The notes below the pieces were generated by a model that was not told the DNA's origin, did not search any database, and saw only the letters and a program-made list of their open reading frames with translations. Below are positions 1 to 64,000 of a stretch of DNA of 64,000 nt, piece after piece (position 1 is the first letter of the stretch; every line of letters begins with the position of its first letter). The translations under genes and the position numbers were made by a program. The DNA lies in assembly GCA_019429305.1 (NCBI GenBank), contig JAHYIR010000001.1, positions 186,001 to 250,000 of the forward strand, in the 5' to 3' direction. Source of the stretch: Candidatus Cloacimonadota bacterium (GTDB taxonomy: Bacteria > Cloacimonadota > Cloacimonadia > Cloacimonadales > JAJBBL01).

Positions 1-1
1 A

Positions 2-2269
2 AACACTGCCGGAGTCAAAGGTCATCAGAAGGTACAACGCAATAGAGGAGCCGGATATCAGGCAGAGGTTGCTCTTGAGCATACTGCAGTATATGACGGA
101 CTAACCATCAGCGTTGGTGGGAGATTAGACGGTCTATGGCAGACAGATGAAGGCGTGATCTTAGAAGAGATCAAGACAACAACCCTTCCCCTGAAAGAGA
201 TTCTCTCCGATTCGTTCTTTCTGCATTGGGCTCAAGTCAAGACCTATGCCTATATCTACATGGTGAAGGAAGAGTTAAAATCCATAGCAATTCAACTGAC
301 TTATTATAACATTGATACTGATCAAACTAAAGAATTCCGGGAGAAGATCACACTCAAAGAGGCCACCTCTTTTTTCCAAAAAATGGTAAAAAAGTACATC
401 GCTTTTGCTCAGAAAGTCGAAAACCGCAAGAGGACAAGAGACATCTCAGCAGCTTCTATGACTTTTCCCTTCAAGAAATATCGTCCCGGTCAGAGAGAGC
501 TGGCAGTTACTGTTTATAAAACTATTGAGCGGAGTGAGAGGTTTTTCTTCCAAGCAGCGACCGGGATCGGTAAGACTGTTGCTGTTCTCTTTCCTGCCTT
601 TAAGGCGCTCGGCAATAATCTCTGCGATAAGATCTTCTATCTGACAGCCAAGACAATGGGCAAGACCATAGCTGAACAGTGTTTGGGACTACTTGGCGAG
701 CAGGGATTGAACTCTCTGGCTGTGACTCTAACAGCCAAGGACAAAATATGCTTCAAACCTGATGCTGCCTGTCACCCCGATGAGTGTGAATATGCTAAGG
801 GTTATTATGATAGAGTAAGAAAAGCGATCAATGATGGTTTAGGTCTTAATATTGTAACCCGCCAGAAGATCATCGAAATAGCAGAAAATCACCAAGTTTG
901 TCCTTTTGAGTTTTCGTTAGATCTTTCGCTTTGGGCTGATATAATCATCTGCGACTATAATTACGCCTTTGATCCACGTGTTTATTTACGACGTTTCTTT
1001 CAGGATGAAAGAGAATCTTATACTTTCCTGATCGATGAAGCTCATAATCTTGTAGATCGTTCCAGAGCTATGTACTCAGTAGAATTGTTCAAGAAAGATT
1101 TTCTTGCCGTTCGCAGAAGTATCAAAAAATCATCACCCGGTTTATATAAACAACTAACTGCTCTTAATACTTATCTACTCAATCTAAAGAAAGATCTTGT
1201 TGCCAATAAAAAGGAGCTCTCTATTAACAGGGTAATTCCCGATGATTTACTCAAATTATTACGCCAGTTCTGCTATACTGCTGAGGCACAGCTTGTCAAA
1301 GACAAGATCAAAACAGGGAAAGATGAACTTATTGATCTCTATTTCGCAGTGACTGCGTTTCTCCGCATTAGTGAGATCTTCGATAATTATTTCGTCTTTT
1401 ATTACGAGTTAATGAAAGAAAATGATCTGCGAATAAAGATCTTTTGTCTCGATCCTTCCAAAGTGATGAAAGAGAATCTGAAGAGAGCTAAATCTTCCAT
1501 CTTCTTTTCTGCAACAATGACTCCGCTCGGATATTTTAATGAACTTCTTGGTGGTGAACCGGGAGACAGAAAGAGTATTATCAATTCTCCATTTCCTCTC
1601 GATAACAGAGAAGTTATTATCTGTCCTCAAGTAGTCACGATCTACAAAAAAAGAAAAGAGACCTTACAGGATGTTGCCGACTATATCAAAGCGGCAGTTT
1701 CAGCTAAAAAAGGAAATTATATCACATACTTCTCCTCGTATGAGTATATGAATCAGGTATTAGAGATCTTGTCTGAGGATAAAGATGATCCTGACCTGCA
1801 GATGAGTATTGTGCAGAAGCAGGATATGACAGAAGAAGCCAGAGAAGAATATGTCACTCAATTCAATAATGGAAAGGGTGAAAATCTCCTCGCCTTTGCT
1901 GTATTGGGTGGTGTCTTCGGAGAAGGTATCGATCTGATCGGAGATAAGCTGATTGGTGCCATTATAGTCGGGGTTGGACTGCCACAGTTATCATTGGAGA
2001 GAGAACTGATCAGAGAGTTCTTTCAGGCAAAAAACGGTAAAGGTTATGATTATGCTTACAAGTTCCCCGGTATGAACCGGGTATTGCAGGCAGCAGGGAG
2101 AGTGATCAGATCGGAGAATGATACCGGAGTGGTCATTCTGCTTGATCAACGGTTTGCTAATCTGGAGTATCAAAGACTATTTCCTAATGAATGGTCTAAT
2201 TTTGTTGCTGTTCAGTCTCCGGAAACTTTATACAATGTACTGCTCGGTTTTTGGGGCAAGAAGGAGTAG
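2..2269 (+). CDS. Fe-S cluster DNA helicase (DinG/XPD-like) with N-terminal PD-(D/E)XK nuclease, 5' partial
   Basis: The reading frame is open from the first complete codon, so the start lies outside the window. The visible N-terminus has a RecB/Cas4-like nuclease signature: a GRLDG segment near position 127, then EEIKTT near 162, supplying the acidic residues and Lys of a PD-(D/E)XK site. A superfamily 2 helicase follows, with Walker A (ATGIGKT, about nt 557-577), DEAH box (about nt 1035) and motif VI (QAAGRVIR, about nt 2090). Four Cys between Walker A and DEAH (CFKPDAAC, CHPDEC, VCPFEF regions) match the XPD/DinG 4Fe-4S site. Expected activity is 5'-3' unwinding of DNA coupled to cleavage in repair. 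Such fusions are known in anaerobes. The function is well supported at family level; the substrate is not known. Confidence 0.9.
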   Translation, partial: NTAGVKGHQKVQRNRGAGYQAEVALEHTAVYDGLTISVGGRLDGLWQTDEGVILEEIKTTTLPLKEILSDSFFLHWAQVKTYAYIYMVKEELKSIAIQLTYYNIDTDQTKEFREKITLKEATSFFQKMVKKYIAFAQKVENRKRTRDISAASMTFPFKKYRPGQRELAVTVYKTIERSERFFFQAATGIGKTVAVLFPAFKALGNNLCDKIFYLTAKTMGKTIAEQCLGLLGEQGLNSLAVTLTAKDKICFKPDAACHPDECEYAKGYYDRVRKAINDGLGLNIVTRQKIIEIAENHQVCPFEFSLDLSLWADIIICDYNYAFDPRVYLRRFFQDERESYTFLIDEAHNLVDRSRAMYSVELFKKDFLAVRRSIKKSSPGLYKQLTALNTYLLNLKKDLVANKKELSINRVIPDDLLKLLRQFCYTAEAQLVKDKIKTGKDELIDLYFAVTAFLRISEIFDNYFVFYYELMKENDLRIKIFCLDPSKVMKENLKRAKSSIFFSATMTPLGYFNELLGGEPGDRKSIINSPFPLDNREVIICPQVVTIYKKRKETLQDVADYIKAAVSAKKGNYITYFSSYEYMNQVLEILSEDKDDPDLQMSIVQKQDMTEEAREEYVTQFNNGKGENLLAFAVLGGVFGEGIDLIGDKLIGAIIVGVGLPQLSLERELIREFFQAKNGKGYDYAYKFPGMNRVLQAAGRVIRSENDTGVVILLDQRFANLEYQRLFPNEWSNFVAVQSPETLYNVLLGFWGKKE

Positions 2270-2324
2270 TTTATCGAGAGAGAGAGGGAGAGAGTGATTG
2301 AGGGAGCGAACATAAAGAAAGAAT

Positions 2325-2742
2325 AGCAAGTCCATTGGGTGCAGAGCAAGAAATAAAAGGGTTTTTTCATGCCCCGAATGGGGTATGACATAAGATAGCC
2401 AGACACTTCAGTGCCTGGTCATGGATCGAATCCCGCCCACCACCCAATGGGTCTTCGACCCATTACCAGCGGTTAAAACCGCTTGCTATCATATGGCACC
2501 CGTCGCTCTGCTCAGGGTGCAGAAAGATGCAAAGCAAGTCCATTGTGTGCAGAGCAAGAAGTAAAAAAGGGTTTTTTCATGCCCCGAATGGGGTATGAAA
2601 TAAGATAGCCAGACACTTCAGTGTCTGGTCATGGATCGAATCCCGCCCACCACCCAATAGCTCTACGACCCATTACCAGCGGTTAAAACCGCTGGCTATC
2701 ATATGGCACCCGTCGCTCTGCTCAGGGCGCAGAAAGATGCAA
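2325..2742. repeat. Tandem pair of a ~208-bp hairpin cassette
   Basis: Two copies (2325-2532 and 2533-2742) are nearly identical, and the first 13 bases of a third begin at 2743. Each contains a GGGGTATGA box, a stem of the form CCAGACACT/AGTGTCTGG, a second stem AGCGGTTAAAACCGCT and the phrase AGCAAGTCCATTG at its start. Diverged single copies lie at 45346-45480 and 54232-54281. The copy-to-copy similarity indicates a recent duplication. Confidence 0.85.
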
Positions 2743-2792
2743 AGCAAGTCCATTGGAAGGATAGCTTCGAAGAGGTAAATAACCACAGAACC

Positions 2793-2836
2793 GAGGAAAT
2801 CGCTTCTTCGTGGCTGCATCCGAGCTCGGCGAAGCC
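2793..2836 (+). repeat. 44-bp AACC-adjacent module, copy 1
   Basis: The module starts GAGGAAAT, has the core CTTCGTGGCTGCATCCGAG, and ends GGCGAAGCC. It directly follows AACC and interrupts the CACGGAG-type repeat. Related copies: 9025-9067 (minus), 9580-9623 (plus), 30760-30802 (minus, degraded), 54099-54142 (minus). Confidence 0.75.
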
Positions 2837-2952
2837 ATCCACGGAGAGCACAGAGGACACGGAGAAAAATAGGTTCTAGGTTTTAGGTGTTAGAACATTA
2901 GGTTAATAAATTAAAGGAAGAAATTCTTCATCTGGGTAGTTGACAGACTATT

Positions 2953-3110
2953 GTCATCCTGAGTATTCTGCTGGTTTCTTCTTGCTTCTCCTAACAGCAG
3001 AATGTATCGAAGGATAGCTAATTCTGATAAGTTTTCATTATTCTTCACCCTTCGATACAATTCTTGGGAATCTAAAGCAAGAAAACATTCCAAGAATCAC
3101 TCAGGGTGAC
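2953..3110. repeat. Terminal-inverted-repeat element, 158 bp
   Basis: The left end GTCATCCTGAGT and right end ACTCAGGGTGAC are inverted copies with one mismatch. Inside, GTATCGAAGG and CCTTCGATAC form a second inverted pair. It has no coding capacity, and the layout resembles a miniature inverted-repeat element or a long hairpin. Related copies: 45547-45681 and 53996-54204. Partial copies lie near 9518, 30654 and 48488. Confidence 0.75.
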
Positions 3111-3224
3111 ATTTATTGGTAATAAAGACTTCAGTCTGTGCTTTGTTCCGCCTTCCAGACCGGCTGAAGCCGGTGATACTGCCGGCTAAAGCCAGCGTTC
3201 TGATCTTCATACTATTCTTCCGCA

Positions 3225-3422
3225 GGTTTTTCCCTTCACTCATAACACGTAACACGTAACCTTTTTTACTAATAGCTACATAGCTAATCACTAATATCTA
3301 TTTTCCTTGCTTATCCTCCCTTTGGTTTTTCCCTTCACTCATAACACGTAACACGTAACCTTTTTTACTAATAGCTACATAGCTAATCACTAATATCTAT
3401 TTTCCTTTCTTATCCTCCCTTT
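3225..3422. repeat. 99-bp tandem duplication
   Basis: Copies 3225-3323 and 3324-3422 differ at about one base. Each contains smaller internal repeats (ACACGTAACACGTAACC and overlapping AGCTA/CTAAT words), and a TGATCACTGAT microrepeat follows. No open frame uses it. It lies 220 bp upstream of ptb. Confidence 0.85.
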
Positions 3423-3644
3423 GGTTTTTTTTCTGATCACTGATTACTGATCACTGATCACTCTTTTCCCCTGCTTCTCCTTCCTGTGGAACCTCTACCT
3501 TTTTCTCCGTGTCCTCCGTACCTCTGTGGTAATAATATTTTTTTTCCAACTTTACAGCGGCGAATATTTACCTAAAGTCAATAAAGTTCTTGACCTGCAG
3601 ATAGATGAAGAGTTTTTTGCTAAAAAAAATCTTTTGGAGGAATA

Positions 3645-4547
3645 GTGAACATCAGGAAATTGGACGATATGTTCGAGTATCTAAAAGCTCGTCCACGCAA
3701 ACGGTTAATAGTAGCTTATGGTCAGGACCCTTATACGATAGGAGCCGTTCATGACGCAGTAACAATGGGATTAATAGACGCTACTATTGTCGGTGATGAA
3801 ACCAAGATCAAGAAATTATGTGAGAAGAAGGGGTTTGATGCTGCGGTTTTTCATATAGTGAATGAAAAGAATGAGGCTAAATCGGGAGTTGTTTCTGTAG
3901 ATTTGATAAATGCAGGTGAAGGTGATTTTCTGATGAAGGGCTTGATCGGTACCGAAAAATACATGCATGCTATCCTCAACAAGCAGAAAGGTCTGTTACC
4001 GCCCGGTGGAGTTTTAAGCCATATCTCCGTTTTTGAATGTCCTCGCTATCATAAATTACTCATAGCTAGTGATGTTGCCGTTATTCCTGCTCCCGATCTG
4101 CAACAGAAGATCGCTATTGCCAACTATCTGGTCGGAGCTGCCAAATCTCTCGGAATAGAAAAACCGAAAATTGCCGTTATTAGCGCTACCGAGAAAGTCA
4201 ATTATAAGATGCCCTCCTGTGTTGACGGGGCAATTTTATCTAAGATGGCACAGCGAGGTCAGATAAAGGATGCCATCATTGACGGACCCTTTGCTCTTGA
4301 TGTAGCAGTAGATAAAGAGGGAGCCGATATTAAGGGTATTAATAGTCCCGTAGCAGGTGATGCCGATTGCCTTCTTTTCCCGAATATAGAAGCCGGTAAT
4401 GTCTTTTATAAGACCATGACCAAACTGGCTAATTCGGAAGTAGGTGCCTATGTCGTTGGTGCAAAAGCTCCGGCAATTCTTCCTTCACGTGGTGATTGCG
4501 AAAAGAGCAAGCTCTATTCGATAGCTTTATCTGCCTTATACGCCTAA
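3645..4547 (+). CDS. ptb: Phosphate butyryltransferase
   Basis: Phosphotransbutyrylase family, which interconverts butyryl-CoA (or another acyl-CoA) with acyl phosphate. Together with a butyrate kinase it would give substrate-level ATP in fermentation. The 300-residue length is typical for Ptb and shorter than catalytic Pta domains. The characteristic VLSHISVFE segment is present at about residues 121-129, followed by the conserved D.AVIPAPDL and family C-terminus. It starts at GTG with a strong Shine-Dalgarno (TTGGAGGAA) 5-6 bases upstream. No butyrate kinase gene is adjacent. It is separated from rpiB by a hairpin, so it may form its own unit. A phosphate acetyltransferase role cannot be excluded from sequence alone. 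Confidence 0.85.
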   Translation: MNIRKLDDMFEYLKARPRKRLIVAYGQDPYTIGAVHDAVTMGLIDATIVGDETKIKKLCEKKGFDAAVFHIVNEKNEAKSGVVSVDLINAGEGDFLMKGLIGTEKYMHAILNKQKGLLPPGGVLSHISVFECPRYHKLLIASDVAVIPAPDLQQKIAIANYLVGAAKSLGIEKPKIAVISATEKVNYKMPSCVDGAILSKMAQRGQIKDAIIDGPFALDVAVDKEGADIKGINSPVAGDADCLLFPNIEAGNVFYKTMTKLANSEVGAYVVGAKAPAILPSRGDCEKSKLYSIALSALYA

Positions 4548-4580
4548 AAATCATTTATCAAATATAGAATAAGTATTTAT

Positions 4581-4605
4581 CTGGCTCTAAGTTACTTAGA
4601 GCCAG
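4581..4605 (+). terminator. Perfect 11-bp hairpin between ptb and rpiB
   Basis: CTGGCTCTAAG, loop TTA, then CTTAGAGCCAG pair perfectly. Only a mixed T-rich stretch (TAATTTCTT) follows, so it may be a weak intrinsic terminator or an RNA-stabilising hairpin. Confidence 0.6.
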
Positions 4606-4636
4606 TAATTTCTTAATCTATGGATCGGGAGAAATA

Positions 4637-5080
4637 ATGAAAATAGCTTTAGCGTCAGATCATGCCGGATTTGAGATGAAAGTTTTTTTAAAGAAGAATC
4701 TGGTAAAAGAACATGAGATCACTGATATTGGAACTTTTAGTTGTGAACCGGTAGATTATGCACCCTTATCAATCAGAGCAGCAGAAGAAGTCGCTGCAGG
4801 ACGTTGCGAAAGAGCTGTGATAATCTGCGGAACCGGCATTGGCAGCTCGATTGCAGCCAATAAGGTGAAAGGGATCAGAGCTGCTCTCTGTCACTGTAAG
4901 GATTTTGCCTTACTGAGCCGCGAACATAATAACGCCAATGTGCTTGTCTTACCGGGCAGATTTATCGCTCATCAACTCGCTGCCGAAATAGTATCGCTAT
5001 GGCTCGCAACTCCCTTTAGTAATGCAGAAAGGCATATTAAACGTATCGAACAAATAAAAGATTATGAAGAGAGGAGATAA
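4637..5080 (+). CDS. rpiB: Ribose-5-phosphate isomerase B
   Basis: RpiB/LacAB family sugar-phosphate isomerase, interconverting ribose 5-phosphate and ribulose 5-phosphate in the non-oxidative pentose phosphate pathway. The 147-residue length fits. Visible family motifs are SDHAGFEMK near the N-terminus, the phosphate-binding loop [13 protein letters not shown] (about residues 64-76) with the catalytic Cys at its start, and the [14 protein letters not shown] segment (about 95-108). It ends two bases before glyA, so the two are very probably co-transcribed and perhaps translationally coupled. The rpiB-glyA pairing is common in bacteria and supports the call. Confidence 0.93.
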
Positions 5081-5082
5081 TT

Positions 5083-6396
5083 ATGAAACATATCAAAATG
5101 CAGGATCCTGAAATTTTTGCAGCTATTTTGAATGAAATAAATCGTCAGACCGAGAATCTGGAACTCATCGCCTCTGAGAACTTCGTTTCCAGAGCAGTTC
5201 TGGAAGCAGCTGGTTCAGTTCTGACCAATAAGTATGCTGAAGGTTACCCCTATCGCTGGAGTAAAAAGACCGGACAAATAAATTATAATCTTTACGGCAG
5301 ATATTACGGTGGTTGTGAAAATGTCGATGTCGTAGAACGATTAGCGATTGAGCGAGCTAAGGAGTTGTTTAAAGCCGAGCACGCCAATGTTCAACCACAT
5401 TCCGGCTCACAGGCAAATATGGCTGCCTACTTTGCTCTTGTTAAACCGGGTGATACAATTCTAACTCTGGAATTGGCTCATGGTGGACATCTAACCCACG
5501 GACATCCCCTCAGCTTCTCCGGGGCATTATATAACGTTATCCATTATGGTGTTAATAAAGAGACCGAAGTTTTCGATTATGACCACCTGATGCAAATGGC
5601 TCAGGAAGTGAAACCGAAGATGATCTTAGCCGGAGCAAGTGCCTATCCGAGAGCAATGGATTTTGCTAAATTCAGAGAGATAGCCGATAGTGTCGGAGCG
5701 ACTCTGATGGTTGATATGGCTCATATTGCCGGACTCGTAGCTGCCGGTCTACACCAGAGCCCGATACCTTATGCTGACGTTGTTACCACTACGACTCATA
5801 AAACCCTCAGAGGACCTCGTTCAGGGCTGATCCTCTGTAAAGAGAAATTTGCCAAAGAAATTGACAGAGAAGTTTTCCCCGGTGTTCAGGGCGGTCCTTT
5901 AATGCATGTGATCGCTGCCAAAGCAGTTGCCTTCAAAGAGGCACTATCACCCGAATTCAAGCAATATCAGCAGCAGGTCAAGAATAACGCCGCAGCACTA
6001 GCTGAAGCGTTGAAAGATAAAGGGTTCAAACTCGTTTCCGATGGCACAGATACTCATCTTATGCTGATCAATCTCGGCACAGAAGAAGAGGGGGGACCAT
6101 CCGGGAAGGTAATGGAAGGGGCATTAGACAAAGCTTCTATCACATCCAATAAAAATACAGTTCCCTTTGATACCAGAACTCCTTTTGTTGCCTCAGGTAT
6201 CAGATTAGGTACTCCGGCAGTTACTTCACGCAAGATGAAAGAACCGGAGATGGTCAAAATTGCCGAGTTCATCAGAAAGGTCTATGATAACTTCGAGAAT
6301 GAAGAGATCTTACAGAATATCAAGGGTGAAGTAAACGAATTCTGTTATAAATTTCCCCTTTATGATGATATATTGGAAGAGTTAAAAGAGGTCTGA
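5083..6396 (+). CDS. glyA: Serine hydroxymethyltransferase
   Basis: PLP enzyme that converts serine plus tetrahydrofolate to glycine plus methylene-tetrahydrofolate. The PLP lysine is in [14 protein letters not shown] (Lys about 240). The [12 protein letters not shown] and DMAHIAGL segments are intact and the protein is full length (437 residues). One unusual feature: the loop that normally reads YAEGYPGKRYYGG carries about 14 extra residues here (roughly 57-72, [16 protein letters not shown]) between YAEGYP and RYYGG, next to active-site tyrosines. It lies 2 bp after rpiB with an AGGAGAT-type ribosome site inside the rpiB tail. Glycine made here could connect with the Kbl enzyme encoded at 29.2-30.4 kb. 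Confidence 0.95.
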
Positions 6397-6514
6397 TAAC
6401 GACTACAACAAAAAGAATATTGACTACTGACAAGTAACTATTACATGATTAATAGTTAGTTTATGTAATTAGTATCATTATCAATAAGAGTCTCTTTTGT
6501 CAGAAGATTGACAC

Positions 6515-6542
6515 TTGACAAAAAAAATGTCGTAATGATACT
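6515..6542 (+). promoter_or_regulatory. Candidate promoter flanked by an inverted repeat
   Basis: TTGACA at 6515-6520 is followed after 16 bp by GATACT (6537-6542), about 60 bp ahead of the secreted-protein gene at 6603. A 12-bp inverted repeat, TTAGTATCATTA (6469-6480) and TAATGATACTAA (6533-6544), brackets the -35 region and overlaps the -10. Which sigma factor is used is unknown. Confidence 0.35.
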
Positions 6543-6602
6543 AAGTAATAAGTTGAACATATTAGGACGAAGATAATCAATAATAGCAAAAAGGAGTTAG
6601 CT

Positions 6603-8342
6603 ATGAAAAAAATCATTTTTACTCTCATCAGCTTAGGATTGTTGACCATGATGTTTGCCTCTGTCGCAACGATAGAGGGCATTAACAACTCATCAACAAT
6701 GGATTTAAGACAAGAATATTTCGTTGATTTTGAGGGTCCCGGGGAAACTAAAACCAGTTATGCTGCCGGGAATGTTAACCTGAGTGGTAAAGACTGGCAT
6801 CTTGATAATGTTCTTATTGGAACAGATAACAATGACATGAAATTCGATTCTCGATCAGCCAGATTTAGACACCAAGAAGCTTTAGCAGCTACTATGACAA
6901 TGTTGGAAGATAAAGCAAATGGTTTAGGGACTATCTCTTTCTACTATGCCAGATCAAATTTCTCCAATGATAGACAACCGACTGCTCCGATTTTTGTTGT
7001 CGAGTACAGCTTAAATCAGGGTAGCACATGGACTCAGATCGGAAACGATATCAATCTTGACGGCATTGATCAGCTTACCCTCTTTTCCCAGACGGTCAAT
7101 GTTGAAGGTAATGTCAGAGTCAGATTCCGCTCAATTTCAGGAACAGATGGTAGAAGATTTAATATTGATAACATTCTGCTCACCGACTTTGGTGATGAAG
7201 AAGCTGTTGCTCCACCTGCTTTCAGTCCACCCGGTGGTTCCTATTTCGGTTCGATCATGGTCTCGATAACAACTGTCACTCCCGATGCCACTATCCATTA
7301 TACAATGGACGGAACAGATCCGACTGACCAATCTCCTATCTTTACCGATCCGATTGAGGTTACCGATGACGTCACCATCAAAGCACGCGGCTATGCTACA
7401 GGATTGAATCCCAGTATCATTTCTACTGCCAATTATACAATTGAAGTTCCGATTGATGTTGATAATATTGCTGAGCTGAAAGCCAGTCCTCAAGGTGAAA
7501 TCTACCGACTGACCGAAGAGGTCATTCTTACCTATCAACAGACTTTCCGTAATCAAAAGTATATTCAAGACGATACAGGAGGAATTCTCATCGATGATAA
7601 TACTGGTATTATTACTACTCAATATCAAGTCTATGATGGCATTACAGGTCTAGTGGGAACTTTGGGTGAATATGGAAATATGATCCAGTTTGTTCCTGCT
7701 CAAAACGGTCCACCGGCTTCTTCTCACGATAATGTTGTTCATCCGATTGTTATTACTATGAATGACTATCTCAATGACTTTATGACTTATCAGTCATGGC
7801 TGGTCAAGATCGAAAATGTTTACTTCCCTGATGCCGACGGGTCTGCAACTTTTGCCAATGGGCAGGTTTATACACTAAGTGACGGAACTAATACAATTGA
7901 CTTCAGAACTACATTTTACGATGTAGATTATATCGGTGATGTCATTCCGACAGATACTATTGACCTGACAGGAATTCCAAATTCCAGAACTGAAGGACAT
8001 TTTATTACCTCTCGAGATACTAATGATCTCTATTCGGTTACATCTATTGATCTGCCTTTCACTCAGCCATTAGAGTTGAAAGGTAACTATCCTAATCCTT
8101 TCAATCCTTCAACCTTGATTCATTTCACACTACCGGAAGAAGCAGAGATCAACCTCACGATCTACAATATCAGAGGTCAAAAGATCAGAGAATTGTATAA
8201 CGGTTACCTTCCTGCTGGTGAACATCGGGTTGAATGGAACGGTAGAGACGACAGCAACAGAATTCAGTCTTCTGGTGTCTATTTCTATCAGCTCCAGTCG
8301 GGAGACCAGACATTGATCCGCAAAGCGCTTATGATCAAGTAA
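6603..8342 (+). CDS. T9SS-exported protein with chitobiase-like and OB-like domains
   Basis: Residues 1-20 form a Sec signal peptide (MKKIIF then a hydrophobic run). Residues about 35-195 are a beta-rich module that I do not recognise. About 200-275 resembles a chitobiase/beta-hexosaminidase C-terminal (CHB_HEX_C_1) domain with the HYTMDGTDPT motif. About 285-470 looks like an OB-fold/DUF5689-type module. The last ~85 residues are a T9SS sorting domain: NYPNPFNPSTLI, IYNIRGQKIREL, SGVYFYQLQSG, ending RKALMIK. The product is expected on the cell surface or released, perhaps as a binding or adhesive protein. No catalytic motif was seen. A ribosome site (AAAGGAG) precedes the ATG, and a strong terminator follows. 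Confidence 0.85.
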   Translation: MKKIIFTLISLGLLTMMFASVATIEGINNSSTMDLRQEYFVDFEGPGETKTSYAAGNVNLSGKDWHLDNVLIGTDNNDMKFDSRSARFRHQEALAATMTMLEDKANGLGTISFYYARSNFSNDRQPTAPIFVVEYSLNQGSTWTQIGNDINLDGIDQLTLFSQTVNVEGNVRVRFRSISGTDGRRFNIDNILLTDFGDEEAVAPPAFSPPGGSYFGSIMVSITTVTPDATIHYTMDGTDPTDQSPIFTDPIEVTDDVTIKARGYATGLNPSIISTANYTIEVPIDVDNIAELKASPQGEIYRLTEEVILTYQQTFRNQKYIQDDTGGILIDDNTGIITTQYQVYDGITGLVGTLGEYGNMIQFVPAQNGPPASSHDNVVHPIVITMNDYLNDFMTYQSWLVKIENVYFPDADGSATFANGQVYTLSDGTNTIDFRTTFYDVDYIGDVIPTDTIDLTGIPNSRTEGHFITSRDTNDLYSVTSIDLPFTQPLELKGNYPNPFNPSTLIHFTLPEEAEINLTIYNIRGQKIRELYNGYLPAGEHRVEWNGRDDSNRIQSSGVYFYQLQSGDQTLIRKALMIK

Positions 8343-8436
8343 TGTTCTTGATGTGTAGGATATCAGGTTTGCTGTATGAAATAGTTTAACTCGGCAGTAT
8401 GGACAAATCTGCACAAATGACTATTAAAAATAGAAG

Positions 8437-8470
8437 AGGGGCAAGTTTATTACTTGTCCCTTTTCTTGTT
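8437..8470 (+). terminator. Intrinsic terminator after the secreted-protein gene
   Basis: GGGGCAAGT, loop TTAT, then ACTTGTCCC (one G-T pair) forms a stem ending at 8460, followed by TTTTCTTGTTT. It separates the 6603 gene from the flavin-binding protein gene downstream. Confidence 0.8.
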
Positions 8471-8503
8471 TGAGTTATCTTTTAGACAGGAGAATTGAAA
8501 CAA

Positions 8504-8935
8504 ATGGAAAAACATGACGAAGCAATAAGAAATGAGGTTTGGCAGTTTTTTAAACCTCTGCAGATTGTCTATTTTGCTACGGTAGATAAAAACGAACCCA
8601 AAGTAAGACCGGTGACCATGCTTTACCTGGAAAAGAGATTTTGGATCTTGACCGGAACTATAGATCAAAAGGTAATCCAGATTAAAGGTAACCCAAATAT
8701 CGAACTCTGCATACCATTGTATCAGGACAATCATAACGGCTGTATCCGTCTTGCCGGTAAAGGGTACATTGTCGAAAGCAAAGAAACAAGAGCCAGAATT
8801 GCCGGACAATGTGAATATTTCCATAACTACTGGCAGGATACCAATGACCCTAATTACACCCTGATCGAACTGGAATTCTCCGAAGTTGATTACCTAAGAC
8901 CCGGAGAAATGGAAACCCACCGCTTCAACATCTAA
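8504..8935 (+). CDS. Pyridoxamine 5'-phosphate oxidase-fold flavin protein
   Basis: A 143-residue single-domain protein of the PNPOx-like split-barrel family, which binds FMN or F420. The segment VYFATVDKNEPKVRPVTMLY near the N-terminus and NPNIELCI in the middle are typical. The C-terminus lacks the residues of true pyridoxamine oxidase (PdxH), so a small flavin reductase or stress-related role is more likely. I chose ATG at 8504 because AGGAGA lies 10 bases upstream; an upstream in-frame TTG at 8495 sits on the ribosome site itself. It stands alone between a terminator and a repeat field, so context gives no hint of its partner. Confidence 0.75.
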   Translation: MEKHDEAIRNEVWQFFKPLQIVYFATVDKNEPKVRPVTMLYLEKRFWILTGTIDQKVIQIKGNPNIELCIPLYQDNHNGCIRLAGKGYIVESKETRARIAGQCEYFHNYWQDTNDPNYTLIELEFSEVDYLRPGEMETHRFNI

Positions 8936-9015
8936 AACTTCATGTTTAACTTACAGCTTCCAATATCACTTCCCGTAGGTTTTTAACTATTGACCAACAA
9001 TAGATACTCTTTGTA

Positions 9016-9083
9016 GGGGCGGTTGTCTTCGTCGAGCTCGAGAGCAGCATCAATGAAGCGAATCCTCGGTTCACGAACCGCCC
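9016..9083 (+). repeat. GC-rich hairpin repeat split by an insert
   Basis: The uninterrupted relative at 9218-9244 reads GGGGCGGTTCACGAACCGCCC. Here GGGGCGGTT (9016-9024) and CACGAACCGCCC (9072-9083) are separated by 47 bp comprising a 43-bp module and a second GGTT. Confidence 0.8.
9025..9067 (-). repeat. 43-bp module inserted in a hairpin repeat, copy 2
   Basis: The reverse complement starts GAGGATTCGCTTC and ends GACGAAGAC, with CGAGCTCG in the middle, matching the modules at 2793 and 9580. GGTT occurs at both borders (9021-9024 and 9068-9071), the pattern of a 4-bp target duplication. Confidence 0.75.
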
Positions 9084-9217
9084 TTTTTCAAACAGCTAAT
9101 CACCGAAGATCTTTCCGAGTTATCACCACAATTCTCCTTATCCCAACTCTCATTCTTAACTCAACATCATTTTTCGTAGGTAGTTGCAATCGCTGATAAC
9201 AATTAGAACTTCTTTGT

Positions 9218-9244
9218 AGGGGCGGTTCACGAACCGCCCTTTTT
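9218..9244 (+). repeat. GC-rich hairpin repeat with T-run
   Basis: GGGCGGTTC (9220-9228) pairs with GAACCGCCC (9231-9239) and is followed by TTTTT. It could act as a terminator. The same unit occurs, interrupted, at 9016-9083. Confidence 0.7.
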
Positions 9245-9363
9245 ACATAATGATATCAACCGACCATCGTATGAACTTAAGATCACTACCTTCTTGATTC
9301 CGCCTGCATCGTTTTTTAAAAACTCCCCCCATCTTTTTATCTATAATCAATCAATAGTCATCT

Positions 9364-9389
9364 ATATAGTCGGATCTATCCGACTATAT
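9364..9389. repeat. Perfect 26-nt palindrome
   Basis: ATATAGTCGGAT (9364-9375), CT, then ATCCGACTATAT (9378-9389): 12-bp perfect arms with a 2-nt centre. It could be a protein-binding operator-like site or a relic of a repeat. No gene start is near enough to assign it. Confidence 0.7.
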
Positions 9390-9517
9390 CCCTCCCTAAT
9401 GATACAATACTACTAAAATCCTTTATTAGCTTGTATAGTAACCCTTTTTGATGTTGTCATAATTTATTGGTTATTTTGTATCCAAATGATCTATCTCTTG
9501 ATAGTTACCAAACACTT

Positions 9518-9690
9518 GTCACCCTGAGTGATTCTTGGAATTACTTCTTGCTCTGTCCTAACAAGAATCGTATCGAACCGAGGAAAACACTTCTTCGTGG
9601 CTACTTCCGAGCTCGGCGAAGCCAACAAAGGGTCTCTTCCCTTTGTCTCGTGGCTGCTTCCGAACTCGACGGAGTCAACTAAGGATAGAT
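9518..9690. repeat. Partial inverted-repeat element carrying a nested module
   Basis: It begins GTCACCCTGAGTGATTCTTG and contains GTATCGAACC, where related elements read GTATCGAAGG. The 44-bp module is joined directly after AACC at 9580-9623. The right terminal repeat is missing. Confidence 0.65.
9580..9623 (+). repeat. 44-bp AACC-adjacent module, copy 3
   Basis: The module runs from GAGGAAAACAC to GGCGAAGCC with core CTTCGTGGCTACTTCCGAG. It sits inside a GTCACCCTGAGT element directly after AACC. A weaker related stretch follows at about 9644-9678. Confidence 0.75.
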
Positions 9691-9831
9691 CAATCTAACA
9701 AACCTTGGTAAGAGATATAGAATCAAATAACGCTGTGATTGGAATTGACAAATAACACGAAATATTCCAACCCCAGAATTGGATTGACAAAATACTTTCC
9801 CTTTTTTGATTAAATCAAACCTTTCAGGAAA

Positions 9832-9907
<76 letters not shown>

Positions 9908-10194
9908 TCTGTTCTGGTCTATTTTGAGTGCTTCGAACCTCGTTATATAAAGTATAACAATCTGTTACTTGCCCTATATACTCAAATTACCTTTATGGGA
10001 AAAATCTGAGATGTTTGTTAAGTTAGTACTCTCTATATACCCTTTGTAATGGTGCTGGTCTAGAGAGTGCTTCATTCTTTACTGCTGTAACTTTAAAAAA
10101 TCTTGGTTCAGTAATTGGAGTCATTGACTGTGGAGAAAATTATTGACAGTTATCTAAATTAAAAGAGATGTATGCTAAAAAAAAGGGTATGGTA

Positions 10195-10602
10195 ATGGGA
10201 AAGAAAATAATTCTATTGTTGTTTTATTGTTTACTTCCGATGCTATCGATAGCGCAGATAACCCTGACAATTGAAATAAGCGATTTACGTAATAATGACG
10301 GGCAGATTCTGTTTGAACTTAGTAAAGAAGACGAGGAAAGGGTTTTTGCTGTAACCGGTGATATATTAGAGAACAGTTGTGTAATAGTGATCGAAAACTT
10401 AGAGCCGGGTATGTATGCTTTTAGATATTTTCATGACGAGAACATGAATGAGAAACTCGATACTAATTGGCTGGGTATTCCCAAAGAGGGGTTTGGTTTT
10501 TCCAATGATCCCAAAATGACTTTCGGACCGCCATCATTTGAAAAGACGTTGTTTGAGTTAAACGGTTCAGAAGTTCTGACGAGTAAACCAAAGTATTTTT
10601 AA
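10195..10602 (+). CDS. DUF2141-type exported protein
   Basis: The mature region fits the DUF2141 family: a beta-sandwich beginning TLTIEISDLRNNDGQILF with the family hallmarks GMYAFRYFHDENMNEKLDTN and GIPKEGFGFSNDP. Residues 1-19 (MGKKIILLLFYCLLPMLSIA) form a signal peptide with an AxA-like end, so the protein is periplasmic or surface located. I chose ATG 10195 because AAGGG lies about 7 bases upstream and the signal peptide begins there; in-frame ATGs at 10168 and 10189 would add a charged extension. DUF2141 proteins often accompany lipid or pigment-modifying enzymes, which fits the CrtI-like gene downstream, but their biochemical role is unknown. Confidence 0.7.
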   Translation: MGKKIILLLFYCLLPMLSIAQITLTIEISDLRNNDGQILFELSKEDEERVFAVTGDILENSCVIVIENLEPGMYAFRYFHDENMNEKLDTNWLGIPKEGFGFSNDPKMTFGPPSFEKTLFELNGSEVLTSKPKYF

Positions 10603-10676
10603 CCTGTTCAATTAAGGAGATCATTATTCAGGATCAGGAACATTTCAATAAAGTGGAGGAGAGGGTGACGTTAAAC

Positions 10677-11096
10677 ATGGAGACGATCAGGGAGTTATGG
10701 TCGAAGACATATAACCGTGAGGGGAAACCGGACTGGTCACATATTTTTCAATACTATCACAAGGATATAGTTTTTCAGGATACTATTCAGCGCATAGAGG
10801 GGATTGACGATTTTATCGCTATGTGCAAGCGGCTTACCAAACGGACGAAGCAGTTGCAATTGGAGATAGTATCCATGGCTCAGAACGACAAGGTGATCAT
10901 GTTCGACTGGGTGATGACCATGATGTTCAAGAAATATCCCAACACTCCGATCTATGGGTCAACAAAACTTGTTCTGAGTGAAGATGGTTTTATAAAGGAA
11001 CAACGTGACTATTACGATCTGTGGGGGGATATTTTCAATAACATTCCTCACTTTGGCAAGATGTACCGAAAGTTCCTGATCAAAAAGTTCGGATAA
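10677..11096 (+). CDS. NTF2/SnoaL-like small protein
   Basis: A ~139-residue alpha+beta cone-fold protein of the nuclear transport factor 2/SnoaL superfamily. Visible features are the early helix with HIFQYYHKDIVFQD, where DIVFQD matches the ligand-pocket strand, and a C-terminal EQRDYYDLWGD segment. That segment resembles NTF2-like proteins found beside SDR and FAD enzymes in light-responsive or lipid-modifying operons. It may bind or isomerise a hydrophobic substrate made by its neighbours. ATG 10677 was chosen because GGAGGAGAGG lies about 11 bases upstream; in-frame GTG codons at 10653 and 10665 are possible starts. It ends 9 bp before the SDR gene. Confidence 0.65.
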   Translation: METIRELWSKTYNREGKPDWSHIFQYYHKDIVFQDTIQRIEGIDDFIAMCKRLTKRTKQLQLEIVSMAQNDKVIMFDWVMTMMFKKYPNTPIYGSTKLVLSEDGFIKEQRDYYDLWGDIFNNIPHFGKMYRKFLIKKFG

Positions 11097-11105
11097 CATC
11101 TCCAG

Positions 11106-12059
11106 ATGAGAAAGAAAACATTCCAATACTTCCGGGAATACAAGTGGTCTAACATCTTCGCCATGATGAGAAACAGCCGTTTAGACCCCAAAATCTGCCC
11201 AGATGAATTTCCGGAAAAGCTGGTGGTTATTACCGGTGCCACATCGGGCATCGGAAGAGTCACTGCCCGAAAGTTTGCCACCAGAGGAGCAAATTTGCTC
11301 TGTATCAACAGAAATAGGGAAAAATCGCAAGAACTTCGGCATGAAATTGAGAATGAGTTCGGTGTCAAATGTGATTTTAAGATCGCCGATTTAAGCGTCT
11401 TAGATGATATATTCAGGGTTTCCCATGAACTGATTCTTTTGGAGAGTCGTATCGACGTGCTGATCCACAATGCGGGAGTTTACCTGACAAGGCGAGAATT
11501 AACGCCGGATGGACTTGAAAAGGTCTTTGTCGTGCATTACCTCTCCTCATTCATAATGAATTACCTCTTAATGGATAAGCTAAAAGAGCAGGGTAAAGGG
11601 CGGATCATCATGGTTGGTTCCGAAGGACATCGTTTTGCTGTTTGGGGGTTAAGACCTGATGATCTAAACTGGGAGAAACGAAGATATACAGGATTGAAGA
11701 GCTATGGCTCGGCAAAAACCGCACAGTTACTCTCGATGATTATATTTAATGAAAACTTCCGGAGCAGTGGGGTTACGATCAATACGATGCATCCCGGGGC
11801 GGTAAGAACAGATACAGGGCGGGAGAACGGTCCTGTTTACCGCTGGTTTAAAAGAAATATCTTCGACAGAACTCTGAAATCGTCTGAAATGTCGGCGGAA
11901 GCTTTATACTATCTGGGTGTTTCGCCAGATCTCAATGGTATTAGTGGAAAATTCTTTAACTTAACAACAGAAGAGATACCGGCACCTCCTGCCATGGATC
12001 GGGAAGCGGCTTGTGAATTATGGGACGAGACGCTAAAACTGACAGGACTAAAGGAATAG
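11106..12059 (+). CDS. Short-chain dehydrogenase/reductase, retinol dehydrogenase-like
   Basis: Classical SDR fold. The NAD(P)-binding TGATSGIG motif is at about residues 42-49, NAG (in HNAGVYL) follows, the catalytic Ser is in MVGSEGH, and the Tyr-Lys pair is in YGSAKTAQ. A TMHPGAVRTDTGR segment after the active site is typical of retinol dehydrogenase-type SDRs that act on lipid-like alcohols or ketones. At 317 residues it has a ~38-residue N-terminal extension before the Rossmann fold. It sits between the NTF2-like and CrtI-like genes on the same strand with short gaps, implying one pathway. The substrate cannot be read from sequence. Confidence 0.85.
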   Translation: MRKKTFQYFREYKWSNIFAMMRNSRLDPKICPDEFPEKLVVITGATSGIGRVTARKFATRGANLLCINRNREKSQELRHEIENEFGVKCDFKIADLSVLDDIFRVSHELILLESRIDVLIHNAGVYLTRRELTPDGLEKVFVVHYLSSFIMNYLLMDKLKEQGKGRIIMVGSEGHRFAVWGLRPDDLNWEKRRYTGLKSYGSAKTAQLLSMIIFNENFRSSGVTINTMHPGAVRTDTGRENGPVYRWFKRNIFDRTLKSSEMSAEALYYLGVSPDLNGISGKFFNLTTEEIPAPPAMDREAACELWDETLKLTGLKE

Positions 12060-12108
12060 AACCGATGAAAAATCTATTTGCGTCATATTTTGCCGATATA
12101 GAGATGTT

Positions 12109-13707
12109 ATGGATGAAATGATTTACGATACCATAATCGTTGGAGGTGGAATTGCCGGCTTAACAGCCACCGCATACCTGGCACGCCGTGGTCAGAAGGT
12201 TCTTTTAATAGAAAAGAACAAAGAACTTGGTGGGTTAGTTAATACCTTTGAACACAATGGTTTTTATTTCGATGCCGGAGTCAGGGCTTTAGAAGACGCA
12301 GGGATAATCTTTCCGATGTTGAAAGAACTTAACATAGAACTTGAAGTAGTTAAAAGTCCTGTTTCTCTCGGTATTGAAAATGAAATCATGCATATCGAGA
12401 ATATTGAGAGCCTTTCTCAATACAGTGATCTACTAAAGAAATTCTATCCTGGAAGCTCTGCTGAGATTGATTCGTTGGTGAAAATGATCAGAAAGATCAT
12501 GAAGTACATGGAAGTGCTATATGGCGTTGAGAATCCACTTTTCAAGGATCTGAAGCACGACACATCATTCCTATTCAAGAAGCTTATCCCCTGGTTACCC
12601 CGCTTTTTGTTTACAGTCAGGAAGATAAACCGTATGCAGATTTCTGTTGAAGATTATCTGGAATCAATTATTACTGATCACTCACTGAGGGATATTATCT
12701 CACAACATTTCTTTAAGAATACACCAACCTTCTTTGCCCTGAGCTACTTTTCACTCTATCTCGACTACTTCTACCCCAAAGGGGGCGTCGGTAAGCTTTC
12801 GGAAGCGTTAAGGGATAAGATAACTGAGTTCGGAGGCAGGATCACAACCGGAACTATTGTAAAACGGGTCTATCCTCACGAAAAGAGAGTTGCAGATAAC
12901 AAGAATATCAGCTACAGATACAGTAACCTGATCTGGGCAGCCGATCTTAAGACACTCTACAGCATAGTCGAAACGGATAAACTGCCACCTGAGACCATAT
13001 TTAGGTTCGAAGAACAAAAGTTCGAAATCTTACGCAGTAAGAGTGGTGAATCGGTGTTTACGCTGTTTATCGAAGTTGATGAACCTCTTGAAAGTTTCCG
13101 GAGAATCACTAACGGTCACTTCTTCTATACTCCGTCGCGAAAGGGGTTAGGCGAAACCCACCGTGGAAATCTTGACCAAATCCTGAGTAACTTTGCCGAG
13201 ATCAGCAAAAAGGAGATACTCGATTGGCTAAATAAGTTCACTTCTCTTAATACATACGAAATATCCATACCCGGTCTGAAAGACCAAGAACTTGCTCCTT
13301 CCGGTAAAACGGGACTGATCATCAGTTTCCTTACAGAATATGATTTATTCAGAAAGATAGAGGAGAGAGGCTGGCTTGAGGAATTTACCAAAGAGATCGA
13401 GGAGCGTGTCCTGAAGATCTTCCGGGAGTCGGTATTCCCGATGCTAAAGGAGAAGATAATATCCCGCTTCTCATTTACACCAATCAGCATCCATGACAGA
13501 ATAGCCAGCTCCGGTGGGGCAATTGTGGGGTGGAGATTTGGTAAAGAGTTGCCTGTCATAAATAAGATCCAGTTTGCTGCCCGGTCAGTTGTAACACCTC
13601 TTCCGTCAATTTATAAAGCCGGTCAATGGGCATACAGCCCGGCAGGTATTCCTATGTCAATACTAACAGGGAAACTGGCTGCGAACAAGATTATTAAAGC
13701 AAAATAA
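12109..13707 (+). CDS. CrtI/RetSat-like FAD-dependent oxidoreductase
   Basis: A 532-residue member of the phytoene desaturase/retinol saturase family. The N-terminal dinucleotide motif IIVGGGIAGLTATAYLARRG is followed by a glutamate and GG. The C-terminal FAD contact AGQWAYSPAGIPMSILTGKLAA is intact. The middle region (LYLDYFYPKGGVGKLSEAL) matches the CrtI substrate domain. It may desaturate, saturate or isomerise a polyene or other isoprenoid. The ATG at 12109 overlaps a short upstream frame (ATGAAATGA arrangement); ATG 12118 is an alternative start. It is the last gene before the tRNA 3' fragment at 13763, so it closes the putative island. No phytoene synthase gene is nearby, so carotenoid synthesis is not supported. 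Confidence 0.8.
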   Translation: MDEMIYDTIIVGGGIAGLTATAYLARRGQKVLLIEKNKELGGLVNTFEHNGFYFDAGVRALEDAGIIFPMLKELNIELEVVKSPVSLGIENEIMHIENIESLSQYSDLLKKFYPGSSAEIDSLVKMIRKIMKYMEVLYGVENPLFKDLKHDTSFLFKKLIPWLPRFLFTVRKINRMQISVEDYLESIITDHSLRDIISQHFFKNTPTFFALSYFSLYLDYFYPKGGVGKLSEALRDKITEFGGRITTGTIVKRVYPHEKRVADNKNISYRYSNLIWAADLKTLYSIVETDKLPPETIFRFEEQKFEILRSKSGESVFTLFIEVDEPLESFRRITNGHFFYTPSRKGLGETHRGNLDQILSNFAEISKKEILDWLNKFTSLNTYEISIPGLKDQELAPSGKTGLIISFLTEYDLFRKIEERGWLEEFTKEIEERVLKIFRESVFPMLKEKIISRFSFTPISIHDRIASSGGAIVGWRFGKELPVINKIQFAARSVVTPLPSIYKAGQWAYSPAGIPMSILTGKLAANKIIKAK

Positions 13708-13762
13708 TGCTTTCTTGTCATTTAACGGGAGAGTGTGGTGTTCTGAAAATCGGTTGTTTTTT

Positions 13763-13802
13763 AATCGGTGAGTCGGGGGTTCGAATCCCCCTTTAAGCTC
13801 CA
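13763..13802 (+). repeat. tRNA-Thr 3'-end fragment (att-like repeat)
   Basis: A 40-bp stretch matching tRNA-Thr from the anticodon stem to CCA. The last 31 bp differ from 9877-9907 at one base (CCCCCTTTA against CCCCCTTTT). No 5' half is present, so it is not a functional tRNA. It fits an attR-type end of an island. The rest of the gap to the next gene at 13993 shows nothing I can assign. Confidence 0.8.
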
Positions 13803-13992
13803 GAATGCGATTACTTGCAATTTTTTTCAAAGCCCTTTACAGTATTAGATTCAAAGATAGCAGAATTTTTATGTTTTTAGAAAAAACTGCTGGATAACTA
13901 AATTTTAGTAAAAGAAATTGACGAATAACAGTCGAGAATTTCTGTTCAATAAATTGTAGATACACGCTCAAAGAGTAACAAGGAGGTATTAT

Positions 13993-14718
13993 ATGTTGAA
14001 TAATTCAATCAAGGGAATAGATTATTCATATCTTCGAGCTCTATATATCAATTGCACTCTCAAACCATCTCCTGAACTATCGCATACTGAAGGTCTAATG
14101 AAGAAATCAATGTATATCATGGAAAAGCTGGGGATCAAAGTTGAATATCTTCGTTTTATTGATTTTGATATTGCTCCGGGAGTTTATCCGGATATGACAG
14201 AACACGGCTTTGAAAAAGATGATTGGCCTATTATCAGTGAAAAAGTATTTGCTTCCAATATTCTGATCGTAGGAACTCCCATTTGGTTAGGAGATAAGTC
14301 CTCAGTTTGTACACATCTAATAGAACGTCTTTATTCTGAATCTGGAAAATTGAACAAACAGGGGCAGTACAAATATTATGGTAAAACAGGGGGTTGTATT
14401 ATTACAGGTAATGAAGATGGTGCAAAACACTGTGCCATGAATATTCTTTACTCATTGCAGCATATTGGTTACACAATACCGCCTCAAGCAGATGCGGCAT
14501 GGTTAGGTGAAATTGGACCCGGTCCTTCATATCTTGATGAAGATTCTGGGGCACAAAGTAATAATTTTACCAACAGAAATACTACTTTTATGACCTGGAA
14601 TCTTATACATCTGGCACATATGTTAGAGCAATCAGGTGGAATAACAGCTTATGGTAATCAAAGGTCTGAATGGGATGCAGGTGAAAGATTCGGTTATCCC
14701 AATCCGGAATATCGATAA
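13993..14718 (+). CDS. Flavodoxin-fold NADPH-dependent FMN reductase-like protein
   Basis: A 241-residue protein of the flavodoxin-like NADPH-dependent FMN reductase group. LRALYINCTLKPSPELSHTE is the first strand and phosphate loop, and ILIVGTPIWLGDKSS is the flavin-contact strand. A strong AAGGAGG lies 6-7 bases before the ATG. It is 77 bp upstream of the multi-rhodanese gene on the same strand and is probably the first gene of the ergothioneine-like operon. A role in supplying electrons for persulfide, disulfide or thione redox chemistry is possible but purely contextual. The next gene has a separate ribosome site, so independent expression is also possible. Confidence 0.75.
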   Translation: MLNNSIKGIDYSYLRALYINCTLKPSPELSHTEGLMKKSMYIMEKLGIKVEYLRFIDFDIAPGVYPDMTEHGFEKDDWPIISEKVFASNILIVGTPIWLGDKSSVCTHLIERLYSESGKLNKQGQYKYYGKTGGCIITGNEDGAKHCAMNILYSLQHIGYTIPPQADAAWLGEIGPGPSYLDEDSGAQSNNFTNRNTTFMTWNLIHLAHMLEQSGGITAYGNQRSEWDAGERFGYPNPEYR

Positions 14719-14795
14719 GGATAACAAACTGTCGTAAACAAATTTCTGTTATCAGCTATAGATAATTATTTTTTTGAGGATAATTACAATCGGAT

Positions 14796-16097
14796 ATGAG
14801 TGAAGTTAGGGAAAAATATCATCTGATCGAAACAGAAGAATTACAGGGAAAACTGGAAGATGAGAACCTGATAATTTTAGATGTACGTTCAATCGATGCC
14901 TATAATGGCTGGAAATTACAGAGGGAGATAAGGGGCGGACATATTAAAAGAGCTAAAAGTCTTCCGGTTAAATGGACAAAATATATTGATTGGATAGAAG
15001 TAGTTCGGCATAAACATATTCATCCTGAGAATGAGATTGTAATCTACGGCTATACTCAAGATGACATGCTAAAGGTTGCAGAAATGTTTAGGGCAACCGG
15101 ATATAAAAAAATATCGTTGTACTATGATTTTATTTCTGAATGGGTGCCCAAAGAAAAGTATCCGATGGAAAAACTGAAACGTTATCGTCATTTAGTTCCA
15201 GCTGAATGGGTTAAAAGTTTAACAATGGGAGAACCAACATCAGAATATGATAATAATCAATTTGTGATCGTACATGCTCATTACCGTAATCGAAACGCTT
15301 ATTTAAGTGGTCATATACGTGGTGCTATTGATATGGATACTTTAGCACTGGAGGCACCTGAAACATGGAACCGTCGTACTCCTGAAGAACTGAGAAAAGC
15401 TCTGGAATTACATGGAATAACTGCCGATACTACAGTTATTTTATATGGTAAGTATATGTCACCTGACAATAACGATGAATTTCCCGGCAGTGCAGCCGGA
15501 GATATTGGTGCTATGCGTTGTGCACTCATTATGTTATACTCTGGAGTTAAGGACGTTAGAATACTTAATGGGGGTTTTCAGTCTTGGATTGATGCCGGTT
15601 TTGAAATTTCAACAATAGATGAGCCCAAAAAACCTGTTATAAGTTTCGGTATCAATATTCCTGCTATACCCGAGTTAATAGTTGATACTGCTGAGGCAAA
15701 GGAAATGCTCGCTTCTCCAAAATCTGAACTGGTCTGTGTCAGAAGTTATCCGGAATACATTGGTGATGTGAGTGGTTATAACTATATAGAAGCCAAAGGT
15801 CGTATTCCCGGCGCAATTTTTGCAAATTGTGGAAGTGATGCCTATCACATGGAGAATTATCGGAATGTTGATCATACTGCTCGAGAGTATCATGAGATAG
15901 AAGCTATTTGGAGCAAGTTGGGTATAACTTCCGATAAACGATTAGCTTTCTATTGCGGAACCGGTTGGAGAGGAAGTGAAGCGTTTATCAACGCTTGGCT
16001 CCTGGGTTGGCAAAATATAGCAGTATATGACGGTGGTTGGTTTGAATGGAGTAAAGATAAAACAAATCCTTATGAAACAGGCATACCAAAAGAATAA
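14796..16097 (+). CDS. eanB: Multi-domain rhodanese sulfurtransferase, EanB-like (anaerobic ergothioneine synthase candidate)
   Basis: Three rhodanese-like domains can be traced: about 10-125, 135-275 and 290-425. Each has the ALPHA-beta pattern with a GHI..A or GRIPGA segment and a G(G/D)W or GGFQSW end. Only the third has the catalytic loop CGTGWRGSE (Cys about 387); the first two have Tyr/Gly in that place. EanB of Chlorobium is a multi-domain rhodanese with a single essential persulfide Cys that converts hercynine to ergothioneine without oxygen. The next gene is a histidine methyltransferase homologue, the expected EanA partner. I therefore infer EanB function. An ordinary thiosulfate sulfurtransferase is the alternative. 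The end of this gene lies about 10 bp before the chosen start of eanA. Confidence 0.75.
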   Translation: MSEVREKYHLIETEELQGKLEDENLIILDVRSIDAYNGWKLQREIRGGHIKRAKSLPVKWTKYIDWIEVVRHKHIHPENEIVIYGYTQDDMLKVAEMFRATGYKKISLYYDFISEWVPKEKYPMEKLKRYRHLVPAEWVKSLTMGEPTSEYDNNQFVIVHAHYRNRNAYLSGHIRGAIDMDTLALEAPETWNRRTPEELRKALELHGITADTTVILYGKYMSPDNNDEFPGSAAGDIGAMRCALIMLYSGVKDVRILNGGFQSWIDAGFEISTIDEPKKPVISFGINIPAIPELIVDTAEAKEMLASPKSELVCVRSYPEYIGDVSGYNYIEAKGRIPGAIFANCGSDAYHMENYRNVDHTAREYHEIEAIWSKLGITSDKRLAFYCGTGWRGSEAFINAWLLGWQNIAVYDGGWFEWSKDKTNPYETGIPKE

Positions 16098-16107
16098 AAA
16101 AATATTT

Positions 16108-17109
16108 ATGCATCCCTCTACCAGTTCAGAAAACTTTCAAACTTTCGAAATAACTAACCTTTTACCGGAAGTCGGGAATGATGAATTTATTAAAACTATC
16201 TTAGATGGGCTTCTCTCTCCCAGGAAATATATTTCCAGTATATTTTTCTATGATGAACTGGGATCGAAATTATTCAAAGAGATAACAAATTTACCCGAAT
16301 ATTATATCCCAAAGCTGGAAATGCAGTTAATAAAAGAAACAGCGAGTAATTTACAAAAGTCATTGAAAGGTGTAGATATAATTGAGTTTGGTTGTGGTGA
16401 TTGTTCAAAAATCTCAATCATATTGGATGCTATTTCAAAAGAAGATCTCGCTTCTATTCGCTATATTCCGATAGATATCAGCAGAAATTCTGTAGTTGAA
16501 ACGGCTAATATTCTTTCTCAACGTTATGCTAATCTCAGAATTCATGGCATTCTGGCTGATTTTATCCAACAATTGGATTTGATAACGTATAGGGAAAGAA
16601 AGATATTTTGTTTCTTTGGTAGCACAATAGGAAATCTTTACCCAGATCAGAGAGTTGAATTTTGTTCTAAGATTAGTAATATAATGCAAAATGATGATAT
16701 TCTATTGCTGGGTGTTGACATGGTTAAAGATAGAAAAATACTCAACAATGCGTACAACGATAGTCTTAAGATCACTGAGCGTTTTAACAAAAATATCCTC
16801 AACGTAATCAATAACCTTGTGGGGACTACTTTCAATCCAAATTATTTTGAACATGTTGCCTTCTTCAATGAAAAAGATTCTCGCATAGAAATGCATCTAA
16901 AAGCTACTGAGAATATCGAAACTTATTCCCCTTATTCAAACAAAGTAATTCGGATCAAGAGAGGAGAAACAATACATACGGAAAATTCCTATAAATTTAC
17001 CTACGATCATATTAAACATCTGAGTGAGTATGCTAATCTTACTATCGATCAAATATTCACTGATAAAGATAGTTGGTTTTCTCTGGTTAAGTTTGGCAAA
17101 AGTAGTTAA
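16108..17109 (+). CDS. eanA: EgtD/EanA-like histidine N-alpha-methyltransferase
   Basis: Belongs to the EgtD family, which trimethylates L-histidine to hercynine using S-adenosylmethionine. Family landmarks are FYDELGSKLFKEITNLPEYY, the SAM loop EFGCGD (about residues 93-98), YIPIDIS, FFGSTIGNLYP, IEMHL and TENSYKF, where the Glu and Ser match the histidine-binding segment. The 333-residue length fits bacterial EgtD. I chose ATG 16108 because homologous sequence starts soon after; upstream in-frame ATGs at 16027 and 16072 overlap eanB, and no strong ribosome site distinguishes them, suggesting translational coupling. The gene sits between the rhodanese and sufS-like genes. No EgtB sulfoxide synthase (oxygen dependent) is present, consistent with an anaerobic route. 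Confidence 0.85.
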   Translation: MHPSTSSENFQTFEITNLLPEVGNDEFIKTILDGLLSPRKYISSIFFYDELGSKLFKEITNLPEYYIPKLEMQLIKETASNLQKSLKGVDIIEFGCGDCSKISIILDAISKEDLASIRYIPIDISRNSVVETANILSQRYANLRIHGILADFIQQLDLITYRERKIFCFFGSTIGNLYPDQRVEFCSKISNIMQNDDILLLGVDMVKDRKILNNAYNDSLKITERFNKNILNVINNLVGTTFNPNYFEHVAFFNEKDSRIEMHLKATENIETYSPYSNKVIRIKRGETIHTENSYKFTYDHIKHLSEYANLTIDQIFTDKDSWFSLVKFGKSS

Positions 17110-17114
17110 ATAAT

Positions 17115-18332
17115 ATGATTGATGTTGATAAGATTCGGGATGATTTCCCCATATTAAATAGTAAAGTTTATGGGAAACCTCTCGTATATCTTGATAATGC
17201 AGCTACAACCCAAAAACCTCGCTGTGTAATAGAAAAAGTAAGAGACTTTTATTATCATTCAAATAGCAATATTCATCGAGGAGTTTATTATTTAAGTGAA
17301 ATTGCTACTGAAGGGTATGAAGAAGCTCGTGTTAAAGTACAAAAATTTATCAATGCTAACACAGCAAACGAGATAGTATTTACCAGTGGGACAACCGGAG
17401 CCATTAACCTTTTAGCTGATTCATTTGGAAGAGCTTTCATTACTAAAGGTGATGAGATAATAATTACAGAGATGGAACATCATTCCAATATTGAACCCTG
17501 GAGAGTTCTATGCAAACGAAATGAAGCTTCTCTCAAAGTAATCCCCTTCGAAGATTCAGGTAAGCTAATGATTGAAAAAATCCCGGCTATGATTAATGAG
17601 AGAACAAAATTAATCGCTGTATGTCATGTATCTAATGTGCTGGGTGTTATAAATCCGGTAAAGAGAATAACTCAAATTGCTCACCGAGAAGGAATCCCCG
17701 TGCTAATAGATGGTGCTCAGTCAGCACCTCACATATCAGTAGATGTACAGGATGTTGACTGTGATTTTTTTACTTTCTCAGGGCATAAAATGTATGCAGA
17801 AACCGGTATTGGTGTCCTCTACGGTAAAGAAAAGTATTTGGAAAAGATGCCTCCCTATCAAACAGGTGGTGGAATGATTCAGAGCATGGATAATTTTAAG
17901 ACTACTTATGAGGATTTACCCTTGAAATTTGAAGCTGGTACACCAAATTATGTTGGCGCAATAAGTCTTGCCAATGCGATTGATTATATGCAGAGTATTG
18001 GAATTGCTAATATCTTTAATCACGAGCTTGACGTTATTAATTACGCTTTAGAAAAACTTAAAAGAGAAGAACACTTAATCATTTATGGTAAAATATCCCC
18101 TCACTGTGGATCTGTTTCATTCAATATTGCAGGTATTCATCCTCAAGATGTAACCTCAATATTAGACAAGTTTGGTATTGCCGTACGTTCAGGTTATCTT
18201 TGTGCTCAACCAACAATTGATCATTTTAAGATTAAAAGTTTAATTCGTTTGAGTGTTGGCATTTATAATACTCGAAAAGAAATTGATCTCTTCATAGAGG
18301 GAGTTAATAAAGCAAAAAGTCTATTATTATAA
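17115..18332 (+). CDS. sufS: SufS-family cysteine desulfurase
   Basis: Group II cysteine desulfurase that takes sulfur from L-cysteine as an enzyme persulfide and releases alanine. The PLP lysine is in FSGHKMY (Lys225). The persulfide Cys363 lies in RSGYLCAQP, where most SufS proteins have RSGHHCAQP. NIHRGVYYLS and the LDNAATTQKP N-terminus are typical. It is full length at 405 residues. It starts 5 bp after eanA and is followed 10 bp later by a SufE-like gene, without sufB, sufC or sufD nearby. That context points to sulfur delivery to the rhodanese EanB rather than Fe-S assembly. It could still serve Fe-S biogenesis globally, so the role is inferred from position. Confidence 0.88.
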   Translation: MIDVDKIRDDFPILNSKVYGKPLVYLDNAATTQKPRCVIEKVRDFYYHSNSNIHRGVYYLSEIATEGYEEARVKVQKFINANTANEIVFTSGTTGAINLLADSFGRAFITKGDEIIITEMEHHSNIEPWRVLCKRNEASLKVIPFEDSGKLMIEKIPAMINERTKLIAVCHVSNVLGVINPVKRITQIAHREGIPVLIDGAQSAPHISVDVQDVDCDFFTFSGHKMYAETGIGVLYGKEKYLEKMPPYQTGGGMIQSMDNFKTTYEDLPLKFEAGTPNYVGAISLANAIDYMQSIGIANIFNHELDVINYALEKLKREEHLIIYGKISPHCGSVSFNIAGIHPQDVTSILDKFGIAVRSGYLCAQPTIDHFKIKSLIRLSVGIYNTRKEIDLFIEGVNKAKSLLL

Positions 18333-18342
18333 GCAACTGTTT

Positions 18343-18753
18343 ATGAAAATCAAAGAAAACCAAGATATCATGATCAAAGAATTCACCTCTCTCAATGGCT
18401 GGTTAGAGAAATACGAATATCTTATAGATATGGGAAAGAAACTTCCTGAGATGGATAAAAAACATAAAACTCAAGAAAATCTAGTCAGTGGTTGCCAATC
18501 TCAACTCTGGATTACTGCTGAATTAGTAAATGACAAGCTTGTTATTTTTGCTGACAGTGATGCAATGATAACAAAAGGCATTATTGCAATGGTACTAAGT
18601 TTTATAAATAATCATACCCCGAAAGAGATTTATGACTCACATTTTTCTTTTCTTGATGAAATGGGTTTAACAACCAATCTCTCCCCTTCCCGTGTCAACG
18701 GATTAAAATCCATAATTAAACGAATCAATGAACTCTGCTTATCCTATATGTAG
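18343..18753 (+). CDS. sufE: SufE-like sulfur acceptor
   Basis: A 136-residue SufE family protein. The sulfur-accepting Cys51 is in VSGCQSQLW, the motif shared by SufE and CsdE, and MDKKHKTQENLV precedes it as in the family. SufE receives persulfide from SufS and passes it to an acceptor. It is the last gene of the tight run eanB-eanA-sufS-sufE, with gaps of 5-10 bp between the later genes. Here the acceptor may be the EanB cysteine, although this has not been shown for any EanB that I know of. The start at 18343 has little ribosome site; ATG 18370 is an in-frame alternative. Confidence 0.88.
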   Translation: MKIKENQDIMIKEFTSLNGWLEKYEYLIDMGKKLPEMDKKHKTQENLVSGCQSQLWITAELVNDKLVIFADSDAMITKGIIAMVLSFINNHTPKEIYDSHFSFLDEMGLTTNLSPSRVNGLKSIIKRINELCLSYM

Positions 18754-19176
18754 CTATTACTTGTAAGTCACAGGAGGGAAATAGAACTATAATTGCTATC
18801 GAAGTAGTTTGATTAAATGTCCTGTCTTTATAGCTTAATTTTTCATAATACAGCAAAATCGACTGGGAACATCATTTCGTTTGTCCATAATAGTTAGGAT
18901 AGTAATTCCTGTTATTGAAGCAAGAAAAAACAAGAACAGTGAAAGATGAAGAAACTAAACGTTAAAAATGCCTATTAACTTAACAAACTACATGTTTTGC
19001 CTGATTTGATTTGGTTGCTGGGCAATAAGTAGTGAGCTCGCATTTTGATAATCAAGGTAATATTCTATGTTTATGATAAGAAAAAACAATGCAAAGAATC
19101 TAGAGAAAGCTAGACTGTAATAAGAGAAATATTTTGAATCTCTATTAGCAAAAAATCTTATTGTAGGTACTTTATC
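18754..19176. other. Intergenic gap, nothing assigned
   Basis: A 423-bp AT-rich gap. AGGAGGGAA occurs at about 18772 but no start codon or open frame follows it. No repeat family, tRNA or clear hairpin terminator was seen. Confidence 0.5.
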
Positions 19177-19680
19177 ATGAGAAAAAAGGTTGTGGTTAAT
19201 GATTCAATGCAGAAGGGATACGAATACTTTCTGACAGAACCAGTTGGCAAAAACTTTCATAGTGAAATCGTTCCTGAATTGACTCCGGCTCAAATGCTGG
19301 AGCTTGGTGTCTTTGGTGGCAAGTATATGACAGATTGTCGGAATGAATTTCCAGAGGAGTGGTTTAAGAATGCCAAGTTATGTCATGAAAGACATGATCC
19401 GGATTTAAACTTTTTTAAGATCAATGCCTCGCAGCCATTGAGTTATTGGAGAAAGATGGGTTGGATTTACTGGGAAGATCCACGAGGATGGTTTCAATGG
19501 TACTGTAGGTACTACCTGGGCAGGAGATGTCCTGATGACATTAGGCAAATCAAGCGGTGGAAAGGGATGAGAAGACATGTTGCTCAAATCATGAGGCATT
19601 GTAAGTCAGGTGATTGGTCATGCAGACAGAAGCAAAGGCAGGCACTCTTGCATTGGGCATATGATAGCCGCAAGATTTAA
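19177..19680 (+). CDS. Conserved hypothetical protein rich in Trp, Arg and Cys
   Basis: A 167-residue soluble protein with no signal peptide. It has a dense block of conserved-looking residues: ELGVFGGKYMTDCRNEFP, ASQPLSYWRKMGWIYWEDP, RGWFQWYCRYYLGRRCPDD and CRQKQRQALLHWAYD. I have the impression of a widely distributed uncharacterised family with the same GVFGGKYM and DPRGWFQWYCRYY signatures, including in some eukaryotes, but I cannot name a domain. The many aromatic and basic residues might suggest nucleic-acid or cofactor binding; this is a guess. It stands alone, preceded by a 423-bp gap. It looks intact. Confidence 0.7.
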   Translation: MRKKVVVNDSMQKGYEYFLTEPVGKNFHSEIVPELTPAQMLELGVFGGKYMTDCRNEFPEEWFKNAKLCHERHDPDLNFFKINASQPLSYWRKMGWIYWEDPRGWFQWYCRYYLGRRCPDDIRQIKRWKGMRRHVAQIMRHCKSGDWSCRQKQRQALLHWAYDSRKI

Positions 19681-19801
19681 CACCATACTTACAAATCGAT
19701 AGTCATATCTACGGATAGATGATGTCCCATATTAGGATCAAAGAAAGATGATAATGTGTTCAGACGACAAATATATATTGATAGCTCATTGGAGGTGAAG
19801 A

Positions 19802-19987
19802 ATGGAACTGTTTTTAATGTTATTACCGACTATTGTCTTTAGTCTGGTATTAGGTGGAATCCTTCTTGCGATTGTGACAATATTCCGGAGACAGAATCAA
19901 AAGAGGTGTTATTATTGTGGCGAGTTGGTGCAAAAGGTTGCAAAAGTTTGTAAGTATTGCGGTAAAGATATTGGAGAAAAAGTATGA
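19802..19987 (+). CDS. Small membrane protein with C-terminal zinc ribbon
   Basis: A 61-residue protein: one transmembrane helix (about 4-28, LMLLPTIVFSLVLGG...), a short basic stretch, then a compact zinc ribbon CYYCGE...CKYCGK with two CxxC pairs. GGAGGTGAAG lies directly upstream as a good ribosome site. The topology would place the zinc ribbon in the cytoplasm. Comparable one-helix zinc-ribbon proteins are common and uncharacterised. Its layout resembles the damaged gene at 22121-22489. Confidence 0.65.
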   Translation: MELFLMLLPTIVFSLVLGGILLAIVTIFRRQNQKRCYYCGELVQKVAKVCKYCGKDIGEKV

Positions 19988-20097
19988 AGAAAACAAGCAA
20001 TAATCAATTCGATTATTAGCAAGATATCTTCTTAAAATACGCTGTGTATCCTTAGTCTCTGAAGCATCAATTCTGATACATTATTCATCTTTACCGA

Positions 20098-20865
20098 TCA
20101 TATATTATTGCCCAGTTCAAAGATTATCTCCCTGAATAGTTTATTTAAGGGTTCTGGGTCTGGTGATTTTTTATCCGGTAGTAATCGTAACCTTTCCTTA
20201 TAGTACTCCAACTTCTCGATCAGATATTCATGTAGAAGAGTATTTTGCTTGATTAAATCCTGTTCATTACCGGCAGTCTTTATTTCGATCAGTCTGGAAA
20301 TCTCATCGAAGATCTTTCTATCTTTTACCTGACTCTGCAGAAGGGTTTTAAACTCAACCGGAACAGGCATATTCTTTTCCTCAAGCCATGAACAGGCAAG
20401 CAGGGGTCGAATTACATAAAAGAACTTCTATAGTTTCATATTACCATTACTCAGGTATTGTGCAAAACTGTTGGCTGCTATATTATAGTAATGGTTCATA
20501 CAAGTCCTTCGATCAAAATAGAACGGTATTAGTTCTCTTATTCTATCAACTACTGAACTATGCTGACGATATACTATCGGACTTCTCAGCCATTCTAAAA
20601 AGGGAGTATTGGATTTGACCAATAGCTGGAAAGCTTTTCTTAATTCCCAACCGGTAATGTCTATATTATCCGGAGTGATCTCACCCATATTATCTTTTAC
20701 TTTTTCTATTTGAAGATACCAATCCGGATGGTGGATATAGATGAATCTTACATCCCAGTCACTGTCCTGGGAAGCAAAACCCCAAGCTCTGCTGCCACTC
20801 TCGACAGCATAGAGAATTCTTATCTGCTTTTCATGCTCGAGCTTTTCAATCTTCCTTAGTATCAT
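20098..20865 (-). pseudogene. RlaP-like nucleotidyltransferase gene with in-frame TAG
   Basis: Read on the minus strand, the frame encodes a DNA polymerase-beta-type nucleotidyltransferase of the RlaP/COG3541 kind. ESGSRAWGF and SQDSDWDVRF give the GS and DxD metal-binding motifs, followed by GWELRKAFQLLVKSN and EWLRSPIVY. After YLSNGNMKL a TAG (20428-20430) interrupts. The same frame continues with KFFYVIRPLLACSWLEE and PVPVEF, exactly the continuation expected for this family, to a stop at 20098. Ignoring the TAG gives about 255 residues, the normal family length. So one nonsense codon, probably from a Lys AAG, splits the gene. It could be real decay, a sequencing error or read-through. The start at 20865 (MILRK) is my choice; the frame is open to 20955. 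Confidence 0.8.
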
Positions 20866-20997
20866 GTCTCGCAAGTCTTTTCTCCTATATCTTATCTGAT
20901 AAACATTAATACTCTGTTCCTTTTTGTTACAGTTAAGTTGCTTCCCTCTATCCAAGGGTAAAATTATTATATTATCAAGTTTGTCTTTAGTACTTCA

Positions 20998-21699
20998 CTA
21001 ATCCAATCTTCTGCTGGCAGCTTGATGAATGGTCTTATCATCGGAAAAACTCTGGATTATTACCACAGTATTAGCTTTAGCCATATTCCACCAGGGCTCA
21101 AGATCAAAAGTTTTGGTGTATCGACCAGTTTGACCGGTAGTATTTAAGGGAAAATCATCAGCATCATACCTGAGAACATTAGCAAAATAACGCTCTCCCG
21201 GCATATCTTCTTCCAGATCATAAGTTACCACAAACTGAATTTTGTTGTCTGTTGTAGTTATAGATTGTATCATTTCCACGTCTGCTGTTATCATTAATTG
21301 ACCATCAGCAGTAATCTCATAATCAAGAGCTATTTGTATAGGACTAGGATTGTTGGCTATCTGGTTGTATCTCTGAACATACTGTTCGTAAACATCGTCT
21401 CTAGCTCCTGCATAAGCAAGCGTACCACCCCAACGGGCATAGGGGATACCAGACAATTGGTATAAAACTCTCCTTTGTGAAGTGTTAGGGCTTGTATAAT
21501 TACCTGATCCTACCCATATCAATGGGATCAAATTCCCAAAGTTTTCAGTATCCTCATACATCTGAAGCAGCGCCGACCGCGCTGGCAAACAGGGGCCGCA
21601 ACCCGGCCAGGTGATGATCTCTCCAACGACCTGAAGCTGCATTGATAACAGCGAAGCAGTAAGAGAGATAATCCAGATAAGAATCAAATATCTCTTCAT
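20998..21699 (-). CDS. Secreted Omp28-like thioredoxin-fold protein (short paralogue)
   Basis: A 233-residue exported protein: signal peptide at 1-19, then WPGCGPCLPARSAL with redox Cys34 and Cys37, followed by the IPLIW, GIPYARWGG and QIALDY segments also seen in the N-terminal domain of the 755-residue protein at 34074. The C-terminal FDLEPWWNMAKANTVVIIQ and TIHQAA segments match that domain too. Unlike the paralogue it lacks PKD, beta-helix and T9SS sorting domains, so it probably stays in the periplasm. ATG 21699 is chosen because GGGAGGT lies 5 bases upstream; the frame is open for 16 more codons. It lies alone, not in the dsb-type cluster. Confidence 0.8.
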   Translation of the reverse strand: MKRYLILIWIISLTASLLSMQLQVVGEIITWPGCGPCLPARSALLQMYEDTENFGNLIPLIWVGSGNYTSPNTSQRRVLYQLSGIPYARWGGTLAYAGARDDVYEQYVQRYNQIANNPSPIQIALDYEITADGQLMITADVEMIQSITTTDNKIQFVVTYDLEEDMPGERYFANVLRYDADDFPLNTTGQTGRYTKTFDLEPWWNMAKANTVVIIQSFSDDKTIHQAASRRLD

Positions 21700-21878
21700 A
21701 TTACCTCCCAACATATCAGTATTTTGAACATTAATAATAGTTGTCAAGAGGTTATATCTTGATCATAACTTTGATACTTTATTGTATATTCTTATAGAAA
21801 ACTAGTCCTATACTAAATAGAATTTAATGTGAAACAGTTGAAAGGGACGAACCAGAATCATCTTAGTCGTTTCTCTAT

Positions 21879-22127
21879 CTATGACTCCTCAATCTTGTTT
21901 GGTGAGTATTTTGAATGTGTTTTTAACTGTTTCTCAAAGTAATCTGAATTAGCACGTATACCACAATAGATCCATATTATTGGAAAGCCAAAACCAAAAG
22001 TAGCTATTGTAATCAAGATCATTATTATTCCCTTTAAGATTAAACCATGGGCTAGATACCATAATGGACCAAAAATAAATGCTAACCAATTCCAACCTTC
22101 CGACTTCAAATTATGTCTATTTACCAT
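21879..22127 (-). CDS. Small DUF2628-like membrane protein
   Basis: An 82-residue protein with an N-terminal GWNWLAFIFGPLWYLAHG segment and a second hydrophobic stretch (LILKGIIMILITIATFGFGFPIIWIY), then a polar tail. The FxFGPxWYL motif is typical of small DUF2628-like proteins of unknown function. Its ATG overlaps the end of the upstream frame (TTATGGTAA), if the in-frame stop in that gene is ignored. This indicates an old two-gene operon with translational coupling. Confidence 0.6.
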   Translation of the reverse strand: MVNRHNLKSEGWNWLAFIFGPLWYLAHGLILKGIIMILITIATFGFGFPIIWIYCGIRANSDYFEKQLKTHSKYSPNKIEES

Positions 22128-22489
22128 AATCTTTTTCCACAGTTAGAACATGTCTTTTCATCTTTTTCTAATTAATTTCCACAATGATAACAGAATGTGA
22201 TAGATTCATCGATTTTATTAGCTTCAGTGCTGTTATCTGGTTGATATTCATCGCTATTTTCTTCTAGTACTTCTTCAGTTTCATTATCTAAATCTTCTTG
22301 AGTGAATTGTTTGGTCTGATCCCTGATATCAAGGAGAATTTTGATCATAGCATCTTGTCTTTTCACCATCTTTTTATAAAGCTTAACTGATACGAGGACG
22401 AATTGAATCACCTTGAAGATAAAGTAAATACAAAATATAATAGCAACTGCAATAGGTAAGATTAGTAAAATACCTACTATTTCATTCAT
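22121..22489 (-). pseudogene. Membrane/coiled zinc-ribbon protein gene truncated by in-frame TAA
   Basis: The frame encodes one or two N-terminal transmembrane segments (EIVGILLILPIAVAIIF...), a short coiled stretch and an acidic linker. It then ends in ITFCYHCGN at TAA (22172-22174). The same frame continues LEKDEKTCSNCGKRLW to a second TAA at 22121-22123. Together these give a complete CxxC-CxxC zinc ribbon whose natural stop would overlap the next gene's ATG. So the TAA appears to have replaced one codon, probably Lys AAA, cutting off the second zinc-binding pair. AAGGAGAA precedes the ATG. The shortened 105-residue product could still be made. Sequencing error is not excluded. Confidence 0.7.
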
Positions 22490-23221
22490 AGTTCGATTCT
22501 CCTTTTTTCAGATCTAAATAACATCTTGTTAACAAGCTAGAATGTTTAAACAGCTTATCATATAGCTGATATCAGCAAATAAAAGTGGTTATAGTTGTTA
22601 ATTCTATCTATTTGTTTCTTATTAATGAATAGATTGTTCTCAGCTTCAATTACGAAAATATTCATTTTACACTCTCAAAAATAGCTTTCTTTATATTATT
22701 ACAATTTATAGCTAATATCCGAATACTGTCAAGAAGAAAACACAATATGCAAAGTGATCGTCTTGACCTTTGTTAAGTCCCTTGTTAAGTGTAAGGTGTC
22801 AATGATATGTTAATCAAACTAACAGTGTTAAGGTAAAAATTACTTAATCGCTCCAGTGAAACTGATCGCAGCATATTAATAAACTTTTCATCAGAATCTA
22901 TGCATATACCTAATACCTAAGTCGATTCAATCTAATAGAGAGCTATGGAATGAGTAAAATACTTAGAAGTTGCTGGAATGATATACGATTTAGTGGTGAT
23001 AAAAAAGTGTGTGATTTCTTTACCCCCAAAATATGGTTTGCAAATCAACTTTATGCTGGATATGAGATTAGATGATTAACTTTCCTATTAACCAAACAGA
23101 TCAAGAGAAACTTATCTTGACAATAATAAAAGTTAGTAAGAAAAAATCATCAGTGTGATCTATAATAAAGGAAAATATTCTGGAGTTTTGAGGTGAAAGT
23201 TTGTTATATGTCGGAGGTTGA
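22490..23221. other. Intergenic gap, nothing firm assigned
   Basis: A 732-bp AT-rich divergent gap between the minus-strand zinc-ribbon gene and the plus-strand cyclase-like gene, so promoters for both should lie here. Only a 41-codon open frame (22950-23075, plus) without a ribosome site was seen. The GTTAAGT word repeats around 22775-22797. No dispersed repeat family is present. Confidence 0.5.
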
Positions 23222-26200
23222 ATGCGATCATTAGTTCCTGATTTTATATTACGTAAAGCAAGAGATAAGCATTATCGCGGTAGTATTAATGGCTGTGTTT
23301 TGAGAGTGACCCTGAGAGATTGTTGCGACATTTCACAGAATAAACAACCTCGATCATTATTTGAAGAAAGTGTCATACATGAAACAATACACTTAATATT
23401 AGATCCGATCTTAGAAGTTATTGATAAAAATGGTGGTTTTACTACCGGTATGGTTGGAGAATCCATTACAGGTATTTTTCCGGGTAAAAACGGGATTAGT
23501 GCCATTAATGCAGCTATCAGTATCAGGGATTTGTTACAGAAGATCAACATTCAGCATCCAGAATGTGAGGAAAAGGAAGTTCCAGCTTTTATTGGTTTAG
23601 CTTTTGGACAAGTCAGTTGGCAGATCCTACCAGCAAAAGAGCAATCATTATACTGGTTTAGTGGTCCTGCTATGAAAAAAGCAGTTGAATCACAGAACTT
23701 GTCAATTCCGAACCAGATTTTATTGGATCAGAGTATTCTTTCGGTTTTGGATGACAAGAAGATCAAAACAAAAAAGATCTATGACAAATTCAGTACCCTG
23801 ATATCTTCAGACCTACCCAAAGTAGAGAATAAGATTTTGCGAAGCTGTTTGTCTGCCAAAGCATTTGTTCCTCGCTATATTTTGGATAAAGATAATATAA
23901 GAGAGTTTAGAAACGTAATCTGCTGTATAGTTAATCTCAAAAAACCATTAGAAAAGCAAATTCAAGCAATAAAAGATCTCAGTGCAAAATATGACGGCTA
24001 TATCAATAACATAGAGTATTCAGATAAAGGTTGGACGGGTTTAATTGCTTTCGGGATATCAGAGACCAATGAGGATATTGCTAAACAAGAATTAGATTTT
24101 ATTAATGAATTGATTACTATCTGCAAGAACAATTTGAGAGTTGGATTAACCTACGGCAAAGTATATGCTGGTATCATCGGCACAGAAAATGTTTCTAATT
24201 ATTGCATACTCGGTATTCCTGTTAAAATAGCTTATCAATCTATGGTGCAGGCTAAGTGGGGCGAGATCAGGTGCGGTAAGAATTTTTTCAAAAAACTTAG
24301 AAACCGTGTAGCATTTGAACCTCTCGGTCCATTATTAACTGAAGGTTATTACAAATTCACAGATAACTTTCTACTGTTGCTCAGACATGACAGTTTGAGG
24401 GATACCCAATATCAAACCGATTTTATTGGCAGGACGAGGGAGTTAGATCAATTAGAGAAATCATGCAAACCTTTATGGCAAAATCGTTATGCAGGGATAA
24501 CTTATATTTTTGGAGAAGCGGGGCAGGGTAAGACAAGAATTGTTCATGAGTTTAAAAAGAAAGTGGGAGAAAAAGCCGAGTGTTTTACTCTTAAAACATT
24601 TGCTGACCATCAGATTGCACTCAATCCATTTGCTAACTGGATCAGACAGATTTTTTCCAGTAATATTACCGGTAGTTTGTCAGCACGGCGGAAGGATTTC
24701 CGCGAACATTGGTCTAAATTCCGTCAGAAGATCATCGAGCTACCCTGTGCACCAGAAACTATTAAAGAGTTGGATAGGATTGAATCTATAATTGCCGGAA
24801 TTATTGGCTTAGATTGGAAAGGGAGTATTTATACCAAATTAGATTCCAAGCAAAGATTGTCTGGCAAGATTTTTGCTCTGAAGTCATTATTAGAGATCTT
24901 CTGCCTATTTAAACCGGTCATCTTAGTTATGGAGGATCTACATTGGTTGGATCAAGAATCAATAGAGATCATAAAAGTTCTATCAGGTAAAGGGACAAAA
25001 ACACCTTTCAAATTCATAATCACCTCCCGCAAGCTTGAAAATGGTGAGTATCCGCATCTACAAATCGATGATGAAACTGAAGCAGAGAAGATTTATCTTA
25101 AAGGTTTGGAATTGAATCAGGTTGGTTCGGTAATGAAGTCCATTCTGCAGAAAGATGTCTCCCACGATATTGTTGAACATGTATATTCGATATCTAATGG
25201 AAATCCTTTTATAGTAGAGGAGATCACCCGATATTTTCATGATGCAGACAAGTTGATCTTATTGGGTGACCGATATTACCAAAAAGATTCGCTATTAGAT
25301 CTTCCGAAAAGGGTGAAATCTTTTATTCAAGGGCGAATAAATCGACTGGAACCACAATTAAAAAAGACAATTCAAATAGCCAGTATTCTGGGAAATGAAT
25401 TTTCAGTCGAATTATTATGTAAAATTGTCGCTAGTGTAGCCAAACAGGGGAATGATCTGAATGAATCATTGATTAAAGAGTATGTAGAACTTGGAGAAAA
25501 GGAGTATATCTGGCATGTCTTGAGTGATAATAAGTATGCCTTCAACCACGCACTCTTACGTGATGTCATATACCAGATGCTGTTGAAAAAAGAGCAAAAG
25601 ATACTAAACCTATTAGCTGCTAAGATTTTAAATGATATATATCCGGGAGATCAATCAATATCAGAGAAAATTGCTGAACATTATGAAAAAGCAAATGAGA
25701 GGGAGAAAGCAATTCTTTATTATACCAAAGCGGGTTACTATGAGAAAGAGCAGTATAATATCGAAACCAGCTTAGAGAATTATCATAAAGCTTTGCGATT
25801 ATTGAAAAAAGTTCGTAAACTTGACGAAATCGATGAAAGCGAAATTCTCAATAGCATCGGTTCTGTTTTTTTTCTCAAGGACAATCACGACGATGCCTTG
25901 ACTTATTATAAACGAGCATTAGATATTCGCAAAAAGAATCTCGGTTCACACCATCCGGAGACAGCCACAATACACAAAAATATCGGTAAAGCTTATCTTC
26001 AGAAAGGAGAATTAGAAAAGGCGTTCCAAAGTATTGAATTAGCTCACTCAATTCATAACGAGGTTTTGGGGGCTAAGCATCCAGAAACAACCGATAGTCT
26101 CTACAATCTAGGTGCTGTTTATAAAGAAAAGGGAGATTTTGACAAAGCCCTTAACTGCTTTAATGAAGCATTATCAATCAATGAAGAAATTCCCGGTGAG

Positions 26201-27436
26201 CATAGTATAAGAATCAGTGATAATCTTAATGCTATTGGGGTCATCTATATCAATAAGGGAGATTTTGATAAAGCCCTTGAATACTTCCAACTGGCAAAAA
26301 AGAATAACGAGCAAGTCTTGAGAAAAAGACATCCGAAAATAGCAATAAATTTGTATAATATGGGGATTGCTTATTATTACAAAGGGAATTATCAAGGTGC
26401 AATTGAGTATTTCGAAATGGCTTTATCTATCTGGAGAGACGTTCTGGGTGAACGAAATTCGAATACAGCTGATTGTATTATATGTATTGCCTCGATATTA
26501 TCGAAAACTAGTCAGTATAAAAAATCTCTAAACTATCTCGAGCAGGCATTATCAATTATTAGAGAAACACTGGGTGAAGATCATCCGGACACAGCTTATG
26601 TTTTGGATAGAATTAGTGCTGTCCATATTCGTAACGGAGATTATAACAATGCTCTGATTTATAGTCAAAAAGCTCTCTCTATCGATAAAAAATACCATGG
26701 TGACCGACATATCAAAATAGCAGATGATCTAACGAATTTGGGGGTTATTTATGCTAATAAAGCTGAGTTTAAAAAGTCCCTTGATTGCCTTGAAGAGGCA
26801 TTATCAATCAATAAAGAAATTTTTGGGGTGATGCATCAACGCGCCGCTTATTGTATCAGTCTTTTAGGTGAGGTTTATCAAGAACAGGGAGATATCGAAA
26901 CAGCATTGAAATATCATACTAAGGCAATATCAATAAGGAAAAAAGTATTGGGGGATCGTCATCCGGATACAGCCGACAGTATAACGAATCTTGGTGTTAC
27001 CCTCATCCACAAAGGGGATTATGACAGGGCTATGAGGTATCTTGAACAGTCAATGAGTATCTATCAGGAAGTTATCGGAGATAAAGGCATCAAAACAGCA
27101 GTCATTCTAAAAAGTATCGGCACTATTTATCTGCATAAAGGAGAGTTTGATAAGTCGTTACAATATTTAGAGCAGTCACTTTCTATCTTGAATGATATTA
27201 CCGATGATAATCACCCTGAGAGGGCTAACTGTCTTTTCGAGGTTGGGAAAGTCTATTATCGGCAAAAAAAATATGATAGGGCATTAGAGTTTTTCACTCA
27301 AGCTTTGTCGATAAGAACCCATATTCTGGGAAAGAATCATCCTGATACAATTAAAGCCAAAACCAGTTTAGCTAAAACCTACGCAAAAAAAAGGATAAAG
27401 AAAAAGATTGGCAAGGTTTCCCGCAAAGGTGCATAA
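23222..27436 (+). CDS. Soluble-adenylyl-cyclase-like protein: two degenerate cyclase domains, ATPase, TPRs
   Basis: A 1404-residue cytoplasmic protein. Residues about 25-190 and 225-370 look like class III nucleotide cyclase domains; the second has TYGKVYAGIIGTENVSNYCILG, the classic GxxxxGxxG region. Metal-binding Asp residues are not obvious (GMVGESITGIF has Glu where Asp is expected), so activity is doubtful. An AAA/NACHT-like ATPase follows: FIGRTREL at 400, Walker A GEAGQGKT, Walker B VILVMEDLHW. From about residue 875, twelve 42-residue kinesin-light-chain-type TPRs follow, e.g. ALSINEEIPGEH spacing. The order matches mammalian soluble adenylyl cyclase. A signal-sensing scaffold role is inferred. 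GGAGG precedes the ATG. Confidence 0.85.
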   Translation: MRSLVPDFILRKARDKHYRGSINGCVLRVTLRDCCDISQNKQPRSLFEESVIHETIHLILDPILEVIDKNGGFTTGMVGESITGIFPGKNGISAINAAISIRDLLQKINIQHPECEEKEVPAFIGLAFGQVSWQILPAKEQSLYWFSGPAMKKAVESQNLSIPNQILLDQSILSVLDDKKIKTKKIYDKFSTLISSDLPKVENKILRSCLSAKAFVPRYILDKDNIREFRNVICCIVNLKKPLEKQIQAIKDLSAKYDGYINNIEYSDKGWTGLIAFGISETNEDIAKQELDFINELITICKNNLRVGLTYGKVYAGIIGTENVSNYCILGIPVKIAYQSMVQAKWGEIRCGKNFFKKLRNRVAFEPLGPLLTEGYYKFTDNFLLLLRHDSLRDTQYQTDFIGRTRELDQLEKSCKPLWQNRYAGITYIFGEAGQGKTRIVHEFKKKVGEKAECFTLKTFADHQIALNPFANWIRQIFSSNITGSLSARRKDFREHWSKFRQKIIELPCAPETIKELDRIESIIAGIIGLDWKGSIYTKLDSKQRLSGKIFALKSLLEIFCLFKPVILVMEDLHWLDQESIEIIKVLSGKGTKTPFKFIITSRKLENGEYPHLQIDDETEAEKIYLKGLELNQVGSVMKSILQKDVSHDIVEHVYSISNGNPFIVEEITRYFHDADKLILLGDRYYQKDSLLDLPKRVKSFIQGRINRLEPQLKKTIQIASILGNEFSVELLCKIVASVAKQGNDLNESLIKEYVELGEKEYIWHVLSDNKYAFNHALLRDVIYQMLLKKEQKILNLLAAKILNDIYPGDQSISEKIAEHYEKANEREKAILYYTKAGYYEKEQYNIETSLENYHKALRLLKKVRKLDEIDESEILNSIGSVFFLKDNHDDALTYYKRALDIRKKNLGSHHPETATIHKNIGKAYLQKGELEKAFQSIELAHSIHNEVLGAKHPETTDSLYNLGAVYKEKGDFDKALNCFNEALSINEEIPGEHSIRISDNLNAIGVIYINKGDFDKALEYFQLAKKNNEQVLRKRHPKIAINLYNMGIAYYYKGNYQGAIEYFEMALSIWRDVLGERNSNTADCIICIASILSKTSQYKKSLNYLEQALSIIRETLGEDHPDTAYVLDRISAVHIRNGDYNNALIYSQKALSIDKKYHGDRHIKIADDLTNLGVIYANKAEFKKSLDCLEEALSINKEIFGVMHQRAAYCISLLGEVYQEQGDIETALKYHTKAISIRKKVLGDRHPDTADSITNLGVTLIHKGDYDRAMRYLEQSMSIYQEVIGDKGIKTAVILKSIGTIYLHKGEFDKSLQYLEQSLSILNDITDDNHPERANCLFEVGKVYYRQKKYDRALEFFTQALSIRTHILGKNHPDTIKAKTSLAKTYAKKRIKKKIGKVSRKGA

Positions 27437-27549
27437 GTAGATTTAGATAAACCCGCTGATTTATGTTTTATTTAGGAGTGAATTTTTAATGCATCTGATC
27501 TTGATTTTTCCTGAGAACATCAGATGACATAAAGAACTGAAAGAGAAAT

Positions 27550-28443
27550 ATGAGTATCAACTTGAGAAAGTATCGAAATAAAGAACGCTTTGGTGATGAT
27601 TACCATCAAGTTTGTGATTTTCTTGTCCGGATTAATGAAGGAATTGTCACTAAACCAAATTTTCTTTGGGGTAGATGGGTTTGGATGATCAGTCGACCTG
27701 TTGATAATGAGGATCAGAGGAACCTGATAGGTTTATGGGAAGATAATGGCGTAATAGTTGCTTTAGCTACTTTTGAACTCTGTTTCGGAGAGATCCATAT
27801 CTGTATTGATAATAACTATCGGTTTCTGCTTCCTGAAATCATTGACTATACTGAAGAAAACCTTTCAGCAGAGGGAAGATCGAGGATCATTATCTCTGAC
27901 AATGACAGAGATCTACAGAGAATAGCAATAGTGAAGGGCTACTTACCAAGTCAGGACAGAGAGCCGGTGTCGGTTTTGGATATGAGGACTGATCTTAACT
28001 ATACCTTACCCGATGGTTTTAGAATAATCAGTATGGCAGATGGCTGGGATTTTTACCAATATAACCGCGTCATGTGGCGTGGTTTCGATCATGATGGTGA
28101 ACCTTCACAAGAGCGAGAAGATATTGAATGGAGAGAGACTATGCTGAGCAGTCCTCATATCATTCCTGAATTGGTTCTGGCTGTCGTTGAACCTAATGGT
28201 AATTATGCTTCTCATTGTGCACTCTGGTATATTCCCGGTACTAATTATGCCTATGTTGAACCGGTTGCTACTGATCATACATATAGAAAAATGGGTTTAG
28301 GAAAGGCCGTTGTTTTAGAAGCTATTATGCGAGCTGGCAAGTTAGGAGCAAAAGAGATCTATGTCTATTCAGACCAGCAATTTTATTGCAATCTCGGTTT
28401 TTATCCAGTTGTTTCTGAAACATGGTGGGAGAAGAGACTTTGA
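27550..28443 (+). CDS. GNAT-family acetyltransferase
   Basis: A 297-residue protein with an acetyl-CoA-binding motif near the C-terminus: EPVATDHTYRKMGLGKAVVLEA (R/QxxGxG/A form), followed by QFYCNLGFYPV. The first half (to about residue 150) resembles a second, degenerate GNAT fold. The acceptor substrate is unknown. A hairpin-like pair CATCTGAT/ATCAGATG (27492-27499 and 27519-27526) lies in the leader. AAGAGAAAT is a weak ribosome site. The gene is followed by a strong bidirectional terminator. Confidence 0.8.
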   Translation: MSINLRKYRNKERFGDDYHQVCDFLVRINEGIVTKPNFLWGRWVWMISRPVDNEDQRNLIGLWEDNGVIVALATFELCFGEIHICIDNNYRFLLPEIIDYTEENLSAEGRSRIIISDNDRDLQRIAIVKGYLPSQDREPVSVLDMRTDLNYTLPDGFRIISMADGWDFYQYNRVMWRGFDHDGEPSQEREDIEWRETMLSSPHIIPELVLAVVEPNGNYASHCALWYIPGTNYAYVEPVATDHTYRKMGLGKAVVLEAIMRAGKLGAKEIYVYSDQQFYCNLGFYPVVSETWWEKRL

Positions 28444-28522
28444 TTTTCTTCTAATTTAGAGGACAGATTTTTTGGGTTAGTTATCTAATTATCTTATGAA
28501 ACTAGAAAGATAATTTGTAATG

Positions 28523-28555
28523 AAAACCCCACTCAGTTTGCTAAGTGGGGTTTTT
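28523..28555. terminator. Bidirectional intrinsic terminator
   Basis: AAAACCCCACT pairs with AGTGGGGTTTT around a 10-base loop, with A-run on the left and T-run on the right. It lies between the convergent GNAT and OsmC genes, so it can serve both. Confidence 0.9.
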
Positions 28556-28577
28556 CTATTATAATGCAAATTAAGGA

Positions 28578-29006
28578 TCAAGATTCCTTGACTTGAACTC
28601 CACAGAGAGTATCTGATACCGGGCATTTTTGTTTGATGTACTTTTTAAGCTTCTCGATGTTTTCTTTTGGTGAAGGGGAATCGAAATGCATTTTATATCT
28701 GATCACCTGGTATCCGGGTCTGACATCTTGATTGATGCCGAGAAACCCTTCCGGATCAAGATCACCTTCCAAATCGACATGAAATCCTTTCAGATCAACA
28801 TCGAATTTTTTAGCAAAGGCGGCTGCACAAATCGACATACATCCACCCAGTGAGTTAAGTAACATCTCAACCGGGTTCATTGCCTTATCATCTCCACCTA
28901 ATTGTGGCGGTTCGTCTATCCCGACTTTAAATCCTCTGGAAGTACCTTCGCAGTAAGTTTTATCTCCTAACCACTTTACAGTTGCTTTAAATGTTGTAGT
29001 TGCCAT
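28578..29006 (-). CDS. OsmC-family peroxiredoxin-like protein
   Basis: A 142-residue OsmC/Ohr fold protein, a thiol peroxidase family acting on organic hydroperoxides or a related detoxification role. The central LLNSLGGCMSICAAAFA helix carries the first reactive Cys, and CPVSDTLCG near the C-terminus the second. The N-terminal beta-sheet WLGDKTYCEG..RGFKVGIDEPP is typical of YhfA-type OsmC. I chose ATG 29006 because AAGGAG lies 8 bases before it; the open frame upstream to 29090 has no ribosome site. Confidence 0.88.
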   Translation of the reverse strand: MATTTFKATVKWLGDKTYCEGTSRGFKVGIDEPPQLGGDDKAMNPVEMLLNSLGGCMSICAAAFAKKFDVDLKGFHVDLEGDLDPEGFLGINQDVRPGYQVIRYKMHFDSPSPKENIEKLKKYIKQKCPVSDTLCGVQVKES

Positions 29007-29167
29007 ATTATTACTCCTTAATCTTTTTCTTCCGATAATATAAGGAGTTAAATGAATAAAGCAACCAGAACTCATACTTAATGAGCTCATCTTTTACCGA
29101 TTCTGTTGCAGAGCGAATACTATATATATCAGCAAGAGTAAGAATAAAATATCTAAAAAAGGTAGGT

Positions 29168-30361
29168 CTATTTCAGTACGTTCAGTTCTTTCCCGACCTT
29201 GACAAATGATTCAATTGCTCTGTCCAGATGATAAAGCGAATGAGCAGCCGAGAGTTGGACACGAATACGTGCTTGTCCTACCGGAACTACCGGATAAGTA
29301 AAGCCGATCACATAAACCCCTTCCTGTAGAAGTTTATCAGCCATCTGAATAGCCAGAGGTTCATTGTAGATCATAACGGGAACAATTGCTGTATCTCCAT
29401 GAATTATGTCAAAACCCGCCTCGATCATTCCTTTTCTGAAATACTTGGCATTGGTCATCAGGTGAGCTCTGAAGTTGTTAGATTCTGTTAGTATATCAAT
29501 GATCTTAATAACTGTTGCCACAATTGGCGGAGCTATAGTATTGGAGAAGATATAGGGGCGTGATCTTTGCCGAAGAAATTCGATAAGCTCTCGAGAACCT
29601 GAAATACATCCTCCAGAAGAACCACCAAGAGCTTTACCGAAAGTAGTACTGATAATATCAACTCGACCTTGCACCCCACAATGCTCGATAGTACCTCGCC
29701 CTGTCGGTCCTATATATCCGGTAGCATGTGAATCATCTACCATAACCAAGGCATCATATTTTTCAGCCAGATCACATATCTCCGGTAATTTGGCAATATC
29801 ACCATCCATGGAAAATACTCCATCAGTCACAATGAGTCGGAATTTGCAGTTAGCTGATCGCTTCAGATCTTCTTCCAGTTCATTCATGTCGGAATGTTTA
29901 TAACGAAATCTTTGTGCTTTACACAATCTCACGCCATCAATTATGGATGCATGATTGAGGGCATCTGAGATAATAGCGCTATCTTCTGCGAATAAGGGTT
30001 CAAAGAGACCACCGTTGGCATCGAAACAGGATGAGTAAAGGATAGTATCTTCCATACCGAGGTAGTTAGACATTTTTGCTTCCAGCTCTTTGTGGATCTT
30101 TTGCGTACCACAAATAAATCGCACTGAAGCCATACCATAGCCCCAGATCTCTAATGCTCTTTTAGCTTTTTTGATCACTTCCGGATGGTTTGCCAACCCC
30201 AGATAGTTATTGGAACAAAGATTTATTACCTTTTGACCATTAGCCAGCTCTATTTCAGGGCTTTGGGGAGTAACCAGAATACGTTCGGTTTTGTATGTAC
30301 CTGTACCCATTATACTATCAAGCTGTTGTCTGATCTCTTTCGTAAATTTTTCTGACATCAT
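29168..30361 (-). CDS. kbl: Glycine C-acetyltransferase (2-amino-3-ketobutyrate CoA ligase)
   Basis: Alpha-oxoamine synthase family PLP enzyme, 397 residues. It cleaves 2-amino-3-ketobutyrate with CoA to glycine plus acetyl-CoA in threonine degradation, or runs in reverse. Motifs: NNYLGLANHPEV, the DDSHATGYIGPTGRG pyridoxal segment, and the PLP lysine in TFGKALGGSSGG. The sequence is closest to Kbl among the family (FICGTQKIHKELE). No threonine dehydrogenase gene is adjacent, so the supply of aminoketobutyrate is unclear; 8-amino-7-oxononanoate synthase (BioF) is the alternative but Kbl is favoured. Confidence 0.88.
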   Translation of the reverse strand: MMSEKFTKEIRQQLDSIMGTGTYKTERILVTPQSPEIELANGQKVINLCSNNYLGLANHPEVIKKAKRALEIWGYGMASVRFICGTQKIHKELEAKMSNYLGMEDTILYSSCFDANGGLFEPLFAEDSAIISDALNHASIIDGVRLCKAQRFRYKHSDMNELEEDLKRSANCKFRLIVTDGVFSMDGDIAKLPEICDLAEKYDALVMVDDSHATGYIGPTGRGTIEHCGVQGRVDIISTTFGKALGGSSGGCISGSRELIEFLRQRSRPYIFSNTIAPPIVATVIKIIDILTESNNFRAHLMTNAKYFRKGMIEAGFDIIHGDTAIVPVMIYNEPLAIQMADKLLQEGVYVIGFTYPVVPVGQARIRVQLSAAHSLYHLDRAIESFVKVGKELNVLK

Positions 30362-30991
30362 AGGAAACTCTCTTATAAAAGTATTTGACTATAAATGCTT
30401 TTAAGGAGGCATTAAGTGTCAATATAATTCATGATGGGTTTATAAGCCGAGCCAAGCAAAGCTTAGTCAAGGCATCTTATAACTTGTATTGGTATAGTAA
30501 ACAGCAATATGTTTGTTTATTGCTCTGGTCGTTGCTGAGATCTCTCCGTTACGCTTCGCTTCAGTCGAGATGACAAAAAGACGGAATTTAAGTCGAGATC
30601 ACAAAACAGACGCAAGTAGGTCATGATAGCAATAGTTAAGAATACTCCAAAAGTGTCACCCTGAGTGATTCCTGAAAAGCTTCTTGTTAACTCTTCCGGG
30701 AATATTATCGAAGGGTGAGTTAAACAGGAAACTGGTTCTGTGTAGACTATCCATTGTTTATTTCGGCGAGCATGAAAGCAGTCATGAAGAAGTATCTTCC
30801 ACGGTTCGATACATTCTACCCGTGACAAAGCAAGAAGTATAGGTCAGAATACTAAGGATGATATTAAATTGTTGCTAAATAAATTAATAGAGGATGTGGT
30901 TAAATGTTTGGAAAACGGTTGACACTATAATTTAAAGAAATAATTTTCCCTGCTGTTAGAAAAAAGAATACACTTTTGAATTGGAGGTAGA
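30362..30991. repeat. Repeat-containing gap with GTCACCCTGAGT element
   Basis: No gene supported. About 30535-30575 holds a CGCTTCAGTCGAGATGACA repeat of a type seen in many bacterial genomes. A left-end GTCACCCTGAGT element starts at 30654, with internal TATCGAAGG and GGTTCGATAC. A degraded copy of the 43-bp module sits at 30760-30802, next to GGTT. Open frames on either strand here are by-products of the repeats. Confidence 0.7.
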
Positions 30992-31909
30992 ATGAATAGA
31001 TTTAAAGTGATCATATTAGTTGCTATTTTGCTTTATATGTGGTCATTGGCTTTGTCGATTATGATAATAGACAGTTCCAGACAGTTTACCTTAGAGATTG
31101 AGGATTTAAGGCAATTAGAACTGGTTGATTTGGAAACTAAACGAGAACGTGGCGAGCGAATTAGAACTGATAATTGGCAAGGAGTCTATTTAGATCAGAT
31201 ACTACAATCATTAGAAGTTTTAGAATACGATCAGATAAAGATCATCTCTTATGATAATTATCAGGTTAGACTAACCAGACAGGATTTGCTAGATAGTAAA
31301 GCTCTGATAGCTCTTCGGAGAAATGATGAAATATTAGATGAAGACAATATCCGTCTGGTAGTACCCGGAATGCGTGATATGTATTGGATTGACGGGATCA
31401 GAACGATTGAAACAGAAGGACATCACCAATCAATATTGCCTAATTATATCTTCTTTGCCGAAGACCTGTTAACAAGATTAGAAGTAATTGAAGACCCGGA
31501 ACCGTTTAAGAGGGTACAGGGTATTTATTTCAGGGATTTGATAACTTTCGTATATCCCATACAGGGAGAAGAATTTCTGTTAGTAGGCAGAGATGGTGTC
31601 TCTCATCAACTTGACTTCGATACATATCTCAAAAACGGAGTTCTGATAATTAATGATGATGACTGGCATTTTCGCAGTCCTGATATGCCGGCAGGAATGT
31701 GGATAAAATCCCTTGCCTATGTTCAGTTTTTTGACAGGGCGATAATTTTCCGCACACAGTTTAATAATCTGAATGAGGTTGCACAACTCTTAGAATGGAG
31801 CAGAATACCTGAGCTTCTCTGGGATGATAATCAAATTGCTATGCCGGTTGATATTGACTTTTCTGATCCGGTTTGGGAAGGGATAGGGATTTTACGATGG
31901 CGAAAATGA
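30992..31909 (+). CDS. Exported protein with two molybdopterin-oxidoreductase-like domains
   Basis: A 305-residue protein with an N-terminal membrane anchor or signal (residues about 5-25). Two copies of a beta-rich domain follow (about 30-145 and 155-265). The first, with WQGVYLDQILQSL and DEDNIRLVVPGMRDMYWIDGIRTIE, resembles the sulfite-oxidase/YedY molybdopterin-binding fold that often occurs as a cofactor-less domain. The Cys that binds Mo is not seen, so catalysis is unlikely. TTGGAGGTAGA gives a strong ribosome site. Its stop overlaps the start of the lipoprotein gene by 13 bases, implying translational coupling. Confidence 0.65.
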   Translation: MNRFKVIILVAILLYMWSLALSIMIIDSSRQFTLEIEDLRQLELVDLETKRERGERIRTDNWQGVYLDQILQSLEVLEYDQIKIISYDNYQVRLTRQDLLDSKALIALRRNDEILDEDNIRLVVPGMRDMYWIDGIRTIETEGHHQSILPNYIFFAEDLLTRLEVIEDPEPFKRVQGIYFRDLITFVYPIQGEEFLLVGRDGVSHQLDFDTYLKNGVLIINDDDWHFRSPDMPAGMWIKSLAYVQFFDRAIIFRTQFNNLNEVAQLLEWSRIPELLWDDNQIAMPVDIDFSDPVWEGIGILRWRK

Positions 31910-32343
31910 TAACTTTAGTACCATTAATATTTTTTTTGATCTCCTGTTCGAGTAAAGGATATATAATTACGGGCAATATAGACAGTACAATAAGTACAAG
32001 GCAAACCGGAAGGTTAGATAATATATTAAAACAAAATGCTGTCGATGCTGAATATGTGTTACTCATAGCTTATGATGGTGTAGCTGTACTTCTAACAGAG
32101 CAATCTATACCATATTTGAATATTGTAAAGCAACAGGGTAGATTTAATTCTTATTCGGGGAACATGTTACCCCCTGTTTGCGATCTAAATGATCTGAGAG
32201 AAATCTATGTTTATCGTACTGAATACAGTCTAAATGAAGGTCATACACCTTTCTCTTTACGAATGCAGGATCTTAAATATTTAGGAGAGAGTGCCAAGAG
32301 TGAACATGTTGTTCGAAAATATCAAGTAAAAGACAAAGAGTGA
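31897..32343 (+). CDS. Small lipoprotein of unknown function
   Basis: A 148-residue protein with a short signal peptide ending in a lipobox (LISC, about residues 14-17), so it should be lipid-anchored. The mature part has mixed alpha/beta character with no recognised domain. Its central segment AYDGVAVLLTEQSIPYLNI loosely recalls the molybdopterin-like domains of the preceding gene (YDNYQVRLTRQDLLD), suggesting both belong to one exported complex. ATG 31897 is preferred over the upstream GTG at 31873 because of GGGATAGGGATT upstream. The gene ends 4 bp before the PP-loop gene. Confidence 0.65.
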   Translation: MAKMITLVPLIFFLISCSSKGYIITGNIDSTISTRQTGRLDNILKQNAVDAEYVLLIAYDGVAVLLTEQSIPYLNIVKQQGRFNSYSGNMLPPVCDLNDLREIYVYRTEYSLNEGHTPFSLRMQDLKYLGESAKSEHVVRKYQVKDKE

Positions 32344-32347
32344 TAGA

Positions 32348-33346
32348 ATGAAGATAAAATTAAAAAGAGCTTATGCTCTATTTTCCGGAGGGTTGGATAG
32401 TCTATTAAGCGTACTTTGGATGAAGAAATTAGGTTATGAAATTATTCCACTCTTCTTTGAGAGTTATTTTTTCTCTGCCGATAAAGCAGAAAAGATAGCT
32501 AGTTCTGCAGGGCTGGGATTGAGAGTCATTGATATCGGAGAAAAGTTGTTAGAGATAATTAAGAATCCACGCTATGGATTTGGTAAGAATCTCAATCCCT
32601 GCATTGATTGTCATTCGTTAATGTTCAGAGAAGCGGGTAAACTAATGGAGCAGGAAGGTGTAGATTTCCTGATCTCAGGAGAAGTGCTTGGACAGAGACC
32701 GATGTCTCAGAGAATGGATGCCATGAATGCCGTTAAGAAGTATAGCGGTTACGGTGATCTGATCATCAGACCTCTATCCCAAAAACTATTGCCCGATACT
32801 AAACCGATCAGAGAGGGATGGATCAATAAAGCAGATATGCTTGATATCCAAGGAAGAGGACGTCATAGACAAATTGAAATGGCTGAAGAGTTTGGTTTAC
32901 ATGAATATAGTACTCCGGGTGGAGGTTGTTTGCTTACTGATAAGGGTTATTCTAACCGCTTAAAAGATCTAATGAATTATAATATGCTGGAAAAGAGATT
33001 CATTCAATTTCTCCGTTTCGGCAGGCATTTTCGCATTAATAGTGAAGTTAAGTTGATCATAGGAAGAAATAGGGAAGAGCTGGAAGAGATCTTCGGATTT
33101 GTCGAAGATGAGTTAGTATTACGGGCAGCGAATTGTTTAGGGCCAATAGGTCTTGTTAACAGTAAAAGAATGTTATCAGACGATGAGATCAAATTAGCAG
33201 CAGAGATTGTCTTGAGCTATACTAATAAAGCTGCTGATAGAGATATAGTTGCTTTTGGTACTGATAACAATTATCATAGTCAGATAGAGGTAGAGAAGTT
33301 ACCAAAGAGCAGGGTTCGAGAACTAATAATCAAAGCAGATAAATAA
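32348..33346 (+). CDS. PP-loop ATP pyrophosphatase, tRNA thiolation-like
   Basis: The SGGLDSLLS loop at about residues 13-21 binds ATP, as in MnmA/ThiI-type enzymes that adenylate a substrate before sulfur transfer. A CIDCH motif (about residues 85-89) and STPGGGCLL segment supply candidate sulfur-transfer or metal-binding Cys. The C-terminal ~120 residues contain FGRHFRINSEVKLIIGRN, resembling an NFACT-R-like RNA-binding domain. A 2-thiolation or 4-thiolation role on tRNA is likely, but this subgroup is distinct from canonical MnmA and lacks a THUMP domain. Its stop (TAATG) overlaps the next gene. It may depend on cysteine desulfurases such as that at 17115. Confidence 0.75.
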   Translation: MKIKLKRAYALFSGGLDSLLSVLWMKKLGYEIIPLFFESYFFSADKAEKIASSAGLGLRVIDIGEKLLEIIKNPRYGFGKNLNPCIDCHSLMFREAGKLMEQEGVDFLISGEVLGQRPMSQRMDAMNAVKKYSGYGDLIIRPLSQKLLPDTKPIREGWINKADMLDIQGRGRHRQIEMAEEFGLHEYSTPGGGCLLTDKGYSNRLKDLMNYNMLEKRFIQFLRFGRHFRINSEVKLIIGRNREELEEIFGFVEDELVLRAANCLGPIGLVNSKRMLSDDEIKLAAEIVLSYTNKAADRDIVAFGTDNNYHSQIEVEKLPKSRVRELIIKADK

Positions 33347-33357
33347 TGAGGTTTATA

Positions 33358-33990
33358 ATGAAGTATGAAAAATTCATTCTGTTAAAGGATTTTGAGACAA
33401 ATAGCTATCTTCTCTGGGATGAAGAGAGTTGTGAAGCAATGCTGATAGATCCCGGTGCACCAGGAGAGAAAGTGATTAGTTTCATTAAAGATAACAAACT
33501 TATTCTAAAATACATAGTCAACACTCATGGGCATGGTGATCATATAGGAGGTAATCGTTATTTCAAAGAAAGATTTCCTGATGCTAAAATAGGTGTTCAT
33601 AAAGCTGATGAGATGATGCTCTACAAGGCAGATCTTAATTTGAGTCTCTTTTATGAGCAAAACACTGTTTCACCATCTGCAGATATAGTTCTGGAAGATG
33701 GTATGTCTCTCTTTTTAGGGAAAGAAGAGATCAAAGTTATCCATACTCCGGGTCATACTAAAGGTGGGGCGGCACTGTTAACTGGTAACTATTTGTTTAG
33801 CGGAGATACCTTGTTTGCTGAGAATGTAGGAAGAACTGATCTTCCCGGTGGCAGCTTTGCAGAATTAGCAGCTTCTATTCAGAAAAAGCTATTTATACTT
33901 CCGGAGGATACGTTAGTGTTACCCGGGCATGGAGACGCAACCACCATAGGAGAAGAGAAGAGTTTCAATCCTTATGTTGGAGAAGAGTAA
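33358..33990 (+). CDS. Metallo-beta-lactamase-fold hydrolase, glyoxalase II-like
   Basis: A 210-residue MBL-fold protein with the metal-binding set THGHGDHIGG (about residues 56-65), HTPGHTKGG, SGDTLF and PGHGDATTIGEE. This is the hydroxyacylglutathione hydrolase-like group, which hydrolyses thioesters or acts in persulfide chemistry in anaerobes. It follows the PP-loop gene with an overlapping TAATGAGG, which also serves as a ribosome site for ATG 33358; an ATG at 33346 inside that overlap is the alternative start. Confidence 0.82.
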   Translation: MKYEKFILLKDFETNSYLLWDEESCEAMLIDPGAPGEKVISFIKDNKLILKYIVNTHGHGDHIGGNRYFKERFPDAKIGVHKADEMMLYKADLNLSLFYEQNTVSPSADIVLEDGMSLFLGKEEIKVIHTPGHTKGGAALLTGNYLFSGDTLFAENVGRTDLPGGSFAELAASIQKKLFILPEDTLVLPGHGDATTIGEEKSFNPYVGEE

Positions 33991-34015
33991 GGTTAGATAA
34001 GTAATTTATATAAGA

Positions 34016-34053
34016 AAAGAGCGATAACCGAGGGGATGGTTATCGCTCTTTCT
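34016..34053. terminator. Bidirectional intrinsic terminator
   Basis: AAGAGCGATAACC pairs with GGTTATCGCTCTT around an 8-base loop, with a T-rich right flank and A-rich left flank. It separates the converging MBL gene and the minus-strand thiol-redox cluster. Confidence 0.88.
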
Positions 34054-34073
34054 ATTTGAGGGGTGTGTGTGGT

Positions 34074-36341
34074 TTATTTCAGTAATAATACTTTATGGTT
34101 CACCTGTAGATTGTCAGATGCGAAACGAATGAAGTAAATCCCTGATGGAACAGCTCTGTTTTCTTCATCTAAGCCGTTCCAAACGAATTCTGTTCGGTTT
34201 GTTAACTCATTTTCAAGCATCGTTTTCACTAACTGACCTCTGATATTATAAATTCTTAAGTTTATAGGTCTGTCAAGTGAAAATTCAATTTGACTCAGTG
34301 AGATATTTACTGTCGGATTGAAGGGGTTAGGATAGGCAATAATCCTATTCATTACTGATGGTTGAACAATTAAGTTGTCGTCAACACTGACCCAGTAAGA
34401 AGTACCTGATCCACCGTAAGCACCCATATCGTTTCGAATAGTTCCTTTAGCTGGGTATTGAGCGTAACCCGGATTATAAGGATCCTCGGGATCATTATAA
34501 GTTGCTGCTGGGTTACCGGCATCTATACATGGTGATTCATCTGATAAATACCAGATCGCCTCTAAACCATTATACTCAATTCCCGATCCCTCTGTGGAGT
34601 TTTCAAAGAGTGGATCAGTATCAATATTATCAACTCCGGAATAACCACCGGTTATATTACTGTACTCTACTAAGGTGCTGGATCCGGTAAAAGCAGAAAT
34701 GATCGATCCTTCACCTCTGACGATAGAATTTCTTATCTGTAGGAATGAGTTGTGATTAAAGACATGGAATCCATTGCTTGAGAGATATTCGTTATTAGCT
34801 ATTGTATTGTTATTGAAGATAATCGCTGAACCGGATCTGATCCCAAATGAAGAGCCAAAGAATCCTGTGTTATTAACGAAGAGATTGTTTTTTACTTCAA
34901 AATTAGAAGTATAGATATCTACTGCTCCAATACCGTTAGTACTATGATTATTGGCAAAAGTGTTGTTTCTCATAACGATGTTCTCAGAATTGGTTATCTT
35001 GACAGCTCCGGGATCAGCAGCACCGGAGTTTTCATAAAAAGTGTTTCCTATGATATTAACCCGGGCGTTGTTAATGATCATCGCAGTCTGATTTGCTTTA
35101 GATATCATACAGTTATTAAATGTATTTTCAGCGATAGTACTATCTATACGTATTCCCTTCCAATTAGTGTCAGAAGTCAAAGTTATCGGGTCATCATCTT
35201 CAGCATTGGCATATATATAGCCACTCCCTTCAATAATTATAGCACTGTTCGAAGACCTTACTTCGACACCCGGTTGTAAGATCAGATATGATTCATCAGA
35301 TATTGTTATATCATCGTTTATATAGTAAACACCATGATCTGGATTCCATATCCCGCTAACGTTACCAGAAACATTGTCCGGAGAGGTAACCGTTATATAA
35401 TTCTCCATTGTTAACTCGACTGTATCTGTCCCGTCAAAGATCTGTAAGGTTACATCATAAGTACCGACTTCCGTATAAACGAAAAACGGATTTTGCTCTG
35501 TACTGTCTATAGTTCCATCACCATTTAGATCCCAAGCCCATGATTCGATATCTTGAGCAGGGAATGAAAAGTCATAGAATTGTACATGCAGCTCAGGTGG
35601 TCCTTGCTGCACATTACTGGAGAACATGGATGTAAGCTGTGAAAAATCTGCTTTAGCTGCTTGATGGATTACGGCATTACCATTAACAAGATTTTGTACT
35701 ATTACTACACCTGTAACTTTGAATAGATCCCATGTCGGATCAATATCAAAGGCATGGCTATAATTTCCCGTTTGCCCTGTAGATGTGAGAGGAAAACTAG
35801 TCTGATAGTATCTTTTAACTGAGGCAAAGTAATCGGGATCCATTACGCTGGTCAGATCATAAGTTAGTATGAAGATAATGTTATTGTTGGTTGTTGAAAT
35901 ATTACCGGTCATAACGGCATCAACGTTTAAAACCAGCTGATTCTGATTGTTTAGTGATATTTCAAGATTTAGGTCGATTGGACTATTGGTATTAACAATT
36001 TGGTTGTGAGCATTAACATAAGCGCCGTAAGTTCCTGTTCCGCCGCCCACAACTGCTATAGTACCACCCCATTGTCCATGTGGAATACCGGACACTCCAT
36101 ATAAATTTCCTCTTCCTGAGTAATTTGGGCTAGGATGAGGTCCATCCCCTTGCCAAATTAGGGGGATAAAATAAGGGAAAGTCTCTGGTTGATTGTACAT
36201 CTGATGCAACGCCGACCGCGCTGCTGGGCAATAGGGGCACCACGTCTGAGTGAAGACTTCTCCCACAACGAACATTTGCGATGCCAGCAAGAAGTTTGTT
36301 GTTAGGAGAAGAAACCCCATAAATAAGAAAAGCTTCTTCAT
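34074..36341 (-). CDS. T9SS-exported Omp28-like thioredoxin-fold/PKD/beta-helix protein
   Basis: A 755-residue modular secreted protein. Order: signal peptide (1-20); Omp28-like thioredoxin-fold domain (about 21-235) with redox pair WCPYC (Cys35, Cys38); PKD domain (about 240-325, WDLNGDGTID...YTEVGTYDVTLQIFDG); right-handed beta-helix repeats (about 340-570, repeated NNxF and NxxxxNxT rungs); linker with CIDAGNPAATYNDPEDPYNP; T9SS sorting domain (about 670-755, AYPNPFNPTVNIS, IYNIRGQLVKTM, SGIYFIRFAS). It starts ATG with AAGGAGA 4 bases upstream. It is the last gene of the minus-strand cluster headed by dsbD-like 41608-43350. An extracellular thiol-disulfide partner role is inferred. Confidence 0.88.
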   Translation of the reverse strand: MKKLFLFMGFLLLTTNFLLASQMFVVGEVFTQTWCPYCPAARSALHQMYNQPETFPYFIPLIWQGDGPHPSPNYSGRGNLYGVSGIPHGQWGGTIAVVGGGTGTYGAYVNAHNQIVNTNSPIDLNLEISLNNQNQLVLNVDAVMTGNISTTNNNIIFILTYDLTSVMDPDYFASVKRYYQTSFPLTSTGQTGNYSHAFDIDPTWDLFKVTGVVIVQNLVNGNAVIHQAAKADFSQLTSMFSSNVQQGPPELHVQFYDFSFPAQDIESWAWDLNGDGTIDSTEQNPFFVYTEVGTYDVTLQIFDGTDTVELTMENYITVTSPDNVSGNVSGIWNPDHGVYYINDDITISDESYLILQPGVEVRSSNSAIIIEGSGYIYANAEDDDPITLTSDTNWKGIRIDSTIAENTFNNCMISKANQTAMIINNARVNIIGNTFYENSGAADPGAVKITNSENIVMRNNTFANNHSTNGIGAVDIYTSNFEVKNNLFVNNTGFFGSSFGIRSGSAIIFNNNTIANNEYLSSNGFHVFNHNSFLQIRNSIVRGEGSIISAFTGSSTLVEYSNITGGYSGVDNIDTDPLFENSTEGSGIEYNGLEAIWYLSDESPCIDAGNPAATYNDPEDPYNPGYAQYPAKGTIRNDMGAYGGSGTSYWVSVDDNLIVQPSVMNRIIAYPNPFNPTVNISLSQIEFSLDRPINLRIYNIRGQLVKTMLENELTNRTEFVWNGLDEENRAVPSGIYFIRFASDNLQVNHKVLLLK

Positions 36342-36362
36342 CGAATCTCCTTTTGTTTTTTG

Positions 36363-38411
36363 TTATTTAATAAGCAACATTTTACGAATCTGTGTTTCGT
36401 ACCCGAAAGATAGTGAATAAAAATATATGCCTGAAACAACCTGTTTGTTTGTTTCATCTTTTCCATCCCAAGTTACATAATAATCATTTTTATCCATAGG
36501 TTTAATATCTGTCAAGGTTTTAATTCTTTGACCTCTTATATTGTAGATAATAATGGATACATCATCACTAAGTTTTTCTCCGTCATTAGTAAAGGGTATA
36601 GTCACAAACCGTTGTCCTTTATCTAATTCACCTGTCTGATTTAAATTAAAAGGGTTGGGATAACTGGGGAATAATTGTATATTCGGCAGATCTGATGGGT
36701 TAATCAAATCATCTGTGCTGGTCACTTCGAACCAATTCAAGACATTTGATAGCAGGTCTCGTCGATCATCATGATTATCAATTGCTTCGTAGCCAAAAGC
36801 CAGATAGACTATTTTGCTGTTATTTGCGGTTGATGCTGAGCGTATTCCGGCAACACTATTATCTTCATAATAGAATGTTTCTGTACCATTTTGCTGATAA
36901 GCATTTATGACTTCAGGGTTTTGTTGATTATCTGCTCCGTCTCCTCCCTCTATACTAAAAGAAAGTCCATCCGAGATATAATCACCGGCGACACCGTTTA
37001 TTTGCCTAATGTCAGTGCTTTCCGATATCAAAAGAGCATTCAGATGATCATTGTAAAACACTAAATTACTATAGAGAGGGTTGAGTACTAAATCTTTGCC
37101 GATATTCTGACCGGTTATAAAGAGATTATTACCATTATCAAGATAATTACTAAGAAACCCAATTTCTTGTTCAGTGAGAGCCGGTTCTCTTTCTCCTGTT
37201 ATCCAGAGTATGTGATTAAAGTTCTGCGTTATCATGTTATTCAAATCTGCAAACCCGGTATCCCAGATACCATAAGAATGATCAATATCTTCTAATACTG
37301 CAGCAGTATAAGTTTCATAATCAGACCAACCATCACCATCTATTATCAAATAATCAACATCATTTGTAATAAATCTAAAAGGTATTAGATAATCCTCAGC
37401 AAAATCATCACTTTGCACAAGAAAATGATAATCCATCATTCCAATACTATCAGGAATAATATTTGCGTGAAACTTATCTTCTTCTCCGCTTTGTAATGAA
37501 AAATCAAGTGGCCCAAAGTAACATAAACCATCATCATCACAATAGGTAAGAAACCACGATGGCGGGGCGTTGTCAATTTGAACAGATATAGTCAGATCTA
37601 TATCCTCACCCCAGTTGAATAAAGCAAAATAATCCACTTCGAAAAGGCCGGCAGAAGGACCAATATCTATTCTCTGATTGGGAACTGCAGCGCGGATGAA
37701 CTTTGTAGGAGTTGCATACGTTGATGCTGCCTGGATGATCTGCCCTGTAGAGTCACTGACATATACCAGAGCTCTGAGATTATTTTCATCCCAGGAAGGA
37801 TTGATGGTCAGCGTAGTATTTAACGATACAGTATTGTTTTGTCCGGTAAGAGAGAAAGTTTGCTGCTCGACCAGACGGGCAAGATTAGTAACGTTGATAT
37901 CGACATCATCTTCGATGAGAATGAATCTTGCAGTTGCATTTTGTAAACTTTCTGAACCGGAAAGCATGGTTATTAAAACTTCGACATAGCCAGTAGTATT
38001 ATTGAAATCAAGAATTTCTACTTTGATCGGTACGGTATTGTAATAATCCTTTTCGATTAGTGCATGATAAGGTAATCCAGTATTCACAGGGACATTGGTA
38101 CCTGAGACTCTGGAAGTGCCATTTACTATTAACGATGGGAATACCGATGGTGAGTAATCATCTATAAGATTTTCAACGGACGGTGAAGAATACTGCCCAC
38201 TATTTTGTTCAGTATAGTAACGAACCGGGATCACTTCACCATAGTGATAATTATTCATTATTTCCTGGATACCTGTATATGCCTCATCCGCGTCTCCACT
38301 CCAGCTGGCAGTTAATAATTCAGCTACTATGAGTTGAGGGTAATAGTCAATATCAGCAGTTATTAGTTGTATGGTAATGAGTAATGTAATCATTAGTATG
38401 TATTTTTTCAA
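36363..38411 (-). CDS. T9SS-exported protein with thioredoxin-like and GATase-like domains
   Basis: A 682-residue secreted protein: signal peptide (1-19), then an Omp28-like thioredoxin-fold domain (about 25-235) in which the CxxC is replaced (TASWSGDAD), so it is redox-inactive at that site. About 370-560 resembles a GATase1/DUF4350-like domain (VDYLIIDGDGWSDYETY, ILWITGEREPALTEQEIG). About 600-682 is a T9SS sorting domain (SYPNPFNLNQ, IYNIRGQRIKTL, SGIYFYSLSFG). It lies 21 bp upstream of the 755-residue protein in the same operon. Loss of the Cys pair suggests a binding rather than redox role. Confidence 0.82.
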   Translation of the reverse strand: MKKYILMITLLITIQLITADIDYYPQLIVAELLTASWSGDADEAYTGIQEIMNNYHYGEVIPVRYYTEQNSGQYSSPSVENLIDDYSPSVFPSLIVNGTSRVSGTNVPVNTGLPYHALIEKDYYNTVPIKVEILDFNNTTGYVEVLITMLSGSESLQNATARFILIEDDVDINVTNLARLVEQQTFSLTGQNNTVSLNTTLTINPSWDENNLRALVYVSDSTGQIIQAASTYATPTKFIRAAVPNQRIDIGPSAGLFEVDYFALFNWGEDIDLTISVQIDNAPPSWFLTYCDDDGLCYFGPLDFSLQSGEEDKFHANIIPDSIGMMDYHFLVQSDDFAEDYLIPFRFITNDVDYLIIDGDGWSDYETYTAAVLEDIDHSYGIWDTGFADLNNMITQNFNHILWITGEREPALTEQEIGFLSNYLDNGNNLFITGQNIGKDLVLNPLYSNLVFYNDHLNALLISESTDIRQINGVAGDYISDGLSFSIEGGDGADNQQNPEVINAYQQNGTETFYYEDNSVAGIRSASTANNSKIVYLAFGYEAIDNHDDRRDLLSNVLNWFEVTSTDDLINPSDLPNIQLFPSYPNPFNLNQTGELDKGQRFVTIPFTNDGEKLSDDVSIIIYNIRGQRIKTLTDIKPMDKNDYYVTWDGKDETNKQVVSGIYFYSLSFGYETQIRKMLLIK

Positions 38412-38462
38412 ATCTACCTCCTTAATTTAAGGAACATTGTTTTATAATTAAACAGAGAACAT

Positions 38463-39908
38463 CTAAAATCTCGTAGTCAGGTCTAATCTCAGACCTTTGA
38501 ACGGTGAAGTATAGTAACAGACACCACTACGACAAACCTTACCACCCTTTTCTTCACCGATAAAGAGTTTCATATCTGTATGAGAAAAAAGTCCGGTTGA
38601 TAGTTCCATGCCAAGCCAAGTTCGATTTTTCTCCAATTCATTGAGATCATAGAACTCTAATTCCGAGATGAGAGATAGCGAGAACTTATTAAAGAACAGA
38701 TCAAACTGTAATAAGGGATTATAGATCTCAGAAGTGCTCTCTCCTTGCACTTTTTCCTTATAACCGAATTCTGTGCGGAGATGTGTGGGGAGATTCATCA
38801 AGTTAAAGTCAAACATTATTGCCGGAGTTATCTCCTTTAACCAAAGTTCCCATTCCTTATCAATTGTTTCTAATTGAGCATATTCCAGTCCCAGTGTGAA
38901 AGTTGGGAAAAATTTCCTTCCTTCCAGCAACAAGTCACTCTGCCTGATAGAGAAATCACTGTTCCATGCTTCTGAGTAAGTAACTCCCAACTGTGAGGTA
39001 ATTGAGGGATTGTATCTGATTTGTCCCAATAATCCCTCTTCATCGTATCCGGGATTAAATCTTTCGGAGAGAGGTTCTTCACTGGCATTGAGTGTTGGGA
39101 GGTCATTCATTCTATCATCAAATCGGTCGTAATTTTTATAACCACCTGAGATAGTGAAAGGACCAATATAGGTATTAGCAAAACCGTAAAATGCCTGTCC
39201 TCTTCTCACCCGACCGAATGTTCTGTATGATTTCGATTCTCCATATTCGGAATTGAAGTCAAAAAAATCAGTTATAACCTCTATTCTACCACCGGCAGCT
39301 ATTCTTGTGCTATATCTGTTATCAGTCCTCCTTAGCTGTTGTGAGGTCAAACTCAACCCTAACTGAGTTGTGCCGTTAATTGGAGCAGTCAGATCCAATC
39401 CGGCGATAAGATCGTTATTATTGGGAGAGAACTCATTTGGCAAGGAACCATATAGACCCTTGAATTGGTAGGAATTATGACTCATTTGCATGTTAATACC
39501 GGTTAATCTCGTATCGTGATCAAAAGTCTTGTCACGATATGAACGTAAAAGGATCCCGTTACCAAAGAATTCGGAAAAGGAACCGGCTCTTAAACGCAGA
39601 TCTGTTAAATTTAATTGTATATATCTTTCATCCCAGCGATAATCAATATCAGAAGGTCGGAGATCTTGGATTGGCTGGAATTGATCATATTTAGGTAATT
39701 CTGCAATAAATGATATCCCGGCTTCGATATTTTGATAATTTAATCTGACAAGGGTTTCATTATAAAAATAGCTGGAGAGAGAATCTTGAGCAGATTTGTA
39801 GATATATTGGGCTTCATTGAGTCCCGAGATCTGGAATTGAGCATAACAGATCCCAACTGAAAAAAAGAGGATAAGCCATAAGGCAGATAATGATATGATT
39901 ATTTTCAT
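38463..39908 (-). CDS. Outer-membrane beta-barrel protein, DUF6029-like
   Basis: A 481-residue protein with a signal peptide (1-23) and long runs of alternating polar and hydrophobic residues ending in aromatic Phe (LDLTTRF), as in outer-membrane barrels recognised by BamA. Near the end a conserved EEKGGKVCRSGVCYY segment with two Cys resembles the DUF6029-type barrels of Bacteroidota and Chlorobi. Its ATGA start overlaps the TlpA stop (39905-39908), so the two are translated together, linking this barrel to the thioredoxin TlpA. It could receive or pass electrons through the paired Cys or be an export pore. Confidence 0.78.
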   Translation of the reverse strand: MKIIISLSALWLILFFSVGICYAQFQISGLNEAQYIYKSAQDSLSSYFYNETLVRLNYQNIEAGISFIAELPKYDQFQPIQDLRPSDIDYRWDERYIQLNLTDLRLRAGSFSEFFGNGILLRSYRDKTFDHDTRLTGINMQMSHNSYQFKGLYGSLPNEFSPNNNDLIAGLDLTAPINGTTQLGLSLTSQQLRRTDNRYSTRIAAGGRIEVITDFFDFNSEYGESKSYRTFGRVRRGQAFYGFANTYIGPFTISGGYKNYDRFDDRMNDLPTLNASEEPLSERFNPGYDEEGLLGQIRYNPSITSQLGVTYSEAWNSDFSIRQSDLLLEGRKFFPTFTLGLEYAQLETIDKEWELWLKEITPAIMFDFNLMNLPTHLRTEFGYKEKVQGESTSEIYNPLLQFDLFFNKFSLSLISELEFYDLNELEKNRTWLGMELSTGLFSHTDMKLFIGEEKGGKVCRSGVCYYTSPFKGLRLDLTTRF

Positions 39909-40444
39909 TTTTCTTCAATACACTCCTGCTCTATAACAGCTTTTTCCTCTACTTCCTGTTTTGTGATCAATGATAACAACTCTTCAATCTCTGAGGTCAG
40001 TTTTGCTTCGTCACCCCTGGTGTATCCGATATGTTCATAGACGATCTCACCATCCAAACTAATGAGAAAAGTATGGGGGATAGATGATACATTAAACTGC
40101 TTCATAACATCCTGATTAGTGTCAAAGAGTGTAGTAAATGTATATTTCTGAGAGCGGAGAAGACTTTTTGCCTTATTTACGTCACGGGGTCTGTCTATGT
40201 TAATTGTTATCACCTTTACATCTTCATATTCCCGATGGATCTTCTCGATCTCAGGTAAGAGTTGCATGCATGGTGCACACCAGCTTGCCCAGAAGTCGAT
40301 GACGATGAGCCCTTTGCCGATATGATCTGCTATGTTTACGTTTTGATTGTTCACGTCCGGTAAAGTAAAATTTCTTATCGGCTCACTGTTCAAAACTCCG
40401 AACAACATTAAGATACCTATTAAAATTACTATTCTATATTTCAT
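39905..40444 (-). CDS. TlpA/ResA-like periplasmic thioredoxin
   Basis: A 179-residue TlpA/ResA-like protein: signal anchor (about 1-19), NFTLPDVNNQNVNIADH at the start of the fold, redox motif FWASWCAPC (Cys56, Cys59), cis-Pro segment SSIPHTFLI. A glutamate-rich C-terminal extension with one Cys follows (about 160-179). Such proteins reduce periplasmic disulfides with electrons from DsbD. Stop and start overlap with the barrel gene, and a 15-bp gap follows the lipoprotein gene upstream. AAGGAGGAA precedes the ATG. Confidence 0.9.
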   Translation of the reverse strand: MKYRIVILIGILMLFGVLNSEPIRNFTLPDVNNQNVNIADHIGKGLIVIDFWASWCAPCMQLLPEIEKIHREYEDVKVITINIDRPRDVNKAKSLLRSQKYTFTTLFDTNQDVMKQFNVSSIPHTFLISLDGEIVYEHIGYTRGDEAKLTSEIEELLSLITKQEVEEKAVIEQECIEEK

Positions 40445-40459
40445 TATTCCTCCTTATTT

Positions 40460-41560
40460 TCAGGGTAAAACTATTTCATATTCAATGACATTATGTACAA
40501 TGCATGTTTCACTATCATAAACGTCTTCAATGGTCTGTAACCAGACAACTAATCTCGGTTCGGTAAAAGAAAACTCCGGTAAAATAAAATCCTCTGTTAC
40601 CAACACATTAAACATGTCGGGCGTCAAAGAAACTGCGTCTTTGTAAAACACAACATTGCGACAGGGTTGTCCGGCTGCATTGTTTACATCGGTCTCTTTT
40701 TCAATCAAAGCATATTTTAGCTGCAGATCTGTTAAATCTAAACTCTCAGTAGCTATTCGAACCTGAAATGATAGGTTCCCATCAGAAATAGCATAGTTAA
40801 AATCCTCAAAAAAGAACTCTGCATACTGATTAAGGAATGAAGAGATAGCGAAATTATACTCGTCATAACTATTCGGAGAACCGGTAGGAATCTCCATACT
40901 TCCCTGAATGATGCTCTTTGGCAGAGCAGTAGATAATTGATAATAATTGAGGATATCCATATTACCGATATCCAATGCATCCATAATATGGTACTCTATA
41001 TAATAGAATCTATTACCGTATAGTTGCTTCAGATCATGTAAAGCTGCTTCTACATAAGGGCAATTAGGACACCAAGTAGCCGTGAAGAGTTCAACTAATA
41101 CCCGCATTTCTTCAGGTTCTTCCGGAGTTTGTTGATTACCGATTAATAGGTAACCTGCATTCTTGTCGAGTGTATATTCGACTATCAAAGTATCTATGCT
41201 CGCTGAACTGTCTTCTATCCTATAGCGAAAAGAGAGAGCTGCTTGATCATGATCTTCAATAGTGATACTAAGATCCTCGGTTACGATCTCTGCTAATTGT
41301 GTAAAATAGATCTCGACGTCACTCTTAGTTAACCCATCATTCAGATAATCCTCACTATAGAAATTCATAACCGCTGAAATATTATTTTCTGATAGTGACT
41401 CGAATAGGGTGCTGCTGAACAGGTTTAAATGTTCTGTATAGCTAATATCTTCTTCAGCTGGTTGAAAACTGTTATCAAATCGATCGCACGCTATGATCAG
41501 AAGTGCGATCATTAGTATAACAATCGATAATAATAGTGTTGATCTTCTATTTATTTTCAT
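40460..41560 (-). CDS. Thioredoxin-fold lipoprotein
   Basis: A 366-residue protein with a lipobox (LIIAC, Cys25), so it is lipid-anchored. About 40-145 is an NTF2/cone-like or helical module of unclear family. About 152-360 is an Omp28-like thioredoxin fold with ELFTATWCPNC (Cys164, Cys167). The C-terminal segment contains ETDVNNAAGQPCRNVV. It lies between dsbD and tlpA on the same strand, so it is a likely direct target of DsbD or a donor to the outer-membrane and secreted members of the cluster. Confidence 0.8.
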   Translation of the reverse strand: MKINRRSTLLLSIVILMIALLIIACDRFDNSFQPAEEDISYTEHLNLFSSTLFESLSENNISAVMNFYSEDYLNDGLTKSDVEIYFTQLAEIVTEDLSITIEDHDQAALSFRYRIEDSSASIDTLIVEYTLDKNAGYLLIGNQQTPEEPEEMRVLVELFTATWCPNCPYVEAALHDLKQLYGNRFYYIEYHIMDALDIGNMDILNYYQLSTALPKSIIQGSMEIPTGSPNSYDEYNFAISSFLNQYAEFFFEDFNYAISDGNLSFQVRIATESLDLTDLQLKYALIEKETDVNNAAGQPCRNVVFYKDAVSLTPDMFNVLVTEDFILPEFSFTEPRLVVWLQTIEDVYDSETCIVHNVIEYEIVLP

Positions 41561-41607
41561 CTTACCTCACTATATATTATTAAGCAAAATCTATTCCAAT
41601 ATATAAC

Positions 41608-43350
41608 TTATGGTTCAATTCTGTCTAAGACATCAAAGACCATTCTCTTGGTTATTATTTCAGGTAATAGAATAGGTTCTTCTTCACCCGGCAGATAGAA
41701 GACATATACCGGCACACCTACTCTTCCGTAACTCTGTATCCATTGCGCAATTGTCTCATCATAGCGAGTGAAATCAGCAATGAAAAGCTCCACACCTTTT
41801 CGTTCAAATGCCTCTTGTATATCTGATGTATAGAGTACGGTTAATTCATTTGTATAGCAAGTTGTACACCATTTAGCTGTAAAATCTATAAAAATTGGAA
41901 CTCCCTCTTCTCTAAGTTCATGGATCCTTTCCGGAGAGAATGACTGCCATCTGCCCGATATAACTTCAGATTGATCATCAGTTCTTAGATTCTGATCATC
42001 GAAACGGAGGGTAAGGTTTCCAACAAAGATGACGATCAGAATGGCAATGATCAGAGCTATGATCTTTGTAACAGGTTTAACTTCCGGTCGAATGAAACGA
42101 CCAATGATCCAGAAGGCAAAACCTAATCCTAACAGGAAGTAAATGATAGAGATCAATGCATCACCACCGAGCTGATAGTAAAGCACTTGCAGCATTTTGA
42201 TAGCCCAAAAGAGCAGGAGAAATCCCATTATTTCTTTCAGTATGTTCATCCATTCACCTGGCTTCGGTAGTTTTTTGACATAAGCAGGTTTGAAAGCAAT
42301 CAGGATAAAGGGGAGTGCCATTCCTAAACCGATGAGACTGAACATGGCGATAATTAGCAGTGGTGGTTGAGCAAAGGCAAATGCCAAAGCAGCTCCCAAA
42401 ATTGGTGCAGTACAGGGTGTACCGAGTAACACGGCAAAAACACCCATGAAGAAAGATCCGGCTAATCCCCTTTTACTAATCATTTTATTAGCAACCTTGC
42501 TATCGGGTGCAGTAATCACAAAAACGTCAAAAAGTGCCAGTGAAAAGGCAAAAATTATGGCTGTGAGGACCAGTACAAAAGTGGGATTCTGAAACTGGAA
42601 ACCCCAACCGACCAACTCTCCAGATGCTTTAAGCGCAATCACTATAATCGCTAACAACAGGAAACAGAAGAGAATTCCTGCTGAATAAACAAGAGAGCTG
42701 ATGGTGATCTTTTTTTTGTCATCTTGACTATCGCGGATCAAAGTAAACGCACGTAAAGAAAGTACCGGCAGTACACACGGCGTAAGATTGAGTATTATAC
42801 CTCCAATAAGGGCAAAAAAGAGATATAAGAGGATTGGTTCACTATCTGATGACTCTACTGGAGGCAGAGCTGTTTCTATCTCAGATTCTTCAATTCTGGG
42901 CAAAACTTCCAGTCCGGCTGTTATATCAACCTCTTCCGGCATGATACAGGCACCGGAATCATAGCAAAGTTGATAACCTGCCAAGATATCGATTTCATAA
43001 AACCCGGGTACTGTAGCGGGGGAGACTGTTATCGTTCTCGTTAAAGTTGCCTGACCATAAAGGTGGATAAAACCGTCGTCTTCGATTTTACCTTCCGGAT
43101 AGACAAGATCACCAAATGAAAACCCTACCTGGTCTTCAACTTCAAAGAAGAAATAATCCTCTTGCAGGATCTGATGCATTCCTTGAGGGAATACATAAGT
43201 CACCAGAATTTCACCCGAGCTGCCGGCTATTAATGCCGGTGGTTCAATCTTGACTTGTAATTCTGCTTGCTGAGCATATATATAGTTAGTAAAAAACAAC
43301 AGTATTAATGCAGCTATAACAAATATTGCCTTATTTTTGATCATCTTCAC
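41608..43350 (-). CDS. dsbD: DsbD-like thiol:disulfide interchange protein
   Basis: A 580-residue inner-membrane protein with the full DsbD layout. Signal peptide (1-26). N-terminal DsbD-alpha-type domain with YQLCYDSGACIMPEEV holding a Cys pair. Eight hydrophobic segments (about 175-460) with the membrane Cys in LTPCVLPVLSLRAF and LGTPCTAPILGAALAF. C-terminal thioredoxin-type domain (about 475-580) with FTAKWCTTC. DsbD carries electrons from cytoplasmic thioredoxin to periplasmic thiols. It is the first gene of the six-gene minus-strand cluster, so it likely powers the TlpA, lipoprotein and secreted thioredoxin-fold proteins. Confidence 0.92.
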   Translation of the reverse strand: MKMIKNKAIFVIAALILLFFTNYIYAQQAELQVKIEPPALIAGSSGEILVTYVFPQGMHQILQEDYFFFEVEDQVGFSFGDLVYPEGKIEDDGFIHLYGQATLTRTITVSPATVPGFYEIDILAGYQLCYDSGACIMPEEVDITAGLEVLPRIEESEIETALPPVESSDSEPILLYLFFALIGGIILNLTPCVLPVLSLRAFTLIRDSQDDKKKITISSLVYSAGILFCFLLLAIIVIALKASGELVGWGFQFQNPTFVLVLTAIIFAFSLALFDVFVITAPDSKVANKMISKRGLAGSFFMGVFAVLLGTPCTAPILGAALAFAFAQPPLLIIAMFSLIGLGMALPFILIAFKPAYVKKLPKPGEWMNILKEIMGFLLLFWAIKMLQVLYYQLGGDALISIIYFLLGLGFAFWIIGRFIRPEVKPVTKIIALIIAILIVIFVGNLTLRFDDQNLRTDDQSEVISGRWQSFSPERIHELREEGVPIFIDFTAKWCTTCYTNELTVLYTSDIQEAFERKGVELFIADFTRYDETIAQWIQSYGRVGVPVYVFYLPGEEEPILLPEIITKRMVFDVLDRIEP

Positions 43351-43398
43351 TCCATTCTATAAACTATTTTTCATTTATTAGTTAATCACTCTTTTATC

Positions 43399-45129
43399 TT
43401 AATTATTGCCGGAAAGTGAACTGAAGAATTGAGCAATGTTGCTTTCCCAGCTCAAACTTTCTGTTGTGCTATGTGCTTGTTTTAAAAGTTCTTCTCGCAC
43501 TTGATCATCTTTAGGAAGAAGATCGAAGATACGTTTACTGTGTTTCTCGAATAACTGGTGTTCCAGTTCTGTTCTTTGAGAGTAAGAGAGATTGAGTATT
43601 TTATTTTCATCTTGGATATCGATCTCTGAGAAATCGATATAGTAATAAGGTTTTATGGCTGCGTCTCGGAAAGCAACGTCCAACAGGAAGGAACAACCGC
43701 ATTGCCTACTGAGAACTGCAATTCCACCAAAAGGAACCGTCTCTATCTGTGCTATGCCAAAAGGTTCATAGATAGAAAAGCCAAGTTCAACATCAGAACC
43801 GTACCGTAAATCACTAAAGCTTGTTCCTGCCGGTATTCTTTTTCCCGTTGTTTCGGGAGAAAATCCATATTGATTAATAAATACACCTTTAATTGCTCTT
43901 GATTTAGCATTGAAGATCTTGATAGAGCTGTAAACATCACGTTCGTAATCGATCAGATCAGGATATCCCTCTTGATGCAAAACAGGCCAGCCGTATTCAC
44001 TTTCCATCCGCTCTATTTCTGCAGGGTCTCTACCTGTAGAGATCAAACTGGATAGAAGGATATAAAATCCCTTCATGTTATTCTCTGCAAAATACTTATC
44101 CATCTCTTCCAGAAAGCGGATGTCACGCCATAAACCTTTGCTGATCACTAAGCGGGTTACATGGGTAAATATTATGTCGGGTGTGAAATTGTAGAGATTG
44201 TTACAGTATTCGATCAACCTTTTACGGGAACTTATCTTATCATCAAATGACAAATTATTGGTAGGAACTCCATTATAAACTATATGGATCTTTTCACGAT
44301 CGACTATCGGCTGTAGATAAGCATACTCTTTTTCTATCCAGTCTCCTACTGCTAAGATACTGTCAAAATTTGTCGCCAGTTTGATCAGTTCATTCCGGTA
44401 GTTATTTTTCTGAGAACCGTATCTATCTTCCATCGGCAAACTATTTTCCAGATCCCTTTTCATCAAATTGTAAAAAGTGATATCGTGTCCGGGGAGCTTT
44501 TCTACCAAAGCACGAGCAGTTGAGACCTCATGAGCATAGAAATAGGTTCTCTTATTTATATCTTCTGATAATAATAGTTTCAAGCAACAGGGGACACCCA
44601 TATATTCATGAGAGAAAGCTACTATCTCGTCTTGCGGTGCAGCTAACGCTTGGATTATATCAACAAAAGGGACAGCTAATCTGACATACTGCTCACAATC
44701 CCAATCGTTGTATAAGTCGGATTGAAACTGAAATTTTTCCCATAACTGAAACTTGAAGCTATTGAGTTTTTCGATCTTCAATCTTTTAACACCAACCAAA
44801 ATCACCTCAACTTCTGTGCTCTGTGTTGGGTGTATTTCATCAAAGATCTTTTTTGTGCCATACACGATATCAATATTAGCATGATAACAGATATCATGTA
44901 ACTGTGGATATTTTTCGTTTATCCCGTCTAATGAAGAAAAGAGGACATTTGCCTCTTTGCCTAACCTTTCCGGATGTAAACTGCTCTGATCATCGAAGAG
45001 AGGTCCGTAGAATATCGTTCTGGAAAAAAACTGCTGATATGATTCGGTATTACATATTCCGCTAAGAACTGAACCGATACCACCGATCTTTTTGGCAGCT
45101 TCATGACTTATATGAATTCCTATTTGCAT
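43399..45129 (-). CDS. Starch/glycogen synthase-like glycosyltransferase
   Basis: A 576-residue GT-B glycosyltransferase. The N-terminus MQIGIHISHEAAKKIGGIGSV is the starch/glycogen synthase-like nucleotide-sugar loop (compare KxGG). YAHEVSTARALVEK and ILAVGDWIEKEY continue the N-terminal half. HVTRLVISKGLWRDI and EPFGIAQIETVPFGG give the C-terminal half with the ExxGxxxxE-like motif. It could elongate glycogen or another storage or cell-surface glucan; the acceptor is not known. The insertions and the second half differ from canonical GlgA. It stands 48 bp upstream of dsbD on the same strand, but a functional link is not evident. Confidence 0.75.
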   Translation of the reverse strand: MQIGIHISHEAAKKIGGIGSVLSGICNTESYQQFFSRTIFYGPLFDDQSSLHPERLGKEANVLFSSLDGINEKYPQLHDICYHANIDIVYGTKKIFDEIHPTQSTEVEVILVGVKRLKIEKLNSFKFQLWEKFQFQSDLYNDWDCEQYVRLAVPFVDIIQALAAPQDEIVAFSHEYMGVPCCLKLLLSEDINKRTYFYAHEVSTARALVEKLPGHDITFYNLMKRDLENSLPMEDRYGSQKNNYRNELIKLATNFDSILAVGDWIEKEYAYLQPIVDREKIHIVYNGVPTNNLSFDDKISSRKRLIEYCNNLYNFTPDIIFTHVTRLVISKGLWRDIRFLEEMDKYFAENNMKGFYILLSSLISTGRDPAEIERMESEYGWPVLHQEGYPDLIDYERDVYSSIKIFNAKSRAIKGVFINQYGFSPETTGKRIPAGTSFSDLRYGSDVELGFSIYEPFGIAQIETVPFGGIAVLSRQCGCSFLLDVAFRDAAIKPYYYIDFSEIDIQDENKILNLSYSQRTELEHQLFEKHSKRIFDLLPKDDQVREELLKQAHSTTESLSWESNIAQFFSSLSGNN

Positions 45130-45791
45130 CTATTATGACCAATTCTATTAATTTATTTCACTTTTCGGACGATAAATCTCCAGTCAATAAAAATCTTTCC
45201 TCTTAACGTGAATTAAGATAATCTCTATCAGAATTATTAGTAAAACTAGTTCATTTAGCGAAAATTTATCAGTAATGTATCAATGGGGAGTACACGAGTC
45301 GGCTAAAGCCGACTCGTAGAGTCCCTAAAGGTTGAAGTGAGGGAATCATACCCCGAAGGGGTATGTAGTAAAATAGCCAGACTCTTTAGTGTCTGGTATT
45401 GAAAGGAACTGAACCACCCGCCACCCAATGGATCTCCGAACCATACCTGAGGTTAAAAACTCAGGCTATAATATATCACCCCTTCACGGTGTATTCTAAG
45501 AAAAAAGCAAGAAATCATCATACCACTCGATATAATACCTACCAATGTCATCCTGAGTGATTGGCATAGCCAGTTGTATCGAAGGATGCAATATTCAGAG
45601 ATTAGTATTGAATTGTCGCCCTGCGATACAATTCTTGGGTAGAGGTAGCAAGAAGCCATTCCAAGAATCACTCAGGGTGACAACTTATATTAAGAAAAAA
45701 CATGAAAAAATTACTGCTTATATAACAGATATGTAACAGGTTAATAAGAAGTTAGTTAGATAGTTAACTATAAGTTGTTGGAGAATAGGAT
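45130..45791. repeat. Repeat-rich gap with hairpins and TIR element
   Basis: No gene. It holds an 11-bp perfect hairpin ACGAGTCGGCT/AGCCGACTCGT (45294-45317), a diverged single copy of the 2325-type cassette (45346-45480) and a complete terminal-inverted-repeat element (45547-45681). The promoter for the plus-strand gene at 45792 probably lies after 45690. Confidence 0.75.
45547..45681. repeat. Terminal-inverted-repeat element, 135 bp
   Basis: The left end GTCATCCTGAGTGATTGG and right end CCAAGAATCACTCAGGGTGA(C) are inverted copies. Internal GTATCGAAGG and GCGATACAATTC form the second inverted pair. It is the shortest complete member of the family. Confidence 0.75.
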
Positions 45792-46094
45792 ATGATAGTT
45801 AATGTTGTCACAATTTATGTGCTGAGCGAGTATTTGGAAGATTTTATCAGAGCAACGGCAAAGAATCATTACAATTCGGTGGAAGAGCCGGGCAATGTCA
45901 GATTCGATGTTTTACAGGGTGAAGATGATCCGACCAGATTTCTCTTAATTGAAGTTTTTAAAAGCGAAGAGGCGGTCATTGCTCATAAAAAGACAGAGCA
46001 TTATCTGGAATGGCGTGAGACGGTAAAGGACTGGATGGCTAAGCCGAGAATGGGCTTAACCTACAAGATGCTCTATCCCGAGAGCAGTGAATAG
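45792..46094 (+). CDS. LsrG/ABM-family monooxygenase-like protein
   Basis: A 100-residue ferredoxin-like alpha/beta-barrel (ABM) domain. The pattern VVTIYVLSEYLEDFIRATAKNHYNSV, EEPGNVRFDVLQGEDDPTRF and FLLIEVFKSEEAVIAHKKTEHY matches LsrG/YgiN-type small monooxygenase or isomerase proteins. The activity (quinol oxidation or signal-molecule isomerisation) is not decided by sequence. GGAGAATAGGAT precedes ATG. It converges on the DUF192 gene with a 10-bp gap and no terminator. Confidence 0.78.
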   Translation: MIVNVVTIYVLSEYLEDFIRATAKNHYNSVEEPGNVRFDVLQGEDDPTRFLLIEVFKSEEAVIAHKKTEHYLEWRETVKDWMAKPRMGLTYKMLYPESSE

Positions 46095-46104
46095 ATAAAA
46101 ACTG

Positions 46105-46692
46105 CTAATACCAATCGATCATTTGACCAGGTTCAATACCATATCTTTCAGTGAAACCGGCATTGACCTCGATAACATATTTGACCGGTACCGGACAGTA
46201 GATAGTTTCTTCAAGAAAGGGGACTGTATTAGTTTCGATGTGAGCGATGGTCTTATCTTCTCTGACAAAGATCATGTCGAGTGGGATATAGGTATTTCTC
46301 ATCCACATTTCGATATTGTGTGAAAATTCAAAGATAAAGAGCATCCCTCTATTCATCGCCATTGATTGGCGAAACATTAACCCTTGCATTCGAGAAGCAG
46401 TAGTATTAGCGATCTCAATTTCGATAGTAGTAATGAGAGTGCCGTCAAGTTTAAGAAAACTCAGTTCACTATCTTTGCGAAATACCGGTTCTCGGTCAGG
46501 TCGTTCGATAAAAGAATCCAATCTCGTTCTGTCAGTGCTTGTGTCCTGCATTCTGCCGACATTCGCCAGATAGAGATAGATGGCAATGATCACAGCGAGT
46601 GCAAAGATATAGATAATGATCTTTTTAAAATCTAAAGAAGCGGAACCTCTTTTAGTTACTACTTTTTTTCTGCTTTGTTTTTTCTGTTTCAT
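46105..46692 (-). CDS. DUF192 protein with N-terminal membrane anchor
   Basis: A 195-residue protein: basic N-terminus, one transmembrane helix (about 26-44), linker, then a DUF192 domain (about 80-195) with SRMQGLMFRQSM, GMLFIFEFSHNIEMWMRNTYIPLDMIFV and VIEVNAGF, all family hallmarks. The domain is expected to face the periplasm. DUF192 is widespread and of unknown biochemical function. It lies 17 bp downstream of the NusG-II gene, so the three minus-strand genes AmrS, NusG-II and DUF192 are probably one operon. Confidence 0.85.
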   Translation of the reverse strand: MKQKKQSRKKVVTKRGSASLDFKKIIIYIFALAVIIAIYLYLANVGRMQDTSTDRTRLDSFIERPDREPVFRKDSELSFLKLDGTLITTIEIEIANTTASRMQGLMFRQSMAMNRGMLFIFEFSHNIEMWMRNTYIPLDMIFVREDKTIAHIETNTVPFLEETIYCPVPVKYVIEVNAGFTERYGIEPGQMIDWY

Positions 46693-46709
46693 TTTTTATC
46701 CTTCCTGAA

Positions 46710-47075
46710 TTATCTTGTTATCATTATATCCGGTTTTTTCTTGTGTTTGATGATCAGGGCTATCCTTTCCGGTGCACAGATGACAGGGATAGTTTTACTA
46801 TGACCCTGTTTAACACAGATCTGGTTTTTACAGACAGATTCTAACATACGAACCCGTCCATCTGAGATCTCTGCCGTGATACCATCTTTGATTGGTATGA
46901 TCTGATCCTGTTGCAAGTTGTAAGAACCTATTAGTTCGTTATCGACATAGATCTCAAGCTGGGCATTATTAATTGATCCTCTTAGATAAAAGACAGAAGA
47001 AATGGAGAGAATGAGTAATAAGGCAATGAGGATCTTGTCGGGGATGGTGATTATCTGGAAAATCGAACGGATCAT
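46710..47075 (-). CDS. NusG domain II-like membrane protein
   Basis: A 121-residue protein with one N-terminal transmembrane segment (about 10-30). A beta-rich NusG_II domain follows (INNAQLEIYVDNELIGSYNL, ESVCKNQICVKQGHSKTIPVICAPERIALII) with the characteristic C....CV.QG.....ICAP pattern. The start ATG at 47075 overlaps the AmrS stop (TAATG), which indicates coupled translation; an upstream in-frame ATG at 47108 lies inside the AmrS gene. The role of free-standing NusG-II proteins is unknown. Confidence 0.82.
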   Translation of the reverse strand: MIRSIFQIITIPDKILIALLLILSISSVFYLRGSINNAQLEIYVDNELIGSYNLQQDQIIPIKDGITAEISDGRVRMLESVCKNQICVKQGHSKTIPVICAPERIALIIKHKKKPDIMITR

Positions 47076-48061
47076 TAGGAGAATTTCCCATAGAGTGGGG
47101 TGGAGCAAATTTTGCAGCTATCGCCCTGCAGGTTATGGATGACAATATTATAATTCCTTCTCTCGATCAGGAGAGCTTGACAATTCGCACAATAGGTGTT
47201 TCCTTCCTTGTCTGTATAAACATTCCCCAGATAAACATGATGCAATTTCTCTTTTGCTAATTGATAAGCAGTTTCCAAAGATTTACCCGGTGTTGGTTGC
47301 GTATGTCGCTTAAAATGAGGGAAATATCTTGAGAAATGGAGCGGAATTTCGGGACTTATATCTGAAACAAAATTTATCAGATCCTGAATCATCTCTTTGC
47401 TATCATTCTCACCGGGGATAAGCAAGTTAGTGATCTCGATATGACAACTTTTAAAGGATGTCTTGATCGTATCCAAAACGGGTTGTAAGGTACCGGCACA
47501 GAGAGAGCGGTAGAAATCGTCCGACATCCCTTTCAGATCAATATTCATGGCATCAATGAAAGGGAGCAATTCAGTCAAGGGTTCCGGATTGATATAACCG
47601 TTAGTTACCAGTACGGATTTAATGTTATTCTGCTGCAGGAGCCGGGAAGCATCGAGAACATATTCGAACCAAGTCATCGGTTCGGTGTAGGTAAAGGCGA
47701 CGAATGGAACATTATGCTTGATACATAATTTGTGAAGGTCTTGCGGGCTCAAATGGACAGTGCTGCTGTTCATCTGGCTTATGGCGTAATTCTGACAGAA
47801 ATCACATCGTAAGTTACAGGAGTTGCTGCCAATAGAGAGAATATCTTTGCCGGGATAATAATGATAAAGTGGTTTCTTCTCCATAGGGTCAAGACTAATA
47901 GTAACGGTTTCACCATAGTTAAGGGTATAAAGGATACCATCAACATTTTTACGGACACGGCAGATACCTGTTCCTTCCGGAGAAATCAGGCAATGATGAG
48001 GGCAGAGAAGGCATTTGACCTTCTTGTTCTGTAACTTCGAATAATATTTGGCTTCAGTCAT
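47075..48061 (-). CDS. amrS: AmmeMemoRadiSam system radical SAM enzyme (AmrS-like)
   Basis: A 328-residue radical SAM protein with the 4Fe-4S motif CNLRCDFCQNY (about residues 82-92). An N-terminal CLLCPHHC...GICRVR segment and C-terminal CANC...CKIC pairs provide further Cys. This matches AmrS/PflA-like activases of the AmmeMemoRadiSam group. Here the usual AMMECR1 (AmrA) and Memo (AmrB) partners are not adjacent, and NusG-II and DUF192 genes follow instead. The target is unknown. The ATG is preceded by AGGAGTTTGTT. Confidence 0.88.
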   Translation of the reverse strand: MTEAKYYSKLQNKKVKCLLCPHHCLISPEGTGICRVRKNVDGILYTLNYGETVTISLDPMEKKPLYHYYPGKDILSIGSNSCNLRCDFCQNYAISQMNSSTVHLSPQDLHKLCIKHNVPFVAFTYTEPMTWFEYVLDASRLLQQNNIKSVLVTNGYINPEPLTELLPFIDAMNIDLKGMSDDFYRSLCAGTLQPVLDTIKTSFKSCHIEITNLLIPGENDSKEMIQDLINFVSDISPEIPLHFSRYFPHFKRHTQPTPGKSLETAYQLAKEKLHHVYLGNVYTDKEGNTYCANCQALLIERRNYNIVIHNLQGDSCKICSTPLYGKFS

Positions 48062-48120
48062 AACAAACTCCTACAAGAAAGCATCTCATGACTCGATAGT
48101 ATAAGTCAAGGGAAAAGTGA

Positions 48121-48343
48121 GAAATGCGAGGGAGCGAGTGGGGGAGAGGGAGCGATGCCGGAGGGAGGAATAGCAGGTTTTTTCAAAGGAAAACAAAAAA
48201 GAAATATAACCACGGAGACACAGAGCACACAGAGTAAAAAAAGAGGACAAAAAGGAATTTTTTGACGCTCCAGCGGAAGGAACAGCTGGTGATGATCTAA
48301 AGAAAGACACTAATGATACCACAGATAGACACGAATAAAAAAA
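48121..48343. repeat. ~220-bp direct repeat, left copy
   Basis: It matches 50482-50707 along most of its length; the last 56 bases (48288-48343 and 50652-50707), from GGTGATGATC to the poly-A, are identical. It includes the AACCACGGAG...CACAGAG phrase seen elsewhere. The two copies bracket the GLUG/T9SS gene in direct orientation. Confidence 0.8.
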
Positions 48344-48618
48344 GTTGAAAAGAAGAATTGTGAGCATGAAATTAACATGCGTAAGAAAGTAGGAAGTAAG
48401 AGGCATTAACAGTATTAGATAAAGATTTGTCATCCTGATTGTTATACCGCTTGATTCTTGGTACTCTATTCGACTTACAACAACTCTGTCATCCTGAGTA
48501 TTTTGCTGTTTACTTCATGCTTTTCTTTACAGCGAAATGTATCGAAGGAAGACCTCTTCTGATACGGTTTTGGTTTTCTATACCCTTCGATACAATTCTT
48601 TCTTATTTATTGATATAA

Positions 48619-48741
48619 GGTAGTCAGGTTGTTTGGAGTCCAAATACAAAAAATGGTAGAAATGTTGCATCGGGGATTTATTTCTACAAGCTTGAAGCTG
48701 GTAATCATTCACAAGTGAGAAAGATGCTCATTTTAAAATAA
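48619..48741 (+). pseudogene. Orphan fragment of a T9SS C-terminal sorting domain
   Basis: A 40-codon open frame ends in NGRNVASGIYFYKLEAGNHS and RKMLILK, then TAA. This is the last part of a T9SS sorting domain, almost identical in pattern to the ends of the intact proteins here (SGIYFY..., ending RK.LL.K). No start or upstream domains are in frame; the element left end with internal inverted repeats precedes it. It is probably the residue of a secreted-protein gene lost by rearrangement at this spot. Confidence 0.75.
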
Positions 48742-48759
48742 TGGTCACAAGATTAAGTA

Positions 48760-48788
48760 TTGACAAAAAGGGGTTACCTGTATAGTTA
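48760..48788 (+). promoter_or_regulatory. Candidate promoter for the GLUG protein
   Basis: TTGACA (48760-48765), then TATAGT (48781-48786, 15 bp spacing) or TAGTTA (48783-48788, 17 bp), about 40 bp before the ATG at 48824. It is weakly supported by the -10 similarity. Confidence 0.3.
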
Positions 48789-48823
48789 AAGTGTGGTGGT
48801 AATCCGATAATAAGGAGGAGAAT

Positions 48824-50446
48824 ATGTATAGATATTATATTGTAACTATCCTGCTGTTTTTAATCACCAATGTTTTTTCCCAGACCGCTGTTCCACCAAT
48901 TGGAGACGGAACAGAGACCGACCCATATCAGATTGCCTCTTTGGAAAACCTTTATTGGTTAGCTCTGTTCCAAGATGAAAACTATACAGATAATCTATAT
49001 TTTATCCAAACAGCGGATATTGATGCCTCGGAAACAGTGAACTGGTTTGACGGTCAGGGATGGGATCCTATCGGTGAGAACTATGACTTTCCAATGCCGT
49101 TAAATAATAAGGGAATCATACCAAGAAATGAACGCGATGCACCTTATAGTTTTAAAGGACATTATGACGGACAGGGGCATAAGATTGACGGTCTCTATAT
49201 CAACCGACCCGACGGATGGGGGGTTGGTCTTTTTGCCAGTGTTAGTATTGGTTACACATATAGCTCCACAATAAGAAACTTAGGTCTAACCAATATTACG
49301 GTTTTTGGTGATGAACATGTTGGCGGTATTGCCGGTCAAGCTCATGATATGGATATTATAGATTGTTATGTGGAAGGTTATATAGAAGGTAACATCAGCG
49401 TTGGTGGTCTTGTGGGCTACAGTCTTGGATTGTTTTCGGGTTCATATACTAAAGGAATAGTTACAGGAGATTTGGATGTTGGTGGACTGTTTGGCACAAG
49501 TCGTCATTCTTATGTATCCAATTGTTACACTAAAGCTGAAGTAACAGGAACTAATTATGTCGGTGGATTATCCGGGTACTTAGCCTTTGTCAGTTTTAGC
49601 AGATGTTACAGTACAGGTCTAATCCAAGGTACAGGTGATTATGTTCACGCCTTCTACGGAGTTAGTTATTATAGTTCTTTTTTATTATGTTACTATGATT
49701 CTGAAACTAGTGGTTTCCCCACTGGATCTTGGGGCAGAACAACAGAAGAGATGACCTATCCTTATGCGGAGAATACATATATTAACTGGGATTTCGAGAA
49801 CACCTGGGTGGAAGACATCTATATGTTCCATAACAATGGCTACCCTTATCTGAGCTGGCAGACTTTTCATTTCGAGTTCATTCCCCCTGCCTCTCTCTCT
49901 GCAATTGCCGGGGATGAGATAGTGAGTCTTTTCTGGAATGAACCTCCCGACAGTCTGCGAACTGTTTTGGGGTACAATGTCTATCGTGACGAACTACAGA
50001 TCAACCCGGAATTGTTAGATATAACGGAATACATTGATACGGATGTTGTTAACGATGTAACCTACAGCTACTATGTAACAGCAGTATATGATGACGGAGA
50101 GTCCGGACCGTCCAATGTAGTACGGGCTACACCTTCCGTAAGTTCTTGTGAGCAAGAAATTGTTTCTTCTGCGACGGTTCTTAAAGAGAATTATCCGAAC
50201 CCTTTCAATCCGGAGACTAATATTGAATTCTTTCTGGTAAAACCGGCTCAGGTCAGGATAACGGTTTATAATGTCAGAGGTCAGATGGTACGAGTTCTGA
50301 CAGAGGGTTATTATGAACAGGGTGTTCATAATGTGCTCTGGGACGGAAAGACAGAGAGCGGCTCGAGAGCAGGAAGCGGAATGTACTTTTATAGTATGAA
50401 GAGCGGAGATTATACTTCTACAAAGAAGATGATTCTGTTGAAATAA
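48824..50446 (+). CDS. T9SS-exported GLUG-repeat/fibronectin III protein
   Basis: A 540-residue secreted protein: signal peptide (1-19), then GLUG-type repeats (about 140-280, e.g. VGGIAGQA, VGGLVGYS, VGGLFGTS, VGGLSGYL). Between them are short Cys-containing segments (CYVEG, CYTKA, CYSTG, CYYDSETSG). About 350-435 is a fibronectin type III-like module (LFWNEPPDSLRTVLGYNVYRD). The C-terminal ~90 residues are a T9SS sorting domain (NYPNPFNPETNIEF, YNVRGQMVRVL, SGMYFYSMKSG). GLUG proteins include IgA-peptidase-type and adhesin surface proteins. AAGGAGGAG precedes the ATG. It is bracketed by two ~220-bp direct repeats. Confidence 0.87.
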   Translation: MYRYYIVTILLFLITNVFSQTAVPPIGDGTETDPYQIASLENLYWLALFQDENYTDNLYFIQTADIDASETVNWFDGQGWDPIGENYDFPMPLNNKGIIPRNERDAPYSFKGHYDGQGHKIDGLYINRPDGWGVGLFASVSIGYTYSSTIRNLGLTNITVFGDEHVGGIAGQAHDMDIIDCYVEGYIEGNISVGGLVGYSLGLFSGSYTKGIVTGDLDVGGLFGTSRHSYVSNCYTKAEVTGTNYVGGLSGYLAFVSFSRCYSTGLIQGTGDYVHAFYGVSYYSSFLLCYYDSETSGFPTGSWGRTTEEMTYPYAENTYINWDFENTWVEDIYMFHNNGYPYLSWQTFHFEFIPPASLSAIAGDEIVSLFWNEPPDSLRTVLGYNVYRDELQINPELLDITEYIDTDVVNDVTYSYYVTAVYDDGESGPSNVVRATPSVSSCEQEIVSSATVLKENYPNPFNPETNIEFFLVKPAQVRITVYNVRGQMVRVLTEGYYEQGVHNVLWDGKTESGSRAGSGMYFYSMKSGDYTSTKKMILLK

Positions 50447-50930
50447 ACCCGTTGTCTTGTTAGACCTTGGTCAAAGGCAAGATGGGAGAGAGAGCGACTG
50501 AGAGATGGAGTGAGGGAGAGATGCCAAAGGGGGGAATATCAGGTTTTTTAACGGAAAACAAAAAAGAGATATAACCACGGAGGCACAGAGAACACAGAGT
50601 AAAGAAAATGACACAGAGGAATTATTTGACGCTCTGGCGGAAGGATCAGCAGGTGATGATCTAAAGAAAGACACTAATGATACCACAGATAGACACGAAT
50701 AAAAAAATGGACTGAGACACACACATAGCGAAGAAAAAAGAGTGATTTCAGATGAAATGTGGGAACGATCACCTATCGTCATTACTATTAAATGATGTTT
50801 TTTTACTAAAAGAGGTATCAACTCTGTTCATCAATTTATTAATGTTAGCTATTTCTTCCTTAAGATTGTTATAAGTTTTTCTTTTCTCAGTGTACTCTGT
50901 GTCTCCGTGGTTATAAATTTAAAAACTGAG
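50447..50930. repeat. Repeat-rich gap, right copy of the ~220-bp direct repeat
   Basis: It contains a GA-rich tract (about 50481-50520), the right copy of the repeat at 48121 (50482-50707) and, near 50885-50915, an inverted CTCTGTGTCTCCGTGGTTA phrase. No gene; the minus-strand open frame is repeat-derived. Confidence 0.75.
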
Positions 50931-52163
50931 TTAAGGTTTGTTTAAGATCGAATTGAGGTGGTGTAAGTTCTCTTGGACACTATCAGCGTTTTCATCAATT
51001 GTTTTACGGGCATTTTTCCCGAGAGTTATACGTAACTCTTTCTGATCATAGAGTTGCAGGATATCATTTAGTAGCTTATCCCTTGAAGAGATAAGAATAG
51101 CACTGTTTTCCATTAGTGTTTTAACAATATGTTTACATGAGCTGTGGAAATTGCCGATAATGGTTGGTTTGGAATAATAAGCCGGTTCCAAGGGATTATG
51201 CCCGCCGAAGTCACAGAAACTACCACCTACGATAGCGAGATCAGCTATAGCATAAGCTTTGGTGAGAATGTTCATCTCATCTATGAGCAGGATATCATAG
51301 TCGGAGGTTATCTGGGATAGCAGGGCATAGGATGTTTTATTGAGGATGGAGGTAACCTGCTGTAACCTTTTAAGATGGCGGGGAGCAATGATTATTTTCA
51401 GAGAGGGGATATTTTTTTTTAATTCCGGTAAGATAGAGAGCAATAGTTCCTCTTCTCCCGGTCTGGAACTACCCCAGACAAGCACAAAGTCTTCTTCCTT
51501 AAGATGCCATTGATCTCTTATCTCTTGAGGGTTGTATTCAGGGAGTTGCAGGCAAAACTTGAGATTGTGGGTGTTGATGACATTGCGGAAGCCGAGAGCG
51601 GTAAATCTCTGTCTATCCAGATCTGATTGAGTACCGACAAAAGCAATGCTCTTGTTAATACCACGGAACAAGAAAGATAATAAGCGATACTTTTTATAGG
51701 AATAGTCGGAAATTCTGCCGTTAACGATAGAAACCGGAATGGATCTTAATTTTGCCAGATAGAGGAGAGAAGGCCATAATTCTGTCTCGATAAGGATTAT
51801 CATCTTTGGTTGAAGTTTACGTAAAAAGTTATTGATCAGAGGCAGAAAATCGAGAGGGATCAGGTTAACTATATCAATCTCAGAGATAATTTTAGCAGTA
51901 TTCAACCCATTTGTAGTCATTGTTGTTAAGAGGATCTTCTCAGTTGGATGACTCTTTTTGAATTCGATCAATAAAGGTTTAAGAGCATTGACCTCACCAA
52001 CCGAGGCACAATGAAACCAGATGAACCCACTATGTTCGGATTTAACGAAACCTAACCGCTGTTTTAGTTCTCTAAATGGCAGAAAGATCAAGAGAAAGGG
52101 TAATGCTAATAGGAGTCCGATTCCGGTTAGCAGAGTGTAGAGATAAATAATGAAGTGGATCAT
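50931..52163 (-). CDS. waaA: 3-deoxy-D-manno-octulosonic acid (Kdo) transferase
   Basis: A 410-residue GT-B enzyme (GT30) that transfers Kdo from CMP-Kdo to lipid A precursor in the inner membrane, an early step of LPS core synthesis. The N-terminus is a membrane anchor (IYLYTLLTGIGLLLALPFLLIF). Family motifs are HCASVGEVNALKPLL, TTMTTNG, LIETELWPSLL, WGSSRPGEEE and GGSFCDFGGHNPLEPA. It shows that the organism is diderm with LPS. It lies 40 bp from the secreted-protein gene upstream on the same strand. Confidence 0.95.
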   Translation of the reverse strand: MIHFIIYLYTLLTGIGLLLALPFLLIFLPFRELKQRLGFVKSEHSGFIWFHCASVGEVNALKPLLIEFKKSHPTEKILLTTMTTNGLNTAKIISEIDIVNLIPLDFLPLINNFLRKLQPKMIILIETELWPSLLYLAKLRSIPVSIVNGRISDYSYKKYRLLSFLFRGINKSIAFVGTQSDLDRQRFTALGFRNVINTHNLKFCLQLPEYNPQEIRDQWHLKEEDFVLVWGSSRPGEEELLLSILPELKKNIPSLKIIIAPRHLKRLQQVTSILNKTSYALLSQITSDYDILLIDEMNILTKAYAIADLAIVGGSFCDFGGHNPLEPAYYSKPTIIGNFHSSCKHIVKTLMENSAILISSRDKLLNDILQLYDQKELRITLGKNARKTIDENADSVQENLHHLNSILNKP

Positions 52164-52203
52164 TAAAAAATTTACCTGCCGGTTAATCTTTCATAATATC
52201 TCA

Positions 52204-53667
52204 TTAACGGAGGTATAAAAATTTATCTATGATGATCTCTTTAGATTCTAACTGCTCATTCTTAACATCGAGTTTGATGAAATAGATGCCACTCGATGTC
52301 AGGGAGTTTTCGAACACATGATAAGGCAGGATGATACTACCGTCAATCACCGGACAATCTCTCTGGGAAAAGAGTTGCTGTCCTTTGAGGTTGTAGATCT
52401 TGATATCGGCGGATTTACTATCACCTACTTGCAGAAACAGGTTCTTTTCTTGATGAACCGAAGGGGCAAAGGGATTGGGATAGATCTTCATGGCGTGGGG
52501 AAGTGGTAATTCAGCATCAACACTACTGACATTGGAAATAGGCACTTCAACAAGATCAAACCCATTGTCACTAAAGATGATAGTACCTGTACTCCAGAAG
52601 TCGGTGAAAAGTGAACTAAAGATGACTGTGTCGGTATAATCAAAGGAATGAGGTATAAAATAAAAGGTATTACCTGAGTCTAACTGCACTTCACTGATCA
52701 AGGGAAAGTGACGGTCCGGGTCATAATAGTCTAAAGTGATCAGAAAACTACCTTGGTCTTCCTCTATCAATACATTATTTATTTGAGGTAGATTATTGAC
52801 AAACGGTTCCAGCACTAGCTTCTGGAGATACACATGGTGGTCTTTTCCCTCATCCATAATGGTTATGGTTGCACCAAAATCCTCAATCTGCTGAGTCAAA
52901 GAACCAATGATCAGAACTTCATTGATGGCAAAGGCAGCGGCAAAATCGGGATCATTGATCAGATCGTCAATCAGACAGGAGATAAAGAGTGTATTGATAT
53001 CAGGAACTGTTTGAGTGGAAACAGAGCCGATCTGAGTCATATCTTCCGTAGCAACATCGATTTTATATAGCCCGGAGTTTATGTATGGTGCTAAATTGAT
53101 CGTATAAAGAAGAATATATACATAGTCTGGTGCTCCTGTAACTTGTGGCCAAATTGTAATGGCATAAGTGTAAAATGGTCCATATGTACCACCACTGACC
53201 GGAAAACCACCACCGAAATTAGTAAAAGCGAAAAAGAGCTGGTCATCCGAGAAGAGCATCTTTTCACCGGCTATATTGAGATGATCAGGAATATCATTGT
53301 TCCTGGGATATTCGGAGAGTGTAGTCATTTCCTGTAAAGTAAGCGGTTGTTGAGAACTGAAACCGGGAATGAGATAAGTTTCTTCTTCAATATCTATGCG
53401 GAAACTTAAGGGAAGGGAGGCATTATTATTGAAAGGTATAGTGCCTTGATAAGTGTTATTGTTGAGATTATTGGCGCTGTTGAAATGCCATTCATCGTCA
53501 AGATAATAGAAAATCCGGTGCTCTGAGTTTCCGGTTAAAGAACTCTCATATTGGATAAAGATCTCTTCTTCGGCAGTAAAAGAACTGTTTCTGATATCTG
53601 TCCATACAGAGTGCAGACTCAATGATGAGAAGAGAATAGCGACTAATAACCATGTTACTTTTTTCAT
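52204..53667 (-). CDS. T9SS-exported protein of unknown function
   Basis: A 487-residue secreted protein with signal peptide (1-20, MKKVTWLLVAILFSSLSLHS). A large beta-rich ectodomain (about 25-395) without a recognised domain follows. The C-terminus is a T9SS sorting domain of variant form (about 400-487, KIYPNPFAPSVHQ, IYNLKGQQLFSQ, SGIYFIKLDV, ending FLYLR). ATG 53667 is preferred because GAGGACATAGT lies before it; upstream in-frame codons to 53688 lack a ribosome site. It is 40 bp upstream of waaA. Confidence 0.78.
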   Translation of the reverse strand: MKKVTWLLVAILFSSLSLHSVWTDIRNSSFTAEEEIFIQYESSLTGNSEHRIFYYLDDEWHFNSANNLNNNTYQGTIPFNNNASLPLSFRIDIEEETYLIPGFSSQQPLTLQEMTTLSEYPRNNDIPDHLNIAGEKMLFSDDQLFFAFTNFGGGFPVSGGTYGPFYTYAITIWPQVTGAPDYVYILLYTINLAPYINSGLYKIDVATEDMTQIGSVSTQTVPDINTLFISCLIDDLINDPDFAAAFAINEVLIIGSLTQQIEDFGATITIMDEGKDHHVYLQKLVLEPFVNNLPQINNVLIEEDQGSFLITLDYYDPDRHFPLISEVQLDSGNTFYFIPHSFDYTDTVIFSSLFTDFWSTGTIIFSDNGFDLVEVPISNVSSVDAELPLPHAMKIYPNPFAPSVHQEKNLFLQVGDSKSADIKIYNLKGQQLFSQRDCPVIDGSIILPYHVFENSLTSSGIYFIKLDVKNEQLESKEIIIDKFLYLR

Positions 53668-53995
53668 ACTATGTCCTCTTAGGGTCATTTATCAGAGTTT
53701 TTTATGCTGTATGATTTAGTCAATAAAATAATACTTGAGATATCGAGTGAGTGAGGGAGCGAGTGGGAGAGGGAGCGAAGAGGCAAGGGAGAGAGGAGTC
53801 GCAGGGGGGTAAAGAATAAGTATTAAGTAGAAGGTAGTAAAAACCGGAGGAAGGGATAGCAAGTCCATTGGAAGCTTAACAAGAAGTAAAATAGTTTCAC
53901 CACGGAGGGCACAGAGGACACGGAGAAAAGATCATGATGCTCCAGTGGTAGCATAGAATAGTTATGATCATGCCCTAGATATATTTCATACCATT

Positions 53996-54204
53996 GTCAT
54001 CCTGAGTGTTCTACCGCTAGCTACTTGCTATTCTTAACGGTAGAAAGTATCGAAGGAGAGAGATTTCGGAAATTAGTATGGTTTTGTCGCCTTTTGTTGA
54101 CTTCGCCGAACTCGGAAGCAGCCACGAAGAAGCAAGTTCCTCGGTTCGATACAATTCTTGGGTAGAGTTAACAAGAAGCCATTCCAAGAATCACTCAGGG
54201 TGAC
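53996..54204. repeat. Terminal-inverted-repeat element, 209 bp, with nested module
   Basis: Ends GTCATCCTGAGT and ACTCAGGGTGAC. Internal GTATCGAAGG and GGTTCGATAC form the second pair. The 44-bp module 54099-54142 (minus) abuts GGTT at 54143-54146. Without the module its length would be close to that of its relatives. Confidence 0.75.
54099..54142 (-). repeat. 44-bp AACC-adjacent module, copy 5
   Basis: The reverse complement runs GAGGAACTTGC to GGCGAAGTC with core CTTCGTGGCTGCTTCCGAG. It lies inside a TIR element next to GGTT, so it is nested in the same site as the copy at 9580. Confidence 0.7.
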
Positions 54205-54294
54205 ATTGTTTGTTGTATCCAGCAGTAAATAAATGCCCCGCAGGGGTATGAAATATGATAGCCAGACACTTCAGTGTCTGGAATTAAATAAGAT

Positions 54295-54993
54295 TTAGAA
54301 AAAGAGTCCTAAGGAGATAGAATAGGATTGGTTTCTCAGTTTTACTCTGCTCCCTTCCGGATCCTCTTCGAATATATCTTCAGTAGTGGGCAATTCAATG
54401 AAGGGAATACCAAAGTTGATGCGATAGTCGAGAGAGAAATGCTTATTGATAAGTGAAAATTCAACACCACCGCCCGTTATGATGCCAAAATCGAATTGAT
54501 CGATATTGGTCATTCTTTTATCAATATTTAGTTCATAAGGATCATCACCAGCCATTATGTTGCCTTCCAGTTTATACCTGCCATAGATAAGATAGGACAT
54601 ACTGAAGCCGGATTGATAAAAGAGAGCAAAACTATTTCTGCGGTAATAGTGGAGAAGAAAAATGGTCGGGAATTCTAAATAATCAGTTTGATAAGAAACA
54701 TCTAATTTGATCTGATCATCAGCGATCTTGATCTTCTGTTTAGATCCTTTGGTTACATAGATAAATTCCTGACTGATAGAGAAAACATCTGTCACGGGAA
54801 AATCAAAAGCTACACCACCAGTTAAGCCGATTCGGAACCCTGTTTCTACTTCATACTCTTCATAACCATAATCAATGCCGTAGTGTTGTGAAATATTCAA
54901 GACGGTTTTAACTCTCGGATTGAGTGTTAAAGCTGAAATAGGCATGAAGAAAGCCAGTAACAGCGATATGATAAGAATCAGACGTATGATCAT
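54295..54993 (-). CDS. PorT-like outer-membrane beta-barrel protein
   Basis: A 232-residue protein: signal peptide (1-22), then a small eight-strand-type barrel with alternating hydrophobic residues (FRIGLTGGVAFDFPV, SQEFIYVTKGSKQKI, YLEFPTIFLLHYYRR, FDFGIITGGGVEFSL). It ends in Phe-Phe (SISLGLFF). The YLEFPTIFLLH segment is typical of PorT-family (outer-membrane beta-barrel protein with PorT-like domain) proteins. No upstream ribosome site was clear. It is next to the HU gene region but in its own unit. Confidence 0.8.
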   Translation of the reverse strand: MIIRLILIISLLLAFFMPISALTLNPRVKTVLNISQHYGIDYGYEEYEVETGFRIGLTGGVAFDFPVTDVFSISQEFIYVTKGSKQKIKIADDQIKLDVSYQTDYLEFPTIFLLHYYRRNSFALFYQSGFSMSYLIYGRYKLEGNIMAGDDPYELNIDKRMTNIDQFDFGIITGGGVEFSLINKHFSLDYRINFGIPFIELPTTEDIFEEDPEGSRVKLRNQSYSISLGLFF

Positions 54994-55159
54994 GGTTTCA
55001 CGAAAGTTATAATTGTGAGTTCAGCTTAATCAAAAAGTACGGTTCTGATCTTGCTATCTGACAAAATGTTACCAGCAATATCAGAACCGGATCTATTAGT
55101 ATCTCAGACTATGATTAGAAATCGCCTTGAAATCAGAGATGAGTATTAAACTCGATCTT

Positions 55160-55255
55160 TTATCTCAGCTTCTTCTTATGACGGTTTTTTCTTAGTCTTT
55201 TCTTTCTTTTGTGCTTTGATATTTTATGTCTCTTTCTTTTACGTCCGCAGGGCAT
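55160..55255 (-). CDS. bS22-like (AURKAIP1/COX24-domain) very small basic protein
   Basis: A 31-codon gene: MPCGRKRKRHKISKHKRKKR, then LRKNRHKKKLR. It is extremely rich in Lys and Arg and fits the short AURKAIP1/COX24 family of ribosome-associated proteins, known as bS22 in mycobacteria and with MP.GKKRKRHKI versions in Bacteroidota. AAGGAGAG lies 4-5 bases before the ATG. It sits 12 bp after the HU gene, the arrangement often seen for this tiny gene. It is shorter than normal gene-finding limits and easily missed. A role in the small ribosomal subunit is inferred. Confidence 0.75.
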   Translation of the reverse strand: MPCGRKRKRHKISKHKRKKRLRKNRHKKKLR

Positions 55256-55267
55256 CAACTCTCCTTG

Positions 55268-55567
55268 TTATTTTTTTATTTTCTTAGGATCGAGATTAAA
55301 GATCTCTTCCTTTACTGCTCTTGTATATTTAAAGGTTGGAACTACTCTTTCCGGAACAGGGACATTGACCCCAGTCTTGGGATTTCTTCCGTTCCTCGGC
55401 TTTCTGACTTTCAGATTAAAAGTTCCGAAACCTCTTAATTCTATATGATTTCCGTTTTTAAGACTCTCTTTAACTGCTTCTAAAAAAGAATCTACAACAA
55501 TAGCTGTATCCTTTCTCAGTATGCCGGTCTCCTCAGAGATCATTTTAACTAATTCTGCCTTAGTCAT
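55268..55567 (-). CDS. HU/IHF-family DNA-binding protein
   Basis: A 99-residue HU/IHF family protein that bends DNA. AELVKMISEETGILRKDTA is the helical start, and HIELRGFGTFNLKVRKPRNGRNPKTG the arm with the conserved GxFxxxxRxxRxGRNP pattern. The NPKTGVNVPVPERVVP arm reads like a normal HU rather than IHF-alpha or beta. ATG 55567 has AAGGAG about 10 bases before it; a GTG at 55576 is in frame. It precedes the bS22-like gene and is probably co-transcribed. Confidence 0.92.
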   Translation of the reverse strand: MTKAELVKMISEETGILRKDTAIVVDSFLEAVKESLKNGNHIELRGFGTFNLKVRKPRNGRNPKTGVNVPVPERVVPTFKYTRAVKEEIFNLDPKKIKK

Positions 55568-55690
55568 TATGAACACACTCCTTGAGTATTTATGCTACAC
55601 AATTTTTAACTGATTATTTGTCAAGCATATTGTAGTTTGAAGTAATAATCCACTATAATACATAGAACCGCTATTTGTAAGCCGGAATCT

Positions 55691-56947
55691 TTACTGCTTG
55701 TATTTCGGTGTCCATTTCAAGGTTGGTTCTTCATAGGTCAGGTTCCAGAAGTACTTTTCTATCTTTTCTCTGAGAGAAGAATCGATCTCTCTGTTCACCG
55801 GATAAATATAAGCATTAAGAATTCTGCTGAGTAAAAGGATAGCAGCATCTATCGGTGTTTTCAAACCTGCAGCAGAGATATTTTTATGATTATCTTCGGG
55901 AGTATGTATATTGAAAGAACCTTTACCGGCAAAACGGGCAATACTTAAACCGGGTAGTTCAAAACGGGTAAAGGGCATCTGATCACTGCTATAGATATCT
56001 AAAGAATGACCTATACAGTGATTTACTTCCTTTAAAATCCCTTCCGAATAACCTAATAGTTCTTTTGATCCGGTCACGACTACTCTATTGGAACCCATCG
56101 GGTCTCCTGAAACATCAACATTAATGACCAAAGAACCTTTTTTCATAACCTCTTCTTCATTTTTTGCCACATAATGCTGACTACCTAACAGACCAAGTTC
56201 TTCACCGGAAAAGAAGATCAATCTCAAATTACGTTTAGGTTGCTTTTTAACGAAATATTCAGCGATCTTGATCAATGAAACTGTGCCGCCGGCATTATCA
56301 GAGGCACCGGGAGAGCGTGCTACACTATCGTAATGAGCTACCAGATAAGTGAGATTATCATCAGGTTCAGAACCTTTAATGTCAACGATTAGATTTCTGG
56401 CTTTTCTGGTGGTCACTTTCTGCTTGATCTCCAACAGAACCTCTTGTCCGGAAAATTTTGACAATTTAATTCCATCTTCGTGAGAGATGGTTGCTGAATG
56501 AATGATACCATCAGTATAAGTCTTTTGACGATGTGATCTGCTTGGAGCTAAACGAAATGGTGGACCAATAGCTATAAAGGCGGCTAATTTCTGCTCCTGT
56601 ATATATTCCTGAATATTTCTGCTGTACCCGTAGGTCAGAACAATTTTGCCTTTGTACTTACCTTTGTTATATTTCAATATCTCAGGATTTTCCAGAAATA
56701 ATAGTTCTGCTTTAACATTGCAATCGGTATTCAATCCATAAGGGATAACCTCAAAACTCTTCTTTCCTGCTTTGATTGCTCCTGTTCCTGTGTCGAAGGT
56801 CTTAATCTCGAACTCATCAGGTTGGACTTTTAATCCTAAAGACTCGATATAATTGCTGATAATAGCAGCAGCTTTCTTCTCATTTTTACTACCGGCAAGA
56901 CGTTCAAATGCCAGTTCTTTTATGATAAGGTAAGGTTCAATTTTCAT
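55691..56947 (-). CDS. M28-family zinc metallopeptidase
   Basis: A 418-residue M28 aminopeptidase-type protein. The zinc ligands are in AHYDSV, GASDNAGG, GEELGLLG (Glu pair) and, near the end, FNIHTPED. A PA-like insert domain (about 75-170, KIVLTYGYSRNIQE) lies before the catalytic domain, as in many M28 exopeptidases. No signal peptide was seen, so it may be cytoplasmic or use another exit. It is 6 bp after the M16 gene on the same strand; three peptidase genes in a row suggest a peptide-degrading operon in a protein-fermenting organism. Confidence 0.88.
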   Translation of the reverse strand: MKIEPYLIIKELAFERLAGSKNEKKAAAIISNYIESLGLKVQPDEFEIKTFDTGTGAIKAGKKSFEVIPYGLNTDCNVKAELLFLENPEILKYNKGKYKGKIVLTYGYSRNIQEYIQEQKLAAFIAIGPPFRLAPSRSHRQKTYTDGIIHSATISHEDGIKLSKFSGQEVLLEIKQKVTTRKARNLIVDIKGSEPDDNLTYLVAHYDSVARSPGASDNAGGTVSLIKIAEYFVKKQPKRNLRLIFFSGEELGLLGSQHYVAKNEEEVMKKGSLVINVDVSGDPMGSNRVVVTGSKELLGYSEGILKEVNHCIGHSLDIYSSDQMPFTRFELPGLSIARFAGKGSFNIHTPEDNHKNISAAGLKTPIDAAILLLSRILNAYIYPVNREIDSSLREKIEKYFWNLTYEEPTLKWTPKYKQ

Positions 56948-56953
56948 AATCGG

Positions 56954-59122
56954 TTACTCCATTATTTCTTCTACTTTAAAGATATCTTCCGGTAGTTCAA
57001 CATTGAAAAGGATCTCTGTAAAATCTACTTCAGATAAGATGTTGCCCCTTTCATCTCTTGTGACTATTCTGACAGGATATTTAATGCCGTCTATCTCATC
57101 ATATATTTCATATATCTTGTAAACAGTTATCAGACCTTGCCAGCTCATTGTTTCCTGAACTGTTTGATATGGAAGCATCGTCTCTTTGTCTATGAACAGG
57201 AGAAACTGGTTAACTTCATCACTGAATGATAAGATGTAAAAAGTCTTGTCTGACATTTGTTTTTCTTCGACCAGATAGACAACAAATTCCTCTTTATAAT
57301 TTTTTGCTAAAGAAATCGGATTAGAACGGAGATTGTACCGCAGATCTTCTGCCAATTCGGGAGGAAGATGCATCTTACGACCGGGAAATGTCATCATCGA
57401 GTTACCCTGATTATAGACCATCGATAGAAAGCCACGAGGAGTTGATATCAACTGTGTGATCTTATCGGGAAACTCGATATAGGCAGTCACTTCAACGGTT
57501 GATCTTTCTTCTCCTCGGTACTCAGTTGTTATCCCTCTCATTTTCATGTTATGAACATGATCGACATTGCCCATGCCTTCAAGATATTGATCGAATAAAG
57601 CTTCACCGATCTCTTTTTTCAAATTAGTCGGTTGAGTAATATCATGTCTGGGACGCCTGATACTGATATCAAGGAGATTGACTTCACCTAAAGTGCTGAG
57701 TGGCTGTTCAAATTCATTCTCGTTGCCCACTGCCAGAATTATAAAGTGTTCTGGGAATAGGTATTCATTAGCAACTCGATGGATATCTTCTACCGTAACG
57801 TCGTTAACTCTGTCTCTTACCTGTTCCAGAAAATCTAAGGGATAATCCCAAAATGTGTAATTAAGCTGACGTCGAACAATTTGTTCCGGAGTATCGTAAT
57901 TAAAAACAAAGGAATTCAGAAAGCTCTCTTTGGCAAAAGAGAGTTCATCTTCTGTGATATACTCATTCTGGAGTTTGATCACTTCATCTATTAAGGCGTC
58001 TATCGCAGTTATCGTCTTATCAGAGACAGTTTGAGACATCAGGTAAAACACACCCGGGAAGTCGTAATAAACAGAATAATATGCCATTGGTGCATAAGCA
58101 AGGCCTAATTGGTTACGGATGCGCTGATAGATCCTGCCGGTAAAAGAACCACCTAAAACAGTGTTAAGAACTAACATAGGTACATAATCAGGATGCCTTT
58201 GAGTCATTTCAGTAACGTGTCCAATAGCTATCCAAGTTTGCTGAGCATCATCACGCTGGATGAGATTCACTGACGATTCATATTTAACGGGGTATCTTTT
58301 CAATTCGGGGAAAGTAACTTTCTCTTTTTTCCAGTTTCCGAATACTCTGTTGAGAAGTCGCTGCATATCTCTTGTGTGAAAATCTCCGGTAACTGATATA
58401 AGTGTATTTTGCGGATGAAAGAATGTCTGGTGATAATCGAGCAAATCTTGTTGGGTAATGTTGGCTATTGTTTCATATTCATAAGTTCTGGCATATGGAT
58501 TATCTTTTCCAAAAACGAGTTTTACAAACTCACGACCTGTTATCTCTGAGATATCATCATTCCTGCGGGCTATTTGAGTGTTCATGTTTAGCTTCATCCT
58601 GTGGATACTATCTTCATTGAATGTCGGGTAACGAAGTACATCGTTAAGCACATTAAATGCTACCTCTACATCTTCGGAGAGGAAGCTCATATTGACAGCG
58701 AATGTATGAACACGACCACTGCTCGATAAAGATATTGCCATATCATCCAGCAGCATATCAATTTCTTCAGGGGTGTAATTCTTAGTACCACCGGTTCTCA
58801 AGAGTTCACCTAAAAGCTCTGCTAAACCGATCATTTCTAATTCCTCAAAGTAAGAACCTCCATTAACCAGCACAGAGACCGAAATAGTAGGGAAATCATG
58901 ATTTTCAGAAAGCAAAAAGGTTAGTTCGTTTCTTAAACTGTACTCAGTTATTTCGGGCGTTCTAATGGGAGACAGTTGGGGAAACTCTATTCCAAAACGT
59001 GTTTCTGTATCTACGTTAGCAAATGATAAATTAACTATAGAAATGCTCAACAGTATTGTAACCAAGGTAAGTATCCAGGGCGAGTTTATTTTTTGTATCA
59101 ATTTTTTGCTCTTACTTATCAT
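56954..59122 (-). CDS. Non-catalytic M16-family peptidase homologue
   Basis: A 722-residue M16 (pitrilysin/insulinase) homologue with an N-terminal anchor (about 15-36). The place where catalytic members have HxxEH reads GLAELLGELLRTGG, so it lacks the zinc site. The later DYHQTFFHPQNTLISVTGDF and GSFTGRIYQRIRNQLGLAYAP segments match the family second domain. The C-terminal ~250 residues form a beta-rich domain of unknown type (LLFIDKETMLPYQ, YPVRIVTRDERGNIL). It follows the catalytic M16 gene by 2 bp and is expected to form a heterodimer, with this chain as the R/Y-motif half. The upstream partner provides HYLEH. Confidence 0.85.
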   Translation of the reverse strand: MISKSKKLIQKINSPWILTLVTILLSISIVNLSFANVDTETRFGIEFPQLSPIRTPEITEYSLRNELTFLLSENHDFPTISVSVLVNGGSYFEELEMIGLAELLGELLRTGGTKNYTPEEIDMLLDDMAISLSSSGRVHTFAVNMSFLSEDVEVAFNVLNDVLRYPTFNEDSIHRMKLNMNTQIARRNDDISEITGREFVKLVFGKDNPYARTYEYETIANITQQDLLDYHQTFFHPQNTLISVTGDFHTRDMQRLLNRVFGNWKKEKVTFPELKRYPVKYESSVNLIQRDDAQQTWIAIGHVTEMTQRHPDYVPMLVLNTVLGGSFTGRIYQRIRNQLGLAYAPMAYYSVYYDFPGVFYLMSQTVSDKTITAIDALIDEVIKLQNEYITEDELSFAKESFLNSFVFNYDTPEQIVRRQLNYTFWDYPLDFLEQVRDRVNDVTVEDIHRVANEYLFPEHFIILAVGNENEFEQPLSTLGEVNLLDISIRRPRHDITQPTNLKKEIGEALFDQYLEGMGNVDHVHNMKMRGITTEYRGEERSTVEVTAYIEFPDKITQLISTPRGFLSMVYNQGNSMMTFPGRKMHLPPELAEDLRYNLRSNPISLAKNYKEEFVVYLVEEKQMSDKTFYILSFSDEVNQFLLFIDKETMLPYQTVQETMSWQGLITVYKIYEIYDEIDGIKYPVRIVTRDERGNILSEVDFTEILFNVELPEDIFKVEEIME

Positions 59123-59124
59123 CT

Positions 59125-60612
59125 TTACCTCTCTTTATTCTCTAATATTCCGATGATTCTATTCTCAGGAACGAAAGTCTCATTCATAACTCTTTTAATA
59201 TCTTCCCTGGTTATTTGCTCAATCTTCTCCAAATCACGAAATAGTTCATTATAATCACCATATAGCGACTCGTTCATAGCAAGTTGAATAGATAATCCTA
59301 AACCCGATCTCAATCTATCGATAGAGCGTTTTAGAGTCCTTCTTTTTACACCAGCTAATTCATCAGCGGTAACTAAATCATTTTTCATAAGTTCGATTTG
59401 CAAATCTATTTCAAGTAAACAATTTTCGGTGTCTATACCTTGCAGAGGAAGAGCTGCTATAATAAAAAGATTGTCATAAATCCTGCCGGGAGCTCCTGCA
59501 TAACTGTAGGAATAAGCAGCTAAGTTATTGTCTTCTACTAATGCTCTGTGTAGTCTTGATGTGCGTCCTTGTCCAAGAATATCAGCAATGACATTAAAAA
59601 CAGGAAAATCGGGATGTGCTGCATGTGGGATATGATATCCTATCATAATGAACGGTTGACCTATGTCTTCATGAATATAAAGTCTTTCTGCTGTCTGGTC
59701 TGGTTCATTAAAAACGACCGGTTCATTCTTTGTTCCTTCAGGTATTGTGACCAGATAATCATTAGCCAAAGATAAGGCGACATCGGGGTCTACATCTCCT
59801 ACAACAGTAAAGACAAGATTTTGGGCTCCGTAATATCTGTTAAAATAATCCCTTAATTTCTTTTCTGTTAGATTTCTGATATCTTCTTCAGTGCCAATTA
59901 AAACATTGCGGTAAGGGTTGGCAACAAAGGCATTTTGCATGAACTCTCTGGAGAACCTACCAATTGGAGTGCTTTCTCCCATTCTCTTCTCTTCCAGAAT
60001 AACATCACGTTCCTGATAAAATTGACGAAAAACGGGATTAGTAAAACGATCTGCTTCCATTAACATCCAAAGTTCAAGTTTATTAGATGGCAAACTAACT
60101 GTATACATTGTCAGATCATAAGATGTACCGGCATTGAGATAATTACTACCATTAAGATCCATTATGCGACTGAATTCATTGTCAATAACGTATTCATTGG
60201 CAACATCAATAGCTTTGGCTAACTCTGCTTCTAATGATGATAATCTTTCGGGATCAGCTGCTGATCCTTTAGCTCTTTCTGCTAAGATCTCATCAAAAAT
60301 GCGGTGACATTCTTTCAATGCTAATTTCTCAGCTTCGAAGTCATTAGTTCCAATAGTCTCTGTACCTTTAAATGCCATGTGCTCAAGATAATGAGAGATG
60401 CCCGTAATACCGGGCACTTCTCTAACAGCACCGACATCAACCAGAGTAACACAGTGAATGATTGGTGAAGTTGTACGAGGTAAAACAAGAAGTGTTGCTC
60501 CATTACTTAAGGTGAATTTTTGCACATCTTGCTGAATAGTGCTAAAACTCTGACTAAACAGCAGAAACACAATAGTTGTTAATACAATTGTTAAGAAAGT
60601 TCTTTTGAACAT
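59125..60612 (-). CDS. Catalytic M16-family zinc peptidase
   Basis: A 495-residue M16 peptidase. Signal anchor (1-21) and catalytic GISHYLEHMAFKG (His74, Glu77, His78), with the third ligand Glu farther downstream as expected (region LWMLMEADRFTNPVF). The second half has the typical FNRYYGAQNLVFTVVGDVD and GRTSRLHRALVEDNNL. It would act in the periplasm on peptides. It is 2 bp upstream of the non-catalytic partner, so the operon is M16 catalytic, M16 non-catalytic, M28. Confidence 0.9.
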   Translation of the reverse strand: MFKRTFLTIVLTTIVFLLFSQSFSTIQQDVQKFTLSNGATLLVLPRTTSPIIHCVTLVDVGAVREVPGITGISHYLEHMAFKGTETIGTNDFEAEKLALKECHRIFDEILAERAKGSAADPERLSSLEAELAKAIDVANEYVIDNEFSRIMDLNGSNYLNAGTSYDLTMYTVSLPSNKLELWMLMEADRFTNPVFRQFYQERDVILEEKRMGESTPIGRFSREFMQNAFVANPYRNVLIGTEEDIRNLTEKKLRDYFNRYYGAQNLVFTVVGDVDPDVALSLANDYLVTIPEGTKNEPVVFNEPDQTAERLYIHEDIGQPFIMIGYHIPHAAHPDFPVFNVIADILGQGRTSRLHRALVEDNNLAAYSYSYAGAPGRIYDNLFIIAALPLQGIDTENCLLEIDLQIELMKNDLVTADELAGVKRRTLKRSIDRLRSGLGLSIQLAMNESLYGDYNELFRDLEKIEQITREDIKRVMNETFVPENRIIGILENKER

Positions 60613-60741
60613 CCTTTTACTCCTTTGATTTTCTATATTTTGATCTTATATTTTGCAATAGTAAAGCTCTGCTTTATTTATCTATGATTTAGCGAAGAAA
60701 CTTATTGTTCAGGATTTGAATATTGATCCTATGTAGTACTA

Positions 60742-62496
60742 TCATGAAGTCGTTTCGGTTCCTCTTTTTAGTATTCTTGACCAAGTATCCTTTAAAGATA
60801 CAATGCGGTTAAATACGGGATTACCCGGCTTGGAATCTTTGGGATCAACAAAGAAGTATCCCTGTCTTTCAAACTGATATCTGCTACCCGGTACTGCTTC
60901 TTTCAACATTGGTTCTAAACGACAGTCTTTAAGAATCTTTAATGAATCAGGATTGATCTGTTTTCTGAAATCTATGTTCTCATCCATGCCTGGATTGGGG
61001 ACTGTGAAGAGATGTTCGTAAAGCCGAACTGGAGCAGAAAAACTCTCTTTGGTAGATACCCAGTGCAAAGTTGCCTTGACTTTGCGATTATCAGGAGCAG
61101 AACCACCTCTTGTTGCCGGATCATAAGTACAGTGTAACTCCTTTATCTCACCGGTTTGCTCATCTTTAATAACTTCTTCACAACGAATAAAATAGGCATA
61201 TCGTAAACGAACCTCACTACCCGGAGATAAACGATAGAACTTCTTCGGTGGATTTTCCATAAAATCTTCTTGTTCGATATAGAGTTCTCTTGAGAATGGC
61301 ACTTGACGTGAACCGGCATTAGGGTTTTCGGGATTGTTTAGAGCTTCTAAATATTCTGTTTCATTCACCGGATAGTTTGTGACAACAACTTTCAAGGGAT
61401 TTAAGACAGCCATAGCTCTGGGGGCATTAGCGTTTAACTCTTCTCGCAGACAGTGCTCTAAGAGAGCTATATCCACGACGCTATCGCTTTTTGCTACCCC
61501 GACTTTCTCAGCAAATTGTCTGATAGAAGAAGGGGTATAACCACGGCGTCTAAAGCCAGCAATAGATGGCATTCTTGGATCATCCCATCCCTCTACATGT
61601 TTCTCTTCAACAAGTGTAAGGAGTTTTCTTTTGCTCATAACAGTATAATTGAGATTTAATCTGGCAAATTCTATCTGTTGTGGGTGATGTTTCACGGGAA
61701 GTTGATCTAGAAACCAGTCATAGAGTTCCCTGTTGTTATCAAATTCCAGTGTACAGAGTGAATGTGTTATCCCTTCAATTGAATCTGAAAGGCAATGAGC
61801 AAAGTCATACATCGGATAGATAGGCCATTTGTCTCCGGTCCTGTAATGATGTGCTTTTCTGATCCTATAAACCAAAGGATCACGCATTTTCATGTTAGGA
61901 GATGCCATATCGATCTTAGCTCGGAGAGTTAAACTACCATCGGGAAACTCGCCTGCTCGCATTCTGCGGAAGAGATCCAGACTCTCTTCCATTGGTCGGT
62001 TTCTATAAGGGCTCTCCTTTCCCGGCTCCTTGACAGTTCCTCTATATTTTCTTATCTCATCTTCATTCAGCTCACAAACGTAAGCTTTCCCTGTTTTGAT
62101 AAGATGTTCGGCGTATTCATAAAATTGCTCGAAGTAATCAGAAGCATAATAGAGACGATCTTCCCAATCGAAACCAAGCCAACGAATATCTTCCTGAATT
62201 GAATCAACATATTCAGGACTTTCTGTTTGAGGATTAGTATCATCAAAACGAAGATTACAGAGTCCATTGTATTCTTTAGCTACACCGAAGTTGAGACAGA
62301 TGGATTTGGCATGACCTATATGAAGATAGCCATTTGGTTCTGGCGGGAAACGAGTATGTACTCTGCCATCATTTTTGTTGTTTTTGAGATCCTCTTCAAT
62401 GATATTCTTGATAAAATTCGAGGTTTTTTTGTTGTCTTTTATTGATTCTCTCTTCTCTGACTCATCTTTGGGGTTTAGATCATAAATCTCACTCAT
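60742..62496 (-). CDS. glnS: Glutaminyl-tRNA synthetase
   Basis: A 584-residue class I synthetase that charges tRNA-Gln directly. The HIGH-like box is [14 protein letters not shown] (about residues 53-66). The KMSKS-like box is [17 protein letters not shown] and the C-terminal anticodon-binding barrels ([18 protein letters not shown]) are typical of GlnRS. An N-terminal 40-residue acidic/basic extension precedes the catalytic domain. ATG 62496 is preferred because AGGAGAAAG lies 5 bases before it; an in-frame ATG at 62511 is possible. It lies 46 bp after gltX on the same strand. Confidence 0.95.
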
Positions 62497-62542
62497 TCTT
62501 TCTCCTGTCATTTTAAAACCTGATATTGTTTCTTATATTTCA

Positions 62543-63997
62543 TCAAAATCTTTTAGTATTGGAATTTATCAAAACTTTTTGGAATCTTGAGACGAAATCG
62601 TCTTTACCCAATAAACGATATAAAGTCGGTATGTTTGGTCCGTGAGCTTTTCCATAGAGTGCCAATCTCAACGGAAAATACAATTCCTTACCTTTTAAAT
62701 TAAGCTCATTACTAGATTTCTTCGTTATTTCTTCAATCGTTTCTTCTGTTATGTTATCAAGCTTCGATAATTCTATGAGCCAATAAGAATATAGTTTTTG
62801 AGCATTCTCACTATCTATGATCAAATGATCTTCGTCGGTAAAACTCAGATCTTCATAGAACATTCTGGTTTGCTCAATGATCTCCGGCAGCAGAGTAATT
62901 CTCTCTTTAGCGAAGTCTATTACATTCAGGTACTTATCTTGATCGCTTATGTCGATACTCTCTAATTTGAAGTAAGTTTTCAATCGCGTTGCGAGATCTT
63001 CTAATTTCATATTTCTTAAATAGAAACCATTCATCCACTGTAATTTCTCCAGATCGAAAACAGCACCTGATTTTGTTATCCGATCTATGCTAAAGGTCTC
63101 TTCTAATTCCATCAGTGAGAAAATTTCACGATCTGTTTCATTATGCCAACCCAATAGGGCAACAAAATTGATCAATGCTTCCGGTAGATAACCTTTAGCA
63201 AGAAAATCTTCTACTGCCACATCACCTTGTCTTTTACTAAGCTTGCTTTTATCAGGATTAAGTAACAAAGGTAGATGAGCAAATTTAGGTTTTTCCCAAC
63301 CGAAAGCATCATAAAGAAAAATATGTTTTGGAGTACTGCTTAACCATTCTTCACCTCTGATGACATGAGAGATCTTCATTAGATGATCATCGACTACATT
63401 GGCTAAATGATAGGTTGGATACCCGTCAGACTTAATCAAGACCTGATCATCTATCATATCCCAAGGAAATGTAACCTGTCCCCGAACCAAATCTTCAAAC
63501 TCTAATGATCCTGACTCAGGGATTTTTGCCCTGATGACATGACTCTCTTTAGCTGCTAACCTCTTTTCAACCTCTCGGTATTCTAATAAACGACATCTAC
63601 CATCGTAACGGATCATCTCCTTAGCTAATCTCTGTTTTTCTCGCATTTCAGCAAGAGTTTCAGGAGAGCAGAAACAATGATATGCTGCACCTTTGTCGAG
63701 TAGTTTTTTAACATGATCGAGATAGATATCAGTTCTCTGTGATTGATAATAGGGACCGAAACCACCATCTTTGTCGGGTCCTTCATCATAAGGGAGTCCG
63801 ATCATTTCCATGGTTTTAAGCAGATTCTCAACTGCTCCTTCTATATAACGGGTACGATCTGTATCTTCAATTCTTAAGATAAATGTGCCCTTATTCTTTC
63901 TGGCAAAGAGGTAATTGTAAAGGGCTGTTCTCAACCCCCCGACATGCAGATATCCAGTTGGACTTGGAGCAAACCTTACCCTAATTGAGTTATTCAT
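62543..63997 (-). CDS. gltX: Glutamyl-tRNA synthetase
   Basis: A 484-residue class I synthetase with the HIGH-like APSPTGYLHVGG box (residues about 10-21), RIEDTDRTRY and the KLSKRQG box near residue 250. It has a CFC...C zinc-type set (CFCSPETL then GRCRLL). The gene is complete with only 3 bases beyond it. Its ribosome site lies outside the window. gltX and glnS together indicate that Gln-tRNA is made directly rather than only through an amidotransferase. Confidence 0.95.
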   Translation of the reverse strand: MNNSIRVRFAPSPTGYLHVGGLRTALYNYLFARKNKGTFILRIEDTDRTRYIEGAVENLLKTMEMIGLPYDEGPDKDGGFGPYYQSQRTDIYLDHVKKLLDKGAAYHCFCSPETLAEMREKQRLAKEMIRYDGRCRLLEYREVEKRLAAKESHVIRAKIPESGSLEFEDLVRGQVTFPWDMIDDQVLIKSDGYPTYHLANVVDDHLMKISHVIRGEEWLSSTPKHIFLYDAFGWEKPKFAHLPLLLNPDKSKLSKRQGDVAVEDFLAKGYLPEALINFVALLGWHNETDREIFSLMELEETFSIDRITKSGAVFDLEKLQWMNGFYLRNMKLEDLATRLKTYFKLESIDISDQDKYLNVIDFAKERITLLPEIIEQTRMFYEDLSFTDEDHLIIDSENAQKLYSYWLIELSKLDNITEETIEEITKKSSNELNLKGKELYFPLRLALYGKAHGPNIPTLYRLLGKDDFVSRFQKVLINSNTKRF

Positions 63998-64000
63998 TGT

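Follow-up and report, generated by a model that had tools for sequence, protein, structure and literature searches.

An EanA/EanB-type gene cassette for predicted O2-independent ergothioneine synthesis with its own SufS-SufE pair in a Cloacimonadota bacterium

The window analyzed here, a stretch of 64,000 nucleotides from the genome of a Candidatus Cloacimonadota bacterium, carries five open reading frames on the plus strand between positions 13993 and 18753, which in 5' to 3' order encode a flavodoxin-fold protein (FLD), a multi-rhodanese protein (EanB), a methyltransferase (EanA), a cysteine desulfurase (SufS), and a sulfur acceptor protein (SufE) (Table 1). FLD and EanB are separated by 77 bp, and the subsequent genes by 10 bp (EanB-EanA), 5 bp (EanA-SufS), and 10 bp (SufS-SufE), the EanB-EanA value assuming that EanA starts at 16108, in alignment with the start of its Cloacimonadota homologue at locus L001. 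Longer in-frame starts of EanA can also be found at 16072 and 16027. An ORF check of the window returned the coordinates first given for these genes, and the original prediction of five packed plus-strand genes, the last four being 5-10 bp apart, was confirmed for coordinates, gaps, and gene families alike. None of the five frames is interrupted, and the catalytic residues are intact. A strong ribosome binding site (AAGGAGG, at about 13980) lies ahead of FLD, and the spacing suggests that the five genes may be co-transcribed. In scans for promoters and terminators, no excess over shuffled sequences was seen.

Table 1. Genes and catalytic loop of the cassette (positions in the window).
Feature	Position	Strand	Basis
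FLD, flavodoxin-fold FMN_red-family protein, 241 aa, first cassette gene	13993..14718	+	PF03358, PDB 5mji
EanB, rhodanese-type ergothioneine synthase (predicted), 433 aa	14796..16097	+	65% identity to C. limicola EanB, EanB clade
EanB catalytic loop CGTGWRG	15954..15974	+	Cys387 = C. limicola Cys412 (alignment)
EanA/EgtD, histidine N-alpha-methyltransferase (predicted), 333 aa	16108..17109	+	TIGR03438, PF10017
SufS-family cysteine desulfurase, 405 aa, PLP Lys225, catalytic Cys363	17115..18332	+	TIGR01979
SufE sulfur acceptor, 136 aa, acceptor Cys51 in GCQSQLW	18343..18753	+	PF02657

The multi-rhodanese protein is EanB, with a predicted ergothioneine synthase activity. Its best PDB matches are the crystal structures of EanB from Chlorobium limicola (E=2e-196), and the identity to this enzyme (6ktv) extends over 422 residues, i.e., nearly the full length. 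With 656 bits to EanB vs. 275 bits to YnjE and no more than 79 bits to other rhodaneses, and with a tree in which the window protein and C. limicola EanB fall inside one supported set, it groups with the characterized enzyme instead of with ordinary thiosulfate sulfurtransferases. The catalytic loop noticed at first sight is real, and in the alignment its Cys387 corresponds to Cys412 of C. limicola EanB, while Tyr328 and Arg392 correspond to Tyr353 and Arg417, respectively. Cys412 is the persulfide cysteine and Tyr353 the acid/base tyrosine (PMC10903977), so that the essential persulfide cysteine is matched in the window protein. The catalytic Cys, Tyr, and Arg are invariant across 100 EanB sequences.

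Regarding the methyltransferase, EanA scores 324 bits with TIGR03438, where the cut-off for EgtD equivalogs is 290.9, and 316 bits with PF10017. Eight residues of EgtD from M. smegmatis, which we take to be those of the histidine pocket (Y39, F47, Y56, N166, Y206, M252, E282, and S284), were checked and all are kept. The protein therefore fits the EgtD-family histidine methyltransferase that had been proposed from the sequence, as far as a predicted activity goes. At EanB loci elsewhere, a second class of methyltransferase can be found in which Ser replaces Met252, and the cassette could accordingly lead to a related thio-imidazole or another N-methylated compound rather than to ergothioneine. 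Such a product is highly improbable in the present case, considering that EanA belongs to the Met252 class, lies above the EgtD cut-off with the whole set of pocket residues, and is encoded next to an EanB that is 65% identical to a characterized enzyme.

Both SufS and SufE truly belong to the families to which they had been assigned, with the catalytic residues in place. SufS scores 552 bits with TIGR01979 (cut-off 475.1), is about 48% identical to SufS from B. subtilis, and keeps the active-site motifs, namely Lys225 in SGHK and the catalytic Cys363. SufE scores 147 bits with PF02657 (cut-off 27) and matches SufE from E. coli at E=1e-22, with Cys51 in place. The genome from which the window comes is 99.9% complete and has one SufS and one SufE, both in the cassette. 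Its other SufS matches are a NifS beside NifU, a NifS-SelD fusion, and an epimerase-like class V aminotransferase homologue. A separate Rrf2-NifS-NifU set, of a kind that can make Fe-S clusters, is also present. No match to SufB or SufD (PF01458) was found in the 99.9% complete genome, the control search being positive in 14/14 reference genomes; the SufBCD client is thus absent.

Among 125 Cloacimonadota genomes, EanB can be found in three, and SufS, SufE, and FLD each in two, namely the window's genome and G061; neither SufS nor SufE was detected in the other 123. By the hypergeometric distribution, the two SufE genomes would both lie within the set of three EanB genomes with a probability of 4e-4, adjacency not being counted. 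G061, which is the same record as locus L001, belongs to another family and displays the identical five-gene order FLD-EanB-EanA-SufS-SufE, as sought in the search for relatives with linked EanB, EanA, SufS, and SufE. Since a second family of the same taxonomic order has these genes in the same succession, a chance arrangement is excluded, and the retention of the gene order at 61-86% protein identity between the two genomes implies selection. In G023, the third genome with EanB, this gene is accompanied by a flavin disulfide-reductase-like gene and by EanA, and both SufS and SufE are missing.

Out of 397 EanB relatives found, 80 were retained. Out of 99 EanB loci examined, some of them on contigs that end early, 64 have a neighboring methyltransferase match and three have SufS. 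The three cases in which EanB is linked to SufS and SufE include two from Cloacimonadota, and the remaining one is the Bacteroidetes SH-MAG12 (L017, G125), where EanB is followed by a flavin reductase of the same type as that of G023 and then by SufS at the contig end. A second contig starts inside SufS and continues into SufE, so that the linkage in SH-MAG12 joins two contigs through a 227 bp overlap that is 98% identical. The EanB-linked SufE is the sole SufE found in this genome. Apart from the EanB-linked pair, there is a general suf operon in which a further SufS and a SufU-like protein accompany SufB/C/D-like genes. Identities among the three EanB-linked SufS proteins amount to 59-70%, whereas those to the housekeeping SufS proteins compared are 48-54%. 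In trees that comprise few cases and some long branches, the EanB-linked SufS proteins form their own clade (support 95/79), as do the EanB-linked SufE proteins (support 99/98).

Taken together, the cassette is quite probably an O2-independent ergothioneine operon of the EanA/EanB type with a dedicated SufS-SufE sulfur relay. From the comparisons above we infer the enzyme activities in the window's organism as well as the transfer from SufE to EanB. EanA would trimethylate histidine in a SAM-dependent manner. With cysteine as the source, SufS would form a persulfide on Cys363 and hand the sulfur on to Cys51 of SufE, and Cys387 of EanB would then be loaded either by SufE or by a small persulfide or polysulfide released from SufE. 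In the last step, EanB would transfer the sulfur from Cys387 to the imidazole ring of trimethylhistidine. That the desulfurase and SufE feed EanB had been proposed at the outset, and the exclusive co-occurrence together with the absence of SufB and SufD lends strong comparative support to this proposal, in which persulfide delivery is the presumed step.

The usual client of SufS-SufE is SufBCD. It can therefore be asked whether the two proteins have a general role in sulfur mobilization or Fe-S assembly and are merely co-encoded, in which case EanB would use free polysulfide, as its Chlorobium counterpart does. Directly upstream of the cassette, G061 has a SufC/SmsB-like pair, which makes a role of SufS-SufE in Fe-S assembly possible in that genome. 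Moreover, EanB works with polysulfide in vitro (PMC10903977), and SufE was found neither in the Chlorobium-type EanB genomes tested nor in G023. For the window's genome, Fe-S service was rejected as the main reading because SufB and SufD are absent, and this genome has its own NifS-NifU. A general role also fits poorly with the lack of any detected SufS or SufE in the rest of the phylum, with the separate SufS and SufU-like protein of the general suf operon in SH-MAG12, and with the separate clades of the EanB-linked proteins. Overall, it is considered unlikely that the pair is a general one.

Within the reading of a dedicated relay, the SufS-SufE pair is not a universal requirement, since most EanB loci have no linked desulfurase and G023 has neither protein. 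In most of the EanB-bearing Bacteroidota genomes tested, SufE is encoded at a distance from EanB, frequently next to the housekeeping SufS. A simple reading would be that the cassette includes SufS-SufE in cells that have no further SufE and are independent of polysulfide. With somewhat less assurance, it can be hypothesized as the better-favored course of events that a specialized SufS-SufE branch left Fe-S assembly to become a dedicated persulfide donor for a rhodanese whose sulfur acceptor is a small molecule. The entire cassette would then behave as an exchangeable unit in two phyla, present in genomes that otherwise lack SufE.

Horizontal acquisition of the cassette is likely, judging from its rarity in the phylum (EanB in 3/125 genomes), from a third-position GC of 24-33% vs. 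a window mean of 37%, and from a duplicated tRNA-Thr 3' end 190 bp upstream. The same features could also point to an operon that is real but inactive or rarely expressed after its acquisition; with five open frames, intact catalytic residues, and an order kept at the above identities in another family, this is the least probable of the readings weighed here.

Several known systems resemble the cassette in part. EanA and EanB from C. limicola (Clim_1148/Clim_1149) share with it the two core enzymes and O2-independent sulfur insertion, but no desulfurase is linked to eanA-eanB at the Chlorobium-type loci checked, and, unlike the window's genome, the one nearest to C. limicola EanB (G293) lacks SufE. 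The metallopterin-dependent ergothioneine synthase (MES) uses a fused desulfurase (PMC9516567). In MES of Caldithrix abyssi, an anaerobic ergothioneine route has the desulfurase hard-wired to the sulfur-inserting enzyme, much as the two are paired in the cassette; however, the NifS/IscS-like domain of MES is part of a fused Mo/W enzyme, whereas the cassette combines a rhodanese with separate SufS and SufE, its SufS being a stand-alone protein of 405 aa with no fused metallopterin domain. The SUF system (SufS-SufE with SufBC2D) has the same SufS and SufE families, whose catalytic Cys and Lys are kept in the window pair. In contrast to that system, which has SufB and SufD, the window's genome has none, and its pair lies beside EanB/EanA and branches in separate SufS and SufE clades. 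Finally, IscS has been added in vitro as the sulfur source for EanB (PMC11767532). The combination of E. coli IscS with EanB likewise has a desulfurase as sulfur source, but it is an experimental addition and involves IscS, while the cassette displays a genomic linkage with SufS-SufE.

The novelty thus resides in the linkage of EanB with SufS and SufE, desulfurase-driven EanB (in vitro) and the MES fusion being already known; these two precedents reduce the surprise. The original statement that no Ean operon with dedicated SufS/SufE had been described agrees with the open-licence papers searched, in which no genetic linkage of EanB with SufS/SufE was found, nor any ergothioneine paper on Cloacimonadota. 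So far, EanB has been supplied with polysulfide in vitro or with a desulfurase added by the experimenter, and the operon names candidates for its natural, physiological donor. It also suggests that a linked supply of cysteine-derived sulfur evolved at least twice in anaerobic ergothioneine synthesis, as the MES fusion and as the SufS-SufE pair, and it extends the range of EanA/EanB to Cloacimonadota. For engineered ergothioneine production, SufS-SufE of the cassette would be a ready-made donor pair.

With regard to FLD, the protein matches PF03358 at 35.8 bits and the PDB entry 5mji ("BRAMP domain protein") at E=4e-38. It belongs to the cassette, since in the phylum it is confined to the two EanB-SufSE genomes and since it can also be found near EanB in L060 and L151; a fragment is present in L149. 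FLD would be a conserved accessory of the cassette. It had been suggested that FLD may handle the redox step, but in the mechanism as reviewed, trimethylhistidine receives the sulfane sulfur of Cys-SSH in a redox-neutral step that regenerates Cys-SH (PMC10903977). A redox role of FLD in sulfur insertion is therefore unsupported, as the chemistry of EanB needs no outside electrons. Literature on the BRAMP/5mji homologue yielded nothing useful on the role of FLD. FLD more likely influences the redox state of ergothioneine or pathway thiols, keeping them reduced, than the formation of the C-S bond, and the flavin disulfide-reductase-like protein encoded at other EanB loci may serve the same purpose.

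The methyltransferases encoded at EanB loci fall into two classes according to the residue that aligns with Met252 of EgtD (M. smegmatis numbering), a specificity position; this residue is Met or Ser, and in rare cases Asn. Those of the Ser class share 25-33% identity with the window's EanA, itself of the Met class. Salinimicrobium is an aerobic genus; its EanB proteins show 68-70% identity (L006, L014-L016, L020, L022-L024, L028), and no adjoining EgtD was detectable at these loci.

A pyridine-nucleotide flavin disulfide-reductase-like protein is found near EanB at L003, L004, L017, L048, L060, L090, L147 and other loci. It carries an active-site CxxxxC and is a candidate ergothioneine disulfide reductase. 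Also recurrent near EanB are DUF427 (25 loci) and large proteins in which CDGSH or Rieske domains are joined to either a glutamate-synthase FMN domain or a TPP enzyme.

The window contains two copies of the tRNA-Thr(CGT) 3' end (41 bp, 90%), the second lying 190 bp 5' of the operon, with an SDR gene and a CrtI-like gene between the copies, an arrangement resembling an attachment site. Elsewhere in the same genome (contig C25), a NifS-type cysteine desulfurase and the selenophosphate synthetase SelD are fused in a single protein.

Features and loci (L, locus, mostly of EanB in other genomes)
Feature	Locus	Position
tRNA-Thr(CGT), first copy	window	9832-9907
tRNA-Thr(CGT) 3' end, second copy	window	13762-13802
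NifS-SelD fusion	L082	1498-3642
CDGSH/Rieske multidomain proteins	L090	2782-7259
	L033	
	L074	
EanA, methyltransferase classes	L003, L027, L060 and about 27 further loci
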